Assembly: GCF_000015665.1 (NCBI RefSeq)
Contig: NC_008817.1
Location: forward strand, 1,240,001-1,304,000
Source of the DNA: Prochlorococcus marinus str. MIT 9515
GTDB lineage: Bacteria; Cyanobacteriota; Cyanobacteriia; PCC-6307; Cyanobiaceae
Reading direction: 5' to 3'
Length of the DNA: 64,000 bases
Part shown: in pieces, positions 1-64,000 of the stretch
Layout of the letters: every line of letters starts with the position of its first letter
How positions within the stretch are numbered: the stretch's first letter is position 1
Notes under the pieces: generated by a model
Seen by the model: only the letters and a program-made list of their open reading frames with translations
Told to the model about the DNA's origin: nothing
The model's database searches: none
Made by a program: the position numbers and the translations under genes

Positions 1-2
1 AG

Positions 3-1346
3 CCGCATAAGAAAGGTCCAATTCATGCTGTTTTAGAAGCCGAATCAATTTTGGAATCCTTGAAACCTACAATAGTTAATTATTGTGATTTCAATTCTTT
101 TTTTAATTTTCCAAATTTTATAAATCATTTAAAAAAAGATCAGCCAGATGGATGTGTTTTTACCTACACAGGTTTTCATCCACATATGTTAAAGAACACA
201 AATTATGCTTATGTGAAAAAATACAAGAATTCCGTTGTTGATATTCAAGAGAAAAAGCCTTTTACTGAAAACCCAATGAATGAAGAAGTCTCAAGCGGGA
301 CTTATTACTTTAAATCAGCTAAATTGATGCTTAAATATTTTAAAAAAGCGATTTTATTAGATCTTAAAGTAAATGGAGAGTTTTATGTTTCTATGGCATA
401 TAAACCCATGATTAAAGATGGTCTAAAAATAAAAACTTTTCTAATTAATTATTTTATGCAATGGGGAACTCCTTCAGATTTGGAAGATTTCAAATGGTAT
501 TCAAATGTTTTCAAAAATATAATTAAAAAAAAGAATAATCATAAAAATATATATGAAGGATGTTTATTAATGCCAATGGCTGGAGAAGGTTCTAGATTTA
601 GAGAAAAAGGATATAAAATCCCTAAACCATTTATTAAAATTTCAGGTTCTGAAATGTATATAAAAGCAATTAAAGATTTACCAAGAATGGAAAATATAAA
701 AATAGTTACAACAGAAAAATTAATTAAAAATAAAAAGCCTTTTTTTAATATTAAAGATAAAAAATTAAATATAAGTATAAAATCTTTAAAAACAAAACCT
801 GAAGGTCAAGCTTGTACTTCTCTAAAAGCTTTTGAAGATAATAGTATCAATTTAGAAAAGCCTTTAATAATAAGTGCTTGTGATATGGGAATTATTTTTG
901 ATGAAAAAAAATATCAAAAACTTATCGCCTTACAAGATATAGATATTTTAGTATGGGGATGTAAAGGTTACCCAGGTGCACAACAAAAACCTAATATGTA
1001 TAGCTGGATATATAAAAATAAAAATGAAAATTATATTTCTAATATTTCAGTAAAGAAAAACCTTTTCAATCCAAGAGAAGATTATGTTTTGATTGGTACA
1101 TTTACATTTAAGAAAGCGAAGTATTTTGTGCAGTCGGCAGAACTTAGTATTGCTTGTGGAGAAAAAGTAAATGGTGAATATTATGTAGATAATGTAATTA
1201 ATAAATCTATAGAAATAGGATTAAAAGTAGCAATATTTGAAGTTGATTACTTCATATGTTGGGGGACCCCTAATGAATTAGAAACTTACAATTATTGGGA
1301 ATCATGTTTTAAAAAATGGACAGATCATCCTTATATGAAAAGATAA
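3..1346 (+). CDS. Tandem-domain sugar nucleotidyltransferase (5' partial)
   Basis: The frame is open through the left edge, so the gene begins before the window; 447 residues are visible. Two nucleotidyltransferase-like halves are arranged in tandem. The first has lost its start but shows NYCDF near visible residue 28 and QWGTPSDLEDF near 155. The second starts near visible residue 190 with a signature loop (MPMAGEGSRF, then KIPKPF), an acidic SACDMG motif and a matching WGTPNELETY close to its end. Such enzymes activate a sugar phosphate or related headgroup with an NTP; the exact substrate cannot be read. It lies upstream of the glycosyltransferase cassette on the same strand and fits surface-glycan precursor supply. 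An internal TTG at 51 is not the start, because conserved-looking sequence (KGPIHAVLEAE) precedes it. Confidence 0.8.
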   Translation, partial: PHKKGPIHAVLEAESILESLKPTIVNYCDFNSFFNFPNFINHLKKDQPDGCVFTYTGFHPHMLKNTNYAYVKKYKNSVVDIQEKKPFTENPMNEEVSSGTYYFKSAKLMLKYFKKAILLDLKVNGEFYVSMAYKPMIKDGLKIKTFLINYFMQWGTPSDLEDFKWYSNVFKNIIKKKNNHKNIYEGCLLMPMAGEGSRFREKGYKIPKPFIKISGSEMYIKAIKDLPRMENIKIVTTEKLIKNKKPFFNIKDKKLNISIKSLKTKPEGQACTSLKAFEDNSINLEKPLIISACDMGIIFDEKKYQKLIALQDIDILVWGCKGYPGAQQKPNMYSWIYKNKNENYISNISVKKNLFNPREDYVLIGTFTFKKAKYFVQSAELSIACGEKVNGEYYVDNVINKSIEIGLKVAIFEVDYFICWGTPNELETYNYWESCFKKWTDHPYMKR

Positions 1347-1557
1347 ACTAATTTAATATTTCTAATTATAAAAATCTTAAAAATATAAAAAAAAATTTAA
1401 CTAATTAAAAATATTTTAATTATTTTTTATAGAAAAAATTATTTTAATCATTTTAAATAATTATTTAAATAATATGTTTTGTTTATAGCTGTACCTAGAT
1501 TTTTGCTATATTTGAAAACCATATAACGAGTCTATTAGTTTCTATCGAAATTTAATA

Positions 1558-2262
1558 ATGAAATATTCCATTGTAATACCTTGCTTTAATGAAGAAGGAA
1601 CAATTGAACTAATACTTGAAAGAACAAAAAATATTTTTATAAAAAATAAAATTGAATTAATTCTTGTCAATAATGGTTCAACAGATAATACAGAAGATAT
1701 AATATCCAAAATAATAGGAAATTATCCTCATGCAAAATATATTAATTTAGAAAAAAACCTTGGATACGGAGGCGGTATTTTAAAAGGATTAAGCCATTGT
1801 AAAGGTGAAATAATTGGTTGGACACATGCTGATCTTCAAACAGATCCACTTGATTGTATAAAAGCATTTAAAGAATATGAAAAAACATCAAAGATACAAA
1901 ATACTTTTATTAAAGGTAATAGAAAAAATAGACCTATTAGTGACAAATTTTTTACTTTTGGAATGAGTTTATTTGAAACATTATTACTCGGAAAGTTAAT
2001 TTATGATATAAATGCACAACCAACAATTTTCCCAAAAAAATTTTTTAATTCATGGATTAATCCACCTACAGACTTTTCTTTAGATTTATATTCATATTAC
2101 TTAGCAAAAAAATATAATTATAAGGTAAAGAGAATAAGTGTTGATTTTCTTAAAAGGATATCAGGTCAATCAAAATGGAATATAAATTTTATTTCAAGGA
2201 TTAGATTCATATTGCGGACTATTAAATATAGCTTTAAATTAAAGATAAATAAGGTGCTTTAA
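1558..2262 (+). CDS. Family 2 glycosyltransferase (dolichol-P-mannose synthase-like)
   Basis: This 234-residue protein has the GT-A fold start of GT2 enzymes (YSIVIPCFNEEGTIELIL), the NNGSTDNT nucleotide-binding motif near residue 40 and the metal-binding region HADLQTDP near residue 90. There is no C-terminal membrane segment, as in short DPM1/polyisoprenyl-phosphate hexosyltransferases. It probably moves a sugar from an NDP-sugar onto a lipid phosphate at the cytoplasmic face of the membrane; that is inference from the family. It opens a tightly spaced cassette: the next gene starts 5 bases after its stop. The ATG is preceded by about 210 bases of A/T-rich non-coding sequence that probably contains the promoter. 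Confidence 0.85.
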   Translation: MKYSIVIPCFNEEGTIELILERTKNIFIKNKIELILVNNGSTDNTEDIISKIIGNYPHAKYINLEKNLGYGGGILKGLSHCKGEIIGWTHADLQTDPLDCIKAFKEYEKTSKIQNTFIKGNRKNRPISDKFFTFGMSLFETLLLGKLIYDINAQPTIFPKKFFNSWINPPTDFSLDLYSYYLAKKYNYKVKRISVDFLKRISGQSKWNINFISRIRFILRTIKYSFKLKINKVL

Positions 2263-2267
2263 TTTAA

Positions 2268-2855
2268 TTGGAAATAATTGCCCATAGAATAAATACTATT
2301 AATCAACTAAAAGATTTAAATAATAATTTTGGAGTTGAGGTTGATATCAGATCTAATGAGAAAAATTTAATAATTGGACATGATCCTTTTTCAAATTACA
2401 TTAACTTAAAAGACTGGTTATCATTTTATAATCATGGGACTTTAATATTAAATGTAAAAGAAAATGGGTTAGAGGAGGAATTGATTAAAATAATGAAGTC
2501 TTTTAGAAAAGAGAATTTTTTCATTCTTGATCAATCGTTCCCGTATATTATAAAAACAATAGAAAATGGTGAAAAAAGATGTGCCATAAGGTTATCAGAA
2601 TACGAATCTATAAATACTGTTTTATCTTTAAAAGACAAATTAAATTGGGTTTGGATTGACTTCTTTACAAAATTCCCTGTAAATTTTGAAATTTATAAAA
2701 TCCTAAAAGAACACAATTTTAAATTATGTTTTGTCTCTCCAGAATTGCAAGGACATCAACATTCAAAATGTTTGGATTTAAAAAATTATATCCAATTTAA
2801 TCAAATGTACTTTGATGCTGTTTGTACTAAGAAAGTTAAATTTTGGGAAGAATGA
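2268..2855 (+). CDS. Glycerophosphodiester phosphodiesterase-like protein (TTG start)
   Basis: The 195-residue product begins EIIAHRI, then has GVEVDIR near residue 23 and IIGHDPF near residue 38. These match in order the HR, E-x-D and H-D catalytic blocks of the GDPD/PI-PLC-like TIM-barrel phosphodiesterases. It is shorter than typical GDPD proteins (about 240-300) and the rest is divergent, so the substrate is open. An in-frame TAA lies directly before the TTG, so TTG at 2268 is the only reasonable start. The 3' end overlaps the ATG of the next gene in an ATGA, which points to translational coupling. A phosphodiesterase between a glycosyltransferase and a kinase-fusion gene suggests handling of a phospho-headgroup on the glycan. 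Confidence 0.65.
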   Translation: MEIIAHRINTINQLKDLNNNFGVEVDIRSNEKNLIIGHDPFSNYINLKDWLSFYNHGTLILNVKENGLEEELIKIMKSFRKENFFILDQSFPYIIKTIENGEKRCAIRLSEYESINTVLSLKDKLNWVWIDFFTKFPVNFEIYKILKEHNFKLCFVSPELQGHQHSKCLDLKNYIQFNQMYFDAVCTKKVKFWEE

Positions 2856-4900
2856 AAATTTTAAATACACGAAATTCTATTTTTACTTTCTTCTTAGTAA
2901 TAAAGATATTTTTTATAATTTTGGTCGTTCCGAGTATTCAAGATGTATGGTTTATCGATTTTATAAAAAATTCAATTAATAATCCTAGTTTAGATCCATG
3001 GTCTAGTTATTTATCAAATTATGGAGACTCATTAGGATTCCCATATGGTCCAATAATGTTTTTAATATTTATACCTTTATCATTTACTTTTTGGTTTATA
3101 GGAATACCTTTTGGTCTAGAAGACTACTTTTTAGGTATTGGTTTTAGATTTAACTTACTTATATTTGATTTAATTTCATTATTAGTTTTATCAAAGTTAT
3201 TAAATAATAAAAAAGAAATTATCATTTTCTATTGGTTATCTCCATTGATATTTTATGTAACTTATATTTATGGACAATTAGATATTATCCCTACAACAAT
3301 TGTACTTATCGGATACCTTAAGTTATATAAAAATGAATTTAAAAATAGTGGATACTTTTTTGGTTTAGCAATCGCAACAAAATTAAGTTTTGCTTTGATT
3401 ATACCTTTTCCAATAATTTATCTTTGGCAAAATAAAAGATTATCTTTTGGTTTTAAACCCTTTATAAAATCTCTTTCTGAAATATTATTAGTATTTGTTT
3501 TAACTCCAGTGATATCAAGTGGTTATAGACAAATGGTATTATCAACTCCAGAAAAAGCATCTTTAATATCTTTTAATTTTTCTCTAAACGATGACTTAAA
3601 AATATTTATCTTGCCTTTGATATTTATTTTAATTATCTACTCAATCTGGAGATTGAAAAGATCAAATTTCACTTTACTTATTTCGATTACAGGCTTATCT
3701 TTTCTTATTTCTACACTAATGATGCCTCCATCTCCAGGTTGGTATTTATGGGCGCTGCCATTTTTAATAATCTATCAAATAAAAACTGATATTAATGGAA
3801 AATTACTAATATCATTTTTTACATTTTTGCCAATTATTATAATATTCCCAAATAATATTTTTTCAAAATTAAGTTTTTTGAATTCAAATTATAAATATAA
3901 TACAATACTTATAAATAGTCTTAATGCAGATTTAATTTATACACTATTTATTAGTTTAGGTATACTTATTGCTATAAGACTTTATAGAGAGTCAATACAA
4001 AGCAGTAATTATTACAAACTAAATAAAAGAGCTTTTGTTATAGGAATATCCGGAGGACCATCATCAGGTAAAGATATACTATCAAAATCAATAGTGGATT
4101 TACTTGGAGATCACTCTACTTTAGTTTTTAGAGAAAGAGATTATTTTAAATGGAATAAAAATCTAAGTAATACAGAAAAACATAATTCCATTAATATCAA
4201 ATCAAATGATCTATTAAAATTAAATTCAGACTTGGATTTAATTTCGAATAAAAATGTTCTTAATAGAAAAACTATTAATAACTCCATTACTAAATTCCAA
4301 AGCATGAAATCCTTCTCTAAGGATTTTATAGTTGTTAATGGATATCATATTTTTCTGCCCGATGTATTAAATAAATTTTTTAATATAAAAATCTTTTTAG
4401 ATCCAGAAACTGAACTTAATAAAAATTGGCTTAAAAACAAAAATGACTCTCAACCAAATCCTACCAAAATATCGAACTTCAAAGATTTAAAAAAGTATCA
4501 GGATTTATATTCTGAACAAAAAAACTGCTCTGATATAATTTTTTCATTTTCTTACATAAATAAAGAGATATTATCTTACAAAAAAGTTCAAAATTTACCT
4601 ATAAAAATGGATGTTTTTCTTAAGGATGGCATTTATGCAGAAAACCTATCAAAAGCATTAATTTCTATATGTGGGGTAAAACTAAATTCAAATATCTCAA
4701 ATACTGATTTTTCAGCAAAACTTTCTATAGAAGGAGATATTTGGCCAGAAGATATAAAATTAGCCGCTACTAGATTGGTTCCTAATCTAGAAGAAATTAT
4801 AGATTACAATGCAAAATGGCAATCTAATATACTTGGATTAATGCAATTAATAATACTTATGCAAATCGCTTATGTTTTTAAATATAAAATTGAGAATTAA
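2852..4900 (+). CDS. Polytopic membrane glycosyltransferase-like protein fused to uridine-kinase-like P-loop domain
   Basis: The ATG at 2852 overlaps the previous stop (ATGA) and follows a GGGAAG; an upstream in-frame TTG is less likely. Residues from about 10 to 385 form many hydrophobic segments with short polar loops, like integral-membrane C-type glycosyltransferases (GT87/mannosyltransferase style). From about residue 392 there is a soluble domain with a Walker A loop (GISGGPSSGKD), a RERDYF segment and a VVNGYH strand, the layout of uridine kinase/phosphoribulokinase enzymes. A last segment of about 90 residues (LPIKMDVFLKDG onward) is not recognised. The fusion and the coupling to a HAD phosphatase suggest coordinated phosphorylation and transfer of a carrier group. 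The function is inferred; the domains are visible. Confidence 0.7.
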   Translation: MKILNTRNSIFTFFLVIKIFFIILVVPSIQDVWFIDFIKNSINNPSLDPWSSYLSNYGDSLGFPYGPIMFLIFIPLSFTFWFIGIPFGLEDYFLGIGFRFNLLIFDLISLLVLSKLLNNKKEIIIFYWLSPLIFYVTYIYGQLDIIPTTIVLIGYLKLYKNEFKNSGYFFGLAIATKLSFALIIPFPIIYLWQNKRLSFGFKPFIKSLSEILLVFVLTPVISSGYRQMVLSTPEKASLISFNFSLNDDLKIFILPLIFILIIYSIWRLKRSNFTLLISITGLSFLISTLMMPPSPGWYLWALPFLIIYQIKTDINGKLLISFFTFLPIIIIFPNNIFSKLSFLNSNYKYNTILINSLNADLIYTLFISLGILIAIRLYRESIQSSNYYKLNKRAFVIGISGGPSSGKDILSKSIVDLLGDHSTLVFRERDYFKWNKNLSNTEKHNSINIKSNDLLKLNSDLDLISNKNVLNRKTINNSITKFQSMKSFSKDFIVVNGYHIFLPDVLNKFFNIKIFLDPETELNKNWLKNKNDSQPNPTKISNFKDLKKYQDLYSEQKNCSDIIFSFSYINKEILSYKKVQNLPIKMDVFLKDGIYAENLSKALISICGVKLNSNISNTDFSAKLSIEGDIWPEDIKLAATRLVPNLEEIIDYNAKWQSNILGLMQLIILMQIAYVFKYKIEN

Positions 4901-5647
4901 ATGACTTTAAAATTAATTAATGATCAAAAGTTTAAGAGACTTCCAAAAGCAATTATATTTGATACGGATAATACTTTATATTCGTACGCACCAGCTAATG
5001 AATTAGCTTTAAAATCTGTTTTCACAAAAGCAGAAATATTATTAGATATAAATAGAAATTTATTTGAAGAGAAATTCAAAGAAGCTAGAATTGAAATAAA
5101 AAAAAGAATATCTAATCAAGCTAGTTCTCATAGTAGATTACTTTATATTCAGAGAACAATAGAACTTCTAGGATTTAAAACCCAGCTTTTATTAACACTT
5201 GACTTGGAGCAAACATACTGGAGAACATTCTTACAATCTTGCAATTTATTTCCTAACGTTAGAGAATTACTTGATAAACTAAATAATTTGAATATACAAA
5301 CTGCTATAATCACCGACCTTAATTCGCAAATTCAGTTTAGGAAAATAATATTTTTTGGGCTAGAACAATATTTTGATTATGTTGTAACTTCAGAAGAAGC
5401 GGGTTCTGATAAACCAAGCAAAGCTCCCTTTGAACTAGCTCTAAAGAAATTGGATTTACTTCCTAATGAATGCTGGATGATCGGAGATAATCTAAATGCA
5501 GATATTATAGGTGGCAAAAATTGTGGTTTAACAACTTTATATAAATACGAATCTAAAGATGAAAGTAAAATTTATAAAATTATTCCTGATGCAAGTTTTA
5601 ATGACTATAGTAAAATTTTAAATCTAATAAAAAAGATGAAAGTTTAA
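4901..5647 (+). CDS. HAD-superfamily hydrolase
   Basis: The 248-residue protein shows the HAD motif I as IIFDTDNTLY near residue 18, motif II as AIITDLNS near residue 140, a lysine in the SDKPSKAPF region near residue 170 and motif III as MIGDNLNADIIGGKN near residue 195. It has the size and helical cap of phosphatases related to the L-2-haloacid dehalogenase and phosphoglycolate phosphatase group. The start codon directly follows the stop of the kinase-fusion gene, so the two are almost certainly co-translated. A phosphatase for a sugar phosphate or headgroup of the same cassette is the natural guess. The true substrate is unknown. Confidence 0.85.
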   Translation: MTLKLINDQKFKRLPKAIIFDTDNTLYSYAPANELALKSVFTKAEILLDINRNLFEEKFKEARIEIKKRISNQASSHSRLLYIQRTIELLGFKTQLLLTLDLEQTYWRTFLQSCNLFPNVRELLDKLNNLNIQTAIITDLNSQIQFRKIIFFGLEQYFDYVVTSEEAGSDKPSKAPFELALKKLDLLPNECWMIGDNLNADIIGGKNCGLTTLYKYESKDESKIYKIIPDASFNDYSKILNLIKKMKV

Positions 5648-5927
5648 TGATTTTATAATATTGTTTTAGGTAACATATCTAATGAATTGTGATAGTGATT
5701 ATTTTATTATTAATTTAATTTTTCAAAATAATATCTTATTGGAAAATTAATAATATTTCTATATATTTTTGGTTTTTTATTTTAATTAAAAAAAATATTA
5801 ATATTTACAATAACTGACAAATAAATTTGTTTTACTAAAAAAAACACTTCTTTAATGTAACTTTATAAGTGTTATGTCTAAAAAGATTAAAGGTCAATAA
5901 ATTTCTATTTGATTAAAATTGAAATCC
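5648..5927. other. A/T-rich intergenic spacer between surface cassettes
   Basis: About 280 bases with no credible reading frame, rRNA, tRNA or strong hairpin. It contains long A and T runs and probably holds the promoter of the methyltransferase gene downstream. I see nothing else in it. Confidence 0.6.
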
Positions 5928-6992
5928 ATGAAAATTATTTCTACTTGTCCATTATGCTTTTGCGAAAATGCAACTCAAATATGGGAAGCTTCCTGTTCAG
6001 AACAGGCTTCTCATTTCTTAAGTCCAATAGTTAATAGAAATAAATATGAAACTCTGAAAGATCACATAGAATATTTACAGAAATCATCTTTTGTATCTGT
6101 AAATAAATGTTCAGAGTGTAATTTCATATATAGTTTTCCAAATTTTTCAGGTGATAAAAAGTTTTATGATCTTATTTTTTCAGATACTAATAAATATCCT
6201 CAGAATAGATGGGAATTTAAAGAGAGTATTGAGATTATTAAAAATTCAAAATTTATAAACCCAAAGATTCTTGAAATAGGTTCAGGAGATGGAGCATTTA
6301 TCAGGAAATTGGTAAAAAAAGGAATAACAACAAAAAATTCTATTACTGCAATAGAGTATTCTATATTTGGCAAATCAAAAATCCAGGATTTTGGTATTGA
6401 ATGCCTATCAGTAGATATTAAAGACAATAAAAAGCAACTTCCTCATAAAGAATATGATTTCATATGTCTTTTTCAAGTACTTGAACACTTAGATGATATC
6501 CATAAATTAGTAGAAAGATTAAAAAATTTGTTAAGTAAAAATGGAGAACTTTTAATAGCTGTTCCTAATGAAAAAATAATTGAATTTAACGAATCAAATG
6601 GTGCCTTACTAGATATGCCTCCAAATCATATTGGAAGATGGTCTAAGAATACTTTTATTAAATATTGCGATCTTAACTATATGTCTCTTGTAGATCATAA
6701 AGTTGAGCCTTTTTCCATGAAAAAGTTTCTTATGATGTTTTTTTCTTATCGATTTTTGAGAAAAGCACAAAAGCAGTCTTCAATTGCGGCATATATAAAA
6801 TATAAAACAAATAAAAAGATCACCCCATTTTTTACAATTATTTTCATTATTACAGACTTCTTCTTTTCGCCAAAAATTTTATTAAAAATAATTTTCTCTG
6901 CTGCTAAATTAGGAGGAGAGACACAACTAGCACGTATATCTAAAGTTTGCAATTATCAAAAAATAAACTGGGGCAAATCTTCAAACAAATAA
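5928..6992 (+). CDS. Class I SAM-dependent methyltransferase with N-terminal cysteine cluster
   Basis: I chose the ATG at 5928 over an in-frame TTG nine bases earlier. The N-terminus carries CPLC near residue 7 and a second pair, CSEC, near residue 60, which together look like a zinc-binding knuckle. The SAM-binding motif ILEIGSGDGAFIRKL lies near residue 120, and motif-IV-like FICLFQVLEHLDD near 180 is followed by ELLIAVPNE. This layout is common in O- and C-methyltransferases of surface sugar clusters, where the target is a nucleotide sugar or a terminal glycan residue. The gene stands alone with A/T-rich gaps on both sides. Its architecture resembles the product at 8060-8992. Confidence 0.8.
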   Translation: MKIISTCPLCFCENATQIWEASCSEQASHFLSPIVNRNKYETLKDHIEYLQKSSFVSVNKCSECNFIYSFPNFSGDKKFYDLIFSDTNKYPQNRWEFKESIEIIKNSKFINPKILEIGSGDGAFIRKLVKKGITTKNSITAIEYSIFGKSKIQDFGIECLSVDIKDNKKQLPHKEYDFICLFQVLEHLDDIHKLVERLKNLLSKNGELLIAVPNEKIIEFNESNGALLDMPPNHIGRWSKNTFIKYCDLNYMSLVDHKVEPFSMKKFLMMFFSYRFLRKAQKQSSIAAYIKYKTNKKITPFFTIIFIITDFFFSPKILLKIIFSAAKLGGETQLARISKVCNYQKINWGKSSNK

Positions 6993-7035
6993 AATAATAG
7001 TTCAATATATTCTATAATAAATCAAAAATATAAAT

Positions 7036-7860
7036 ATGTTTTTTTGGAGAAAATTATTCCCATATTTGCAAAAGTCAATCCCAAGGAATAGAAATAACCA
7101 ATTACTTAAGATTTTGGATAAAGTTTCAACAACTTATCACTCCTTATATGAAAATCTTAATTATGATTGTGAATATAATGGAGAGTTATTTTTATTAAAT
7201 AAATTAAATCAGAGTAATAATCTTAATTGTATATTTGATGTAGGAGCTAATATTGGAAACTATTCTTTGTTAGCAAGAGAGATAAATAAACAATGTTTGA
7301 TTTTTGCATTTGAACCAGTCCCAAAGACATATATTGATCTAAAAGAAAACGTTTTAAATAAAGACATTAAAACTTTTAATATCGGACTTGGAAGTGATAC
7401 TAGGGAAGAAATGATGCTGGTTTCAAAAGATAGTAAACTTTCTACATTACTATTAGAAAATAGTAATTTATCAACTAAAGATAATCCTCAATATGTCTCT
7501 GTCAAAATAATAAGTGGTGATGAATTTTTAAAAAATAATTATGAACTTAATCAAATTTCATTATTAAAAATAGACACAGAGGGCTATGAATCGGAAGTAT
7601 TAAAAGGTTTTAGGAGAATAATGCCAAAAGTTAATATCGTCCAATTTGAGTATGGCAAAGCAAATTTATTCTCTAAATATTTTCTTAAAGATTATTTTAA
7701 TGATTACTCTGATGACTACTATATTGGAAAGCTTTATCCTAATGGAGTTGAATTCTTTGAAAAATACAAATGGGATTTAGATGATTTAATAGGTCCTAAT
7801 TATATTATGGTCAAAAGGTCTCGTAAAGATTTATATGCTTTACTTTCGATTAAAGTTTAA
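7036..7860 (+). CDS. FkbM-family methyltransferase
   Basis: The 274-residue protein has the FkbM signature: a SAM-binding IFDVGANIGNYSLLA near residue 70, the FAFEPVPKTY strand near 95 and LLKIDTEGYESEVLKG near 180, which carries the conserved D-x-E-G. FkbM enzymes usually O-methylate sugars or other small hydroxyl groups. It follows the preceding methyltransferase gene by 43 bases on the same strand, so the two may be co-transcribed. Acceptor specificity is unknown, but the island context points to glycan methylation. Confidence 0.85.
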   Translation: MFFWRKLFPYLQKSIPRNRNNQLLKILDKVSTTYHSLYENLNYDCEYNGELFLLNKLNQSNNLNCIFDVGANIGNYSLLAREINKQCLIFAFEPVPKTYIDLKENVLNKDIKTFNIGLGSDTREEMMLVSKDSKLSTLLLENSNLSTKDNPQYVSVKIISGDEFLKNNYELNQISLLKIDTEGYESEVLKGFRRIMPKVNIVQFEYGKANLFSKYFLKDYFNDYSDDYYIGKLYPNGVEFFEKYKWDLDDLIGPNYIMVKRSRKDLYALLSIKV

Positions 7861-8059
7861 TTTAAATTTTCTATAAAATAATAATAAAAAAAACAGACTT
7901 AATAGAAACGTTTATCATTTCATCAAAAAATTCAAGTTTAGTTACCTGAATTAAATAATATTTTCTAAGAAAATAAGAATTTTGTTTTAAACATCATTAA
8001 GATTTTTATAGAATTTTTTATTAATATAGAGGAATATTAGTTTTGCCACCAATATATTA

Positions 8060-8992
8060 ATGGAAACTATTTGTCCCATCTGCAAAAAAAATAATTTGGT
8101 AAAAGTAGTATCTAATTGTAAAGAAAACATCCGTCTAACTGAAAAATCTTATTCATATGTAAAATGCCTGAATTGTAAAATTATAAGTCTATTTCCAACT
8201 CCTGATATCTCAACTATTTCAAACCATTATCAATTTTTAAATAAAGAAAAAGAGAAAAATATTTCAAATAAAAAAACATTAGCCCTTCTTTTTAAGATTA
8301 AAGATTATTATCAGAATACAAAAAATATAAAAAATATCCTAAGAAATATTTTGAAATTTGGGGAAGAAGACTTTCCATATTTAAATCGGCTGAGAGGAAA
8401 AAAAATTCTTGATCTAGGAGCTGGCAATGGTTTTTTTTCATTAGCAGCAAAAGAAAAAGGTTTTAATGTGATTTCTATAGAACAAAATAAAAGCTCAATT
8501 AATTTTGCTAAAAGTATTGGTATAAAAATGATCGCAAGTGATATAAGCTCAAAAATATCTATGGAATACGCTTCAGTTGTTGATAATGTTATATTGAATC
8601 ACGTTTTTGAGCATATTCTTGAGCCCTTTAATTTCTTATCTATTTTAAGGAATAACATATCAAATCATACTAAAGTTGTTTTGTTTATTCCTAATGCAAA
8701 TTCTATTTGGAGGTATATTTTTAAGGAAAAATGGTATGGTTGGGACCCACCTATTCATGTGCACTTATATAATAAGAAATCTTTAGAATTAATTATAAGT
8801 AATTCAGGTTTTAAAGTTGAATATTTATCTACAATAAATCGTATTGATTCACTTTATGCTGCTTTAATACATTCAGGCAAAAATCCAAGAAATCTAAAAT
8901 TGATTTTGAGATTTGTTAGCTTTATAATTCAACCAATATTAAAAATATTTAATTTAGCACCTGAATTATTATGTATTATTTCTAAAAAATAG
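8060..8992 (+). CDS. Class I SAM-dependent methyltransferase with N-terminal cysteine cluster
   Basis: This 310-residue protein starts with CPIC at residues 5-8 and has a second pair, CLNC, near residue 37, a zinc-knuckle-like head. The SAM motif ILDLGAGNGFFSLAAKEKG is near residue 115 and NHVFEHILEP near 190. A W-rich segment (EKWYGWDPPIHVHLYNKKSL) near 230 contains the histidines typical of C-methyltransferases and related sugar methylases. The domain order matches the 5928-6992 product, but the cysteine spacing differs, so they are distant relatives rather than a recent duplicate. Gaps of about 200 and 310 bases isolate it. Confidence 0.8.
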   Translation: METICPICKKNNLVKVVSNCKENIRLTEKSYSYVKCLNCKIISLFPTPDISTISNHYQFLNKEKEKNISNKKTLALLFKIKDYYQNTKNIKNILRNILKFGEEDFPYLNRLRGKKILDLGAGNGFFSLAAKEKGFNVISIEQNKSSINFAKSIGIKMIASDISSKISMEYASVVDNVILNHVFEHILEPFNFLSILRNNISNHTKVVLFIPNANSIWRYIFKEKWYGWDPPIHVHLYNKKSLELIISNSGFKVEYLSTINRIDSLYAALIHSGKNPRNLKLILRFVSFIIQPILKIFNLAPELLCIISKK

Positions 8993-9305
8993 ATCAGAAT
9001 AATATAATAATTCTTATGATTGATACTAAAAATTTTGAAATATTTAGAACCAAAATCAGTCTAAAAAATCATAAAATATAATTCATTACAAATCAAAATA
9101 ACTATTTAAGATAATAATTTTGCCATGTGGATTAAAATCACTAAATATATTATTTTATCCCTGCCGCATAAAAATAAATCAATAAATATTTGTTCAAATT
9201 GTTTTAGTTGATCCTCTCTTATTTTTAACTTTATTTAGATTAATTAAAAAAATATTTACTTTTAATATTTATAAGAAATTTTTTTATTTTTGAATATCAA
9301 AACTC
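8993..9305. other. Intergenic region between convergent genes
   Basis: About 310 bases between a plus-strand methyltransferase and minus-strand rfbA. The sequence is A/T-rich with only very short open frames (about 20 codons). I see no tRNA, no clear GC-rich hairpin and no recognisable coding signal. Confidence 0.6.
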
Positions 9306-10196
9306 CTAATTTTTTAATAGTTCTAAAAGATACTTACCATAAGAACTTGACTTAAGAGCATTTCCAAGTTCTTTAAGTTGAGAATCTTTTATCCAACCTT
9401 TACGCCAGGCTACTTCTTCTGGGGATCCGATTTTTAAACCCTGTCTTTTTTCCAAAGCCCTAATATAGTTACTCGCTTCATTTAAAGAATCAAAAGTTCC
9501 AGTATCTAGCCATGCCATACCTCTACCCATTATTTCAACATTTAAATTTGATTCTTGCAGAAACAACTTGTTAATTGAAGATATCTCTAATTCTCCTCTA
9601 AGAGATGGTTTTATCTTTTTTGCTTTAGAGATGACGGTATCATCATAGAAATAAATTCCTGTTATTGCAAATCTACTTTTTGGATTTGAAGGTTTTTCTT
9701 CAATAGAACAGGCCTTGCCTGATTTATTGAAATAAACAACTCCATATCTTTCCGGGTCACTTACAGGGTATGCGAATATTGTTGCTCCATCTTTTTTGAG
9801 ATTTGCAGATTCTAGTTTAGGTAGAAGTTCATTCCCATGGAATAAATTATCACCAAGTATTAAAACTGATGGGGATCCATTTAGAAACTTTTCCCCAATA
9901 ATTAAAGCTTGAGCAATTCCCTGTGGTTTTTCCTGAGAAGCATATTCAATATTAATGCCAAGAGATTTTCCATCTCCTAACAATCTCTTAAATGAATTTA
10001 AATGATCAGGAGATGAGATTAATAAAATATCATTTATATCAGCCAGCATAAGTGTGGTTAATGGATAATAAATCATAGGCTTATCGTATACCGGCATGAG
10101 TTGCTTACTTATAGCTAAAGATATTGGACTTAATCTGGTACCTAAACCTCCAGCAAGAATTATCCCTTTTCTTTTTTTCATTTCTAAATTAATCAT
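9306..10196 (-). CDS. rfbA: Glucose-1-phosphate thymidylyltransferase
   Basis: The enzyme joins glucose-1-phosphate and dTTP to give dTDP-glucose, the first step toward dTDP-rhamnose and related deoxy sugars. The 296-residue length is normal. Clear family blocks are KGIILAGGLGTRLSP at the N-terminus, VYDKPMIYYPLTTLMLA near residue 37, LGDNLFHG near 115, EEKPSNPKS near 165 and WLDTGTFDSL near 225. ATG at 10196 is used, although an internal ATG five codons later would give the more usual N-terminus. It is divergently placed from the rfbC-like gene, 86 bases apart. The usual partners rfbB and rfbD are not in this window. Confidence 0.95.
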   Translation of the reverse strand: MINLEMKKRKGIILAGGLGTRLSPISLAISKQLMPVYDKPMIYYPLTTLMLADINDILLISSPDHLNSFKRLLGDGKSLGINIEYASQEKPQGIAQALIIGEKFLNGSPSVLILGDNLFHGNELLPKLESANLKKDGATIFAYPVSDPERYGVVYFNKSGKACSIEEKPSNPKSRFAITGIYFYDDTVISKAKKIKPSLRGELEISSINKLFLQESNLNVEIMGRGMAWLDTGTFDSLNEASNYIRALEKRQGLKIGSPEEVAWRKGWIKDSQLKELGNALKSSSYGKYLLELLKN

Positions 10197-10282
10197 TAGT
10201 TATATATATCTAAGATTAGTATGTTTCCTAACTAAAAAAAGGTTAAAATATAACTAAATTTATTTTTTTTTATTTATCAACT
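10197..10282. promoter_or_regulatory. Divergent promoter region rfbA / rfbC-like
   Basis: The 86 bases separate the starts of two divergent genes and are almost entirely A/T, with TATATA-like elements near 10201. Both promoters must lie here or inside the coding starts. Exact elements cannot be assigned by eye. Confidence 0.4.
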
Positions 10283-10840
10283 TTGAAGATCTCAGAAACA
10301 CCCATAGCTGGAGCATATATTCTGGAAAACGATGTTTATAGAGATAATAGAGGTTCTTTTACTTGTTTTTATATTGAGGATGATTTTAAAAAAAATAATT
10401 TGAATACTAAATGGACACAAATAAATAGCTCACTAAGTTTTGATGAAAGAACATTAAGAGGTATACATTTTCAGTATCCCCCCTATTCCCAAATAAAACT
10501 AGTTAGGGTAATCCAAGGATCTATTTTTGATGTAATCGTAGATTTAAGGCCGAAATCAAAAACTTTTGGTAAACACTTCTTTTATTTTTTAAATGAAAAA
10601 AATAATAAGATGCTTTATATTGCGAATGGTTTTGGACATGGATTCATGACAATGGAAAATAATACAAAGATTATCTACAACGTATCTGCACCCTATAAAC
10701 CAGAGTATGAAGAAACAATAATATGGAATGATAAATTATTAAATATTCAATGGCCAAATTCTCCATTAAAATTATCTGCCAAAGACTTGAATGGTAAAAC
10801 ATTTAATGAAATCAAACTAGAGATTTTAAATAGAGTATGA
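10283..10840 (+). CDS. rfbC: dTDP-4-dehydrorhamnose 3,5-epimerase-like protein (TTG start)
   Basis: The 185-residue cupin matches RmlC/RfbC in length and order of motifs: RGSF near residue 23, LRGIHFQYPP around residues 58-67 with the catalytic His at 62, KLVRVIQGSIFDVIVDLR near 73, ANGFGHGF near 116 and WPNSPLKLSAKD near the end with the catalytic Asp. The tyrosine of IIYNVS corresponds to the active-site Tyr, but the usual YK-TT-DYY stretch reads YNVSAPY, so it may act as a 3- or 5-epimerase on another dTDP- or CDP-4-keto sugar. The TTG gives the usual N-terminus. It overlaps the next gene in ATGA. Confidence 0.8.
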   Translation: MKISETPIAGAYILENDVYRDNRGSFTCFYIEDDFKKNNLNTKWTQINSSLSFDERTLRGIHFQYPPYSQIKLVRVIQGSIFDVIVDLRPKSKTFGKHFFYFLNEKNNKMLYIANGFGHGFMTMENNTKIIYNVSAPYKPEYEETIIWNDKLLNIQWPNSPLKLSAKDLNGKTFNEIKLEILNRV

Positions 10841-11766
10841 AAAATTTAGTATTTATACTCGGGAGTAATGGCTATGTAGGTAGTGCGCTAGTTAAAAAAT
10901 TCATAAGTAAAGATAACTTTGTGATTGGACTAGGTAGATCGGAAACCTCTAGGCAATATAAAGAAAAATATATAAAAGATTCAAATTTTCACTACTTTTC
11001 TTTAAAAGACAAAAATATACTAAGTATAAAATCTCAAATTAAAGACTATGTGAGTGAGTTCAATATGAATTCCATATTTATTAATTCAGCATGGCATGGT
11101 GATAAATCACTCTCAGATGGGAACTTATCTGAACAAATTGCAAATATTTATTTATCTAATGACGCAATTAAATTAGCAACAGAAATTAGATGTGATAAAT
11201 TTTTGTATATTGGAAGTGTTTTTGAAAATTATATTGATAAATTTACTAATAGTAATTGGTATGAACATAAATATAATTTCAAAGATCAATTAAATTATTC
11301 TTTAGCAAAAAATATTTGTAGAGATTTTAATAGACTGGTCTCATATTTACAAAAAATTGAATATATTCATTGCTCATTTTCAGTATTTATTGATCAAGAT
11401 TTAAGTGGCAAAGGATATATACCTTCAACCCTAAAAAAAATATCGAAAGGATTAGAATATAGTGAACCTGAGAATAAGGAACTTTTTGATATTACTTTAT
11501 TAGATGAAGGTTGTGAGGCTATATATTTGTTAAGTCAGAAGGCCAAAATCAATAAGAATTACTATATTGGTACTTCATTTCCAAAAACATTAAAAGATAT
11601 ATTTATTACTTTTGAAGAAGCAAAATTAAAAAAACATAAAAGTCATGAAATATTATATGAGTCACCTTATAATGATTTATTTTGTATTAATAACCTTGAA
11701 AAAGATATCGGTTATAAACCAACAAAAACTTTTAACAAATTTTCCTTTGAATTTTTTAATAAATGA
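10837..11766 (+). CDS. NAD-dependent epimerase/dehydratase-like reductase (SDR), first of a pair
   Basis: The 309-residue extended SDR begins with a dinucleotide-binding loop (FILGSNGYVGSALVKKF) and has an SVFENY substrate strand near residue 125 and a YSLAK catalytic Y-x-x-x-K near 150. A NSAWHGDKSLSDG block near 85 recurs in the next gene's product as FAWGGDHSLSD, showing common ancestry. Together with the RfbC-like epimerase it probably reduces or epimerises a nucleotide-linked 4-keto sugar; that is inference from context. It overlaps its upstream and downstream neighbours by ATGA, so the three genes are translationally coupled. Confidence 0.75.
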   Translation: MKNLVFILGSNGYVGSALVKKFISKDNFVIGLGRSETSRQYKEKYIKDSNFHYFSLKDKNILSIKSQIKDYVSEFNMNSIFINSAWHGDKSLSDGNLSEQIANIYLSNDAIKLATEIRCDKFLYIGSVFENYIDKFTNSNWYEHKYNFKDQLNYSLAKNICRDFNRLVSYLQKIEYIHCSFSVFIDQDLSGKGYIPSTLKKISKGLEYSEPENKELFDITLLDEGCEAIYLLSQKAKINKNYYIGTSFPKTLKDIFITFEEAKLKKHKSHEILYESPYNDLFCINNLEKDIGYKPTKTFNKFSFEFFNK

Positions 11767-12716
11767 ATACTGCCATTGTTTCAGGAGCTACTGGTTTTAT
11801 TGGCTCAACCTTAGTAAATTATTTACTAAATAATAAATATAAAGTAATAGCATTAGGAAGGAAATCATTTTCAGATATAAAGTTATCTCGTTTAAAACCT
11901 CATGAAAATTTAATTTATATAAAAATTGATATGGAAAATATATCAAATTTAAAAAATATCCTTGATAAAAATCATAAAAAATTCATTACGAAAAACTCAT
12001 TTTTCTACCATTTTGCTTGGGGAGGTGATCACAGCTTATCGGATCTGAAAGTAAAGTCACAGCTAAAAAATGTAATTTGGACTAATGAAGCATTAAATAT
12101 TTCTGAAGAAATTGGAATTAAAAAATTTATATTTGTTGGCACTATGGAGGAGGAATTTACAAAAAAATATCTTGATCTAAATTATAAAGAAGATAGTTTT
12201 TATAACAGACATGTTATTTATGCGCTTGCTAAATTAGCAGCAAGAAAAACTTTAAAAGCTAGTTTCAACAAAAAAAATATTAAAATTATTTTCGCAACTA
12301 ATTCCCATGTAATGGGTCCGAAAGACGATAGAGATTCTTTTTTGCAAACCACATTGAAAAAAGTTCTTCTTAACGAAGATTTAATTTTAGCTCCGTGTGA
12401 CCAATATTTTGACGTGATTTCCTCATTAGATTGTGCAAGAGCTTATAGATTAATTGGCGAAAGAGGAAGAAGCTTTGAAAATTATTGGATAGGCTCTGGA
12501 AAGCCAAGAATATTAAAAGAATATGTAAAGATTATTGCGCAAATGTATTCATATAAAAAAAGTTTAAATTTTTCTGGATTAAGTATTAATGAAATTCCTC
12601 TTAATAAAAATGATTTTTCTATAGAAAATCTTAAAAAAGATACTGGCTTTAATCCATCAATGACCTTTGAAGAGACGGTTAAACTTCTTCAAGAAACAAC
12701 CTTTGCTAAATTATAA
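11763..12716 (+). CDS. NAD-dependent epimerase/dehydratase (SDR), second of a pair
   Basis: This 317-residue extended SDR has the classical TAIVSGATGFIGSTLVNYLL nucleotide-binding start, a FVGTMEEEF strand near residue 125, the YALAKLAARK catalytic motif near 155 and a C-terminal FNPSMTFEETVKLL helix typical of NDP-sugar epimerases and reductases. It starts inside the stop of the preceding SDR (ATGA) and shares the (A)W-x-G-D-x-SLSD motif with it. The order epimerase, reductase, reductase suggests one deoxy-sugar branch, possibly a dideoxy sugar; the product cannot be determined. Confidence 0.8.
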   Translation: MNTAIVSGATGFIGSTLVNYLLNNKYKVIALGRKSFSDIKLSRLKPHENLIYIKIDMENISNLKNILDKNHKKFITKNSFFYHFAWGGDHSLSDLKVKSQLKNVIWTNEALNISEEIGIKKFIFVGTMEEEFTKKYLDLNYKEDSFYNRHVIYALAKLAARKTLKASFNKKNIKIIFATNSHVMGPKDDRDSFLQTTLKKVLLNEDLILAPCDQYFDVISSLDCARAYRLIGERGRSFENYWIGSGKPRILKEYVKIIAQMYSYKKSLNFSGLSINEIPLNKNDFSIENLKKDTGFNPSMTFEETVKLLQETTFAKL

Positions 12717-12981
12717 AAAGAATGCAAATTTAGAACCAAGTAGACTCTCATATTTAACTACCTAAATGATAAAGAGGTAAAAAAAAGGCAAGACCTATTT
12801 ATATAAAAATATACTCACATTTTTCTAAAAAAAATCAAGATATCTATTATTTCAATATATGCATATGAAAAAATTATATTTTAGTGAAATAAAGGTCCAT
12901 TTATATCATTTGAAAGAATTAATAAAACTTATTTTTTTTCTATAAGATGATAAATAGTGCGCTATATCTTTAAAAAAGAAT
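12717..12981. other. Intergenic region between convergent genes
   Basis: About 265 A/T-rich bases between the SDR operon and the convergent SGNH-like gene. No tRNA, no coding frame and no clear terminator hairpin are seen. Confidence 0.5.
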
Positions 12982-14160
12982 CTAATTTATATCTAATATC
13001 TTCTTTGAAATTTTTGAAGATAATATTTGAGAATCCCTTAGATGGCTAAAAAGATCTTTTGGATACATAAATATTTGTTCTAAGGAACTATTCTCTGGAT
13101 AATAATCTAAAGAGACATGAAGTACTTTTACAAAATCTGTAAATTGGCTCGCAATATTAAATACTAAATTTGAAATATTATTTGGCATATAAGAAATATT
13201 ATCTTTAGGCAAATTATGTTGAGCCCAATCATGGGTTACCAAAATTATTTTTATATTCGGATTTTTCTCCTTAGCTTCAAGTACAAAATTAGATAAATTT
13301 CTCTCAAAATATCTAACATAATTATTGACACTTGCTCCATTAGGACTAAATTGTTCTCCTATTTGATACGGTAAAATATCTTTATATTCGCAATGTGTTA
13401 TTCCGGAAATTTTTGATATTTCGAGTTTATTAATTAAAGTTATTAAAGTCCATTTTGAAAAATATTCAAAACCTGATTTACTTCTTTCACCTAATCGAAA
13501 ATAATTCAAAGTTCTTTTATCGTTATATGCAAAACTATTATTTCTGGTTACACCTTTTAATTTACTTTTATTATCTCTTATTACATAAGGTCTATATCTA
13601 CAGTAATCATCTCCAATATCAGTTTGATCTAAGAAAATAGTAAGAATATCAGGAATTTCATTATATTCTTTTATTTTTTGTCTGAAAACAAGATTCATTA
13701 TCAATGGAGACCAAGAAGAAACTCCCATTATTCTTAAGTTCTTTGCCTTTTGATCTAATGCTTTTGTAATGTATAATTTTTCTCTTTCGTTTTGGTTAAG
13801 TTTTTCTATCCAAGAATCTCCCATAATCCATATATTTTTATTACCATTGAGTTTTTTATGAACCTCCGAATTATCATCAATAGTTGAATGGTGGAGGTTA
13901 TTGTAAATATCTTTATTCGTAAAACATCCTTCAACTATATATTTACCAATATTTTCTGATGATGAACTTTCTATATTTTTTTTACATGTTTTAGCCTGAT
14001 TAGGTAACCAGTTAATTGCAGATGATTTCCATATGTTTCTTGATCTATATCTATATTGTCTAAATTTAATTTCACAGATAATAAATAAAAGTAAGAAAAG
14101 TGAAGATACAAAACCTATTGTTATTACTTTTACTAAAAGTATTCTGCTATTACTTTTCAT
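12982..14160 (-). CDS. Membrane-anchored SGNH/GDSL-like protein of unknown function
   Basis: The 392-residue protein has one N-terminal membrane segment (about residues 9-28, VKVITIGFVSSLFLLLFIIC) followed by a probably periplasmic domain. It contains NIWIMGDSWIEK near residue 108, matching block I (GDS) of SGNH hydrolases, a PDILTIFLDQTD strand near 180 and a C-terminal DLFSHLRDS that could supply the Asp/His pair. In surface clusters such proteins often add or remove O-acetyl groups or belong to the AlgX/AcyT-like group, but sequence similarity is weak here. It stands alone and converges with the SDR operon. Confidence 0.6.
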   Translation of the reverse strand: MKSNSRILLVKVITIGFVSSLFLLLFIICEIKFRQYRYRSRNIWKSSAINWLPNQAKTCKKNIESSSSENIGKYIVEGCFTNKDIYNNLHHSTIDDNSEVHKKLNGNKNIWIMGDSWIEKLNQNEREKLYITKALDQKAKNLRIMGVSSWSPLIMNLVFRQKIKEYNEIPDILTIFLDQTDIGDDYCRYRPYVIRDNKSKLKGVTRNNSFAYNDKRTLNYFRLGERSKSGFEYFSKWTLITLINKLEISKISGITHCEYKDILPYQIGEQFSPNGASVNNYVRYFERNLSNFVLEAKEKNPNIKIILVTHDWAQHNLPKDNISYMPNNISNLVFNIASQFTDFVKVLHVSLDYYPENSSLEQIFMYPKDLFSHLRDSQILSSKISKKILDIN

Positions 14161-14260
14161 TTTCTTTAAAAATAAATACTAGGGATTAGTTATTTTTTAT
14201 AAATAAATTTTTAATTTTCAAAGTTCAAGAATAAGAGGAATCTTAAAGTAATAATAAGTA

Positions 14261-14333
14261 TGGAGCCAAGCGGATTCGAACCGCTGACCCCCTGCATGCC
14301 ATGCAGGTGCTCTACCAACTGAGCTATGGCCCC
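14261..14333 (-). tRNA. tRNA-Ala (GGC)
   Basis: The reverse strand folds as a complete 73-nt cloverleaf. The acceptor GGGGCCA pairs with TGGCTCC with one G-T pair, the D arm contains AGCTCAGTTGGTAGAGC, the anticodon stem CCTGC/GCAGG encloses loop ATGGCAT (anticodon GGC, at plus 14298-14300), and the T arm is GCGGTTCGAATCCGC. CCA is not encoded. It sits inside the surface island, flanked by about 100 bases of spacer on the left and about 180 on the right, and could serve as an integration or recombination point. Confidence 0.97.
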
Positions 14334-14515
14334 ATGATAATTAAAAAATTAATTACTTAACTATTAACTTAGCAAAATATTAAATTAACTTGTAGTAATT
14401 ATTTTGATAAAAGTTATTGTATTAATATTTATTAATTAGAAAATATATAAAATAAATTTTTTTAAATAATTTTTATGAAACTATTTTTAAAAGTGTTCAA
14501 AAGAAATTTTTAAAT

Positions 14516-15248
14516 ATGAAAATATTCATTAGAGAAAAATTCCCAAACTTTTACCAATTTTTATGTTTTATCTGGAAACAAAAAATCAAACCTAAACTGT
14601 GGTTAGTTTTTAACAAGCCTAAAGGGACATTGGTTTATGTTGGTTTAAATAAAGGTGACTCGTTCGCTGCAATACATTACAAATTTAAAATTGCGATTGG
14701 TTATGAAGCCAATCCTGATCTTTATAAAAAGTTAGTCAAAAAATTTAAACAAAAAAAACATAAAGATTTTCAACTTTGCAGCATCTGACAAAGATTCAGA
14801 AGCTATTTTCAATCTATCTGATAATAAAGATAAGGTTTCAAGTTCAATGCATGAATTCTCAAAAAAATATAAGAATCATGTTGGTTTTTCAAAAAAAATT
14901 AAAATTAAAACAATTAACCTTGCTAGTCACTTAGAAACTCAAAATATAGACTTCATTGATGAGTATATTTCAGATGCTGAAGGGCACGATCTGACAATAT
15001 TAAAATCATTAGAGGAATTTGTCTTTACTAATAGAGTAAAAAAAATTCAATGCGAAGTTACAAGAAATAATAAGAGTAATCCACATTTAAATACAAATAA
15101 CTATGAAGAATCTTTTGATAAATTTCTACCACCTCAATATAAAAAAATCTGTTCTGGATGGGGTTCATTATTGACTGTAGGTAAATTTGATGATGTACCA
15201 TCTCATTATGAATTTATGGATGTTATTTGGTTAAATCGGATGAACTAA
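14516..15248 (+). pseudogene. FkbM-family methyltransferase split by a +1 frameshift
   Basis: Two open frames encode one family. The first (14516-14788) gives a short head, TLVYVGLNKGDSFAA as a SAM-binding-like strand and YEANPDLYKKL. The second frame carries NFAASDKDSEAIFNL from 14772, then TINLASHL and YISDAEGHDLTILKSL, the FkbM D-x-E-G block. Removing one A from the A8 tract at 14751-14758 joins them as KFKQKNIKIFNFAASD, an ordinary FkbM sequence of about 240 residues. It is therefore either a recent pseudogene, a homopolymer sequencing error or a gene rescued by slippage on the A tract. The downstream part has an internal ATG at 14847, which would lack the SAM motif. Confidence 0.8.
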
Positions 15249-15461
15249 ATACTTGATAATTTTTTATAAGGATTCTTAAAATGTTTATGATGTTAAAAAA
15301 GTTATTAAAATTCAACAGAAATCTCTAATCAATATAATCTTAGCCTTTATAAAAATTTCAATATTTTTATTATTATGATTTACTTTTTTAAGAAGAAAAA
15401 ATAGCTGTTTCATTCATGCTAAAATAAAGAATTTTTGAGCACAAATTTTAATATCACTTTA
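15249..15461. other. Intergenic region between convergent genes
   Basis: About 210 A/T-rich bases between the broken methyltransferase and a minus-strand glycosyltransferase. No gene or convincing terminator is visible. Confidence 0.5.
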
Positions 15462-16760
15462 CTAAATATTTATTGCAGAATAATAAGCATCAATATACTT
15501 TTTAGCAATTATTTTGGAGTCCCAATTATTTTTTGCTTTTAATCTGGCTTGTAATGCAAGTTTTTTATTTCTTTCCTCATCCTCTAAAATCCAATTTATA
15601 CCATAAGCTAAAGATTTAGGGTCATATGGATCAGCCAAATATCCTGTTTCTTGGTGACTAACTATATCAATTAGACCTCCAATTTTAAATCCAACCACAG
15701 GAGTAGCACATGCATGAGCTTCAGAGGCAGTTTGTCCAAAAGCTTCTTGTATTGAAGGAACCACCATTAGATCTGCAGCTGAATAAATAACTCTAAGAGA
15801 TAAATCGTCTTTAAAAGAACCCAAGAATTCTACTGGCAAATTATTTATAAATTTTTTATTATTATCTTCCCCAAAAACTAAAATTTGAATCCTATTTTCA
15901 ATATTTTTATAATAAGATTCTTTCAAAATTTTTAATGCCTCTTCTAAGAGATGAGACCCTTTTCTAGTATCTTTAGTCCCACCAATTGCTCCGAATAAAA
16001 TTACTTTCTTGCTTATATCAATACCAAGTATATTTTTTGCATATGATTTGTTTATAGGTTTCCAATTTTTAGTATTGATTGGATATGGAATTAAATGTAT
16101 TGGCCAATTTTTCATTAGTGAGCTTTTTTTTACGCACTCAAATAACCAACTAGAGGTTGCTACGATATTCATTGGTTTTGTCCATGATCTTTTTTTTCTC
16201 TCCCAGGTCCACTTATTAAGATCAAATCCCTTTTCATCAAAAATCCTACTTTTTGATGAATAATTTTGTCTATATCTAAAATCATTAATTTGTAAGCCAT
16301 TTTTATTAATAGGAGGATGAGTGTAATGTTCAGCTCCGCAAAAAGGCCATTGGTCATGTAACGTCCAAAAAATTGGCCCTTTTAATTTTCCTACTTCCTC
16401 AATTGAGATTGTATTATCTCCTAACCAATGAAGATGGGTTATTTTTTTTAATGATTGATTATTATTTATCTCTTTTAATAATCCAGTATTAGGGTAAGCA
16501 ATATTATGAGCAGATTGATTAGTTGTTTTTAGATTACTTTTTAAAAATCTTGATATTCTTGGTTGTAATCTTTTCCACAAATATGAATTATTATTTAAAC
16601 AAGTAACCGTGGGGTCAGAACTATACTTTTTAATCACCTTCATTGAAGAATATACTAAATAATCATTTTTATTATCTTCAATACATCTATGAATTCTATA
16701 AGCAGCTCTAGAAGCCCCTCCCACGATATCGTTATTACTTAAATGAACTATAGATAACAT
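15462..16760 (-). CDS. Group 1 (GT4-type) glycosyltransferase
   Basis: The 432-residue protein has a GT-B layout. The N-terminal half begins MLSIVHLSNNDIVGGASRAAYR with a glycine-rich acceptor loop and includes a HWLGDNTIS and WTLHDQWPFCGAEH segment near residue 135. The C-terminal half contains LFGAIGGTKDTRKGSHLL near 255 and the donor-binding block EAFGQTASEAHACATPVVG near 345, followed by GGLIDIV and HQETGYL. It is predicted to be cytosolic or peripheral at the membrane and to retain the donor NDP-sugar configuration. It is on the same strand as the next glycosyltransferase gene, separated by 135 bases. Confidence 0.9.
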   Translation of the reverse strand: MLSIVHLSNNDIVGGASRAAYRIHRCIEDNKNDYLVYSSMKVIKKYSSDPTVTCLNNNSYLWKRLQPRISRFLKSNLKTTNQSAHNIAYPNTGLLKEINNNQSLKKITHLHWLGDNTISIEEVGKLKGPIFWTLHDQWPFCGAEHYTHPPINKNGLQINDFRYRQNYSSKSRIFDEKGFDLNKWTWERKKRSWTKPMNIVATSSWLFECVKKSSLMKNWPIHLIPYPINTKNWKPINKSYAKNILGIDISKKVILFGAIGGTKDTRKGSHLLEEALKILKESYYKNIENRIQILVFGEDNNKKFINNLPVEFLGSFKDDLSLRVIYSAADLMVVPSIQEAFGQTASEAHACATPVVGFKIGGLIDIVSHQETGYLADPYDPKSLAYGINWILEDEERNKKLALQARLKAKNNWDSKIIAKKYIDAYYSAINI

Positions 16761-16895
16761 TAATGTTATTAGAACATAACTATAATCTTACCTTATCTTC
16801 AACAACTAGTGAAATCAAACTGTCCCTTTTGGATTTAAATAATACTATAAATATTTATTTATAAATAGCAAAAATTATTTTCTTACTTTTTATCT

Positions 16896-18029
16896 CTATA
16901 AGACTTTTATTAAATTAGTTATTGTTCTATCCCAAGTAAAATTTTCATATTGTTTTAAAAGTTTTTTTCTTAAACTTATATACTTTTCATAGGGGTTAAA
17001 AATATCCATAAGCCAACTATAAACAATTAAAGGGCTTGGATTAGCATCAAATATTTTCCCGAAATTCGATTTTGGCAAAGTTGAAGAAATACCTCCAATA
17101 TCGTGGCAAATGACAGGAACTCCAAGTATTAGACATTCTCTATTAGATATTCCAAACGCTTCAGCTTTTGAGAAAAGAGTGCCAAAATGCCAAGATTTTA
17201 ATTCTTCGATAAAAAGATCTAAATTTAAAAACTTATCTATAAATCCAACATACTTCAAGCAGGGGTGGTTAGGTAAAGTATCCTGTTTAGGTCCAATTAC
17301 CCTAATTTCAAAAGGTATATTATTTTCATTAAAAGTATCCGCTAAATTTATTAAAAAATCCCCACCTTTCCTTTCCCAATCTAGACCTATAAATCCTAAT
17401 ATAATAGGATTATAATCAGAGGGTTTTGGGGGGATTGTAAGCAATTTGCTTCTGTCAATTTCTTTCATATCTAAATTTGCCCCCCCAGGGACAAGAAAAA
17501 TCTTAGTTTTATCAATTTGATAATCTTTGATTAAAGATTTAATCGCCCAATCTGAACGACAAATTATTTTATTAGCTCTTACATAATTTAATTTCTCTCT
17601 ATTAATTATTTCTTTTTTATAAGAATTACTTATTAGTTTTGAAAGTTTATATTCATCAAGTATCTGATAAATTGTAGCATCGATATAATAGACTACATCC
17701 CATTTTTGGGGCCATGGATAACTGGGCAAAAGTGGATAAATACTTAATATACTTATTTCTTCATCATCTAAATATTTTATTTGCTTAATTAACTTGTTTG
17801 TATAAACGGCACTCCATTGAAACCCACGCGGTTTTCCATACTTCAATAATTGAGTAAAATTCCATATTGATTTCCAATATTTTAATTTTTGATAATCAAG
17901 ACTAATCGCTTTATCAATTAATCCATATTGTTTTGCAGATTTAAAAAAATTATATGGTAATCCGCCATGAGTTGTATATGAATTAGCATCCCCATTGCAA
18001 ATTAAATATCTTTTTTTTAATTTTGTCAT
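16896..18029 (-). CDS. Glycosyltransferase, group 1-like (GT4-type)
   Basis: The 377-residue product starts KKRYLICNGDANSYTTHGGLPYNF, has a central VYYIDATIYQIL strand and IICRSDWAIKSLIKDYQI near residue 160. The C-terminal Rossmann half shows ILGFIGLDWERKGGDFLINLA near 228 and a donor-site block FSKAEAFGISNRECLILGVPVI near 305 with the E-x7-E spacing of GT4 enzymes, then DIGGISSTLP. It probably extends the same surface glycan as its neighbour. The ATG at 18029 is preceded by a long A/T-rich untranslated region. Confidence 0.85.
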   Translation of the reverse strand: MTKLKKRYLICNGDANSYTTHGGLPYNFFKSAKQYGLIDKAISLDYQKLKYWKSIWNFTQLLKYGKPRGFQWSAVYTNKLIKQIKYLDDEEISILSIYPLLPSYPWPQKWDVVYYIDATIYQILDEYKLSKLISNSYKKEIINREKLNYVRANKIICRSDWAIKSLIKDYQIDKTKIFLVPGGANLDMKEIDRSKLLTIPPKPSDYNPIILGFIGLDWERKGGDFLINLADTFNENNIPFEIRVIGPKQDTLPNHPCLKYVGFIDKFLNLDLFIEELKSWHFGTLFSKAEAFGISNRECLILGVPVICHDIGGISSTLPKSNFGKIFDANPSPLIVYSWLMDIFNPYEKYISLRKKLLKQYENFTWDRTITNLIKVL

Positions 18030-18509
18030 TGAATATTATTATTGATATTTATTAGGATAATCCTTAAAGGGTAGAATCATATCTTTAATAGTAAAAAATT
18101 TATTGGAGAAAATTTTTTTTGTATTTAATCAATGGCTAATTTTTCATATAGATTTATATATAAAAAAACATCACCATAAAAACTAATTGTGAAAAATCTA
18201 TATCTGTTCTATATAAAAGTATATGATCAATAATTTCCTAACATACATCAAAATCATTTTCAAAATCAGCATATTAAATAAGTGAAATTATTAGAGAGAA
18301 ATTTCAATTCAAAAAGAATCTCAATACCTTTGTAAATATTCTTATTTTTAAGAATTAATATAATACATCCATCATAATTATATTTAGAGAATATCAAGTA
18401 ATTTCAGATCATAAATCCTTAAAAATAATTTTTGTATATATAAAGTAAAAAAATTTTTAATTATTTTTTCTTAAAATTTTAAATAAAAAAAACTTATAAA
18501 AAAATTTGA
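18030..18509. other. 480-base non-coding A/T-rich stretch
   Basis: This is the longest empty stretch in the island, between the GtrA-like gene and a glycosyltransferase on the same strand. Reading all frames gives only peptides of about 20 residues or fewer. No tRNA, GC-rich hairpin or repeat is visible. It may be the remnant of a decayed gene or hold a promoter; nothing specific can be supported. Confidence 0.6.
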
Positions 18510-18887
18510 CTACTTGAAAACATAACGTTTTTGGAAAAAATAAGAAATTAATACTAATAAAGGAATAACGACTAATGCTGAAATATTTTTATTTACTCCA
18601 AAATAAAACAATAATCTTATAAAAACAAAGTTTAAAATCCAAAGTATGAAGGCTAATGCAAAATACTTTCTAAAGACCAAATTAGTTAGTTTATTTAATT
18701 TAAAAACTTTTTTTCCGTACAAATAATAACCAATGATGAAATTTATAATTTGGCTTAAAATTGTTGAAAATAAAATTGGAGTAAAAAATAGAGAGATTTG
18801 GAGAACAGCATTGGTAATTAAAAAATTTAAAAAACCAAAAACTAAAAATAATCTTTTTTGTTTATTTATTTGGAGATTGTTTAACAT
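18510..18887 (-). CDS. GtrA-like membrane protein
   Basis: The 125-residue protein is almost entirely hydrophobic with four predicted membrane segments (about residues 12-32, 37-55, 72-92 and 100-118). It carries the NFIIGYYLYGKKVF sequence after the second helix, typical of the GtrA family (N-F-x-x-x-R/K-x-W/V-F pattern). GtrA proteins work with polyprenyl-phosphate glycosyltransferases, as proposed flippases or accessory subunits, in side-chain glycosylation of surface polymers. The DPM1-like GT2 at 1558 is a candidate partner in this window. It lies 70 bases downstream of ugd on the same strand. Confidence 0.8.
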   Translation of the reverse strand: MLNNLQINKQKRLFLVFGFLNFLITNAVLQISLFFTPILFSTILSQIINFIIGYYLYGKKVFKLNKLTNLVFRKYFALAFILWILNFVFIRLLFYFGVNKNISALVVIPLLVLISYFFQKRYVFK

Positions 18888-18957
18888 TCTTCATTTGATA
18901 AATTTCACTTAAAAAAATGCCTTAATTATTAAACTTCATTTATAGGTCTATTTATTA

Positions 18958-20355
18958 TTATATCCTTCCCAAAGTCCATATATTAAACCCAATATTACTT
19001 ATTTCTTCTCGATTTAAGCAAATTCGAGTATCAAAAACCCATGCAGGTTTTCTCATGACTTTATAAATACTAATCCAATCTAAATATTTAAAGTCTTCCC
19101 AATCAGTCATTACTAAAACTGCATCTGCGCCTTCAGCAGCTCCTAAAGCTGATTTAGATACTGATATTTTTGAGTCTTTAAAATCATCAAATTCTCTTAA
19201 AATTTGCTTTTTTTCAACTTTAGGGTCATAAAAATTTAATTCTGCTCCTTCCTTTAAAAACTCTTTAGAGATATTAATACTAGGAGACTCTCTCGTATCA
19301 TTTGTATTGGCTTTAAATGAAAATCCTAATATTACTAATTTTTTATTTGAAAGAGTACCAAATAAATTCTTTATAACTAATGCAGATATTCTTTTTTGTT
19401 GCCATAAATTAATTTGAACTATTTGCTCCCAATATGCAGCAACCTCATTGAGTCCATAATATCTGCATAAATAAACAAGGTTTAAAATATCCTTTTTAAA
19501 GCAGCTCCCTCCAAAGCCTGGACCTGCATTAAGAAACTTATTTCCAATTCTAGTATCACTTCCAATAGCCTCTTTTACCTCTTGAATATTAGCTCCAGTT
19601 GATTCGCATAGAGCAGAAATAGAATTAACAGAAGATATTCTCTGGGCCAAAAAAGCATTTGCTACTAATTTGGATAATTCAGAACTCCATAAGTTTGTAG
19701 TGATAATTTTTTTTGTATCAACCCATTTCTCATATATATTTACCAGCAGATTAATAGCATAATTATCATCCCCTCCAATCAAAACTCTATCAGGATTCTG
19801 AAGATCATTTATTGCTGATCCCTCTGCAAGAAATTCGGGGTTTGATAAGATAGAAAAAGTTTTTTTTACGTTTTTATCTAACGATTCATCTGATGAAAGC
19901 AAAATATTTTTTATTGTTTCAGCAGTTTTAACAGGTAAAGTACTTTTTTCTACAACAATCGTATGATTTCTTGCAAATTTCGCTATTGTCCTTGTTGAAG
20001 ATTCAATCCACTTCAAGTCACTCGCATAACCAGCTCCTATACCCTTAGTTTTTGTAGGAGTATTAACTGAAATAAAAATAATATCTGCATTTGCGATATT
20101 TTCTTCAACATTTGATGAGAAAAATAGATTTTTACCTCTACACTTTTCAACAATATCCTTCAATCCTGGTTCAAAAACTGGTAACTTAGATAAATCATCA
20201 ATATTCCAAGAATTTATCCTATCAATATTAATATCTACTACATTGATTATTAAATCTGGACAATTCGCTGCAATTACTGCCATTGTTGGACCTCCAACAT
20301 AACCAGCTCCAATACAACAGATATTTTTAATATTACTAGTTTTTGTAATATTCAT
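18958..20355 (-). CDS. ugd: UDP-glucose 6-dehydrogenase, eukaryote-like type
   Basis: The 465-residue enzyme oxidises UDP-glucose to UDP-glucuronate with two NAD+. It begins with the Rossmann loop ICCIGAGYVGGPTMAVIA; further blocks are FISVNTPTKTKGIG near 98, SNPEFLAEGSAINDL near 170, SSELSKLVANAFLAQR near 224 and the catalytic FGGSCFKKDILNLVYLC near 280 with the nucleophilic Cys, then GFSFKANTNDTRESPSI near 345. The length and motif wording resemble the long animal/plant form rather than the roughly 390-440-residue enterobacterial form. It is divergent from the UDP-glucuronate decarboxylase gene, which uses its product. Confidence 0.95.
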   Translation of the reverse strand: MNITKTSNIKNICCIGAGYVGGPTMAVIAANCPDLIINVVDINIDRINSWNIDDLSKLPVFEPGLKDIVEKCRGKNLFFSSNVEENIANADIIFISVNTPTKTKGIGAGYASDLKWIESSTRTIAKFARNHTIVVEKSTLPVKTAETIKNILLSSDESLDKNVKKTFSILSNPEFLAEGSAINDLQNPDRVLIGGDDNYAINLLVNIYEKWVDTKKIITTNLWSSELSKLVANAFLAQRISSVNSISALCESTGANIQEVKEAIGSDTRIGNKFLNAGPGFGGSCFKKDILNLVYLCRYYGLNEVAAYWEQIVQINLWQQKRISALVIKNLFGTLSNKKLVILGFSFKANTNDTRESPSINISKEFLKEGAELNFYDPKVEKKQILREFDDFKDSKISVSKSALGAAEGADAVLVMTDWEDFKYLDWISIYKVMRKPAWVFDTRICLNREEISNIGFNIWTLGRI

Positions 20356-20503
20356 ATGATTCTAAACAAACAATTTTCTAAAAATATCAACTTATTATAA
20401 GGAAGTTTCATTAATATTAAAATACATGAGAAGAAAATAATAATTACAAAAATATATATTAATAACTTAAGATAAAGACTCGTCAGTTATATAATTCTTT
20501 TTG
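20356..20503. promoter_or_regulatory. Divergent promoter region ugd / UXS
   Basis: About 148 bases between divergent starts. A TATAAT lies at 20490-20495, only 8 bases before the ATG at 20504, so the decarboxylase transcript could be nearly leaderless if this box is used. An alternative promoter further upstream is possible. Confidence 0.35.
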
Positions 20504-21439
20504 ATGATTAAAAAAAATAGAAATTTAATTACTGGTGGGAGTGGTTTTCTCGGCTCACATCTTGCTAACAATTTGCTTAAAAAAGGAGAAGAAGTAATAT
20601 GTCTCGATAATTTTTTTACAGGTACAAAGAAAAATATACATCATTTGTTAAAAGATCCGAATTTCGAATTAATCAGACATGATGTCACTGAACCAATAAA
20701 ATTAGAGGTAGACAAAATATGGCATTTAGCTTGTCCAGCCTCACCTATTCATTATCAGTTTAATCCTATTAAAACCACCAAGACAAGTTTTATGGGAACT
20801 TATAATATGTTGGGATTAGCAAAACGAATAGGAGCAAAGATTTTATTAGCAAGCACAAGTGAAGTTTATGGTGATCCTTTAGAACATCCACAAACTGAGT
20901 CATATAGAGGTTCAGTGAATACTACAGGTATTAGAAGTTGTTATGACGAAGGTAAAAGAGTAGCTGAAACATTATGTTCTGATTATCAAAGAATACATGG
21001 AGTTGATGTAAGAATTATGCGGATATTTAATACTTATGGTCCAAATATGAGATCTGATGACGGAAGAGTTGTAAGTAACTTTATTAAACAAGCTCTTAAA
21101 AATGAGAAAATAACTCTTTATGGTGAAGGTAAACAAACTAGATCTTTTTGTTATGTTGATGATTTAATAAATGGGATGATACTTTTAATGGAAAGTGATT
21201 TTCAAAGCCCAATAAATATTGGCAATCCAAATGAATTTTCAATAAGAGAATTGGCTGATATAGTAAGAGATTTAATAAATCCCAACTTAGAATATGAATT
21301 TAAAGAAATGCCTAAAGATGATCCAAAACAACGCAAACCATCCATTTCACTAGCTAAAAGTATCTTAAACTGGGAGCCTAAAGTTGAATTAAAAGAAGGG
21401 CTTTTAAAAACAATAGAATGGTTTAAATATAATTTATAA
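20504..21439 (+). CDS. UDP-glucuronate decarboxylase / UDP-xylose synthase (SDR)
   Basis: The 311-residue extended SDR makes UDP-xylose (or the 4-keto pentose) from UDP-glucuronate. It has [19 protein letters not shown] at the start, [13 protein letters not shown] near 35, [12 protein letters not shown] near 78, [15 protein letters not shown] near 120, the catalytic SCYDEGKR (Y-x-x-x-K) near 148 and [17 protein letters not shown] near 175. These are diagnostic of the UXS group shared with plants and animals. ATG at 20504 is preferred over the TTG one codon earlier. Its substrate is supplied by the divergent ugd. Confidence 0.93.
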
Positions 21440-21472
21440 AAAATTTGATTAGTTAATTATGATTTTTAAAAT

Positions 21473-22090
21473 TTAAATTTTTCTCCAAACAGCTAAAAGT
21501 TTTCCCTGAAAAACAACTTGGTCTAGGTTCAATTCAATTGGTTCATAAGCTGGATTTGCCGCTTCAAGAAATATTTTAGCTCCTCTCTTAGAAAAATATT
21601 TTAAAGTTGTTCCTAGACCAGGAACCATGGCACTTACAATCGTTCCATTTCTTAGACTGTTTGAATCTATAATAGGTTCCATCAAAACCATATCACCATC
21701 TGCGATACATGCATCAATCATTGAATCTCCATTAACAGTTAACGCAAAAACATTTTTCTTTTTCAAGACCTCAGAAATATCTAAGTTTTCATTAACATCA
21801 GAATAAGTTTCAATTAAGCCTCCTGCCGCAACGGATCCCATAACAGGAATACCCTCTATTACTTCATCTATTAGTTGAAGTGTTCTAGCTTTACCTTCTT
21901 GCCATGATATGTAACCCTTTTCTTGCAAATGCTTCAAACGGCTTTGTATTGGAGCTGGAGATTTTAATCCCATCGCCTGCATCATCTGTCTTATTGATGG
22001 ACTATGTTGAAAATCTTTCATATACTCCTTTATCCACTCATATAGCTCATTTTGAGCATCTGTAAGATTATCTTGAGATGTATTTAACAT
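21473..22090 (-). CDS. lexA: LexA repressor (SOS regulator)
   Basis: The protein of about 205 residues has an N-terminal winged-helix DNA-binding domain (LTDAQNELYEWI, SPSIRQMMQAMGLKS) and a C-terminal S24 peptidase-like domain with VAAGG (cleavage bond), the NGDSMIDACIADGD serine block and a GTTLKYF lysine block. The catalytic Ser and Lys are both present, so self-cleavage looks possible. I use ATG at 22090; a GTG at 22105 would put the start inside the likely operator. The neighbouring operator at 22107-22120 supports autoregulation. It converges with the UXS gene. Confidence 0.93.
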   Translation of the reverse strand: MLNTSQDNLTDAQNELYEWIKEYMKDFQHSPSIRQMMQAMGLKSPAPIQSRLKHLQEKGYISWQEGKARTLQLIDEVIEGIPVMGSVAAGGLIETYSDVNENLDISEVLKKKNVFALTVNGDSMIDACIADGDMVLMEPIIDSNSLRNGTIVSAMVPGLGTTLKYFSKRGAKIFLEAANPAYEPIELNLDQVVFQGKLLAVWRKI

Positions 22091-22106
22091 AAAACAAATA
22101 TACACT

Positions 22107-22120
22107 AATACATTTGTACC
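22107..22120 (-). promoter_or_regulatory. Putative LexA operator (SOS box)
   Basis: The 14 bases read AATACATTTGTACC on plus and GGTACAAATGTATT on minus. Both directions fit the cyanobacterial LexA consensus RGTAC-N3-D-GTWC-B with one mismatch. The site lies 16 bases upstream of the lexA ATG, as expected for autorepression. The fit was judged by eye. Confidence 0.6.
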
Positions 22121-22147
22121 CTTTTATTGATTAGTTTGCAAGTATTC

Positions 22148-23074
22148 CTAGTGGAGAAGACAAGATAAAAGGGCTTGTTGAGCATGTAATCTATTTTCTG
22201 CTTGATCAAAAATTCTATTTTTTTTACTTTCAAATACTTCATCAGTTATCTCTTTAGATCTATATGCAGGAAGGCAATGAAGGATAATTGCTTCTTTATC
22301 AGCCTTCTTTACTAAATCACTATCAATAGTGAATCCATTAAAAACCTTATCTTTCTCTTCCTTTTGTTTTTCTTCTCCCATTGATGACCAAACATCTGTA
22401 TAAAGAACATTCGCTCCTAAAACAGCAGTATTAGGATCATCAGAGATTTTCAATAAATTCTTATTATTGTATATTTCGTATGCTTTATTGATCACAAAAG
22501 AGTTGGGTTCATAACCTTTGGGACAAGCAATTCTAACTTCCACGCCTAATAATGCGCCACATAAAATAAGAGAATTTGCGACATTATTACCATCACCTAT
22601 AAATGTCAAAACCACATCTTTGAAATCCGTGAATTCCTCTTGAATTGTTAAATAATCAGCTAATGCCTGACATGGATGTTCTAAATCTGTAAGAGCATTA
22701 ATAACTGGTTTTGTTGACCACTTTGCGTATTCCTCCAAATCTGAATGACTAAATGTTCTAATTGCAATCACATCGCAATATCTGCCTAGAACTCTTGCAG
22801 TATCTTTTATTAGTTCTCCCCTTCCGATTTGTGAGGTTGTCGGATTGAGATCGATTGTAGTCCCGCCAAGCCTTGACATTGCGACTTGAAAACTAACTCT
22901 TGTACGTGTTGATGATTTATCAAAAATTAAACCTAATACTTTATTTTTTAAATCAACATTTAATTTATTATTTTTAAAATTTTTTGCAAGATCTAAAATA
23001 TTGATAATTTCATCAGTAGAAAGATCCAAGCTTGATAAAAAGTTTTTGTTAGCAAGCTTGATAGGTTTTATCAT
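22148..23074 (-). CDS. argF: Ornithine carbamoyltransferase
   Basis: The 308-residue enzyme condenses carbamoyl phosphate and ornithine to citrulline in arginine synthesis. It has the carbamoyl-phosphate loop KSSTRTRVSF near residue 52, HPCQALADYLT near 133, IGDGNNVANSL near 154, the ornithine-binding DVWSSMGEE near 227 and the HCLPAYRSKEI block near 267. Length and motif order are normal. It lies 28 bases downstream of ftsH on the same strand and is probably co-transcribed with it. Confidence 0.96.
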   Translation of the reverse strand: MIKPIKLANKNFLSSLDLSTDEIINILDLAKNFKNNKLNVDLKNKVLGLIFDKSSTRTRVSFQVAMSRLGGTTIDLNPTTSQIGRGELIKDTARVLGRYCDVIAIRTFSHSDLEEYAKWSTKPVINALTDLEHPCQALADYLTIQEEFTDFKDVVLTFIGDGNNVANSLILCGALLGVEVRIACPKGYEPNSFVINKAYEIYNNKNLLKISDDPNTAVLGANVLYTDVWSSMGEEKQKEEKDKVFNGFTIDSDLVKKADKEAIILHCLPAYRSKEITDEVFESKKNRIFDQAENRLHAQQALLSCLLH

Positions 23075-23102
23075 TAATAATTCTAATAAAGTCTAGATTC
23101 TA

Positions 23103-24965
23103 CTATGCAGGCATTTTAGATTCGGCGAGAAGATTTTTTAAGTCCTCACCTTCAATAACTTCTTCTTGGAGGATTTTTTGGGAAATCGATTCAAGTAAAG
23201 GTAAATTATTTCTTAAAATGTTTAATGCTGTCTCATGAGCATCATCTACTAAGTCTCTGACCTCTTTATCTATAGCCTGAGCTGTAGCATCACTAACAGA
23301 TCTTCTAGGGTTATTACCGTTTCCTAAGAATTGTCCACCTCCTTGTTTATCATAAGCAAGAGGGCCAAGAATATCACTCATTCCAAATGTACCCACCATT
23401 TGTTCTGCTATATCAGTTGCTCTTTGAAGGTCATTAGAAGCACCCGTAGTTATTTTTCCAAATACAACCTCTTCAGCTGAACGACCCCCAAGAAGAGTCG
23501 CTATTTGACCTTTTAATTCGTCTTTTGAATTAAGAAATCTTTCCTCAGTAGGAAGTTGAAGTGTATATCCCAACGCACTCATACCTCTTGGTACGATTGA
23601 TATCTTCGCAACTTTTGATCCTCCAGGCATTAGATGACCAACAATTGCATGCCCTACTTCGTGATAGGCAACAACTTTCTTCTCATCATCTTGGAGAACT
23701 CTACTTTTTTTCTCTAATCCAGCTACTACTCTTTCAATAGCTTCACTAAGATCTTGTTGTTCAACACTTTTTCTTTTAGCTCTTGCAGCTAATAGAGCCG
23801 CTTCATTAACCATATTTGCCAGATCTGCTCCTGCAAATCCGCTTGTAGCTTGGGCTATTGAATCCAAATCAATAGATTCTGCTAATTTTACTTTTTTAGT
23901 ATAAATTTCAAGAATTGTTTTTCTACCTGACAAATCTGGTCTATCCACTAAAACTTGTCTATCAAATCTACCTGGTCTGAGTAAAGCCGCATCAAGAACT
24001 TCTGGTTGGTTAGTAGCAGCAAGAACAATAACTGGCTTGTCAGCAGATGCAAAACCATCCATTTCAGTAAGTAACTGATTTAGTGTTTGCTCTCTTTCAT
24101 CATTACCACCAACAACACCCATTGAGCCAGAACGACTCTTACCGATAGCATCTAGTTCATCTATAAATATTATACAAGGTGCTTTTTTCTTGGCTTGTTC
24201 AAATAAATCCCTAACTCTAGCTGCACCAGCCCCTACAAATAGCTCAACAAATTCGGATCCTGAAATAATAAAGAATGGAACTTCTGCTTCACCTGCCACA
24301 GCTTTAGACAGTAATGTCTTTCCTGTTCCCGGAGGTCCGACCAAAAGTACACCTTTAGGAATTCTTGCACCAATATCAGTATATCTTTCTGGTTTCTTTA
24401 AGAAATCAACAATTTCCGTTAATTCATCTTTAGCTTCGTCGACACCAGCTACATCATCAAAAGTTATTTTCGATTCATCGTCAGGAACATAAACTTTAGC
24501 CTTGCTTTTGGTAAAACTCAAAGCACCTTGGGCGCCACCTCCACCCATACTTCTTCTTGCAAAGAATTGCAGCACCAAAATAAAAATCAAAGGAGGAACT
24601 ACCCAACTAAGAATAGTTGAGAAGAAATTTGGTTTTTTAGGTGGAGCTGCTGCAAACTCAACCCCTTTATTTTCCAATCTTTGAGGAAGATCCATATCAA
24701 AAATTGGAGTGGTTGCTAATACTGATGGAGCACCTTCTTCAGCTCCATTCAATTCGTATCTAATTTGTTCTTGAGTAATATAAGCTCTCTTAACTTCGCC
24801 ATCATTAACTTGGTCAATAAATAAAGAATATGGAACTCTTGGTATTTGCATATTTTGATTAGGGAACAAACTGCTGAATAAAAGGAGTGCTCCTACTCCA
24901 ATTAGAATTATATTTACTATTCCAAATCTTCTATTAGGTTGATTATCGTCTTGTCTTATTGGCAT
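23103..24965 (-). CDS. ftsH: ATP-dependent zinc metalloprotease FtsH
   Basis: This 620-residue AAA protease degrades membrane proteins, including damaged photosystem II D1 in cyanobacteria. Two N-terminal membrane segments (about 15-35 and 115-138) flank a lumenal/periplasmic region. The AAA domain has Walker A GPPGTGKT near 205, Walker [13 protein letters not shown] near 260 and the SRH region near 305-325 ([17 protein letters not shown]). The zinc site HEVGH lies near 425. A short cytosolic [16 protein letters not shown] linker precedes the AAA domain. It is one of several FtsH paralogues expected in cyanobacteria; the Slr0228-like subgroup cannot be assigned by eye. Confidence 0.96.
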
Positions 24966-25058
24966 GATTAGTGTTGTTTGTGAATATATTATAAACTAAA
25001 CGAACAAGTTCTGTCCCTGTATAATTTTTTTTTGGGTAAGAACCGAACGGTATTTTAA

Positions 25059-26165
25059 CTAGACAACTTTTTTATAATTAATGGCACTCTTTACAAAAAT
25101 ATCGTCCCCGATAAAGTTAATTTCAGATTTACATAAATTAAAGACTTGATCCATATCTGTAAATTCAAAATCAGAGAAGGGGTTCATGCTGCTTATACCT
25201 CCTAATATCTTCGGTGCGATAAAAGTCATTAGTTCTTGAATACAACCTGCTTTGATAGCTGAGGTTGCTAACTTAGGCCCACATTCCCATAAAACATTAT
25301 TACACCCTTTTTTTGCTAATAAATTTGAAAGCAATATAGGATTATCAGAGGATAATTCTTCAATCTCTACACCCTCCGGAATTCTCTTAAGAAAATTTTT
25401 ATCTGCACAAGAACTATCATAAACAACAAGAGTCTTAGCTAGGTTAAAATCCCAAAAATTAGATTTTTCTGGTAAATCTAAAGTTTTTGTGAACACTACT
25501 CGCAAAGGTTCGGGATTTCTTCTACCCCGAGAAGTTAGAAGAGGATCATCTTTTCTTAGTGTATTACCACCAATGACTATTGCATCAAAGCAAGCTCTAT
25601 GAGAGTGAACTAATGATCTTGAATCTTTATTTGTAATCCATTTACTTTTACCATTTTTCAGACCAACCCTTCCATCCATACTCATTGCCCATTTCAAAAC
25701 TCCATAAGCGTTATTAGTAATATTCCTATGAATAAAAGACTTATTTAATTCTGTCGATTCTTTTTCACATAATCCTAAATGAACTTCAATCCCAGAATCT
25801 TTTAGCAATTTTATACCTTTTCCTGAAACTCTTTTATCGGGATCTTCAATAGAAACAAATACTTTCTTTATCCCAAAAGAAATTATTTTATCCACACAGG
25901 GAGGTGTTTTGCCGTGATGGCAACAGGGTTCTAAATTAACATAAAGTATCCCATCTCTTGCATTTTTTTTTAAGTTATTGAAAGCCATTGCCTCTGCATG
26001 AGGCATCCCAGACTTTGAATGAAATCCTTCTGAAATAAGATTTCCATTTTTATCCAAAATTACTGCCCCAACCATTGGATTAGGATTTGTTCTTCCTTTA
26101 CCTAAAGAAGCCAAATATATAGCTCTTTTCATCCATTTTATGTCAATACCATTGATTTCAATCAT
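25059..26165 (-). CDS. ribD: Bifunctional riboflavin biosynthesis deaminase/reductase
   Basis: The 368-residue protein carries out the second and third steps of riboflavin synthesis. The N-terminal deaminase (about 1-145) shows the zinc motifs HAEAMAF and EPCCHHGKTPPC near residues 51-90. The reductase half begins near 150 with GVLKWAMSMDGRVG, then GGNTLRKDDPLLTSR near 200 and ECGPKLATSAI near 293. Residues for both active sites are present. It ends a three-gene minus-strand run, 16 bases downstream of the DUF3122-like gene. Confidence 0.95.
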   Translation of the reverse strand: MIEINGIDIKWMKRAIYLASLGKGRTNPNPMVGAVILDKNGNLISEGFHSKSGMPHAEAMAFNNLKKNARDGILYVNLEPCCHHGKTPPCVDKIISFGIKKVFVSIEDPDKRVSGKGIKLLKDSGIEVHLGLCEKESTELNKSFIHRNITNNAYGVLKWAMSMDGRVGLKNGKSKWITNKDSRSLVHSHRACFDAIVIGGNTLRKDDPLLTSRGRRNPEPLRVVFTKTLDLPEKSNFWDFNLAKTLVVYDSSCADKNFLKRIPEGVEIEELSSDNPILLSNLLAKKGCNNVLWECGPKLATSAIKAGCIQELMTFIAPKILGGISSMNPFSDFEFTDMDQVFNLCKSEINFIGDDIFVKSAINYKKVV

Positions 26166-26181
26166 CTTATCGAATTAGTTA

Positions 26182-26679
26182 TCAATCTAATGATCTCCAT
26201 TCTTTTACTACGAAAGGAGGAACTGGCAAATCCGAGAAAACACCTGACAAAGATAATCTGAGTGGTCTATTTTTATCAATATTATTAATAAGTTCATTCA
26301 AATCAAATTCTGCGGCAGCTTGTCTTCCATCATTAGCTAATTCAGCATTTAATAATGTTTTGTCACTTAATAACCACTGTTTTCTTCCAGAATTAACTTG
26401 CAAATCTGTTGGATGATCAATTCTTAGATTACCAGGATATCCAATAACCCTTATGATTAATTTATCTTCAAAGAATGGCGATTTATACGCAACAAGTTGC
26501 CATGTTTCAAAATCTAGATCTCTCAAAAACTCACTACTAGCATTTATTAAATCTCCATTAATTTCTGTTTCTGCTATTTCTGCATGAACTTTTAATGGGT
26601 TAAAAACAAGCGCAATTAAAAGAGGAAGGGAAAGTAAACCTTTTAAAATAATTTTATTTAATTTTGAAATTTTGATCAT
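26182..26679 (-). CDS. Exported DUF3122-like conserved cyanobacterial protein
   Basis: The 165-residue product has a typical signal peptide (basic start, hydrophobic ILKGLLSLPLLIALVF, then KVHAEIAE as a cleavage site near residue 33). The mature part includes ETWQLVAYKSP, LIIRVIGYPGNLRIDHPTDLQV and EFDLNELI, which I associate with the cyanobacterial DUF3122 family, without a known function. It overlaps the preceding gene by 26 bases and lies just upstream of ribD. A periplasmic or thylakoid-lumen location is inferred from the signal only. Confidence 0.7.
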   Translation of the reverse strand: MIKISKLNKIILKGLLSLPLLIALVFNPLKVHAEIAETEINGDLINASSEFLRDLDFETWQLVAYKSPFFEDKLIIRVIGYPGNLRIDHPTDLQVNSGRKQWLLSDKTLLNAELANDGRQAAAEFDLNELINNIDKNRPLRLSLSGVFSDLPVPPFVVKEWRSLD

Positions 26680-26905
26680 TTTCAGAATCCATAAGGGCGT
26701 CTAAAGTTACTGCTGTTCTAACAAGGTCTTGGTATCTCTTAATAATTTTACGATTTTTTTCTATAACTCGGGACAAATTCGCGGTATCTTTATCAGAAAA
26801 ATTTGATGTTAAATCACCAGAGTTTTCTTCTATTAACTCAAAATCACTTTCTTTGTTAATTAGAGTTAACAATATTTCGTGTAATCGCTTTCTCCTTTCT
26901 GACAA
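26654..26905 (-). CDS. Conserved small protein, 83 aa, unknown function (TTG start)
   Basis: An 83-residue, highly charged and probably helical protein that starts at TTG as SERRKRLHEILLTLINKES. I do not recognise a named family. A TTG is the only start consistent with the length. Its 3' end overlaps the next gene by 26 bases, indicating coupling. It is divergent from cbiET with about 80 bases between the starts. Confidence 0.65.
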   Translation of the reverse strand: MSERRKRLHEILLTLINKESDFELIEENSGDLTSNFSDKDTANLSRVIEKNRKIIKRYQDLVRTAVTLDALMDSENDQNFKIK

Positions 26906-26984
26906 GTAATTTATTATTAATTTGTAAATACTAGGATAAATTGATTAAACACACAAATAAATTATATTATTCCTACTAAAATTC

Positions 26985-28268
26985 ATGAGTCGGATAAAAA
27001 GAAAAATTCACGTAATAGGAATTAATTCTTTTGAATTTTTAGAGCTGCCCCTTAAATTACAAAAATTATTTAAAAAGACAGCTAATATTGCAGTTCCAAA
27101 TACATATATAGGAGAAATAAAATTATGGGCAAAAAATAATACCAATAATAAAGAAAAATTATTTTTCGAAAGCAAAAGTGACAACAAACTAATTGATTGG
27201 CTTAAATCTCAAAAAACTGATGTAATTTTATTTTCTAGGGGTGATCCTCTTTGGTTTGGTATTGGGAGAATACTTCTAGAAAATTTTTCGAAAGAAGAAT
27301 TAAGTTTCTATCCGTCAAATACATGTGCTCAATTAGCATTTAGTAAACTCAAAATATCTTGGCAAGGGGCAGCATATGTAAGTATCCATGGAAGAGATTC
27401 AACCAAATTCATTAAGGCTATGAAATCAAAGCCTTCAAGTATAGCGGTCATTACAGATTCAAATAACTGCGGTTTAGAAACAATTCAGCATAATTTATTA
27501 GAATTAAATTTAGAAAATTATTATGACTTTTGGATTTGTGAGGAAATAGGTTTTAAAAATGAAAGGATCAGAAAATTTAGCCTAAAAGAAAAGTTACCAT
27601 TTGACATTTCTAATTTAAATATTGCTGTTCTCCTGAAAAGAGAAAAAGATCTTCAAAGAGAAGCAACTCCTTTATTTGGATTAAAAGATGATACTTTTAA
27701 AACTTTTGAAGATAGACCAAATTTATTAACCAAAAGGGAGATTCGAATTCAAATTTTAGCTGATTTAGAGTTACCAGAAAATGGCGCAATTTGGGATATT
27801 GGAGCAGGTTGCGGCTCAATTGGTTTAGAAGCATTAAAATTAAGGCCCAATTTAAAATTATTTTGTATTGACAAAAGAATTGGATCAAAAGAATTGATAT
27901 TAGAAAATGCAAAAAGATTAGGCGTTAGACCTAAGGATATTTTTGAAGAAGATATAAATAATTTAATTGATACTAATAACATTAAATCTTTTAAAAAAGC
28001 TAGGAGAATAATTATTGGTGGCTGTGACAAAAATACTAAACTTCGAATTATTAATGAATTATCTAAAGATATGAATCATGGAGATATTGTTTCTATTCCT
28101 TTAATTGATATTCAAACCATTAAAGATTTAAGAGAGACTTTAAAAGTAAATAATTTCGAAGTAACTCTAAATCTTATTCAGACTTATAAAAGTTTAAGTA
28201 TTTCAGGGGGAATTAGAATGGATCCGAACAATCCTGTATTTTTGCTTAAAGGGAGAAAACTAATTTAA
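26985..28268 (+). CDS. cobL: Precorrin-6Y C5,15-methyltransferase (CbiE-CbiT / CobL)
   Basis: The 427-residue bifunctional enzyme methylates C5 and C15 of the corrin ring and decarboxylates the C12 acetate in cobalamin synthesis. The N-terminal CbiE half (about 1-215) has FSRGDPLWFGIGR near 83 and SIHGRDSTKF near 130. The CbiT half starts near 240 with LTKREIRIQILADLELP, then the SAM motif IWDIGAGCGSIGLEAL near 263. Full length supports a working fusion, consistent with a B12-making cyanobacterium. It converges with nadK with 7 bases between them. Confidence 0.93.
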   Translation: MSRIKRKIHVIGINSFEFLELPLKLQKLFKKTANIAVPNTYIGEIKLWAKNNTNNKEKLFFESKSDNKLIDWLKSQKTDVILFSRGDPLWFGIGRILLENFSKEELSFYPSNTCAQLAFSKLKISWQGAAYVSIHGRDSTKFIKAMKSKPSSIAVITDSNNCGLETIQHNLLELNLENYYDFWICEEIGFKNERIRKFSLKEKLPFDISNLNIAVLLKREKDLQREATPLFGLKDDTFKTFEDRPNLLTKREIRIQILADLELPENGAIWDIGAGCGSIGLEALKLRPNLKLFCIDKRIGSKELILENAKRLGVRPKDIFEEDINNLIDTNNIKSFKKARRIIIGGCDKNTKLRIINELSKDMNHGDIVSIPLIDIQTIKDLRETLKVNNFEVTLNLIQTYKSLSISGGIRMDPNNPVFLLKGRKLI

Positions 28269-28275
28269 CTTAAAA

Positions 28276-29184
28276 TTACTTATTAGGTTTACCCACATGA
28301 GGTAATCCCCAACCTAATTTATTTCTCAAAACTTGGAAAAATTCATGATCTTCAAGTCTTATAAACTTTACTGAATGTTTACTTTTTCTAATTAAAACTC
28401 TATCTTCAGGCCAAACATAACAACCGGCATTTCCATCAACAACCATAACTAACCTTTCAGGGGTTGCTGGGAAAACTGTAACTGGTTCTGAATCATTAAA
28501 AACTAAAGCCCTTGAAGCTAAAGAATGAGGAGCAATTGGAGTTAATTGAACTACTGGGCAATCGGGCGTAATAACAGGACCGCCAGCACTTAAAGAATAA
28601 GCTGTTGAGCCAGTTGGAGTAGAGAGTATAACCCCATCAGCAGATATATCGACTGGTGCATGTCTACCTATTGAAATCTCAAAATGGCACATACTCGTCA
28701 AAGGTTCTCTATGAAGAGCCATTTCATTTAAGCAAAGAGATTCCCATCTTCTTTGCTCATCTCTCATTACACTAATAATCAAACTTTTTCTTTCTTCTAT
28801 TTCCCAATTACCAACAATAAGTTTATCAACTGCTTCCTCTAGATTAGAAAGATACGCTTCTGCAAGAAAACCTAAATGCCCAGTATTAATTGTAAGGATT
28901 GGAATTTTTGCAGGAGCTGTCTGTCGCGCAGCAGAAAGTACTGTACCGTCTCCTCCCAGAACAATCGCAAACTCCATAGACGAATCGAAACCTTCAGGAA
29001 CACAATTCGAGTATCCCAAAGGACGAACGTGCTGATCAGGATTGGCAAAACCAACCATACCTCCAGAACTACTTACTCTTACAACTTCATAATTGGATTT
29101 CTCCAATTTTTTTTGAACTGAAATTGCTGTTTGAACAGCTAGTTCTTTACCATCATTGACGATTAGTCCAGCTTTACGTACCAA
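28276..29184 (-). CDS. nadK: NAD kinase
   Basis: The 302-residue enzyme phosphorylates NAD to NADP. Visible family motifs are the [13 protein letters not shown] loop near residue 72 with the catalytic [15 protein letters not shown] near 102, [22 protein letters not shown] near 185 and ITPIAPHSL-like LTPIAPHSL near 217. It begins at TTG (29184) to give [17 protein letters not shown], the normal N-terminus. It is one of the two NAD kinase types usual in cyanobacteria. Confidence 0.94.
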
Positions 29185-29254
29185 TCAATAAATTACAAAC
29201 TACTAATATTTTAATCTAAATTGATTAAGAAACCTAATTTAAACACTAATTATT

Positions 29255-30262
29255 TTAAAACTGTTCTAGGAATCTTAGATCATTAGTGTAAAACCTCCTT
29301 ATGTCATCAATCTGATGTCTCACCATACAAAATCTTTCTACACCTAATCCAGCGGCAAAACCAGTATATCTTTCAGAGTCAATTCCTAATTTTTCTAAAA
29401 CCTTTGGATCTACCATTCCACAACCCATTACTTCCAGCCATTTACCTTTCCATTGAACATCCACTTCTGCTGAGGGTTCAGTAAAAGGAAAATAACTAGC
29501 CCTAAATCTAACTGGAATGTCCCCAAAGAAAGTTTTTAAAAAAGTAAGTACAGTTCCTCTTAAATGACTAAAATTTATATCTTGATCTAGACATAAAACC
29601 TCTACTTGATTAAAAACAGGGGAGTGAGTAGCGTCGACCGCATCTCTCCTATAAACTCTCCCAGGTGCAATAATTCTTACTGGAGGCGGATTTTTTTCAA
29701 GATATCTAATCTGAACAGGAGAGGTGTGAGTTCTGAGTAAACGATTTTCATCTAAATAAAAAGTATCCTGCATATCTCTTGCAGGATGATTTTTAGGTAT
29801 GTTGAGCGACTCGAAATTATAAAAATCACTCTCTATTTCAGGACCATTTTCAACGGAGTAACCTAGTCCGCAAAAAATATCTATAATCTCATCTTGTGTG
29901 GAAATCAAAGGGTGTTTATGACCTGAGTGGGTTCCTGTGGAAGGTATAGTTACATCAATTTTTTCATCTTTAATTTGTTGATCTATAGCGTCACTATTAA
30001 GTTGATCTTTTCTTTCAGTTATTAAATCTTGCAAATTTATCTTTATCAAGTTGGCCTTCTGCCCAACAATAGGTCTATCAACTGAGGACAATTTTCCCAT
30101 AGTTTTTAATATTATTGATAACTCACCTTTCTTTCCTAGTAAAGAAACTCGTAGTTGATCCAATTCAGCATCAGTATTAGCATTTTTAATGTTTTCATTG
30201 GCCAATAAAGAAAGATTATTTAACTTTTCCTCTATTTGGCTTAATGATTCAATTTGACTCAC
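29255..30262 (-). CDS. pheS: Phenylalanyl-tRNA synthetase alpha subunit
   Basis: The 335-residue class II synthetase subunit pairs with PheT, which is not in the window. It has the helical N-terminal region, then the catalytic core with [14 protein letters not shown] near 117, [15 protein letters not shown] near 157, [13 protein letters not shown] (motif 2 region) near 175 and a motif 3 block [20 protein letters not shown] near 298. Length and motifs are normal. It is divergent from surE with 67 bases between starts. Confidence 0.96.
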
Positions 30263-30329
30263 TGATATAGTAAAAATAAGTATTTTCTTATCTTACTTAA
30301 ATATCGTCCATAATAAAATGAAATAACCT

Positions 30330-31139
30330 ATGGAATCGTTAAATATATTAATAAGTAATGATGATGGAGTTTTTGCTGAAGGAATAAGAGCATTAGCAAG
30401 ATCTGCTTTAAAAAAAGGACATAAAGTAACTGTAGTTTGTCCAGACCAAGAAAGATCGGCAACTGGACATGGCCTCACTTTGCAATCTCCTTTGAGAGTC
30501 GAGAGAGCAGATGAATTATTTGAACCGGGTATTAAAGCGTGGGGATGTTCAGGTACTCCTGCTGATTGTGTTAAGTTAGCCCTATCAGAATTATTAGACA
30601 AAAAGCCTGATTTGATTCTTTCTGGAGTAAATCATGGGCCAAATTTAGGAACGGATATTTTTTGTTCAGGAACAGTTGCTGCAGCGATGGAAGGGACTTT
30701 AGAAAATGTTCCATCTATGGCAATTAGTGTTGCGAGTTTCAAATGGAAAAACTTTGAATTCGCTAGTGAAATCGCAATGAATATTGCAGAGCAAGCAATC
30801 AAGGATAATTGGCCAAACGCACTTCTTTTAAATTTGAATATACCGCCATGTGAAAAGAATAAAATAAAGGAATTATCTTGGACAAGATTATCAATAAGAA
30901 AATATAAAAACCAATTTTCCAAAAGAGAAGACCCAAGAGGAGATGATTATTATTGGTTAGCTGGTGAGGCTGTTTTAGATCTCAAATCAAAAGGTTATGG
31001 GCCTAAGAATTGGCCTAGTGACGTTTCTCAAATAGAAGAAAACAAAATTTCTCTTACACCTGTAGAAACAGATTTATTTTGGAGAGGCAGTTTAGACGTT
31101 TTGCCAAAAATCAATGCTTCATTTATAAATGCTTCTTAA
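30330..31139 (+). CDS. surE: 5'/3'-nucleotidase SurE
   Basis: The 269-residue metal-dependent nucleotidase dephosphorylates nucleoside monophosphates. The N-terminal [14 protein letters not shown] with the D-D pair near residue 8, [14 protein letters not shown] near 37 and [25 protein letters not shown] near 93 are the diagnostic metal and active-site blocks. The 3' end overlaps the convergent DUF3611 gene by 21 bases. Nothing unusual is seen. Confidence 0.95.
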
Positions 31140-31652
31140 CAACCATAAAGAGAAGCAAAGTCCAAGGAAATGAGCTGCGATAACTTGCGTATTACTGAGT
31201 ACTGATAAAATCTCAAGACCCGTAATAGGAATATCAGATGAAGCCGTGATAAGTTGACCAGTTGTTTGAGAGGATGCTTGTATAAATAGTGCTCCCATAA
31301 GTGCTTGATATCCAATTAAACCAAATAAAATTCCCAGCAAATCATTTATTAAGCCCCTTTTTATTAATTTGCTTGTTTGCCCTCTTGAGGGTCTAGCATT
31401 ACTTGAAATTGCCCTGCCAGTTTTCACTATTAACCAACCTTGCCACAGACTAAAAACTAGTAAAATCAGGGATATTGTTGTTAGTGATAAGCCCGGAGTC
31501 AAACTTAATTGTCCTTCGCTATTATTTACAACATTTGAAAAAAGTAAAACAGCTGTTACTACAACACCTAGAATGGATTGAATCCAAAAACGTATCCAGC
31601 CAATGCGCCGCATTCCAAATGAAAGCGACTGAAAATCAATTTTGCCAGACAT
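31119..31652 (-). CDS. DUF3611 family membrane protein
   Basis: The 177-residue protein has four hydrophobic segments (about 24-42, 55-72, 106-125 and 150-172) and begins with a soluble head followed by [20 protein letters not shown], characteristic of the DUF3611 family found in cyanobacteria and plastids. Function is unknown; a thylakoid or plasma membrane location is likely. It overlaps the end of surE and is divergent from ribF. Confidence 0.75.
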
Positions 31653-31720
31653 TCATTTGATTGAATAAACTACAATTAGTTTAAATTTGCCATCAAAATC
31701 ATAAAATTGCACGTTATCTT

Positions 31721-32644
31721 GTGATCTCTTTAATATCACCTTCCGAAGTTAAGAATCCCACCTCAATAGCTATTGGTAGTTTTGATGGAGTACATGCTGG
31801 TCATAGACAATTAATTGACAGTGTTGTCAAAGAAAATAAATATACACCAACAATCGCAAGCTTCTGGCCACATCCAAGAGAAATACTTTATGGAGAAACA
31901 CGCCTAAGACTTGATCTACCTGAAGAAAAACTTCCTATTCTTGAAGACCTTGGAATTGAACAATTAGTTCTAATTCCCTTTGATAAGAATCTCTCTAGAT
32001 TAAGTGCCGATAACTTTATAAAAGAGATTTTGATCAATCAATTACAAGCAAAGAGTATTTCTGTAGGCGCTAATTTTAGATTTGGGTATAAAAGAAGCGG
32101 TGATATTAATACAATAAAACTTATCACTAGAGATATGGATATAAAACTAAAAATCATCTCAATTTTAAAAGACAATGAAGGAAGAATTAGCAGCAGTAGA
32201 GTAAGAGATTTATTACAAAAAAGTGATTTAAAGAATGCTTTAAGAATACTCAATAGGCCATACAGCTTTAAAGGGAAAGTAGTTAAGGGGAAAGGGATTG
32301 GGAAGCGCCTTGGATTTCCTACAGCAAATCTAGAAATAGATGGAAGAAAATTTTTACCTGGTGAAGGGGTCTATGCAGCATGGTCCACCATAAATAATTC
32401 TCCAAATAAAATCGCTTCTGTTATGAATCTTGGTTCTCAACCAACTATTGATCCTCTCTTGCCATCAGCCGTTGAAGTACATTTAATTAATAAAGATATC
32501 GATCTATATGATCTTAATTTATCGGTAGAGCCCGTTGAGAAGTTAAGGTCTCAAATCAAGTTTCAGAATATTGATCAACTCTCTAATCAAATTACTATAG
32601 ATAGAGAAAATGCTTTAAAAATTCTTAATGAGCATAGTAAATAA
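31721..32644 (+). CDS. ribF: Bifunctional riboflavin kinase / FAD synthetase (GTG start)
   Basis: The 307-residue enzyme converts riboflavin to FMN and FAD. The N-terminal adenylyltransferase half has IAIGSFDGVHAGHRQLID near residue 16 and an FRFGYKRSGDI block near 116. The kinase half starts near 180 with RPYSFKGKVVKGKGIGKRLGFPTANL. GTG at 31721 is the only start compatible with the family N-terminus, since the upstream frame has no ATG before a stop. It precedes thiE by 9 bases and may be co-transcribed with it. Confidence 0.94.
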   Translation: MISLISPSEVKNPTSIAIGSFDGVHAGHRQLIDSVVKENKYTPTIASFWPHPREILYGETRLRLDLPEEKLPILEDLGIEQLVLIPFDKNLSRLSADNFIKEILINQLQAKSISVGANFRFGYKRSGDINTIKLITRDMDIKLKIISILKDNEGRISSSRVRDLLQKSDLKNALRILNRPYSFKGKVVKGKGIGKRLGFPTANLEIDGRKFLPGEGVYAAWSTINNSPNKIASVMNLGSQPTIDPLLPSAVEVHLINKDIDLYDLNLSVEPVEKLRSQIKFQNIDQLSNQITIDRENALKILNEHSK

Positions 32645-32653
32645 AATTTTAAT

Positions 32654-33715
32654 ATGGAACAACCAAAAATAAATCAACCGGAAGACTTACGAATTTCTCA
32701 GATTATTGACGCCAATCTAGATAGAGCAAGAGAAGGATTAAGAGTCTTAGAGGACTGGGCCAGATTTGGCTTAGGAAATGAAGATTTTGTCATAAGAATA
32801 AAAAACCTCCGACAAATATTAGGTAAAAATCATTTAGAAATTTACAAAAAATCAAGAAATCATATAGAAGATCAATGTAAAGGGTTATCTCATATTGAAC
32901 AAATCCACCGGAAAAGTCCCTCTAAAATAATAAGTTCTAATTCTGCTAGGGTTCAAGAGGCTCTTAGAGTTATTGAAGAGTTTTCAAGAAACCATAATAA
33001 TAAACTTTCCAAAATAGCTTCTGATATTAGATATGAAATTTACACTTTAGAAATTGAACTATTAAATCTAAACACTCGTAAGAGAGCAGAGTTAATAATT
33101 AGAGAAAACAATTTATATTCGATAACAGATCATAGAGACAACTTATTACAAATAATTGAAAAAATATTGTTAGGAGGAGTAAAAATTATTCAGCACAGAT
33201 TTAAAGAAGGTAATGATAAAAATCATCTCAAAGAAGCAATTCAAGTAAAGAACCTATGTGAAAAATATAATTCTTTGTTCATCGTTAATGACAGAGTAGA
33301 TATAGCAATGGCATCAAATGCAGACGGTGTTCATCTTGGGCAAGAAGACATTGATGTAAAAACAGCAAGAAAATTACTAGGCAGTTCTAAAATCATTGGT
33401 GTTTCAGCAAATAATTCAACTGATATCAATAAAGCTATAAAAGATGGATGCGATTACATTGGTATTGGGCCAGTTTTTCAATCCTTAACAAAAAAGGGAA
33501 AAGAACCACTCGGGGTTGAGAAGATTAAAACTTTAATAAAAGATATAAACATTCCTTGTTTTGCTATAGGAGGTATTAACAAATTAAATATTTCTTGTTT
33601 AAAAAGTCATAGAATTAGCAAGGTTGCAGTAGTTTCAGGGCTACTAAATTCAGAAGATCCAAAAGAAGAAGCTATTATTATCTTAAAAAAACTTTCCAAT
33701 GAAAATTATAGTTAA
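32654..33715 (+). CDS. thiE: Thiamine phosphate synthase with cyanobacterial N-terminal extension
   Basis: The 353-residue protein couples the thiazole and pyrimidine phosphates to thiamine phosphate. Residues 1-150 form a helical extension (RISQIIDANLDRAREGLRVLE and a later VQEALRVIEEFSR) found in cyanobacterial ThiE. The TIM-barrel starts near 160 (YSITDHRDN), with KIIQHRFKEG near 178, VNDRVDIAMASNADGVHLGQED near 210, SANNSTDI near 250 and YIGIGPVFQSLTKKG near 268. Phosphate-binding residues look intact. It overlaps thiS by 17 bases. Confidence 0.94.
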   Translation: MEQPKINQPEDLRISQIIDANLDRAREGLRVLEDWARFGLGNEDFVIRIKNLRQILGKNHLEIYKKSRNHIEDQCKGLSHIEQIHRKSPSKIISSNSARVQEALRVIEEFSRNHNNKLSKIASDIRYEIYTLEIELLNLNTRKRAELIIRENNLYSITDHRDNLLQIIEKILLGGVKIIQHRFKEGNDKNHLKEAIQVKNLCEKYNSLFIVNDRVDIAMASNADGVHLGQEDIDVKTARKLLGSSKIIGVSANNSTDINKAIKDGCDYIGIGPVFQSLTKKGKEPLGVEKIKTLIKDINIPCFAIGGINKLNISCLKSHRISKVAVVSGLLNSEDPKEEAIIILKKLSNENYS

Positions 33716-33908
33716 TGGTAAAGAAAAAAATATTGAGATAGGAAATGAAAAGGCTTTACTCTCAAGCGCTTTAAAATTGCTAGGTTATAAACCAAAGACT
33801 ATAGTCGTTGAAGTGAACGACTTAATTATCAACTCAAACAAATGGGATAACCAGATACTAAAAGAAGGAGACAAGCTGGAAATTGTATCCATTGTTGGAG
33901 GCGGATAA
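33699..33908 (+). CDS. thiS: Sulfur carrier protein ThiS
   Basis: The 69-residue ubiquitin-like protein carries sulfur as a C-terminal thiocarboxylate for thiazole formation. It starts KIIVNGKEKNIE and ends IVSIVGGG; the double-glycine end needed for activation is present. It starts 17 bases before the end of thiE, which indicates coupled translation of the two thiamine genes. Confidence 0.93.
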   Translation: MKIIVNGKEKNIEIGNEKALLSSALKLLGYKPKTIVVEVNDLIINSNKWDNQILKEGDKLEIVSIVGGG

Positions 33909-34020
33909 ATAACTTATTAGAAGATATCTAAAAATCTTCATATTTTTTTAACTTTAAGCTCGAAACAATAACCCAATTTTCGAATTTTTCATTTTATATT
34001 CTTAATACTCCAAATTGAAA

Positions 34021-34188
34021 ATGAAAGAAAATCAAAACCAAAATTCAAGATCATTGAAATGGGAGCCTAATGGTGAATTGGCCCAAAAAGATTTATCTGA
34101 ATTAATTGAAAAATTAAAAAATGTAGAAGGAGATGACACCTCCTCAGAATTATCAAGACTAGGTACCAAATCGAACACAATAAATTAA
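34021..34188 (+). CDS. Small conserved-looking protein, 55 aa, unknown function
   Basis: An ATG at 34021 opens a 55-codon frame reading MKENQNQNSRSLKWEPNGEL, with a helical QKDLSELIEKLKNVEG and a polar tail. The charged, helix-forming composition and lack of rare codons resemble short conserved proteins of marine picocyanobacteria. No family is recognised. It lies 112 bases after thiS and could be the end of that transcript or a separate unit. Confidence 0.5.
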   Translation: MKENQNQNSRSLKWEPNGELAQKDLSELIEKLKNVEGDDTSSELSRLGTKSNTIN

Positions 34189-34257
34189 TTTTGTTACTTT
34201 GACCTTGTTTCCAGAAAAATTTATATCAAATTATAGTTACTGAATCTAAAACAATAA

Positions 34258-34389
34258 ATGACTAAAAGATACCCAGAGTGGGTGAACACACAAGTTGTTG
34301 TAAAGGCTATAAAAATGCGAGAGGAAGGAATACTTTCCAAACAACTCAATTTATGGATAGAAAATCTACTAGAAATCGAAAAAAAATGA
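34258..34389 (+). CDS. Micro-protein, 43 aa, unknown function
   Basis: ATG at 34258 gives 43 residues starting MTKRYPEWVNTQVVVKAIKM and ending in a helical WIENLLEIEKK. Composition is soluble and amphipathic. It ends 10 bases before the convergent larB stop. Coding is judged from length relative to the A/T-rich background and amino-acid composition; homologue searches would decide. Confidence 0.45.
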   Translation: MTKRYPEWVNTQVVVKAIKMREEGILSKQLNLWIENLLEIEKK

Positions 34390-34399
34390 TTAAACTCTT

Positions 34400-35053
34400 C
34401 TAGATTCTTTTTATGATTCTTAGGGCCGCCATTGCGGCTCCATATCCATTGTCTATATTCATAACAGAAATTCCTGGAGCGCAACTGGATAACATACTAT
34501 TCAAGGCAGTTTCTCCATTCTTACTAACTCCATACCCTATTGAAACTGGAACCGCAATTATAGGTTGAGGTAATAATCCTCCAATAACAGTTGCTAGAGC
34601 TCCTTCCATTCCCGCACAAACTATAAGAACATCATATTTATTAATTTCATCTATCTGATTTAATAAACGATGAAGACCTGCGACTCCTACATCTATAAAA
34701 GATTGACACCTAACTCCATATAGTTCTAAGGATAATTTAGCTTCAAGTGTTACAGCCAAATCACTAGAGCCTCCTGCAATTATTGCTACTTTTTTGTTTG
34801 TAGAAATTTTGTTAAAATTTTCACCGACTATAAGACAATTCGCTTCTTCATAGAATATTGCCTCTTCAAATTCATCTAATAAATGAATAGCTTTTTCTTT
34901 ATCAATACGAGTGATTAAAACTACTTCTTTTTTTTGTAAAACTTCTTTAGAAACTCTTTTTAATTGATCTACGCTTTTATCTGCACCCCAAATGGCCTCA
35001 ATAAGTCCAATTCTTTCTCTTCTCTGAAAGTCAAACCTAATATCTAAATTCAT
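34400..35053 (-). CDS. larB: LarB-like nickel-pincer-cofactor carboxylase / AIR carboxylase homologue
   Basis: The 217-residue protein begins [22 protein letters not shown] and has a PurE-like core: IAGGSSDLAVTLEAKLSLELYG near residue 92, DVGVAGLHRLL near 120 and CAGMEGALATVIGGLL near 145, then VPVSIGYGVSKNGETALNSML near 168. That head-plus-core pattern is the LarB family, which carboxylates nicotinate adenine dinucleotide for the nickel pincer cofactor. LarC and LarE are not in the window, so the role may differ here. It overlaps the upstream gene by ATGA at the end of the era operon. Confidence 0.85.
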   Translation of the reverse strand: MNLDIRFDFQRRERIGLIEAIWGADKSVDQLKRVSKEVLQKKEVVLITRIDKEKAIHLLDEFEEAIFYEEANCLIVGENFNKISTNKKVAIIAGGSSDLAVTLEAKLSLELYGVRCQSFIDVGVAGLHRLLNQIDEINKYDVLIVCAGMEGALATVIGGLLPQPIIAVPVSIGYGVSKNGETALNSMLSSCAPGISVMNIDNGYGAAMAALRIIKRI

Positions 35054-35496
35054 CCTTGTTTAATTAACTCTCCTTCATAAATTAATTGAAAAGGATTAAA
35101 GTTTATATTCAAAGATGTTTTAACGTTTTCTTCGAATTTTTCTTGTATCTCATTTACTTCATTCATTGATATACTTTTCCATAGTTTTTTATTTTCCCAA
35201 TTTACCAATATTAAAGCTTCTTCTTTTTCTTTATTCCAAAATATTTGTCTCCCCAGAAAACCCTCTTGAATAGATAGCCATGGCTCCCAAACTTCTTTTT
35301 CGGCTTGAAGCCATATTTTTTTAAACTCAGAAGGGATTTTTAGTCTTAATTCTTCTGTAACAAGTTCACTTTGATAAGTATCCATTGGAAGAGCTTTAAG
35401 GATTGGAGAATTGATTTGAGATAGAAAAATAAAGAGACAAATAAACAAAAAAGTAAGGTTTTTTATCTTCTCTTTAATTTTAAAGTTTATTTTCAT
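35050..35496 (-). CDS. TIGR03792-like exported cyanobacterial protein
   Basis: The 148-residue protein has an N-terminal hydrophobic stretch ([15 protein letters not shown]) that should act as a signal or anchor, then a ferredoxin-like domain with [23 protein letters not shown] and [13 protein letters not shown] and [13 protein letters not shown]. This corresponds to my knowledge of the TIGR03792 family of cyanobacterial unknowns, related to antibiotic-biosynthesis monooxygenase folds. It overlaps both neighbours by ATGA, so it is firmly inside the era-trmD/ispF-larB operon. Confidence 0.65.
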
Positions 35497-36716
35497 TCTT
35501 TTTTCTCAAGCAATACTACAGAGTGACAACTAATCCCCTCTTCTCTACCCTCAGGACCCAATCTCTCATTTGTAGTAGCCTTTATTCCAATAAAACTATC
35601 TTCGATTTGCAAGATATCAGAAATATTATTCTTCATTAATTCCACAAAAGGTTTAATTTTTGGTCTTTCTGCCACAATAACACTATCAATATTATTTACT
35701 TCCCAACCTTGATTTCTAATTAATTCGATAACTTTAGATAACAAAAATAAACTATCTACATCTTTCCATTTTTGATCAGATGGAGGGAAGTATTTTCCGA
35801 TGTCACCAAGAGATAGAGCTCCTAACAATGCATCCATTATTGAGTGGCTAAGAACGTCAGCGTCGCTATGACCATCCAGTCCTAAATCATCAGGGTGTTG
35901 CAATTTAACTCCTCCAATGATTAAGTTTCTACCCTTTACTAATCGGTGAATATCATATCCATTTCCTATACGGAATTTCATCATTTCATTTGAGTCTTCA
36001 TCTATTCTCTTACTTTTTGGTGATTTTTTATAGTCTTCATACGAAATCAAGTCATTTCTTCTCTCTAATGTTCTTTCAAACATTTTTTGTTTACGCCATA
36101 ATTCAATCTCTTCATGATTACCACTAACAAGAATATCTGGTACTTTCATTTCTCTAAAAATTAGAGGTCTCGTATAATGCGGATATTCTAATAAAGATGA
36201 ATTATGACTCTCATCTATTAAAGATCTAGGATCTCCAAGGGTTCCAGGTAATAATCTTGTCAAACCATTAATTATAGTCATAGCAGGAATTTCCCCTCCT
36301 GAAAGTACATAATCACCTATAGAAACTTCTTCATCAGCCAAGCATCTAACTCTTTCATCAAAACCTTCATATTGCCCGCATATAATTATTAATTGATCTA
36401 AAGTAGACCATCTTAAAAGATCCTGCTGCTTTAAAACTTTACCTTGTGGACTCATTAATAAAGTTTTAATATTAGGTAATTTTTTTATTGAATCATGAGC
36501 CTTAAAAATCGGTCCTGGTTTTAAAACCATCCCCGAACCTCCTCCATAAGGCTTGTCATCGACTTGTCTATACGAACCTTCTCCGTATTCTCTTAAATCA
36601 TGTAAGTTCACCTTGATTAACTTTTTCTCTAAAGCTCTTGTTATTACACCTAAATTATTTATTAATTCAAAAGCTTTGGGGAACAAAGTAATTACTTCAA
36701 AATTCAAATTAGTCAT
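35493..36716 (-). CDS. trmD-ispF: Fused tRNA (guanine37-N1)-methyltransferase and MEcPP synthase
   Basis: One uninterrupted frame of 407 codons contains two enzymes. Residues 1 to about 245 are Trm[30 protein letters not shown] near 60, [11 protein letters not shown] near 113 and [15 protein letters not shown] near 130. From [15 protein letters not shown] near 246 the rest is Isp[25 protein letters not shown] with the D-x-H metal site, [24 protein letters not shown]. IspF closes the cyclodiphosphate ring in the MEP isoprenoid pathway. The linker of about 15 residues ([10 protein letters not shown]) contains no stop. Internal initiation at the MM pair could still give separate IspF. The gene abuts the era stop. 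Confidence 0.93.
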
Positions 36717-37628
36717 TTAGTAATCCACCTCATAACCGAACTCCATTAATTTAGATTCTTTTTTTCTCCAATTTGGTATTACTTTGACAAATAATTCCAG
36801 ATGAACTGAGCCATTTATTAATTTCTTCATATTTGATCTTGCAGTCTGACCAATGGTCTTTAACATAGAACCCTTTTTTCCTATTAGAATTCCCTTTTGA
36901 CTTGTTCTCTCAACAATGATCGTAGCCAATATGGCTGTAAATTTTTTACCATTATCTCTATTAATTTCCTTAATTTTTTCAATTTTTACCGCAACACTAT
37001 GAGGGACTTCTTCTCTTGTATTGATTAATACCTGCTCTCTTATTAAATCCGCTAATAAATTATCTAAGGGTTGATCGCATATTGTATCTTCCTCATATAA
37101 CATTGGTCCTTTTGGGAGAAAATTTAAAATTATATTAATCAATTCAGAGCAACCGTATCCTTCAGATGCACTTACAGTTTGAAAACTTTTACTAGTTCCA
37201 AAAACTTTTCTATATTGATCTAAACGAAGACTCTTGAATTCCTTATTCACCAAATCCCATTTATTCAATACAATAATAAATTCTGTTTTATTTGAAACTA
37301 AAAAATCTTTTATGTATTCATCGCCTCTCCCTGGTTCAACACTTGAGTCGAGAACTAAAATAACCATATCTACACCTTTTATTGCTGATTTGGCATTTTT
37401 TACAAGTATTTCACCTAGAAGATGATGAGGTTTATGGACTCCAGGTGTATCTACAAAAATTATTTGTCCAAATTCTGTAGTAAGTATTCCTTTTAATCTA
37501 TTTCTAGTAGTTTGAGCAACAGGGGAAGTAATAGTTATTTTCTCTCCAATTAACTTGTTTATTAAGGTTGATTTCCCAACATTTGGTCTTCCTAGTAAAG
37601 TTACGAAACCAGATTTATAATTATTCAA
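36717..37628 (-). CDS. era: GTPase Era
   Basis: The 303-residue GTPase assists 16S rRNA maturation and 30S assembly. G1 is GRPNVGKST near residue 13, the switch I region has TRNRLKGILT, G3 is DTPGVHKPHH near 59, G4 is NKWD near 121 and the C-terminal KH domain contains GILIGKKGSMLKTIGQTARSNM near 252. Length and motifs are normal. It is the first gene of a tightly packed minus-strand operon with trmD-ispF. Confidence 0.96.
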   Translation of the reverse strand: MNNYKSGFVTLLGRPNVGKSTLINKLIGEKITITSPVAQTTRNRLKGILTTEFGQIIFVDTPGVHKPHHLLGEILVKNAKSAIKGVDMVILVLDSSVEPGRGDEYIKDFLVSNKTEFIIVLNKWDLVNKEFKSLRLDQYRKVFGTSKSFQTVSASEGYGCSELINIILNFLPKGPMLYEEDTICDQPLDNLLADLIREQVLINTREEVPHSVAVKIEKIKEINRDNGKKFTAILATIIVERTSQKGILIGKKGSMLKTIGQTARSNMKKLINGSVHLELFVKVIPNWRKKESKLMEFGYEVDY

Positions 37629-37667
37629 AAGACTTTTAAAAGATCCATAATAAAATTCTGCTCAAAA

Positions 37668-38195
37668 ATGAAAAAAAAAACCATAAACTTAAAAGAAGCT
37701 TCTTTTACTCAGGCAATAAACATATCAGCTCAATGGTGTAAAGAGTGGGGAGAAGATCTTTTAAGCGAAGAAGTGTTAGCAGATAGAATGGCAGAATTAA
37801 TTAAAACAAAAAATGGATTGAGAGGTTTTTTTGCATATGCTTTGTCAGATCAAGATTGTTATTTATTAGATAAACTACCTTTTTCAGTTGTTTTTAAACT
37901 TCAAGAGTGTGGAAAGGATGTAGTCGAAATAGTAATTAAAAATCTAATTATGAGCTCTGCTCAAATCATTGTTCATGATAGAGAAAATAATCTTGAGTAT
38001 AAATCTAATTCTGAAAACATTTCAGAGAGATGTAAAAGCATCTTACGAGTATTAGATACGAATTATGTGACAAAAAATATCAATCAAATAATGAATGATT
38101 TAGACAATCTTGGAAATAGCTTTGATAATTCAAAAAAATATGATGATGAGCAAAAGGAATTTATTAAGCATCAAATTTCCGATATTGCACAATAA
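37668..38195 (+). CDS. Conserved cyanobacterial protein, 175 aa, unknown function
   Basis: The soluble 175-residue protein starts KKKTINLKEASFTQAINISA and shows EDLLSEEVLADRMAELIKTKNGLRGFFAYALSD near 28-62. The rest is charged and helical. I recognise the general pattern of a cyanobacterial unknown but no family name. It is divergent from era (39 bases between starts) and converges with a Bax-inhibitor-like gene, with a hairpin terminator between them. Confidence 0.7.
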   Translation: MKKKTINLKEASFTQAINISAQWCKEWGEDLLSEEVLADRMAELIKTKNGLRGFFAYALSDQDCYLLDKLPFSVVFKLQECGKDVVEIVIKNLIMSSAQIIVHDRENNLEYKSNSENISERCKSILRVLDTNYVTKNINQIMNDLDNLGNSFDNSKKYDDEQKEFIKHQISDIAQ

Positions 38196-38197
38196 AA

Positions 38198-38222
38198 AAA
38201 GCGTAGATAAGATCTACGCTTC
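38198..38222 (-). terminator. Rho-independent terminator
   Basis: A perfect stem of about 10 bp (AAGCGTAGAT on plus) with a 3-base loop is followed on the minus strand by a run of T, since the plus strand has an A7 tract at 38194-38200. This orientation serves the Bax-inhibitor-like gene at 38256. It may also end the plus-strand gene at 38195. Confidence 0.8.
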
Positions 38223-38255
38223 CTTCAAATAGACGTTTTGGTTTAAATTTATTTT

Positions 38256-38993
38256 TTAATTCCTTCTTCCACCACCTTGAAGAGCAATCATCAGTCTTAG
38301 AATGAATACAAATAAATTAATGTATGTTAAATACATACCTAGAGCACCAGCAAGATATTGATCGTCACTATATCTTCTCGGCATTGTGTAAAAGTCTAAG
38401 AAAGACATTGCAACGAATAAAACTGTTCCGAAACCTGCAATCATAAGTTCAAGTCCTGAACCTCCAAAAATTCCTGGAGCAAAGAAACCACCAATGAGCT
38501 GAACAAACATTGCTATTAACAAACCAATCAAGCCTAGTCCAACAACTCCACTAAGAGCTTGTCCAACGCTATCACTCATTCTTTGGCCTGTATATGAGGC
38601 TATTACAAAAGTAATTCCTGTTGCTAGTGCAGCAGTACCAACGGATCCAATACCAACTGTTCCAATTGCTAAAGCTACTATCCCGCTCAATGTAAATCCA
38701 GTTAACAAGCTGAACCCTGTTAACAAAGGTAAAGCCTTTGCATTATTTGCATTATTTGCCGCACTCGTTGCCACGAAAAACAAAACCAATTCAGCTATTA
38801 GAGCAACAAGAGAAAGAGGTTGAAATAATGAAGGATTTGTAGCTATTAATGAGACCCCTCCCAACACTCCCATAGAAGTTAACACCATTCCTCCCCCTAC
38901 GTAGGGAAGAGCTTTACTTACTACATTTGGTCCAACAATGGAACTAGTTTGAGCATCTCTAATCGCTTGATTAAAATTACTACTTGCTGGCAT
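38256..38993 (-). CDS. Bax inhibitor-1/YccA-family membrane protein
   Basis: The 245-residue protein has about seven hydrophobic segments from residue 35 onward, a short polar head (SSNFNQAIRDAQTSS) and a late FGTVLFVAMSFLDFYTMPRRYSDDQYLAGALGMYLTYINLFVFILRLM block. That loop, with DD near the last helix, is typical of the UPF0005/BI-1 family. These proteins are proposed calcium leak channels; the bacterial role is unsettled. It is followed by a clear hairpin terminator. Confidence 0.85.
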   Translation of the reverse strand: MPASSNFNQAIRDAQTSSIVGPNVVSKALPYVGGGMVLTSMGVLGGVSLIATNPSLFQPLSLVALIAELVLFFVATSAANNANNAKALPLLTGFSLLTGFTLSGIVALAIGTVGIGSVGTAALATGITFVIASYTGQRMSDSVGQALSGVVGLGLIGLLIAMFVQLIGGFFAPGIFGGSGLELMIAGFGTVLFVAMSFLDFYTMPRRYSDDQYLAGALGMYLTYINLFVFILRLMIALQGGGRRN

Positions 38994-39066
38994 TTTATAC
39001 CTTTTTAACTACGCTCATTCTATCTGATTTTTTGCATTTCAGTGTACGGATGACCACAGTAATAGT

Positions 39067-40023
39067 TTATTTATAGGCCTCAATTATTCTTTGAACCAAT
39101 GGGTGGCGAACCACATCTTCAACATTTAAATAACAAAACTTTATCCCATCAGTGTTAGAGAAGATTTTTGATGCTTCGACTAGACCGCTTAACTGGTCGT
39201 TTTTTAAATCAATTTGTGTGATATCCCCATTCACAACCATCTTTGATCTATCACCTAATCTAGTCAAAAACATTCTCATTTGAGAGGTAGTAGTATTTTG
39301 AGCTTCATCTAAAATAATTATAGAATTATCAAGAGTTCTCCCTCTCATAAAGGCTAAAGGTGCAACCTCAATAATGCCTTTATCAATTAATGAATTTGTT
39401 TTATCAAATCCAAAGATACTATGCAGAGAATCAAATAAAGGACGTAAGTATGGATCAACTTTTTGCTGTAAATCTCCGGGCAAAAATCCTAAATTTTCAC
39501 CAGCTTCAACAGCTGGTCTTGTTAAAACAATTTTTTCAATTTTTTTCTCATTTAATAATCTAGCGGCACAAACAGTCGCTAAAAATGTTTTACCTGTGCC
39601 AGCTGGACCAATAGCAAAAGTTAAATCAAAGTTCTCTATAGATTCAACATATTCTTTTTGACGTATAGTTCTTGGCCTCAAATATCGCCCCTCTTTTGAA
39701 CGAGCGAGAATCTTTTTGCCAAGTTCAGCATGAGAAGAAGATTCTCCCATATTCAAAGAACTTAGTGCAGCCTTGAGATCCACTTCTGGGACTTCTAATC
39801 CTTGTTCCCAAATTGGTCTTGTTAGCTCTACCAATGCTGAAGCCCTTTCAAGTTTTGGTTTTACTCCATTCATTTCAAGCTGTAGGCCTCTAATAGTTAA
39901 GGAGACACCTGTAAGAGATTCAAATTTTTTTAAAAAAGAATTACCCGGGCCAGATAATGCAGTGGCAGCATCCGAATTTGGCAAATCAATTGAGAAGTGA
40001 CCAGTGTTGGAAACTTCTTTCAT
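39067..40023 (-). CDS. PhoH-like ATPase
   Basis: The 318-residue protein has a phosphate-starvation PhoH core: Walker A FAIGPAGTGKTFLATVCAARLL near residue 134, VLTRPAVEAGENLGFLPGDL near 166, Walker B IIILDEAQNTTTSQM near 230 and MVVNGDITQIDL near 255. An N-terminal KH-like or small domain of about 110 residues precedes it. The family is linked to RNA handling and ribosome assembly. It is 34 bases downstream of rpsP, in the ffh-rpsP run. Confidence 0.9.
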   Translation of the reverse strand: MKEVSNTGHFSIDLPNSDAATALSGPGNSFLKKFESLTGVSLTIRGLQLEMNGVKPKLERASALVELTRPIWEQGLEVPEVDLKAALSSLNMGESSSHAELGKKILARSKEGRYLRPRTIRQKEYVESIENFDLTFAIGPAGTGKTFLATVCAARLLNEKKIEKIVLTRPAVEAGENLGFLPGDLQQKVDPYLRPLFDSLHSIFGFDKTNSLIDKGIIEVAPLAFMRGRTLDNSIIILDEAQNTTTSQMRMFLTRLGDRSKMVVNGDITQIDLKNDQLSGLVEASKIFSNTDGIKFCYLNVEDVVRHPLVQRIIEAYK

Positions 40024-40057
40024 TTAATTAATGTATGTGAAGATAAATTAAACAAAT

Positions 40058-40402
40058 TTAGCTTTCAGCTTCTTTATTAGCGCTTTCAGATTCTTTACTC
40101 TTAGCCTTCGCAATCTTTTCTTTTTCTAGATTTGCCTTACCAATAGCAATAGAAGGTCTCACTTTTTTTTCTAATAATCCACCCTTTTCTAGTAAAGTTC
40201 TAACCACATCAGTGGGTTGTGCTCCCTGAGTAAGTCTGATTCTTAATGCTTCTGTGTCAAGCCTAGTTTCTTTTGTTCTTGGATTGTAAAAACCTAATTC
40301 TTGGAGAGGTCTTCCATCTCTTCTGGAAGTACTATTGCATGCAACTATCCTAAAACTTGCTTCTTTTTTCTTTCCAAAGCGCTTAAGGCGCAATTTAATC
40401 AT
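40058..40402 (-). CDS. rpsP: 30S ribosomal protein S16
   Basis: The 114-residue protein begins [20 protein letters not shown], followed by [16 protein letters not shown] and [16 protein letters not shown], which are S16 landmarks. A lysine/glutamate-rich tail extends it beyond the usual 80 or so residues, as in other picocyanobacteria. It sits between ffh and the phoH-like gene on the same strand. Confidence 0.97.
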
Positions 40403-40457
40403 TTTAAATTATTAGAGATATATTTAATAATATCATTTAAAGGTAGCTATTTAGAAA

Positions 40458-41936
40458 TTACAAATCCCCAAAACCTTTTTTCTTTTTATTAGATTTTTGC
40501 TTTTTTGAAAATTTATTACTATTCCCTCCTCCCATTCCGGGCATTCCTCCCATTCCGGGCATTCCTCCCATTCCGGGCATTCCTCCCATTCCGGGCATTC
40601 CTCCCATTCCGGGCATTCCTCCCATTCCGGGCATTCCTCCGTTTGACATTTGTTTCATAAAACCTCTCATTCTTTGAAAATCAGCAAGTACTTTATCCAC
40701 ATCTTTTGCTTGATATCCGCTACCTTGAGCAATTCTTTGTCTTCTAGATGGTTGTGCAGCAAGGACTTCTGGCTTTTGCTTCTCTTCTAAAGTCATAGAT
40801 GAAATCATTGATTCAATTTTTTTTAGTTGTTCTTCTCCATTTTTTATCATTCCATCATCAATTTTATTCATCCCCGGTATTAATTTTATTAATCCTCCAA
40901 GAGATCCCATTCTCTTCATTAATCTCATTTGTTTAACAAAATCATTAAAGTCAAAAGTTGCTTCTTGAAGTTTCTTTTGCATTACCTCTGCATCCGCAAG
41001 TTCAACTTCTTTTTGTGCCTTTTCAACAAGTGTTAATACATCCCCCATACCAAGGATTCTGCTTGCCATTCTCTCAGGATGAAATGGCTGCAATGCTTCT
41101 ATCTTTTCACCAGTTCCGATAAATTTTATGGGTTTTCCACTTATTTTTCTTATTGAAAGCGCTGCGCCACCTCTTGAATCACCATCTAACTTAGTTAATA
41201 TTGCTCCCGATATTCCAACTTTTTCATGAAATGACTTTGTCAAATCAGCAGCTTCTTGTCCAATCATAGAATCTACAACCAGTAAAACTTCATCTGGATT
41301 TGTAACTTCTTTTATTCGAACCATTTCACTCATCATTAATTCATCTATTTGTAATCTTCCTGCAGTATCAACAATTAAGGTATCTACATTATTTTCATTG
41401 GCATAAATCAAAGCATCCTTCGCAATTTCTTCAGGCTTACTATCTTTTTCTTTCGCTGAGAAAACTTCTAAATCGTATTGATTACCAATGGTCTTAAGTT
41501 GTTCAACAGCTGCAGGTCTATAGATATCAGCTGCTACTAATAAAACCTTTTTTTCCTTTTCCTTCAAATAAAGGCCTAATTTACCTGTTGCTGTTGTTTT
41601 ACCAGCACCTTGTAAACCTGCCATCAAAATAACTGTAGGAGGGGTCTCTTTTTCGAATAACGGGGAATTCTCATTCCCCATTACATTTATTAATTCTTTA
41701 TTGACTACCTCTATAAATTTCTGCCCAGGATTAACACCTCTTACAACATCTTCTCCAATAGCTTTGTCTTTTACATCTGAAACAAATTCCTTTACTACCG
41801 ATAAACTAACATCAGCATCTAATAATGCTTTTTTAACTTGCTTTAAAGCATCATCAATATTATTTTCACTAATTTTTGCTTCACCTCTTAAACCCTTAAC
41901 AGCGTCTTCAAAGCGTGAAGAGAGTTCATCAAACAT
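40458..41936 (-). CDS. ffh: Signal recognition particle protein Ffh
   Basis: The 492-residue GTPase targets ribosomes with membrane-protein nascent chains. The NG domain has GLQGAGKTTATGKL near 108, DIYRPAAVEQL near 140, DTAGRLQIDELM near 190 and TKLDGDSRGGAAL near 247. The methionine-rich M domain starts near 300 and includes SRRQRIAQGSG. The C-terminus carries six exact GGMPGM repeats, encoded by an 18-bp tandem array, before a lysine-rich end. The repeat region is probably flexible and variable in copy number between strains. Confidence 0.96.
   Translation of the reverse strand: MFDELSSRFEDAVKGLRGEAKISENNIDDALKQVKKALLDADVSLSVVKEFVSDVKDKAIGEDVVRGVNPGQKFIEVVNKELINVMGNENSPLFEKETPPTVILMAGLQGAGKTTATGKLGLYLKEKEKKVLLVAADIYRPAAVEQLKTIGNQYDLEVFSAKEKDSKPEEIAKDALIYANENNVDTLIVDTAGRLQIDELMMSEMVRIKEVTNPDEVLLVVDSMIGQEAADLTKSFHEKVGISGAILTKLDGDSRGGAALSIRKISGKPIKFIGTGEKIEALQPFHPERMASRILGMGDVLTLVEKAQKEVELADAEVMQKKLQEATFDFNDFVKQMRLMKRMGSLGGLIKLIPGMNKIDDGMIKNGEEQLKKIESMISSMTLEEKQKPEVLAAQPSRRQRIAQGSGYQAKDVDKVLADFQRMRGFMKQMSNGGMPGMGGMPGMGGMPGMGGMPGMGGMPGMGGMPGMGGGNSNKFSKKQKSNKKKKGFGDL
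40531..40638. repeat. Six perfect 18-bp tandem repeats in ffh
   Basis: The unit CCCATTCCGGGCATTCCT occurs six times head to tail without change. It keeps the reading frame and encodes a GGMPGM block on the minus strand. It is much richer in G+C than its surroundings and should be prone to copy-number change by replication slippage. Confidence 0.95.
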
Positions 41937-41986
41937 TAGTTATACGTGATTTATATGAACATTATAGATGATACTAAAAGCTAATC

Positions 41987-44104
41987 CTAAACTCCGCTTA
42001 TGTAATCAACTAATTTCCATGAGTTATTTGAGAAACCTAAAATATATTTAACTTTTAAGAAAGGAGTAAAAGTTGTCTCATTTATCAATTCTCCATCTGT
42101 TTTGAATATTTTTTCTGTATATTCCAAGTCAACTGATACTGCTATTCTGGATGCCGTTTGCGTTAAAAGTACAATATTTTTAATATCCGTACTGATATTT
42201 TTGTAAATACCTTTTTGAATATCAAGTTGTCTTTCACTGCTTAATCTATTAATCAAATCTTTTTGAACTATTTTTGATAAATTAATTTGACTTTTCCCTG
42301 ATAGAAAATCACTTTTATTATTAAGCCAATTTTTTATTATGTATTTAATTTGTTCCAATGAGGGAGAAGCAGTAGTTATCTCTTCTCCTAAAAAAGAAAT
42401 TTTTTCTGTACTACTTGGGATAATAATTTTTGATTTATTGGTATCTTTTTTTTTATCGTTTTGATTTAAATCTTTATTAAGAAAATTAATCTTATTTTCA
42501 TTTAATAATAATGAGTTATCACTTATTTGGTTTTCTTGTAAAGGTTTTTTGGAAGTATTTCTTAAAAATCCAATACCTAGGCCAAAAGCAAACAAAATTA
42601 AAAAAGCATATAGATAAGCTAGATAAGGAGATTTATTAAACATTTTATTCTTCTCTAGGGCTTCCCCAAAAACAAATTTTAATTCAGCTATTTTTTCTAT
42701 TGCGTATTTATAAAAATCTATAAATTTATTTTTGATAATTTCTTCAGTTTGGCTGTTGTCATCAATAAATTCTTTTTGTTCTTGATCTTGTCTAAATCCC
42801 CCAGGAAAAGGGAGTCGTCCTTCTTCAAAATTACTTGAATTAATTTCAGGGGTTGAGTCTAAATCCTCTGAAGATTCTTGAGGTTTAAAATATGTTTGAT
42901 TTTGTAGCCTTGATTTTAAAATAGTCTTATTTGATTTCTGTTCTAATTGTTCAATGAATTCTTGGATCTCTCTATCTTGAAACCAAGAATCCAAATCGAT
43001 TTCTTTTAAATCAATATCTCTATACCCAACCAAAACATCATTTTCTAGCCAATTTTTACAAAAAATGCAGATGGCCTCTAACTTCTCTCCTGGATAATTA
43101 TTTAACCATTCTCTTAACTTATCATCGGAACTACTTAAAAACCTTGCTGAGGATTGATCAATATCTGCCAAAAGTAAATCTAAGCAACCTATCAAAGGCA
43201 TTGAATCAAGTCCTGATAAATTGAGTTTTTTTAATATTTTTCTTGCTTCAAATAATTTTTCAGGTTTTCTTCTCGCAAAACCTAATGCTGTTAAAGATAA
43301 AAAAGCTAAAAAGCCTGCCTCATTTGAACCTCTTTTTTGTAACTCTAAGAATAAATCTATCTGCTCTCGAACAGTTAAAAATGGTTTTATTTGTTGAAAA
43401 AAAGATTCAAATTCTTGCTGATTAAGGTAGTTATTATATTCAGATTTATTTTTTCCTTCCAAGCCACCTCTTTTAATTATCAAATTTTCCAACATACTTA
43501 TACCTTTTTTATGAGACTCATTTTCATTTAAATCTCTACTTAATAAGTCAAGAATTCTATAAGGGAGAAGCGAAACCAAGTCCTCCTCAAGATTTTTCCT
43601 TAATTCCCCTAGCTTTCCCATCCTTTGAAGAAGCTGTATACCCTCTTGTAAAAAATCTGCTGCATTGGAATATGATCTTTGCTCTTGTTCTTGAATTGCT
43701 GCGTCTCTTGATGTCAAAGCCGATAACAAGGTAAGGTCAGCTTCTCTACTACTACCTAAAGCAGGGGTTTGAGGAGGCTGTAATGCTTTTCTTGTTATTT
43801 TGAAGGCCTCTTTAGGAAAACCTGATTCCCAAAGAAGTATTAATCCTGCAACCTCTCTATTCGAAGCTAAATCTAAACCTACAGCTCCGTTAAGCAATAA
43901 ATTCTCGTATTCTCTTCTACTATCAGGATCTGTAAGTAAATCTGCAGTAAGGCGAAGCAATTCAGATCTTTGAGTTAAAACCTCGTTGGTAAATCCTACA
44001 TCGGGAGTTTTATCCAAACGTAATTGAAAAGCTCTTAATATTTCCTCAGACGTTGCTGAGGGGCTTACGCCAATTAAACGAAAGTGGTCTAATGGAAGTT
44101 CCAA
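41987..44104 (-). CDS. ftn2: ARC6/Ftn2-type cell division protein
   Basis: The 705-residue protein begins with a J-domain-like head (PLDHFRLIGVSPSATSEEILRAF, then DLLTDPDSRREYENLL), followed by a long helical region, one membrane segment near residues 505-525 (YLAYLYAFLILFAFGLGIGF) and a C-terminal IMS-type domain ending in WKLVDYISG. This is the ARC6/Ftn2/ZipN/Cdv2 layout: a tether that binds FtsZ on the cytosolic side and organises the divisome. The J-like head lacks the usual HPD, as is normal for this group. It lies 50 bases upstream of ffh on the same strand. Confidence 0.9.
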   Translation of the reverse strand: MELPLDHFRLIGVSPSATSEEILRAFQLRLDKTPDVGFTNEVLTQRSELLRLTADLLTDPDSRREYENLLLNGAVGLDLASNREVAGLILLWESGFPKEAFKITRKALQPPQTPALGSSREADLTLLSALTSRDAAIQEQEQRSYSNAADFLQEGIQLLQRMGKLGELRKNLEEDLVSLLPYRILDLLSRDLNENESHKKGISMLENLIIKRGGLEGKNKSEYNNYLNQQEFESFFQQIKPFLTVREQIDLFLELQKRGSNEAGFLAFLSLTALGFARRKPEKLFEARKILKKLNLSGLDSMPLIGCLDLLLADIDQSSARFLSSSDDKLREWLNNYPGEKLEAICIFCKNWLENDVLVGYRDIDLKEIDLDSWFQDREIQEFIEQLEQKSNKTILKSRLQNQTYFKPQESSEDLDSTPEINSSNFEEGRLPFPGGFRQDQEQKEFIDDNSQTEEIIKNKFIDFYKYAIEKIAELKFVFGEALEKNKMFNKSPYLAYLYAFLILFAFGLGIGFLRNTSKKPLQENQISDNSLLLNENKINFLNKDLNQNDKKKDTNKSKIIIPSSTEKISFLGEEITTASPSLEQIKYIIKNWLNNKSDFLSGKSQINLSKIVQKDLINRLSSERQLDIQKGIYKNISTDIKNIVLLTQTASRIAVSVDLEYTEKIFKTDGELINETTFTPFLKVKYILGFSNNSWKLVDYISGV

Positions 44105-44253
44105 ACAAATATCCTATTGAAAATCCTTTAAATGAATTTTATCAATTTATATTTTTTTTTCATAAGGTCTTGGAGAGTTATTAAAAAAAAACATAAAAAT
44201 TGTCCATTGAAGCTTAGAATGTTAACAAATCAAAACTTCATTAAGGTATTTTC
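44105..44253. promoter_or_regulatory. Divergent promoter region ARC6-like / pdhA
   Basis: About 149 bases separate the two starts and include T- and A-rich tracts near 44152-44195. It must contain both promoters. No operator is recognised. Confidence 0.4.
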
Positions 44254-45291
44254 TTGGAAACACACTTAGAGAGAATTTCAAATCTTCAGGATTTCAAAAA
44301 AGCGAAGTTAGATCGTGAAACAGGATTATTTCTCTATGAAGATATGACGCTTGGTCGAAGATTTGAAGATAAATGTGCAGAGATGTACTACAGAGGCAAG
44401 ATGTTTGGATTCGTACATCTTTACAATGGCCAAGAAGCTATTAGCACTGGTGTCATAGGTGCAATGAAAAGGAAGCACGACTGGTTTTGTAGTACCTACC
44501 GCGATCATGTTCATGCTCTAAGTGCAGGTGTCCCTTCTTTTGAAGTGATGAGTGAATTATTCGGCAAGGCCACAGGATGCAGTAAAGGCAGAGGCGGTTC
44601 TATGCATTTGTTCTCAAAAGAACATCATCTCTTAGGAGGATATGCTTTTATTGGTGAGGGCATTCCAGTTGCTTTAGGGTCAGCTTTTTCAAGTAAATAT
44701 AAAAAAGTAGTTGCAGGTGACAGCCAAAGCGACTCTGTAACAGCTGCTTTCTTTGGAGATGGGACTTGTAATAATGGGCAGTTTTTTGAATGTTTAAATA
44801 TGGCTCAATTATGGAAACTTCCAATAATTTTTGTAGTTGAAAACAATAAATGGGCTATAGGCATGGCTCATGACAGAGCTACAAGCGACCCGGAAATATG
44901 GAGAAAAGCATCGGCTTTCGGGATGCATGGTGAAGAAGTTGATGGAATGGACGTATTAGCCGTGAGAGGGGCGGCACAAAGAGCAGTAGAAAGAGCTAGA
45001 GCAGGTGAGGGTCCTACTCTACTCGAATGCTTAACTTACAGATTTAGAGGTCATTCTTTGGCAGATCCAGATGAATTAAGAGCTGAAGAAGAAAAAGAAT
45101 TCTGGGGGAAAAGAGATCCTATTAAGAAATTAGCAAAACTTATGATAGAGGGAGATTTTGCGAAAGAAGAGGAATTAAAGAGTATAGAAAAGAAAATAGA
45201 TTTAGAAATTTCTGAATCTGTTAAAAATGCTCTTGAAGCTCCTGAACCTCCTGCTAATGAATTAACAAAATATATTTGGGCAGAAGATTAA
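44254..45291 (+). CDS. pdhA: Pyruvate dehydrogenase E1 component alpha subunit (TTG start)
   Basis: The 345-residue enzyme subunit decarboxylates pyruvate with thiamine diphosphate. It has [22 protein letters not shown] near 28, [12 protein letters not shown] near 83, [23 protein letters not shown] near 117 and the TPP motif [19 protein letters not shown] near 167. Length is standard for cyanobacterial or plastid-type PdhA. It begins at TTG (44254). It converges with the sigma factor gene, with one base between the stops. Confidence 0.95.
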
Positions 45292-45292
45292 A

Positions 45293-46234
45293 TTAAATTC
45301 CACTAGGTAATTTTCTGGTTAAGTTTCTTAATTTTCTAAGAGCCTTCAGTTCTACCTGTCTTACCCTTTCTCTAGAGACTTCAAGTAATCTTCCTATCTC
45401 AGCCAAGGTATGTCTCTCGTTTCCATCTAATCCGAATCTCAACTTCAGAACATGCTGTTCTTGCTCACTTAAATGAGTTAACCACTTCCCTAACTGCTCT
45501 TGATGCATTTTCTGCTCAACTTGATCTAAGGGCTCTTCATTATTACTATCTGCGATAAGGTCACCTAAGAAACTCCTTCCATCATCTCCATTTACTGGTG
45601 CGTCCAAACTGCTAGTAGATAAAGCTTGTCTCAATACAGAATCTAGTTCCTCTACATCAATTTCCATTGCTTCTGCTATTTCAATCCTACTTGGCATTGC
45701 ACCAAGTTTATGAGCTAACTCCCTACTGACTTTCCTAATAGTGGCTAGTCTCTCACTTAAATGAACAGGTAAACGTATAGTTCTGGATTGACAAGCAATT
45801 GCTCTTGTCATACTTTGGCGAATCCACCAAAATGCATATGTAGAAAATTTATATCCTCTTGTAGGATCAAATTTCTCGACAGCTCTCTCTAAGCCTAAAG
45901 AGCCTTCTTGTACCAAATCCAAAAGTTCTAATCCTTTACCTTGATATTTTTTCGCAACACTAACAACTAGCCTCAAATTAGCTTTCATCATTCTCTCCTT
46001 TGCTCTTCTTCCTATTTTTATTGTTCTTTTTTGTTGAGGGGTAAATTCTTTTGTTTTTTCGTTTAATTGTCCATCTTCAGTGAGAGTCATCATTTTTTGG
46101 ACTTGGTTACCCAATTCAATTTCCTCAGCAGGTGTTAATAAGGGAACACGGCCAATATTAGAAAGGTACCAACTAATAGGATCATTACCTCTTCTTTTTT
46201 GTGGTTCAGTTGATGTTGATACTGATGAAGCCAT
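45293..46234 (-). CDS. Group 2 sigma-70 family RNA polymerase sigma factor
   Basis: The 313-residue sigma factor begins with a short polar head, then region 1.2 (DPISWYLSNIGRVPLLTPAEEIEL), region 2 (ANLRLVVSVAKKYQGKGLELLDLVQEGSLGLERAVEKFDPTRGYKFSTYAFWWIRQ), region 3 and a region 4 helix-turn-helix (HTLAEIGRLLEVSRERVRQVELKALRKLR). It lacks the long N-terminal extension of the primary sigma and has a short non-conserved spacer, as in group 2 factors of cyanobacteria (SigB/C/D/E type). Specific subtype cannot be fixed by eye. It ends against pdhA. Confidence 0.92.
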   Translation of the reverse strand: MASSVSTSTEPQKRRGNDPISWYLSNIGRVPLLTPAEEIELGNQVQKMMTLTEDGQLNEKTKEFTPQQKRTIKIGRRAKERMMKANLRLVVSVAKKYQGKGLELLDLVQEGSLGLERAVEKFDPTRGYKFSTYAFWWIRQSMTRAIACQSRTIRLPVHLSERLATIRKVSRELAHKLGAMPSRIEIAEAMEIDVEELDSVLRQALSTSSLDAPVNGDDGRSFLGDLIADSNNEEPLDQVEQKMHQEQLGKWLTHLSEQEQHVLKLRFGLDGNERHTLAEIGRLLEVSRERVRQVELKALRKLRNLTRKLPSGI

Positions 46235-46377
46235 TTTTATACCTAAATAATGAGGTATTAAAACTTTCCTATACTTTTTAAGAAATACCCGATTACTTAA
46301 TACCGGCTTCAGATTTCAGGTATAAATTGTGTAGTTATGTGTTTAAAACTATAAAAAACTGGTAATAATTGTTTCTT

Positions 46378-47946
46378 TCATGACATTTGTCTCGCTTTTG
46401 TTTTTCTCATTAATTTAGATAATTCATCTCCTATTACTGATGAAGTTGATCCTTTTTTACACTTTGATGCAGCTATAGAGTGTAAAAATACATATTTTGC
46501 TAAAGATTCAGTCTTAATAAGATTACTTGGATGAGATAGGTCTATTGATGAACATCCACCAATAAATCCAGATAAAAGATCTCCTAAACCTGCTCTTGCA
46601 GTCTCAGCATCAGTTTCACAAAGTTGCCATGCTCTTTCATAATTAGCAATGACGCTATTTGCACCTTTTAATAAAATACTAATATTAAATTCTTTAGCTG
46701 CCTTTATAGCTAATTCAACCCTGTTCGTACTATCCATCTCAGGGAATAACCTTAAAAACTCTTTATTATGTGGAGTAATCCAAGTTTGAGACTTTCTTTC
46801 TAAGAAGAATTTAGATCCCAAATTCGATTTAGAAATTCTGTTAAGTGCATCCGCATCAAGAATTAATAAACCTTTAAAACCTAATAAGTATTCCGTTGAT
46901 TTTTCCCAGTCACCATAATTTAATCCAATTCCTGGGCCAATAACTATTGAATCATAACAAGAAAGATCAATGTTCTTTAAGGCATCAAATAAAATTGAAT
47001 TTCCATCAAGATCACTTTTAAGTCTTCCTTTTATCACTACTTCTGGTTCTACTTGCCAAATAGATTTTGCCACCAATTCAGGGAGGATTGCGGATACAAA
47101 TCCTGCTCCACTCGAAATAGCTCCTTTAATTGCTAAACGTGCCGCCCCAGGATACTTTTCACTTCCCGCAATTAATAATGATCTACCTCGCTTGTATTTA
47201 CTAGAATTTTTAGGTAATAAAGGCAGATTAATCGTTTTTAAATCTTCAAGAGTAATTTTTGTGATCTGACTTTTTAATTTAGATAATTGATCTTTAGTTA
47301 TACCTATATCAATGTGATGTAATTCGCCAACATAAGCTAATGCAGTGTCTTGTAATAATCCAATCTTGTTAAGTCCTATAACTAAACTATAGTTAGCTTT
47401 TACAGCATTTTGTGAGAAGGGTTTTCCGGAATTAGGACAGAGCCCCGTTGGAACATCCACGCTTACAACCTTGCCAGATTTTTTATTAAATTTTTTATTA
47501 AGTAATTCAATTAATTCCTCATCAACTTTTCTTTTTTGATTATTACCAAAAATAGCGTCAATCCATAAATGTTTTTCATCAGGATTAGGTGGTTCTAATA
47601 ATTTTTCAACTCCAATAGTTGTAAGATAATTTACATAATTAATTGTTAATGTTTTTTTTAGAGGAAATGGGCACCATAATTTAACTAGATATCCCTTTAA
47701 AAAAAGCTCTTTAGCAATTACTGCCCCATCCCCACCATTATGTCCTGGACCTATCAAAACTATTACTCCCTTATTTAAAAGAAATTTTCTTTTCAAAAGC
47801 CATCTAGATATCTGAATCCCAGCCTTTTCCATCAATGCCTCTTGAGGCATTCCTTTTGAAAACATTCGATTCTCTAGATCCAACATTTGCTTTGAATAAA
47901 CAACTAGATGTTTAGAGTCAATTGTTGGCCATCCAATTTCTTTCAT
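46378..47946 (-). CDS. nnr: Bifunctional NAD(P)H-hydrate epimerase/dehydratase
   Basis: The 522-residue protein repairs hydrated NAD(P)H. The N-terminal YjeF-like epimerase (about 1-225) shows [19 protein letters not shown] near 62 and [13 protein letters not shown] near 160. The C-terminal ADP-dependent dehydratase (from about 240) has [19 protein letters not shown] near 255, [14 protein letters not shown] near 330, DADALNRI near 363, WITPHNKEF near 387 and [13 protein letters not shown] near 455. All expected blocks are present. It is divergent from mnmA, with 46 bases between starts. Confidence 0.94.
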
Positions 47947-47992
47947 AATTAGTTCAAAGCTATTTAAAAGTATTCAAAATTTTTTAAATTCC

Positions 47993-49165
47993 ATGTTAAA
48001 GACTCTAAAGGATAAAAAATTAGAAAACTGTTCCTCTATTAATAATAAATCCAAAAAACAAAAACATATTGTAGTTGGTCTTTCAGGTGGAGTAGATAGT
48101 TCCTTATCAGCGGCTCTTCTCATGGAAGATGGTTGGAAAGTTGAAGGCCTAACTCTTTGGTTAATGAAAGGAGAAGGTTCTTGCTGTTCTGAAGGATTAG
48201 TTGACGCAGCTGGTCTATGTGAAGATTTAGGAATTCAACATAATATATTAGATTCGAGAGTAATTTTTGAAAGGGAAGTAATTAAAAAGACTACAGAGGG
48301 ATATGAATCGGGCTATACTCCACTTCCATGCTCGATGTGCAATAAGAATGTAAAATTTGAAGAAATGCTCAAATTTGTTATCAAACAAAAAGAGTTTACT
48401 TATATTGCTACTGGTCACTACGCAAGGGTTATAAAAAGTTCTTGCGAACACATCAACAACTCTGAGAATTTCCAATTCAAGGATTTCTTACTCCTAAGGG
48501 GGGCTGATAGAAATAAAGATCAGAGTTATTTTCTTTATAGTCTTTCCCAAGAAGTATTAAGCAGATTAATACTTCCACTAGGAGATCTTAAAAAAGAAGA
48601 AACAAGAAAAGAGGCCTTAAGATTAGGACTTAGAACTGCAAAAAAACCAGAAAGTCAAGATCTATGTTTAGTTGAACATTATGGATCTATGCAGAAATTT
48701 ATTGATAATCATGTAAAAACGAAAAATGGTGAAATCAAACATATAAATGGAAAAACTCTTGGCACTCATAATGGAATTCAACATTTCACAATTGGGCAAA
48801 GAAAAGGTTTGGGTATTGCATGGCCAGAGCCCTTGTACGTAGAAAGTTTAGATAAACAAAAAAATATAGTATATGTCGCGAACAAAAATGACCTTTTAAA
48901 AAGAGAAGCCATAATTAAAGAAGTTAACTGGGTATCAATTGAAGCGCCTATAAAAGAGATAGAAGTAGAAGCACAAATAAGATATAGGAGCGAACCAGTA
49001 AAAGGAATTTTAGTTCCTTTAAAAAGTAAAGATAATTTGACTAAAAGGTTTAAATTAATTTTCGAAGATAACCAAAGCTCAGTCACTCCTGGTCAAGCTG
49101 CAGTTTTCTATAAAGGTGAAATTCTATTAGGGGGCGGATTAATTAGTGAATTTTCCAAAAAATAA
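47993..49165 (+). CDS. mnmA: tRNA-specific 2-thiouridylase MnmA
   Basis: The 390-residue enzyme thiolates U34 of Lys, Glu and Gln tRNAs. The PP-loop [15 protein letters not shown] lies near residue 29, the first catalytic Cys in [14 protein letters not shown] near 105, [12 protein letters not shown]-like [11 protein letters not shown] near 173 and the second Cys in [11 protein letters not shown] near 222. The C-terminal part is complete. The 3' end overlaps the convergent lnt gene by 27 bases. Confidence 0.94.
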
Positions 49166-50632
49166 ATTTAATCCGACTAAAAATAAAAATAATAAAAACA
49201 AAGGCCTTTCCCCATACCTTGTGTAGAAAGTTTTTACTTTAGAGAAATTAGGATTTACAACTTCATTTTGCTCAGTATTAGGATCAAATAGTTTAATTAC
49301 TCTTCCTTCTTCACTTATTATTCCGGAGGGGCCAGTATTTGAAACAATCACATTATCTTTTTTATTTTCTATACTTCTTAAACTTGCCAAAGAAATGAAT
49401 TGATCATGAAGCTTGGTTGGATAAGGATCTAAGTTGGCTACAGAAATTATTAGTTCTGCGCCACTTTTTACAGCATTTCGTATTTTAAATTCATCACTAA
49501 TTTCGTAACAAATGGCTATTGCAAGTGGCGGAGTGAATTTCCATTCAAATAATCTTGAATTTGGGCCTGGTTGAATACCTCCGACTGCAGAAAGTCCTTT
49601 AGAGAAAATATTTAAGAATCTTGGAACTTTCTCCCCCAAAGGTACAAGTCTATTTTTATCAATGAATGATGAATGGGTTTTATCTCCAACTTGATATCCA
49701 AGCAATGAACTTCTTAGGCCATTTGCAGAGTTTCTAAAACCTCCTGCTAACATTTCAATTTTACTTTTGAAAGATAAATTGAAATTATTATTGAAAGTTC
49801 CTTCAGGAGTAATAAGGAGTTTTGCTTTATTAGATAAAGCAATTTTTTGAGCAGCAATCAATCTATCATTCATAAATTCATTATTAAAATAAATTTTCTC
49901 TCTTGTGGGCATGTTAGGTTGCCATAGAGCTACGGGAAAGTCATTATTTCTATCAATTGGTTTTGTTAGGCCTCCAATAAAATGTAAAATGACAATTATC
50001 AAAAGCCCAAAAAGGATTGTTTTTTTTAAATGATATTTTCTTTTCCATTTCTCATAAATCAAATATAACCAAAAACCTATAATTAATTGCACTATACATA
50101 AACCACTTGCACCAATCCATCTTGCTAAACCAGCAAGATACATGTCTCCTGGAACTATTCCTTCGCCTAAACCTATCCAAAAAAGAGGCGTTTGGGAAAG
50201 AATGAATTCTCCTATACCCCAGGAAAAAGATAACAATAAAACTTTTGTAATTAATGGTAAAAAGTTCATTTCAGAAATATTTTTTTTGAGATAAATTATC
50301 CTGCTTAAAAGACCCCATAAAGAGACCAATATTCCTCCAATCAAAGAACAACCTAACAATATTGAAATGGCGATAATAAAACTTGATATCGAGGAAAAAC
50401 CTAGCCAGGTCAATGGGTGAAGTTCAAGAAGCCAAGAATGACTTACTAAAATAAAGAAAAACCCCCAAATAAAGTTTGCTAATTTTTTATCATTTCCACT
50501 CCATAAAATAAACAATGATATTGGCATGAAAAACAACCACAATTGATTTGAGGTAGCAATTCCTCCGAAGACACCTCCCAAACACGGGTAAAAATAACTA
50601 TTAAACTTTTTGTGTTGAGTGTTGTTTAACAA
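49139..50632 (-). CDS. lnt: Apolipoprotein N-acyltransferase
   Basis: The 497-residue membrane enzyme adds the third acyl chain to lipoproteins. It has about six N-terminal helices (up to about 215), a carbon-nitrogen hydrolase domain with [11 protein letters not shown] (Glu) near 270, a Lys in [11 protein letters not shown] near 337 and the catalytic Cys in AIACYEI-like [10 protein letters not shown] near 385, and one C-terminal helix (about 472-493). The Glu-Lys-Cys triad is visible. It is divergent from the FKBP gene. Confidence 0.92.
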
Positions 50633-50718
50633 TATAAAATTTCTAAATTAATTTTTTAAAAAACATAAATTATTGTACCTTTTTCTGTAGTATTAAATGT
50701 AGTAACTTTTTAAATTCA

Positions 50719-51291
50719 GTGAAAGAAGTTTTAATTAGTTTTACGATTTTTGTATTTTGCATTTCATTAACTCTTTTTAGTCAATTTAATTCTCCTCAAG
50801 TTGTTAATGCATCTGAATCAAAAACTGAAATCGTAAATAAAATACCTACTACAAAATCATCTAATGTTTCGAATACCAACATATTCGAACTAGACCCATC
50901 TGACCCAAACCCAATACTTTTTGCCATGGTTGAAGAAACACAAGAAGACAGCAACTCTAGAACTACAGAAAGTGGATTGATTATTTTAGATATGGTTAAA
51001 GGAGAGGGAGATGAAGCTAACTCAGGACAAACAGTTACTGTTAATTATACTGGAATTCTAGAGGATGGAACCCAATTTGATACCAGTATTGGTAGGGCGC
51101 CATTCAGTTTCCCATTAGGTGCTGGAAGAGTAATTAAGGGTTGGGATGAAGGAGTAGCTGGAATGAAAGTAGGAGGGAAAAGAAAATTAACAATACCTCC
51201 TGAATTAGGTTACGGAACAAGAGGAGCTGGAAATGTAATTCCTGCAAATGCAACTTTAATTTTTGAAGTTGAATTATTAAAAGTCAATTAA
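50719..51291 (+). CDS. Exported FKBP-type peptidyl-prolyl isomerase (GTG start)
   Basis: The 190-residue protein has an N-terminal hydrophobic segment ([16 protein letters not shown]) with a signal or anchor role, a disordered acidic stretch, then a complete FKBP domain from about residue 95. The domain shows [39 protein letters not shown] and [15 protein letters not shown] and ends [10 protein letters not shown]. Pocket residues (Y, F, D, W) are in place. GTG at 50719 gives the signal segment. Location is likely periplasm or thylakoid lumen. Confidence 0.9.
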
Positions 51292-51365
51292 AGTAAGAAA
51301 TAACATCCAAAACTTTTCAATTTAGTTAAACAACAAGTAAGATATATTCAGTTATACAAAAACGA

Positions 51366-51839
51366 ATGTTAACTAAATTATTAAATTCTTTTTTAAATAA
51401 AAATTCTAAATTGGAAGTTCATGCTCATTGTGACGGGCCATGTGGCGTTTATGATCCCGCTTCTGCAAGAGTTGCTGCAGAAGCAGTATTGGCAATGACC
51501 AAGAAGCTTCTTGCGCTTACTCCTCCTTCAAGTACTGACTCGGGAGATTGGGCTGCTTACAGTAATACCTTTTCCAGGTTTGTCGCAGTTAAAGAAGAAC
51601 AGGCTAAAGAAACTAAAAAAGAAATTTTAATTTTGTGGACAGATTATTTCAAGCCAGTTCACTTAGAAACTTATCCAGAACTATATGAGACAATTTGGAA
51701 AGCAGCAAAATTATGTAGTGCTTGCAAAGTAAATATCGATTTAACTCAAGCAGAAGAGTTAATGAATTATGTAGAAAAAATACATACTATTTTTTGGGAA
51801 TCTAAAGGAAGAAGTGATGCTTTCGTAAAAGCAAGCTAG
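51366..51839 (+). CDS. sodN: Nickel superoxide dismutase precursor
   Basis: The 157-residue precursor has a 20-residue leader ending EVHA, then the nickel hook HCDGPCGVYDPA starting at His21, with Cys22 and Cys26 as nickel ligands after cleavage. Helical regions follow (AAEAVLAMTKKLLALTPP, WTDYFKPVHLETYPELYETIWKAAKLCSACK). NiSOD disposes of superoxide without iron or manganese, suiting an iron-poor ocean cyanobacterium. The leader must be removed by the SodX protease encoded just downstream. Its stop codon (TAG, 51837-51839) is in the same frame as the sodX sequence that follows. Confidence 0.97.
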   Translation: MLTKLLNSFLNKNSKLEVHAHCDGPCGVYDPASARVAAEAVLAMTKKLLALTPPSSTDSGDWAAYSNTFSRFVAVKEEQAKETKKEILILWTDYFKPVHLETYPELYETIWKAAKLCSACKVNIDLTQAEELMNYVEKIHTIFWESKGRSDAFVKAS

Positions 51840-51845
51840 TTTATC

Positions 51846-52187
51846 ATTTTAAAAAACTTTTTAGATTTAATTGCATTTTTTTTCGGATTAAGAAAAACAG
51901 CAATTGTATGCGGTAATTCTATGCTTCCTACTTTAAAAGAAAGTGATATAGTTTTTTTTAAAAAATATATTAAAAACAAATCACTCTTAAAAGTGGGTCA
52001 AATAGTTATTTTCTATCATCCTCTTAAAAACATAAAGCTGATTAAAAGGATAGGTAAAATTAGTAAAAATAGTATCGAAGTTTTTGGGGATAATATTGAA
52101 TATAGTGATGACAGCAATAAATTTGGTTCTATTAGCAATGAAAAAATTATTGGAATAGTTACTTCTAGTATTAAAAAAATCTTTTAG
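51846..52187 (+). CDS. sodX: NiSOD maturation protease SodX (start uncertain, no ATG/GTG/TTG upstream of the catalytic Ser)
   Basis: The S26 signal-peptidase-like protein must include the catalytic block CGNSMLPTL, whose Ser codon is 51918-51920. An ATG at 51921 lies inside that block and would delete the serine. Upstream in frame there is no ATG, GTG or TTG before the sodN TAG; only ATC (51843) and ATT (51846, 51870, 51903). I give the ATT at 51846, yielding a product of about 113 residues with a hydrophobic head (LDLIAFFFGL) and the catalytic lysine region KLIKRIG. ATT/ATC initiation, reinitiation from the sodN stop or TAG readthrough are all open. The 3' end overlaps the nickel permease gene by 4 bases. 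Confidence 0.75.
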   Translation: MLKNFLDLIAFFFGLRKTAIVCGNSMLPTLKESDIVFFKKYIKNKSLLKVGQIVIFYHPLKNIKLIKRIGKISKNSIEVFGDNIEYSDDSNKFGSISNEKIIGIVTSSIKKIF

Positions 52188-52852
52188 GTCAAAAAAAGAG
52201 CAGTACTCTTTTGCACCCAAAATAAGCCCATAGAAAAAGATAAGCCCCCAGCAAAAGCTATTAACCTTCTAAGAAATTTTTGCCCTGTATTTAAAGTTGT
52301 TAAAGATATTAGACCAGTAAATAAAATCATACTTGCTAAAGAACCAATCAAATACGATATCAAATAAGCAGACGCACTAATAAGCGGTAAAGCTAATGCT
52401 GGAAGTACTGCAAGAATATGAGAACCGCCTGCTAAACCATGAAGGAGACCTAAACCTGTCAATGCATGTGAATGTTTATTATCCTTTTTTTTTGCTTCAC
52501 TATGAAAATGAAGATGATGATGAGCTACGCCATTATGTTGATGAGAATGAGAGTGAATATTTAAAGGTAAAGAATTTTTTATGGCAAAGACTCCAACAAT
52601 AAGAAGTGAGATTCCAACAAAAAATTCAGCAAAGTTAGAAAATTTACTTAAAGGGGTAATATCCTTTATGAAAACTGCTAGAACAGCTAAAAATATCACT
52701 CCTGAAGAATGTCCTAAACCCCATGAGATACTATTTTTTGCTGCAATTTTTGGACTTGTAATTGCTGATGGTGCCATGGCAATAAGATGATCAGCACCAC
52801 TTACTACATGAACAAATCCAGCAATGATTCCAGTTACTATTACAACCTGCAT
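52184..52852 (-). CDS. Nickel/cobalt permease-like protein with His-rich loop
   Basis: The 222-residue membrane protein has about six helices. Early motifs HVVSGADHLIAM and SWGLGHSSGVI carry the H-x4-D/H signature of NiCoT and HupE/UreJ-like nickel transporters. A central loop near residues 98-131 is very rich in histidine (SHSHQHNG, HHHLHFHS, KHSHAL) and probably binds metal. GLLHGLAGGSHILAVLP follows. Its place next to sodN-sodX argues that it imports nickel for NiSOD; such genes are known beside sodN in marine cyanobacteria. Confidence 0.85.
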   Translation of the reverse strand: MQVVIVTGIIAGFVHVVSGADHLIAMAPSAITSPKIAAKNSISWGLGHSSGVIFLAVLAVFIKDITPLSKFSNFAEFFVGISLLIVGVFAIKNSLPLNIHSHSHQHNGVAHHHLHFHSEAKKKDNKHSHALTGLGLLHGLAGGSHILAVLPALALPLISASAYLISYLIGSLASMILFTGLISLTTLNTGQKFLRRLIAFAGGLSFSMGLFWVQKSTALFLT

Positions 52853-52911
52853 TTATAAATAAAATACAACCTTATAATACTCAGATTTATAGCACAAATA
52901 TCAACCCTAAA

Positions 52912-53799
52912 TTAAATTGATTTAAATAATTTTTTAAAAGAGTGTTCAATATCACATTCCCTCATAAACCTTTCTCCAATTAAAACTCCCTTAATTCCAA
53001 TTGAAACAAGCTTTTTTAACTCTTCAGAGTTGTTTATTCCAGATTCACTAATAGGAATAATATTATGTTTTGAAAATATATCGGAATATTTACTCATCAT
53101 TTCTATTGATGTTTTTAGATCAGTTTTAAAAGTCTTCAAGTCTCTATTATTAATTCCTATTAAATCAAATAATTTAAAACTCAATATTCTTTTAAGTTCT
53201 TGCTCATCATGAACTTCAACTAAAACACTCATCCCTAAATTGTCTGCAATTTTCTTCAAATAAAATAAATCATCATCGCTTAATATTGCGGCAATTAATA
53301 ATATTGCATCAGCACCAGATACTCTCGCTTTATATATTTGATAAGCAGAAATAATAAAATCTTTGCAGAGCAAAGGCAGATTAGTAGCTCCTCGGACATC
53401 TTGAAGTATTTCATAACTCCCTTGAAAAAATCTTTTATCAGTAAGCACAGAGATACATGAGGCCCCAGATCTTTCATAACTAAAAGCAATTTCATTTGGT
53501 CTAAAGTCTTCTCTAATCACCCCTTTACTAGGACTAGCTTTTTTAATCTCAGCAATTACTCCCGGTTTGATTTTGGATTGTAAAATACTTTTACCAAAAT
53601 CTTTTGTTGGGGGAAGTTTATCAAGCTTTTTTATCAGATCTTCAAGTGAGACTATTTTCTTGAAATTCTTGATTTCAATATCTTTGTACCAAACAATTTC
53701 TTCAAGAATATTTTTTGCTTTTGCCTCTCTATGAGGAACGGCATACTCTAAATTTTCTACCCTAACTGTTGGATTTGGTGGCCTACGTCTTATTTCCAT
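52912..53799 (-). CDS. trpC: Indole-3-glycerol phosphate synthase
   Basis: The 295-residue TIM-barrel enzyme makes indole-3-glycerol phosphate for tryptophan. It has an N-terminal extension of about 30 residues ([19 protein letters not shown]) usual in cyanobacteria, then [15 protein letters not shown] near 83, [12 protein letters not shown] near 117, [13 protein letters not shown] near 140, [10 protein letters not shown] near 212 and [12 protein letters not shown] near 245. Catalytic Lys and Glu positions look intact. It follows lpdA by 10 bases on the same strand. Confidence 0.95.
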
Positions 53800-53809
53800 A
53801 AAAAATCAA

Positions 53810-55249
53810 TTACTTTACTTGAGAAGCTGCCTGTTTATAGGCGACCTCAACGACTTCACTAAGAGTAGGGTGAGTATGTACTTCAGAAGCTAGCTGAATT
53901 ACATCTTGATTTCTAGAGATCGCATTTGCAATTTCTTGAATCAAATCAGCTGCATGCATTCCAAAGATGTGCGCGCCTAATACTTTTCCACTATCTTTAT
54001 TGAAAAGTAACTTAAGAATTCCATCGCTTTCTAATTCTGCTAGTGCCTTGGAATTAGCTTTAAAATAGCTTTTCACAACCCCTAAAGTAAAATCTTCTTT
54101 AATTGCTTTTTCTTTAGCATCAGTTTCAGATAGGCCTACTGAACTTATCTCAGGGTGAGTAAATGTTGCAGCTGGAATACTTCCATAATTAATCTCAATA
54201 TTTTTTCCACATATATTATCAACAGCTATTGTTCCTTGAGCTGCTGCTGTATGGGCGAGCATAAGTTTACCAGTAACATCACCAACGGCCCAAACATTAG
54301 GAATTATTTTTTTACCATTTATCACTCTCATTTGATCATCAATAGGAATATAACCTTTAACAGTTTCGATACCAACTGAATCAAGATTTAGATTCTTACT
54401 ATTAGGACTCCTGCCAGTAGCCACAAGAACGGCATCAACTTCTAAGTTCTCAACAATTTCCTTTGATTTTGCATCCGTAAGTTCTATCTTTACGGGGCAT
54501 CCGGGTGTGATCTTAGTCGCAAATACATTAGACTTAGTGTCAATATCTCTTGATTGAATTAGATTTTTCTTAGCTATTTTTGTAATATCAGGGTCAAAGG
54601 TGGGCATTATATTTTCTAAAGCCTCGATCATGGTCACTTCACAACCTAGAGCAGTATATACATCGGCGAATTCTAAACCTATATATCCACTTCCAATAAT
54701 AGCTATCCATCTTGGGAGCCATTCAAGTTTAACTGCTTCATCACTTGTGAAAACTGTTCTATTATCTAAATTTATTCCGGGAGGTACAAAAGGAGAAGAA
54801 CCTGAAGCAATAACTGTATTTTTACATGTAAAGATCTTATCAATTCCATTCTTATCTCTTACTCCTACTTTTTGATTACCCTCAAGTCTTCCAAATCCTA
54901 AGATAATTTCAACTCCACTTCTTTTTAGAGTTTTTGTTAAATTTTCTCTTACATTTGAGACTAAGTTATTAGCATGATCAGCAATCTTTGATCTTTCGAA
55001 TCTGACAGGTGAAGCATGAATACCGAACCTTGATAAATGTTCATAATTGGCTATTTCTCTAACTTTTCCACTTGCTGCCAAAAGAGCTTTCGAAGGCACG
55101 CACCCTTTATTTACACAAGTGCCTCCCATATCTCCAGACTCAACGATAGCAACTTTAAGACCTTTGCCTGCAGCATGTTTGGCTGCATCAAACCCTCCAT
55201 ACCCTGCGCCAATTACTATTAAATCAAAGTCAAAATTTAAATCAGTCAC
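53810..55249 (-). CDS. lpdA: Dihydrolipoamide dehydrogenase
   Basis: The 479-residue flavoprotein reoxidises dihydrolipoamide of the 2-oxoacid dehydrogenase complex. It has the FAD loop LIVIGAGYGGFDAAKHA, the redox disulfide GGTCVNKGCVPSKALL near residue 43, the NAD loop IAIIGSGYIGLEFADVY near 185, AVGDVTGKLMLAHTAAAQG near 325 and the His-Glu pair HTHPTLSEVVE near 460. It is the E3 partner of the pdhA product encoded elsewhere in this window. It overlaps the trmH gene by 4 bases. Confidence 0.96.
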   Translation of the reverse strand: MTDLNFDFDLIVIGAGYGGFDAAKHAAGKGLKVAIVESGDMGGTCVNKGCVPSKALLAASGKVREIANYEHLSRFGIHASPVRFERSKIADHANNLVSNVRENLTKTLKRSGVEIILGFGRLEGNQKVGVRDKNGIDKIFTCKNTVIASGSSPFVPPGINLDNRTVFTSDEAVKLEWLPRWIAIIGSGYIGLEFADVYTALGCEVTMIEALENIMPTFDPDITKIAKKNLIQSRDIDTKSNVFATKITPGCPVKIELTDAKSKEIVENLEVDAVLVATGRSPNSKNLNLDSVGIETVKGYIPIDDQMRVINGKKIIPNVWAVGDVTGKLMLAHTAAAQGTIAVDNICGKNIEINYGSIPAATFTHPEISSVGLSETDAKEKAIKEDFTLGVVKSYFKANSKALAELESDGILKLLFNKDSGKVLGAHIFGMHAADLIQEIANAISRNQDVIQLASEVHTHPTLSEVVEVAYKQAASQVK

Positions 55250-56136
55250 TTTTGTATTCTTGAATTAGAAATATATGCGACTCTTTTTCGTTCAAGTAAT
55301 AACGGAACTGCAACACAAGCCACATTCAATGATTCTACAAGCTCACTATGCGGAATAGTAATTGTTTCAGTAAAAGCTTCTTGAATTCTTTCATGAATCC
55401 CATTACCTTCATTACCCAATATAAGTGCAGTTGGTTTAGACCAATCAATTTCCCAATACGGTTTTTGAGATTTATCAGGATTTTTATTATGGCTACTTGT
55501 AGAAATTATTTGAAACCCATTTTTCGAAAATTGATCTAATGACGTCAATAATGAATTAATTATTTCTTCTTCACCTCCATCAAATCTTTTAAATGGTAGA
55601 TGAAAAACAGATCCACTAGAAGCTCTTAATACCTTTTGCCCTAATGGATTCGCCCCTCCTGCCAATAAAACCTTGTTAACCCCAGCAGCTAAAGCTGTTC
55701 TAAAAAGGTTCCCCATATTCCCGGGATCTTGTATCCTATCAAGAACTAGCATAAAGTCATCTTCATTATTAATTTCAAAATTAAGTATTGATGAACTCTG
55801 CACCAAAGCTGCTACTCCATCTGGATTTTTTGTGGACACTGCTGACGCTAAAACTTCTTCTGAAACGACAATTATTAAAGATGGATCAAATTTTTGTGAA
55901 AGTTCCTCATTTTTATAAAGCCATTTTTCAGTAGTTAAAATTTTTGAAGGATAATTACCAGACTTAATAATTTCTTCGATCAAATGAGTGCCTTCAATAC
56001 AAAAATAATCTTTATCTTTTGTATTAGATCCTTTTTTAAATGATCTAAATCTTTTAACTAAAGCATTACTTTTACTAGTGATTTTTGGATAAATATTTTC
56101 TATAATAATTAAGGATAATTTTGATGTTAAATACAT
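55246..56136 (-). CDS. TrmH/SpoU-family RNA 2'-O-methyltransferase
   Basis: The 296-residue protein has an N-terminal substrate-binding domain with KDYFCIEGTHLIEE near 42, then a SPOUT catalytic domain: LVLDRIQDPGNMGNLFRTALAAG near 128, ALILGNEGNGIHER near 237 and IPHSELVESLNVACVAVPLLLE near 258. These are motifs 1-3 of the SpoU family. The target is rRNA or tRNA; which one cannot be told. It overlaps lpdA in ATGA. The start at 56136 gives a leader of about 15 residues, so a later start is possible. Confidence 0.9.
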   Translation of the reverse strand: MYLTSKLSLIIIENIYPKITSKSNALVKRFRSFKKGSNTKDKDYFCIEGTHLIEEIIKSGNYPSKILTTEKWLYKNEELSQKFDPSLIIVVSEEVLASAVSTKNPDGVAALVQSSSILNFEINNEDDFMLVLDRIQDPGNMGNLFRTALAAGVNKVLLAGGANPLGQKVLRASSGSVFHLPFKRFDGGEEEIINSLLTSLDQFSKNGFQIISTSSHNKNPDKSQKPYWEIDWSKPTALILGNEGNGIHERIQEAFTETITIPHSELVESLNVACVAVPLLLERKRVAYISNSRIQK

Positions 56137-56295
56137 CTTAGTTACTTAAATATTTTGATCAATTATTTTTTTAAAATCTTAATTCTTAGCAAATTATATC
56201 TATACCCTTTACTATTACTTAATATTCTACACGTTACAGAAGCTGGACTTCCTATACTAATTTTGTCATCATTAAACCAATAAAAATTTTTCTTA

Positions 56296-57672
56296 ATGGT
56301 TTGCGAAAGCAACAATAAGTCATATCTTAAATCCCAAAATTTAAAGATTATTGGCAAAAATAGCTTAAGAGGGAATGTAAAAATAAGTGGTGCAAAGAAT
56401 TCTGCATTAGTATTACTTGCAGCATCATTACTAACTGACGAAAAAATCATTTTAGATAATGTTCCTCTTCTGACTGATATTGAGAAAATGGGTAATATTC
56501 TTAAGAATTTAGGAGTAAAATTACATAATAAAGATCATCAATTAATAATTGATTCAAAAAATATATCCATACAAGAACTTCCATATGAGCTTGTAAATGG
56601 ATTAAGAGCTAGTTTCTTTTGTATAGGAGCATTATTAACAAGATTTGGAAAGGCTTCACTACCTTTACCCGGTGGCTGTAATATTGGTGAAAGACCTATA
56701 AACGAGCACATAAATGGGCTAAGGGCACTAGGTGCAGAAATTATTATTGAAAAAGAAGTCGTAAAAGCAAAACTAATCAAGAAGAAAAGTAAACTATTTG
56801 GTGCAAATATCAGATTAAATTGTCCCAGTGTTGGAGCTACTGAAACATTAATAATGGCAGCATCCTTAGCAGAAGGTAGAACTATAATAGAAAATGCGGC
56901 AAGGGAGCCTGAAATACAAGACTTATGTCAGATGTTAAATAAAATGGGTGCAAAAATTTATGGTGCAGGTAAAGAAAAAATAATTATTGATGGAGTTCAA
57001 AAACTTCATGGATGTTCTCACAAAGTAATTCCTGATAGAATAGAAGCTGGAACTTTTTTAATAGCAGCTGCTGCAACTTCATCCTCAATTACAATCTCTC
57101 CAGTAATCCCAAATCACTTAGAGGCAGTATTAAATAAGTTAGAAGAGAGTGGAAGTAAAATAGAAAAAAAAGGAAATTCGATTTCAATATCTGGGAAAAG
57201 TATCAAAGCTGTAAAAATCAAAACTGCTCCATTTCCAGGATTTCCTACAGACCTTCAAGCTCCATTCATGGCTCTTATGACTATAGCTAAAGGAACATCA
57301 ATGATCTCTGAAAGAATTTTTGAAAACAGAATGCATCACGTTAACCTATTAAATCAAATGGGGGCTGCCATAACAGTGGATGACAATACAGCGATTATAA
57401 ATGGAGTTAAGAAATTAAAAGGAATGAATTTAGTTGGTTCAGACTTGAGATCCTCAGCCGCGTTAATAATAGCTGCTTTAATTTCTGAAAATATTAGTCA
57501 TATTTATGGTCTTGAGCATTTAGACAGAGGATATGAAAACTTTGAGTTTAAGTTAACCAAACTAGGAGCAAAAATCATAAGAGAAGTTGACGGTGGAATA
57601 CAAACAAAATCGAAGAATTCTTCTGAGATTCACCCTACCAAAAATTTAGATATAAATTTTAATGTTGCCTAG
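56296..57672 (+). CDS. murA: UDP-N-acetylglucosamine 1-carboxyvinyltransferase
   Basis: The 458-residue enzyme starts peptidoglycan synthesis by transferring enolpyruvate to UDP-GlcNAc. It begins with a short tail and then ISGAKNSALVLLAASLL near residue 30 with the conserved KN, the active loop LPGGCNIGERPINEH near 125 with the catalytic Cys, RIEAGTFLIAAA near 252 and APFPGFPTDLQAPFMAL near 315. The terminal 25 residues are lysine- and serine-rich. Length is slightly above the usual 420. Confidence 0.95.
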   Translation: MVCESNNKSYLKSQNLKIIGKNSLRGNVKISGAKNSALVLLAASLLTDEKIILDNVPLLTDIEKMGNILKNLGVKLHNKDHQLIIDSKNISIQELPYELVNGLRASFFCIGALLTRFGKASLPLPGGCNIGERPINEHINGLRALGAEIIIEKEVVKAKLIKKKSKLFGANIRLNCPSVGATETLIMAASLAEGRTIIENAAREPEIQDLCQMLNKMGAKIYGAGKEKIIIDGVQKLHGCSHKVIPDRIEAGTFLIAAAATSSSITISPVIPNHLEAVLNKLEESGSKIEKKGNSISISGKSIKAVKIKTAPFPGFPTDLQAPFMALMTIAKGTSMISERIFENRMHHVNLLNQMGAAITVDDNTAIINGVKKLKGMNLVGSDLRSSAALIIAALISENISHIYGLEHLDRGYENFEFKLTKLGAKIIREVDGGIQTKSKNSSEIHPTKNLDINFNVA

Positions 57673-57673
57673 T

Positions 57674-57784
57674 TCAAACATAAGCTACGTTTGCTAACGA
57701 AACACACCCTAAAAATATAAAAGATAATACTAAAAAACGAACTGACCAATATTTATTTAAACCTTTGATATTTAAATTTTTCAT
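57674..57784 (-). CDS. Micro membrane protein, 36 aa
   Basis: The frame starts with ATG at 57784 and reads 36 residues: a basic head KNLNIKGLNKYWSVR, then one hydrophobic span RFLVLSFIFLGCVSLANVAYV. It ends 2 bases after the murA stop. The ATG overlaps the stop of the next upstream micro-gene (ATGA), strongly suggesting that both are real and coupled. A single-pass membrane peptide is inferred; no family is recognised. Confidence 0.55.
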   Translation of the reverse strand: MKNLNIKGLNKYWSVRFLVLSFIFLGCVSLANVAYV

Positions 57785-57900
57785 ACCCAAGTACCATTGC
57801 TAGAACCGAAAGCTGTAAGAATTGCTACTGCTATAAAAAGGTATGGAGCAAACTTGAAGGATAAATTTTGAGTTTTGTTTTTTGTCTTAAAGGATGTCAT
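57781..57900 (-). CDS. Micro membrane protein, 39 aa
   Basis: ATG at 57900 opens a 39-residue frame with a polar basic head (TSFKTKNKTQNLSFKFA) and a hydrophobic span (PYLFIAVAILTAFGSS) near the C-terminus. It overlaps the next micro-gene in ATGA. Small single-span proteins are common partners of photosynthetic and respiratory complexes in cyanobacteria, but nothing here names one. TATT-rich sequence just upstream (57918-57945 on plus) could hold its promoter. Confidence 0.55.
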   Translation of the reverse strand: MTSFKTKNKTQNLSFKFAPYLFIAVAILTAFGSSNGTWV

Positions 57901-58196
57901 CTTTACTCTGTAATTACAAAGGAATATAACATAATACAACTATTTGTGAAGCTTAATTTAGTCAAATCCTTACAATATCCCAGATAAGTACCAATAATGT
58001 GTCGAAACTGTGTAGGAGTTCACATTTTTTGCAAATATTGCCTTCGAAAGATTTTCGATTTAAAGCTTCATTTTTATATCGTTGATTATTTCTACTGATT
58101 GATAAACAAACAAGATAAATTTGTATAAAGCAGAGAAAGTAGTCAATAAATTAAATTTTGTTATAATAAAAAAGTTGTTTATTCTTCAAAAGCCTT
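57901..58196. other. Intergenic region upstream of tRNA-Leu
   Basis: About 296 bases between the divergent micro-gene and tRNA-Leu. A TATAAT at 58162-58167, 30 bases before the tRNA, is a reasonable -10 element, without a clear -35. A 33-codon frame with two CxxC pairs (57997-58098) is noted in the findings. Nothing else is recognised. Confidence 0.5.
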
Positions 58197-58278
58197 GGGA
58201 GCGTGGTGGAATTGGTAGACGCACCGCACTCAAAATGCGGCACCTTCGGGTTTGTCGGTTCAAGTCCGACCGCTCCCA
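58197..58278 (+). tRNA. tRNA-Leu (CAA)
   Basis: An 82-nt type II cloverleaf: acceptor GGGAGCG/CGCTCCC, D arm GGAATTGGTAGACGC, anticodon stem CCGCA/TGCGG with loop CTCAAAA (anticodon CAA, 58231-58233), a variable arm with a CACCTTCGGGTTTG-like stem and T arm CGGTTCAAGTCCG. CCA is not encoded. It ends only 5 bases before the argD ATG. Confidence 0.97.
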
Positions 58279-58283
58279 CTTTA

Positions 58284-59459
58284 ATGAATACCTATACAAG
58301 GTTTAATATATCTTTTAAAAAGGGCGAAGGATGCTGGCTTTGGGACACAAGAGGTAAGAAATATCTTGATGCAGTTGCTGGGATAGCAACATGTAGTCTT
58401 GGGCATAGCGATAGAATCCTTAGAAAAAAGTTAGTAGCTCAACTAAAAAAACTACAACATATTTCTAATCTCTATAAAATTGAAGAGCAAGAAGAATTAA
58501 GTAAATATCTTACTAAGCAGAGTTGTGCAGAAAGTGTTTTTTTCTGTAACAGTGGAGCCGAGGCGAATGAGTCAGCAATTAAATTAATTAAAAAATTCGG
58601 CAACAAAATATATACAGGTAAAGAGACTTTTATTCTTGCAGCTGAGTCAAGTTTTCATGGAAGAACACTCGCGACTTTAAGTGCAACTGGTCAGCCCAAA
58701 TACCAAAAAGGTTTTGAGCCAATGGTAAAAGGATTTAAGTTTTTTAAATATAACGATATTGCTTCAGTGAAAAAATTATTTGATGAATGTCAAAAAAACG
58801 ACCAAAAAGTTTCCGGAGTTTTAATTGAACCTATCCAAGGAGAAGGAGGAGTAATACCTGGAGATAAATTATTTTTCAAAGATTTAAGAAAACTTTGCAC
58901 TCAAAATAATTCTCTTTTAATTCTCGATGAAGTTCAGAGTGGGGTAGGAAGAACTGGCAAAATGTGGGGGTATGAGACTCTAGGAATCGAACCTGATGGA
59001 TTCACACTAGCCAAAGGATTAGGAGGAGGTCATGCCATTGGTGCTCTCTTAGTAAAAGAAAAAGCTAACATTTTCTCTCCCGGGGATCATGCAAGTACCT
59101 TTGGGGGCAATCCCTTTGCTTGTAGAGCTGCTCTGACCGTTTTGGAAGAAATTACACGACGTAAAATTCTTAATAATGTTATTTCAAGAGGTAACCAATT
59201 AAATGAAGGGTTTATAAAACTTTCAGATAAATTTCCTAATATTATTAATGGGATTAGAGGAATTGGATTAATACAAGGTCTAGTTATAAATAATTCATAT
59301 ACTGATCCAAAAACGATTACCCTCAAAGCTTTTGATAAAGGTTTACTTTTGGTACCCGCCGGAGGAAATGTGGTTAGGTTTGTTCCACCATTGATAATTT
59401 CGCGAAATGAAATCAAAATACTTCTTAAGAAGTTGAATTTAATTTTTGAAGAACTGTAA
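58284..59459 (+). CDS. argD: Acetylornithine aminotransferase
   Basis: The 391-residue PLP enzyme makes N-acetylornithine in arginine synthesis. It begins MNTYTRFNISFKKGEGCWLWD; the frame continues upstream through the tRNA-Leu gene, so earlier starts are rejected. Blocks are SVFFCNSGAEANESAIKLI near 78, SSFHGRTLATLSATGQ near 112, IEPIQGEGGV near 165, LILDEVQSGVGRTGKMWGYE near 190 and the PLP lysine in FTLAKGLGGGHAIGALL near 225. Co-transcription with tRNA-Leu is likely. Confidence 0.95.
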   Translation: MNTYTRFNISFKKGEGCWLWDTRGKKYLDAVAGIATCSLGHSDRILRKKLVAQLKKLQHISNLYKIEEQEELSKYLTKQSCAESVFFCNSGAEANESAIKLIKKFGNKIYTGKETFILAAESSFHGRTLATLSATGQPKYQKGFEPMVKGFKFFKYNDIASVKKLFDECQKNDQKVSGVLIEPIQGEGGVIPGDKLFFKDLRKLCTQNNSLLILDEVQSGVGRTGKMWGYETLGIEPDGFTLAKGLGGGHAIGALLVKEKANIFSPGDHASTFGGNPFACRAALTVLEEITRRKILNNVISRGNQLNEGFIKLSDKFPNIINGIRGIGLIQGLVINNSYTDPKTITLKAFDKGLLLVPAGGNVVRFVPPLIISRNEIKILLKKLNLIFEEL

Positions 59460-59471
59460 GCTTTAGAGGAT

Positions 59472-60704
59472 TTGAAAAAAGAAAACTTTAAGAATTTTGA
59501 TTTGCTTTCACCTAAATTTGAGAGACAAAATATTCACTTAGGATTATCAAGAATTAAAAAAGCGCTTAAGAAATTAAATGATCCTTGCAAAAACATCCCA
59601 GCTATTCAAGTTGTTGGAACAAATGGGAAAGGTTCGATTACTGCTTTTATAGAAAATATTCTTTATGAAGAGAAAAAGAATATTGGGGTTACCACTTCGC
59701 CTCACCTTTTAGATATATGTGAAAGGATCAGAGTGAATAAAGAAAATATTCATAAAGAAGAATTTGAGAGCTTATTTAAGAAAATTGCAACTTATCTTTC
59801 AATCTATAAATTATCCCCTTTTGAACAGATTATTTGCTGTGCACTAGTTTTTTTTGATATGAAAAAAGTCGATTTATTGATACTTGAAGCTGGTTTAGGT
59901 GGAAGATTAGATGCAACTACAGCTCATAATCTAAGACCAATAATTGCCATTGGAAATATAGATTTAGACCACAAAGAGTATCTTGGAGATTCGATAGAAA
60001 AAATTACCAAGGAAAAAGTTGCTGTAATTGAAAAAAATGCATTTGTTATTTCTTTTCGTCAAAAAACTAAAGTTGAGGAAATAATTAAAGCAAGAGCCAA
60101 AAAAGTAGGTGCACAAATCATATGGAAGGAATCACTATCTAATGAAATTGAACTTGGTTTAAATGGAGCTTTTCAAAGACAAAATGCCGCAGTTGCTATT
60201 GGAGTAATTGAGGCACTAAATAATTTAGGGTTCAATGTCAGAGAATGTTCCATTAAGGAAGGACTTAAGAACACAAAATGGAATGGGAGGTTAGAAATAA
60301 TTAATTGTTTAAATAAAAAGATACTTGTCGATTCTGCACATAATTACTCTGCGGCAATGGCTCTTTCAGAGGAAAGAAAAACTTGGAATAATCAAGAGGA
60401 AGGTGTCTATTGGATTTTAGGGGTCCAAAAAAGTAAAGACATTGTATCTATGCTAAAAGTTCTTATTAAAAAAAATGATCACATATTATTAGTTCCTGTT
60501 CCTAATCAAACTTGTTGGAGATTAGAGGATCTTTTAGATAATGCTGAACTTGAAAATTTAAATATAATAGATTTTGAAAAAATTGATTATGCTTTTAATT
60601 ATCTTTTGGAACTTAGAACATGGCCAAAATGTCATCCCGTACTAACTGGCTCAATTTTTTTAGTCTCTGAGTTTATTAAATTCGCAAATAATCAAAATTA
60701 TTAA
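59472..60704 (+). CDS. folC: Folylpolyglutamate synthase / dihydrofolate synthase (TTG start)
   Basis: The 410-residue ligase adds glutamates to folates. It has IPAIQVVGTNGKGSITAFIENIL near residue 40, TSPHLLDICERIRVN near 75, LILEAGLGGRLDATTAH near 138, NIDLDHKEYLG near 162 and VDSAHNYSAAMALS near 285. TTG at 59472 follows an AGAGGA too closely for a good ribosome site, so an internal TTG at 59502 is possible. It follows argD by 12 bases and converges with an oxidoreductase gene with 4 bases overlap. Confidence 0.92.
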   Translation: MKKENFKNFDLLSPKFERQNIHLGLSRIKKALKKLNDPCKNIPAIQVVGTNGKGSITAFIENILYEEKKNIGVTTSPHLLDICERIRVNKENIHKEEFESLFKKIATYLSIYKLSPFEQIICCALVFFDMKKVDLLILEAGLGGRLDATTAHNLRPIIAIGNIDLDHKEYLGDSIEKITKEKVAVIEKNAFVISFRQKTKVEEIIKARAKKVGAQIIWKESLSNEIELGLNGAFQRQNAAVAIGVIEALNNLGFNVRECSIKEGLKNTKWNGRLEIINCLNKKILVDSAHNYSAAMALSEERKTWNNQEEGVYWILGVQKSKDIVSMLKVLIKKNDHILLVPVPNQTCWRLEDLLDNAELENLNIIDFEKIDYAFNYLLELRTWPKCHPVLTGSIFLVSEFIKFANNQNY

Positions 60705-62056
60705 AGATTAAAGTCATCTTTTATTTCCCATCCTTCCAATTTCCCAGGATTTAACAACCCTTTAGGATCGAATTTTAATTTTGCTTTTACTTGATCAGAA
60801 TCAATAACACCTAAGCCACCCGCCTCAACAGTTAATACATGAGGATTAAAAATAATTGCTCCAAGTTTTTTACAATGATCAATTATTAGATACAATTGCT
60901 CTTCACTATGCCATTTTAATACTGGCAATGCAGCTAATCTTGGAACTCCTTGTTGAGAGACAGCTTCAATATGCCAGAGAATATTCGTACCCCATTTTTC
61001 TTTCAAAGAATTAATTAATTCCAATTCCTTATTTAAAGGTAAAAGCATCTGTAAATATGTCCAATTTTTATCCTTTGCCCTCATGTGAAGGGTTGTATGG
61101 TTCCATACGACCTCAGAGATTCCATTTGATAATTGATCTTCTTCTCCCAGTAAAAAAGATTCCACTCCATATTTTTTACAAATTAGTTCAATAGTTTTTA
61201 TACCCCCAAGCGTTGATTGAATTAAAATTTTATGGCTTTTAGATTCACCTTTAAACCAAATTGGCATTTTATCAACAATCCCTTTCTCGAGAATTGCACC
61301 AAGTTTCAAGTCTATAGCTGCAATAAGGCATGTTTTTAATATTTCTATTGTCTTAAATAACTCTTCGCAGTCAATTACTAAGGAATACCACTTACGTTTA
61401 ATATCTGTTGCGATTAATAATGAGGTAATAATTCCATTCGTTCCATAAGCATGATTTAAAGGTTCTGATTCTTCAGCATCAAATTTTAATAATTTTGGTT
61501 CTTCATTCATTGTCACCGCTTCAAGACCCATGACATTTCCGGGATCTCTTAAAAATCCCCATCTAATTGATCCAATCCCCCCTGAACCTCCTGCAATAAA
61601 ACCACCTATAGTTGCAGTTTTAAAAGTACTGGGCAGTAACCTTAATTCTCTTCCAAATCTTTCTAGTTGTTTATTTAAATCTCCCATTAAACATCCGGAT
61701 TGTACCTTTACAAAACCTGTATCAGGATAAAATTCTTCTAATTTATTTAGGAAATTCATTTGCATAACAATTCCCTTAAATAAAGGTACTGCTTGTCCAT
61801 AATTACCTGTCCCTGAACCTCTCAAAGTGAGAGGAATATTTAGTTCCCAACAAATTTCTGCTACTTTCAAAACTGCATTTTTATCAATAGGTCTTACTAC
61901 TAAATCAGCAATACATCCATCTAATTTCTCTTCAAGAATAGGAGAATAATTATAAAAATCTTTTGAAAGTCTTTTTACATCCGAATGACTTTCAATAATC
62001 TCTAAATTATCTATTTTTTTAAATTTTTCTATTAATTTTGTTTTTCTTGATGACAT
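60701..62056 (-). CDS. FAD-binding oxidoreductase (glycolate-oxidase GlcD-like)
   Basis: The 451-residue flavoprotein belongs to the VAO/PCMH type. The FAD-binding domain shows PLTLRGSGTGNYGQAVPLFKGIVM near residue 78 and LPSTFKTATIGGFIAGGSGGIGSIRWG near 140. The C-terminal cap ends with LKFDPKGLLNPGKLEGW, a common end for GlcD and D-lactate dehydrogenases. Without iron-sulfur or accessory subunits nearby the substrate is uncertain; glycolate is plausible for a photorespiring cyanobacterium. It lies 37 bases downstream of the amidohydrolase gene. Confidence 0.85.
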   Translation of the reverse strand: MSSRKTKLIEKFKKIDNLEIIESHSDVKRLSKDFYNYSPILEEKLDGCIADLVVRPIDKNAVLKVAEICWELNIPLTLRGSGTGNYGQAVPLFKGIVMQMNFLNKLEEFYPDTGFVKVQSGCLMGDLNKQLERFGRELRLLPSTFKTATIGGFIAGGSGGIGSIRWGFLRDPGNVMGLEAVTMNEEPKLLKFDAEESEPLNHAYGTNGIITSLLIATDIKRKWYSLVIDCEELFKTIEILKTCLIAAIDLKLGAILEKGIVDKMPIWFKGESKSHKILIQSTLGGIKTIELICKKYGVESFLLGEEDQLSNGISEVVWNHTTLHMRAKDKNWTYLQMLLPLNKELELINSLKEKWGTNILWHIEAVSQQGVPRLAALPVLKWHSEEQLYLIIDHCKKLGAIIFNPHVLTVEAGGLGVIDSDQVKAKLKFDPKGLLNPGKLEGWEIKDDFNL

Positions 62057-62093
62057 TAATAATAATTTCCTAACTTAAATATAAACTAATTGA

Positions 62094-63326
62094 TTAGCTA
62101 TACAATTCGCCTTTTATAATGACATCTTTTTTTAAATTACTTGAAAAAATATCTGCCCACTTTTCAGCATCTACTATTACAAAATCAGCAGGACAACCTT
62201 TTTTAATTAACCCATCCCAACTTAGATTTAATAACCTGCTTGGTGCTAACAGCATAGAAGATAAAGTCAATCTTTCCCAAGGACTTAATTGAAGCATCGG
62301 CATTGCACAAGTCATCAAGTAAAAAGGATCATAACTACCAAATGAATACCATGGATCTTGAACATTATCACTTCCAATGGATACATCAACTAATGATTTT
62401 TGTAATTGCTTGATTGGTGCCACTGGTCTATTTAAGGAAGTACTTTTATCATTACGATTAAGCAACCAAAAATTTGTAAGAGGGAGTGCAATTACTTTAA
62501 TATTCTTATCTGCAATTTTTCTTCCCAAATTTAATATTTCATTATCCTTTAGAGATAAAATACTACTTAAATGACTACAAGTTATGGGAACTTTAATATT
62601 TAGTTTTTCAATAGTTTCCAATAATACTTTAATACCCGCTCCAGGCTCAATATTTGATTCATCTATATGAAGGTCAATTTCTAAATTATATTTATCTGCT
62701 AGTAAGAGCATCTTAGAAAGAAAATATTTTACTTTTGCTTTTTTAAAAGGTGGAACAAGAACTCCTCCTAAAATACCATTTTCCTTAGAAAACTTTTTTG
62801 CTAATTCCTCTCCGTTAGTGGTATCCCAAAATTCTAACGGTGATAAAGCTACAAATTGTAATTTCAACTTAGAAGAATATTTTTTTTGCAAATTAAAAAG
62901 TTCACTCCAAATATCATTTTCAAAAGCATCGCTAGTATCAATATGACTTCTTATAGCTCTATAACCATTTTTAAGGGCAAGGTTTAACGATCTTTCAGCT
63001 CTATCTAAAACTTTTTCTGTAGTTCTAGTTATATGCTCTTCTAGATTCACAGATAATGCTTCTTCATAGTTTGATTTGAAATTAGGGAATTCTTGCCAAG
63101 TGAAAGATTTGTCAAGGTGTGAATGAGTTTCAACAAATCTTGGAAATAGAATTTTTTTTGGCTTTGTATTTTCGATATTTATAGGTTTTAATTCAGAAAC
63201 AATTCCCTTTTCCCAAGCAACAAAAACAGAAGCTAAATCCTCAAGATCTACATTGAGGTTATCGGTATATTCTATTTCGCAAAGGCATCTAGGAATAAGA
63301 ACCTCTGAATTCCCTGAAGTATTCAA
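62094..63326 (-). CDS. Amidohydrolase (cytosine deaminase-like)
   Basis: The 410-residue metal-dependent hydrolase shows LFPRFVETHSHLDKSFTW near residue 57 (H-x-H metal ligands), IDLHIDES near 220, ITCSHLSSIL near 250 and VSIGSDNVQDPWYSFGSYDP near 315 with the final Asp. Those blocks match the cytosine deaminase/atrazine-chlorohydrolase branch. A salvage role, or action on a related heterocycle, is inferred. It is upstream of and near the FAD oxidoreductase on the same strand. Confidence 0.82.
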   Translation of the reverse strand: MNTSGNSEVLIPRCLCEIEYTDNLNVDLEDLASVFVAWEKGIVSELKPINIENTKPKKILFPRFVETHSHLDKSFTWQEFPNFKSNYEEALSVNLEEHITRTTEKVLDRAERSLNLALKNGYRAIRSHIDTSDAFENDIWSELFNLQKKYSSKLKLQFVALSPLEFWDTTNGEELAKKFSKENGILGGVLVPPFKKAKVKYFLSKMLLLADKYNLEIDLHIDESNIEPGAGIKVLLETIEKLNIKVPITCSHLSSILSLKDNEILNLGRKIADKNIKVIALPLTNFWLLNRNDKSTSLNRPVAPIKQLQKSLVDVSIGSDNVQDPWYSFGSYDPFYLMTCAMPMLQLSPWERLTLSSMLLAPSRLLNLSWDGLIKKGCPADFVIVDAEKWADIFSSNLKKDVIIKGELYS

Positions 63327-63466
63327 AAAGACTTTTTTTTTTAAGTTAGTTTATTTTAAAACATTAATAAAAGTTAGATAGAAATAAGAAAATAATTAAA
63401 AATTTTCTTAAAAATTTAAATAAGCATGAAATTTTACACGTAAGTTGTTAAATTTATAGATGTGAG

Positions 63467-63539
63467 GCGGGCGTCGCCAAGTGGTTAAGGCAGTGGCTTG
63501 TGGCGCCGCTATTCGGGGGTTCGAATCCCCTCGCTCGCC
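63467..63539 (+). tRNA. tRNA-His (GTG)
   Basis: A 73-nt cloverleaf with acceptor GCGGGCG/CGCTCGC (one G-T), anticodon stem GTGGC/GCCGC around loop TTGTGGC (anticodon GTG) and T arm GGGGGTTCGAATCCCC. The discriminator is C at 63539 and a G at 63466 can serve as the G-1 needed by HisRS. CCA is not encoded. It lies 73 bases before the miaB start. Confidence 0.97.
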
Positions 63540-63612
63540 CTCAAAAATATGACCCCAAGATTATTTAACTTATAATTTTGAATTAACGAATCCCCACAAA
63601 ACTTTTTGCAAC

Positions 63613-64000
63613 GTGTTAACAAAAACAATTCAAGAAGAAAAAAAAACTCCCAAAGATGAGTCTATTGGTAGTTATTGGATTACAACATTCGGTTGTCAAA
63701 TGAATAAGGCTGATTCTGAAAGGATGGCTGGCACCTTAGAAAAAATGGGATATTCAAGAGCTATTGATGAATTAAAAGCTGATTTGGTCTTGTATAACAC
63801 TTGTACAATAAGAGATAGCGCTCAACAAAAAGTTTATAGTTTTTTAGGAAGGCAAATCAAAAGAAAGCATAGTTTACCAAAGTTAAAATTAGTTGTCGCC
63901 GGTTGCCTAGCTCAACAAGAGGGGGAGTCTCTTTTAAGAAGAGTTCCAGAACTAGATTTAATAATGGGGCCTCAACATGTTAATAATCTTGAAAATCTTT
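63613..64000 (+). CDS. miaB: tRNA-2-methylthio-N6-dimethylallyladenosine synthase (3' partial)
   Basis: The radical SAM methylthiotransferase modifies A37 of tRNAs. The window holds the first 129 residues: a short head, then [21 protein letters not shown] with the first iron-sulfur Cys near residue 28, [21 protein letters not shown] with the second Cys near 64, and [11 protein letters not shown] with the third near 97. These belong to the UPF0004 domain; the radical SAM CxxxCxxC lies past the right edge. GTG at 63613 is the best start. Confidence 0.92.

Follow-up and report, generated by a model that had tools for sequence, protein, structure and literature searches.

A nickel superoxide dismutase maturation protease gene that lacks a canonical start codon in Prochlorococcus and probably begins at AUU just behind sodN

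AUU is the start codon of infC and pcnB in Escherichia coli, both of which are expressed at a low level, and to our knowledge AUU starts have rarely been reported in bacteria. Like sodX as read below, these are bacterial genes with an AUU start; however, infC and pcnB are genes of translation and RNA metabolism, infC being subject to feedback by its own product, whereas sodX encodes a protease of metalloenzyme maturation, and the sodX start lies directly after another gene and lacks a Shine-Dalgarno sequence. A second comparison is offered by translationally coupled neighboring genes, for which PMC12548453 gives an NTG start overlapping a TGA stop as the commonest spacing, with spacings of -1 and +3 nt also occurring. 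Such pairs resemble sodN and sodX in that both genes share a strand and the second starts within a few nucleotides of the stop of the first, but in the sodN-sodX pair the start would be AUU and the spacer differs by single bases between relatives. The action of SodX on the propeptide of nickel superoxide dismutase (NiSOD) comes from work cited in PMC8346466. In cyanobacteria, sodN, sodX, and sodT are described as neighbors wherever they are present (PMC4284471), and they have been counted among the core genes of Prochlorococcus (PMC10119275); for Streptomyces the start codons of sodN and sodF and the intergenic region before sodX are treated (PMC3919588). No paper on the start codon of picocyanobacterial sodX or on AUU starts in Prochlorococcus was found among open-licence PMC articles, a partial view of the literature that is no proof of absence.

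We analyzed a stretch of 64,000 nucleotides from Prochlorococcus marinus str. MIT 9515 (contig NC_008817.1, positions 1,240,001 to 1,304,000), hereafter the window. The nickel superoxide dismutase precursor gene sodN (157 aa) occupies 51366..51839 on the forward strand; its product scored 243.1 bits with TIGR02753 (cut-off 90) and matched PF09055, and the gene ends in TAG (51837-51839). Behind this stop, and in the same frame as sodN, the sequence stays open from 51840 to a TAG at 52185-52187, a run of 115 codons that the initial annotation had placed and counted correctly, and its statement that no ATG, GTG, or TTG occurs in the codons from 51840 to 51920 was confirmed. The first in-frame ATG (51921..51923, forward strand) directly follows the TCT codon (51918..51920) for the serine of a G-N-S-M motif, and a product begun there would have 88 aa and would lack this serine, the first strand, and the N-terminal helix. 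Because the mechanical ORF begins at this internal ATG, the locus is indeed the annotation trap that had been suspected. The proposed start is ATT (51846..51848, codon 3 of the open frame), 6 nt behind the sodN TAG on the same strand, which would give a sodX gene of 113 aa (51846..52187, forward strand). The spacer consists of TTT ATC (51840..51845), its counterpart in relatives differing by single bases, and its ATC (51843..51845, codon 2) is an alternative start.

The protein encoded here was assigned to the SodX family by its profile score, the position of its gene next to sodN, and its Ser/Lys residues. It scored 76.8 bits with TIGR02754, the NiSOD maturation protease model, and passes the curated cut-off of 63.25; it also cleared the threshold of the signal peptidase I model TIGR02227 (58.5 vs. 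47 bits), with a score lower than that for TIGR02754. The gene adjoins sodN, and in the whole genome (1,704,176 bases in one contig) the sodX locus was the sole match to the SodX protein at an E value of 0.001. An AlphaFold model of the chain read from 51846 had a mean pLDDT of 89.5; residues 2-12 form a helix and residues 17-20 a strand that comes just ahead of Ser25. All six Foldseek matches with E values up to 0.001 were signal peptidases or their homologs. Ser25 aligned with the G-x-S-M serine of S. aureus SpsB, in a weak stretch with an i-Evalue of 1.9; chain 4wvg in the same match list has Ala at this position. Across the aligned SodX proteins, the G-x-S-M motif and the lysine of L-I-K-R (codon 52044..52046, forward strand) did not vary (43 of 43), and the invariant positions include G23, S25, M26, P59, and K67. 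We take the lysine to be the general base, by analogy with S26 peptidases. The SpsB alignment and the invariance of the serine bear out the view that the ATG at 51921, inside the GNSM block, would cost the protein its active residue. SodX has the fold and the G-x-S-M and K residues of the S26 signal peptidases (SpsB, 4wvh; SEC11A, 7p2p) but is much shorter, has a higher score with TIGR02754, and adjoins sodN. The product is predicted to be the S26-type Ser/Lys protease that matures NiSOD, with propeptide cleavage being its putative role here.

A match to sodX was obtained in 217 of 266 same-genus genomes, the window's own included, and the sodN-sodX junction was read in 133 same-genus genomes, again counting its own. 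One locus with a disrupted frame (L303, genome G016) was set aside, leaving 132; aligned with its relatives, its sodX shows a gap of 5 nt in the N-terminal region that breaks the frame and is either genuine or a fault of the assembly. None of the 132 genomes has a canonical start from the upstream in-frame stop to codon 10, the upstream limit being the edge of the read sequence rather than an in-frame stop in 3 of these rows. A canonical codon anywhere before the serine is found in 11 of the 132, scattered within codons 10-27. In a single sequence the lack of a canonical start is not rare, since 1817 of 4515 stretches (40%) of 27 stop-free codons in the window also lack one, but its retention before codon 10 in 132 of 132 genomes, across a stretch that is under coding constraint, is not chance. 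A sequencing error as the cause of the missing start is very unlikely because independent genomes agree.

Of the 132 genomes, 130 carry ATT at codon 2 or codon 3, and the other two have ATC (L311) or ATA (L317) instead. Codon 2 itself is variously ATT, GTT, TCT, AGA, AAA, AAG, or TAT in these relatives, and the named locus L284 has AAT at codon 2 followed by ATT at codon 3. In a same-genus alignment of 97 rows, every row has ATT or ATC at codon 3 and 46 rows have GTT at codon 2, for which reason AUU at 51846 is preferred as the likely start and AUC at 51843 is kept as the second choice. Four more distant genomes (L309, L310, L313, and L316) have the Ile codon at codon 2 only. Among 33 genomes picked by hand for diversity, 31 had ATT in the pair formed by codons 2 and 3 and all 33 had some Ile codon there, the Ile codon sliding between the two positions (for example, ATT ACC, ATT AAC, AAG ATT, and AGA ATT); other adjacent codon pairs (24 in all) contained ATT in at most 22 of the 33, and the best nonoverlapping pair in 21. 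A search pattern for the commonest form, narrow enough to miss the window's own genome, matched 136 of 266 genomes when codon 3 was set to ATT and none of the 266 when it was set to ATG. Codon bias was considered as proof of the start but is not decisive, as the Ile codon 11 is likewise ATT (95 of 97 rows), and ATT makes up 53% of the Ile codons in the long ORFs of the window. The richness in ATT at codon 3 is no more biased than that at codon 11, and selection for the specific codon is not proven by this alignment.

The sequence ahead of the serine was examined for coding constraint with two hand-picked diverse groups, 8 vs. 14 rows of the 97-row alignment. Across codons 2-25 pN/pS was 0.33 in the sodX frame vs. 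1.27 and 0.84 in the shifted frames; for codons 3-9 alone, within the first group, it was near 1 on few changes, and short sub-ranges scatter more. Judged by this substitution pattern, sodX is a real, constrained gene upstream of the ATG at 51921.

Beyond the genus, we relied on named loci that represent the best 80 of 582 relatives, in 71 of which sodX was found by a motif filter that dropped L222, L226, L227, L231, L232, L238, L257, L258, and L267. A quick tree was made from the window and 70 named loci (L265, which is short, was left out), with the window's labels (start "none" despite its ATC ATT, frame 0) set by hand and with candidate starts sought between the upstream stop, going no further than 75 nt into sodN, and a point 18 codons before the Met. 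On this tree of loci from the best 80 of 582 relatives, none of the 32 rows in the window's clade (the window and 31 named loci) has a canonical candidate, vs. 29 of 39 rows outside it. The relation between the sodN and sodX frames changed at least 12 times on the tree, 3 of these inside the clade, as counted on a topology in which 31 of 68 inner branches were drawn open and long branches meet. In NATL-like genomes a GTG or ATG overlaps the end of sodN (20 of 20 inspected by eye, L100-L119, g56, together with L244 and L247-L256); in these genomes sodX starts some 23 nt ahead of the sodN stop, and an AAAGG precedes the start by a few nucleotides. In several Synechococcus-like genomes (L040, L045, L061, g5/g34; L262 and L266) a CTG in the sodX frame overlaps the TGA of sodN, and the spacer is of a length that preserves the frame; others have GTG or ATG. 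Three Calothrix/Rivularia loci have an ATG start, and L032 (genome G334) has ATG ATG at the sodX start. Other cyanobacterial SodX proteins of TIGR02754, such as that of L032, share family, neighbor, and catalytic residues with the window's, but the ATG ATG of L032 contrasts with a canonical start in 0 of 132 same-genus genomes. Several low-light lineages are without any canonical sodX start. In the low-light locus L070 (G356) the region between the two genes includes an A7 run, an in-frame TAA follows closely on the sodN stop, and the first canonical start is an internal TTG, with ATC and ATT available. As read from these loci, the sodX starts of picocyanobacteria outside the genus are mixed. 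Eitinger is said to have done experimental work on MIT9313 in 2004, a strain with an ATG sodX start if L032 is MIT9313.

From the sodN stop to codon 2 the spacer measures -1, 3, 4, 5, 6, and 8 nt in 1, 8, 20, 89, 8, and 6 of the 132 genomes, so that sodX lies in frame 0, 1, and 2 of sodN in 16, 20, and 96 of them; the spacer is not read in a fixed frame. Readthrough of the sodN TAG, advanced by the initial annotation as a source of a self-processing SodN-SodX fusion, draws on the fact that in the window the two frames agree and only the TAG stands between them. The common frame looks like a chance result of spacer length, given that frame 0 is confined to 16 of 132 genomes, and the sodN stop varies among TAA (107), TAG (22), and TGA (3), so the TAG whose conservation was to be checked is not conserved; moreover, in three genomes (L002, L006, and L163) an in-frame TAA stands directly before ATT ATT as a second stop, and we regard the fusion as exceedingly improbable. 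Programmed ribosomal frameshifting at the end of sodN would also lead into the sodX frame, and sodX outside the clade is often in the +1 frame of sodN (30 of 40 named loci), while NATL-like genomes show, by eye, coding-type conservation up to the sodN stop. These same genomes, however, have an overlapping GTG or ATG instead, all three frames occur within the genus, and, with the sodX frame blocked by a stop 0-5 codons ahead of codon 2 in 126 of the 132, no single shift can serve; such frameshifting is therefore very improbable. The variable spacer, the TAA before ATT ATT, and the AAT ATT of L284 place the beginning of coding at codon 2 or 3 in same-genus genomes, which rules out readthrough, a start within sodN, and any fixed frameshift as the mechanism used by the genus.

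It could also be supposed that SodX starts at the ATG at 51921 and is no active protease, NiSOD being matured by another enzyme. No canonical start comes earlier than this ATG, and the mechanical ORF starts with it in this genome and with the equivalent ATG in L020; yet such a protein would forgo a serine that, like the lysine, is invariant in 43 of 43 sequences, as well as codons 2-25, which are under purifying constraint, and the helix at residues 2-12 and strand at residues 17-20, which are confidently modeled parts of the fold. We give this reading almost no credence. A less remote, although still unlikely, alternative is that initiation is indifferent to the codon and that a ribosome leaving sodN simply restarts at the next near-cognate codon (AUU, AUC, AUA, GUU, or CUG). 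The Ile codon does slide and vary within the genus, and some other picocyanobacteria, which lack a canonical codon, show a CTG overlapping TGA or another near-cognate, but an Ile codon at position 2 or 3 in 33 of 33 genomes of the diverse subset suggests that codon identity matters. A TTG in another frame combined with slippage on the window's T8 run was rejected since HLII-like rows, inspected by eye, lack the TTG. Among viral contigs, 20 pattern matches were obtained, none of them a relative.

We consider it probable that sodX has a non-AUG start, most likely the AUU at 51846, and that ribosomes coming directly from the end of sodN initiate there. In the 20 nt ahead of codon 3 a Shine-Dalgarno-like 4-mer (AGGA, GGAG, GAGG, AAGG, or AGGT) occurs in only 3 of 132 genomes, and the window has none; because the start lies within a few nucleotides of the sodN stop and lacks a Shine-Dalgarno sequence, termination-reinitiation would be the simplest supply of ribosomes. 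Ribosomes would terminate on sodN and then reinitiate at an AUU 3-6 nt past the stop, with fMet-tRNA presumably placed on this near-cognate codon. The suggestion in the initial annotation of an ATC or ATT start has held up insofar as these are the only plausible codons, and reinitiation agrees with the coupling to sodN; the readthrough that it listed beside them fell away. The weak start may hold the catalytic protease at a low level compared with SodN, its substrate, a dosage benefit that we infer. IF3 is reported to inhibit initiation at noncanonical codons and reinitiation without a Shine-Dalgarno sequence (PMC2268962); as IF3 acts against such starts, SodX expression would have to be low, and a low output of SodX fits the reported inhibition. 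The infC gene of the same genome (L221 1455) appears to begin with ATG, not AUU, and thus gives no AUU precedent in this genome. More tentatively, and with somewhat less than even confidence, we suggest that the genus-wide AUU start may be a fixed brake on translation, read by ribosomes as they leave sodN, such that codon identity and IF3 would set the ratio of SodX to its substrate, and that the picocyanobacterial start may have moved repeatedly among AUU, CUG, GUG, and AUG without loss of the gene.

A conserved gene that lacks a canonical start in every same-genus genome read is unusual, and gene finders limited to ATG, GTG, and TTG must either cut sodX behind the catalytic serine or miss it. 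A published survey (PMC8346466) lists ten sodN-bearing cyanobacteria without sodX, including four picocyanobacteria without any other SOD (a later sentence has three NiSOD-only strains), and suggests incomplete sequencing for the missing sodX. For these strains, a missing canonical start is another possible cause of the reported absence. The sodN-sodX pair also provides a simple natural system for codon choice by reinitiating bacterial ribosomes.

The junction RNA had no unusual fold (z-score -0.54) and no match in Rfam, and there was no terminator-like site at the junction and 6 promoter-like sites vs. 4.7 expected. A short GCTTT...AAAGC-type inverted repeat lies at the end of sodN (51819-51832 of the window), and a simple pattern for it matches 106 of the 132 same-genus genomes. 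In L020 an extra A near the end of sodN shifts the stop, and the protein ends in VKS. On the reverse strand a convergent ORF (52184-52852) overlaps the sodX stop and likely encodes the nickel transporter SodT, a name that appears in PMC4284471. Upstream of sodN, the forward-strand gene at 50719-51291 encodes what we take to be an FKBP-type peptidyl-prolyl isomerase-like protein, and a similar ORF lies upstream of sodN in L020 and L032.
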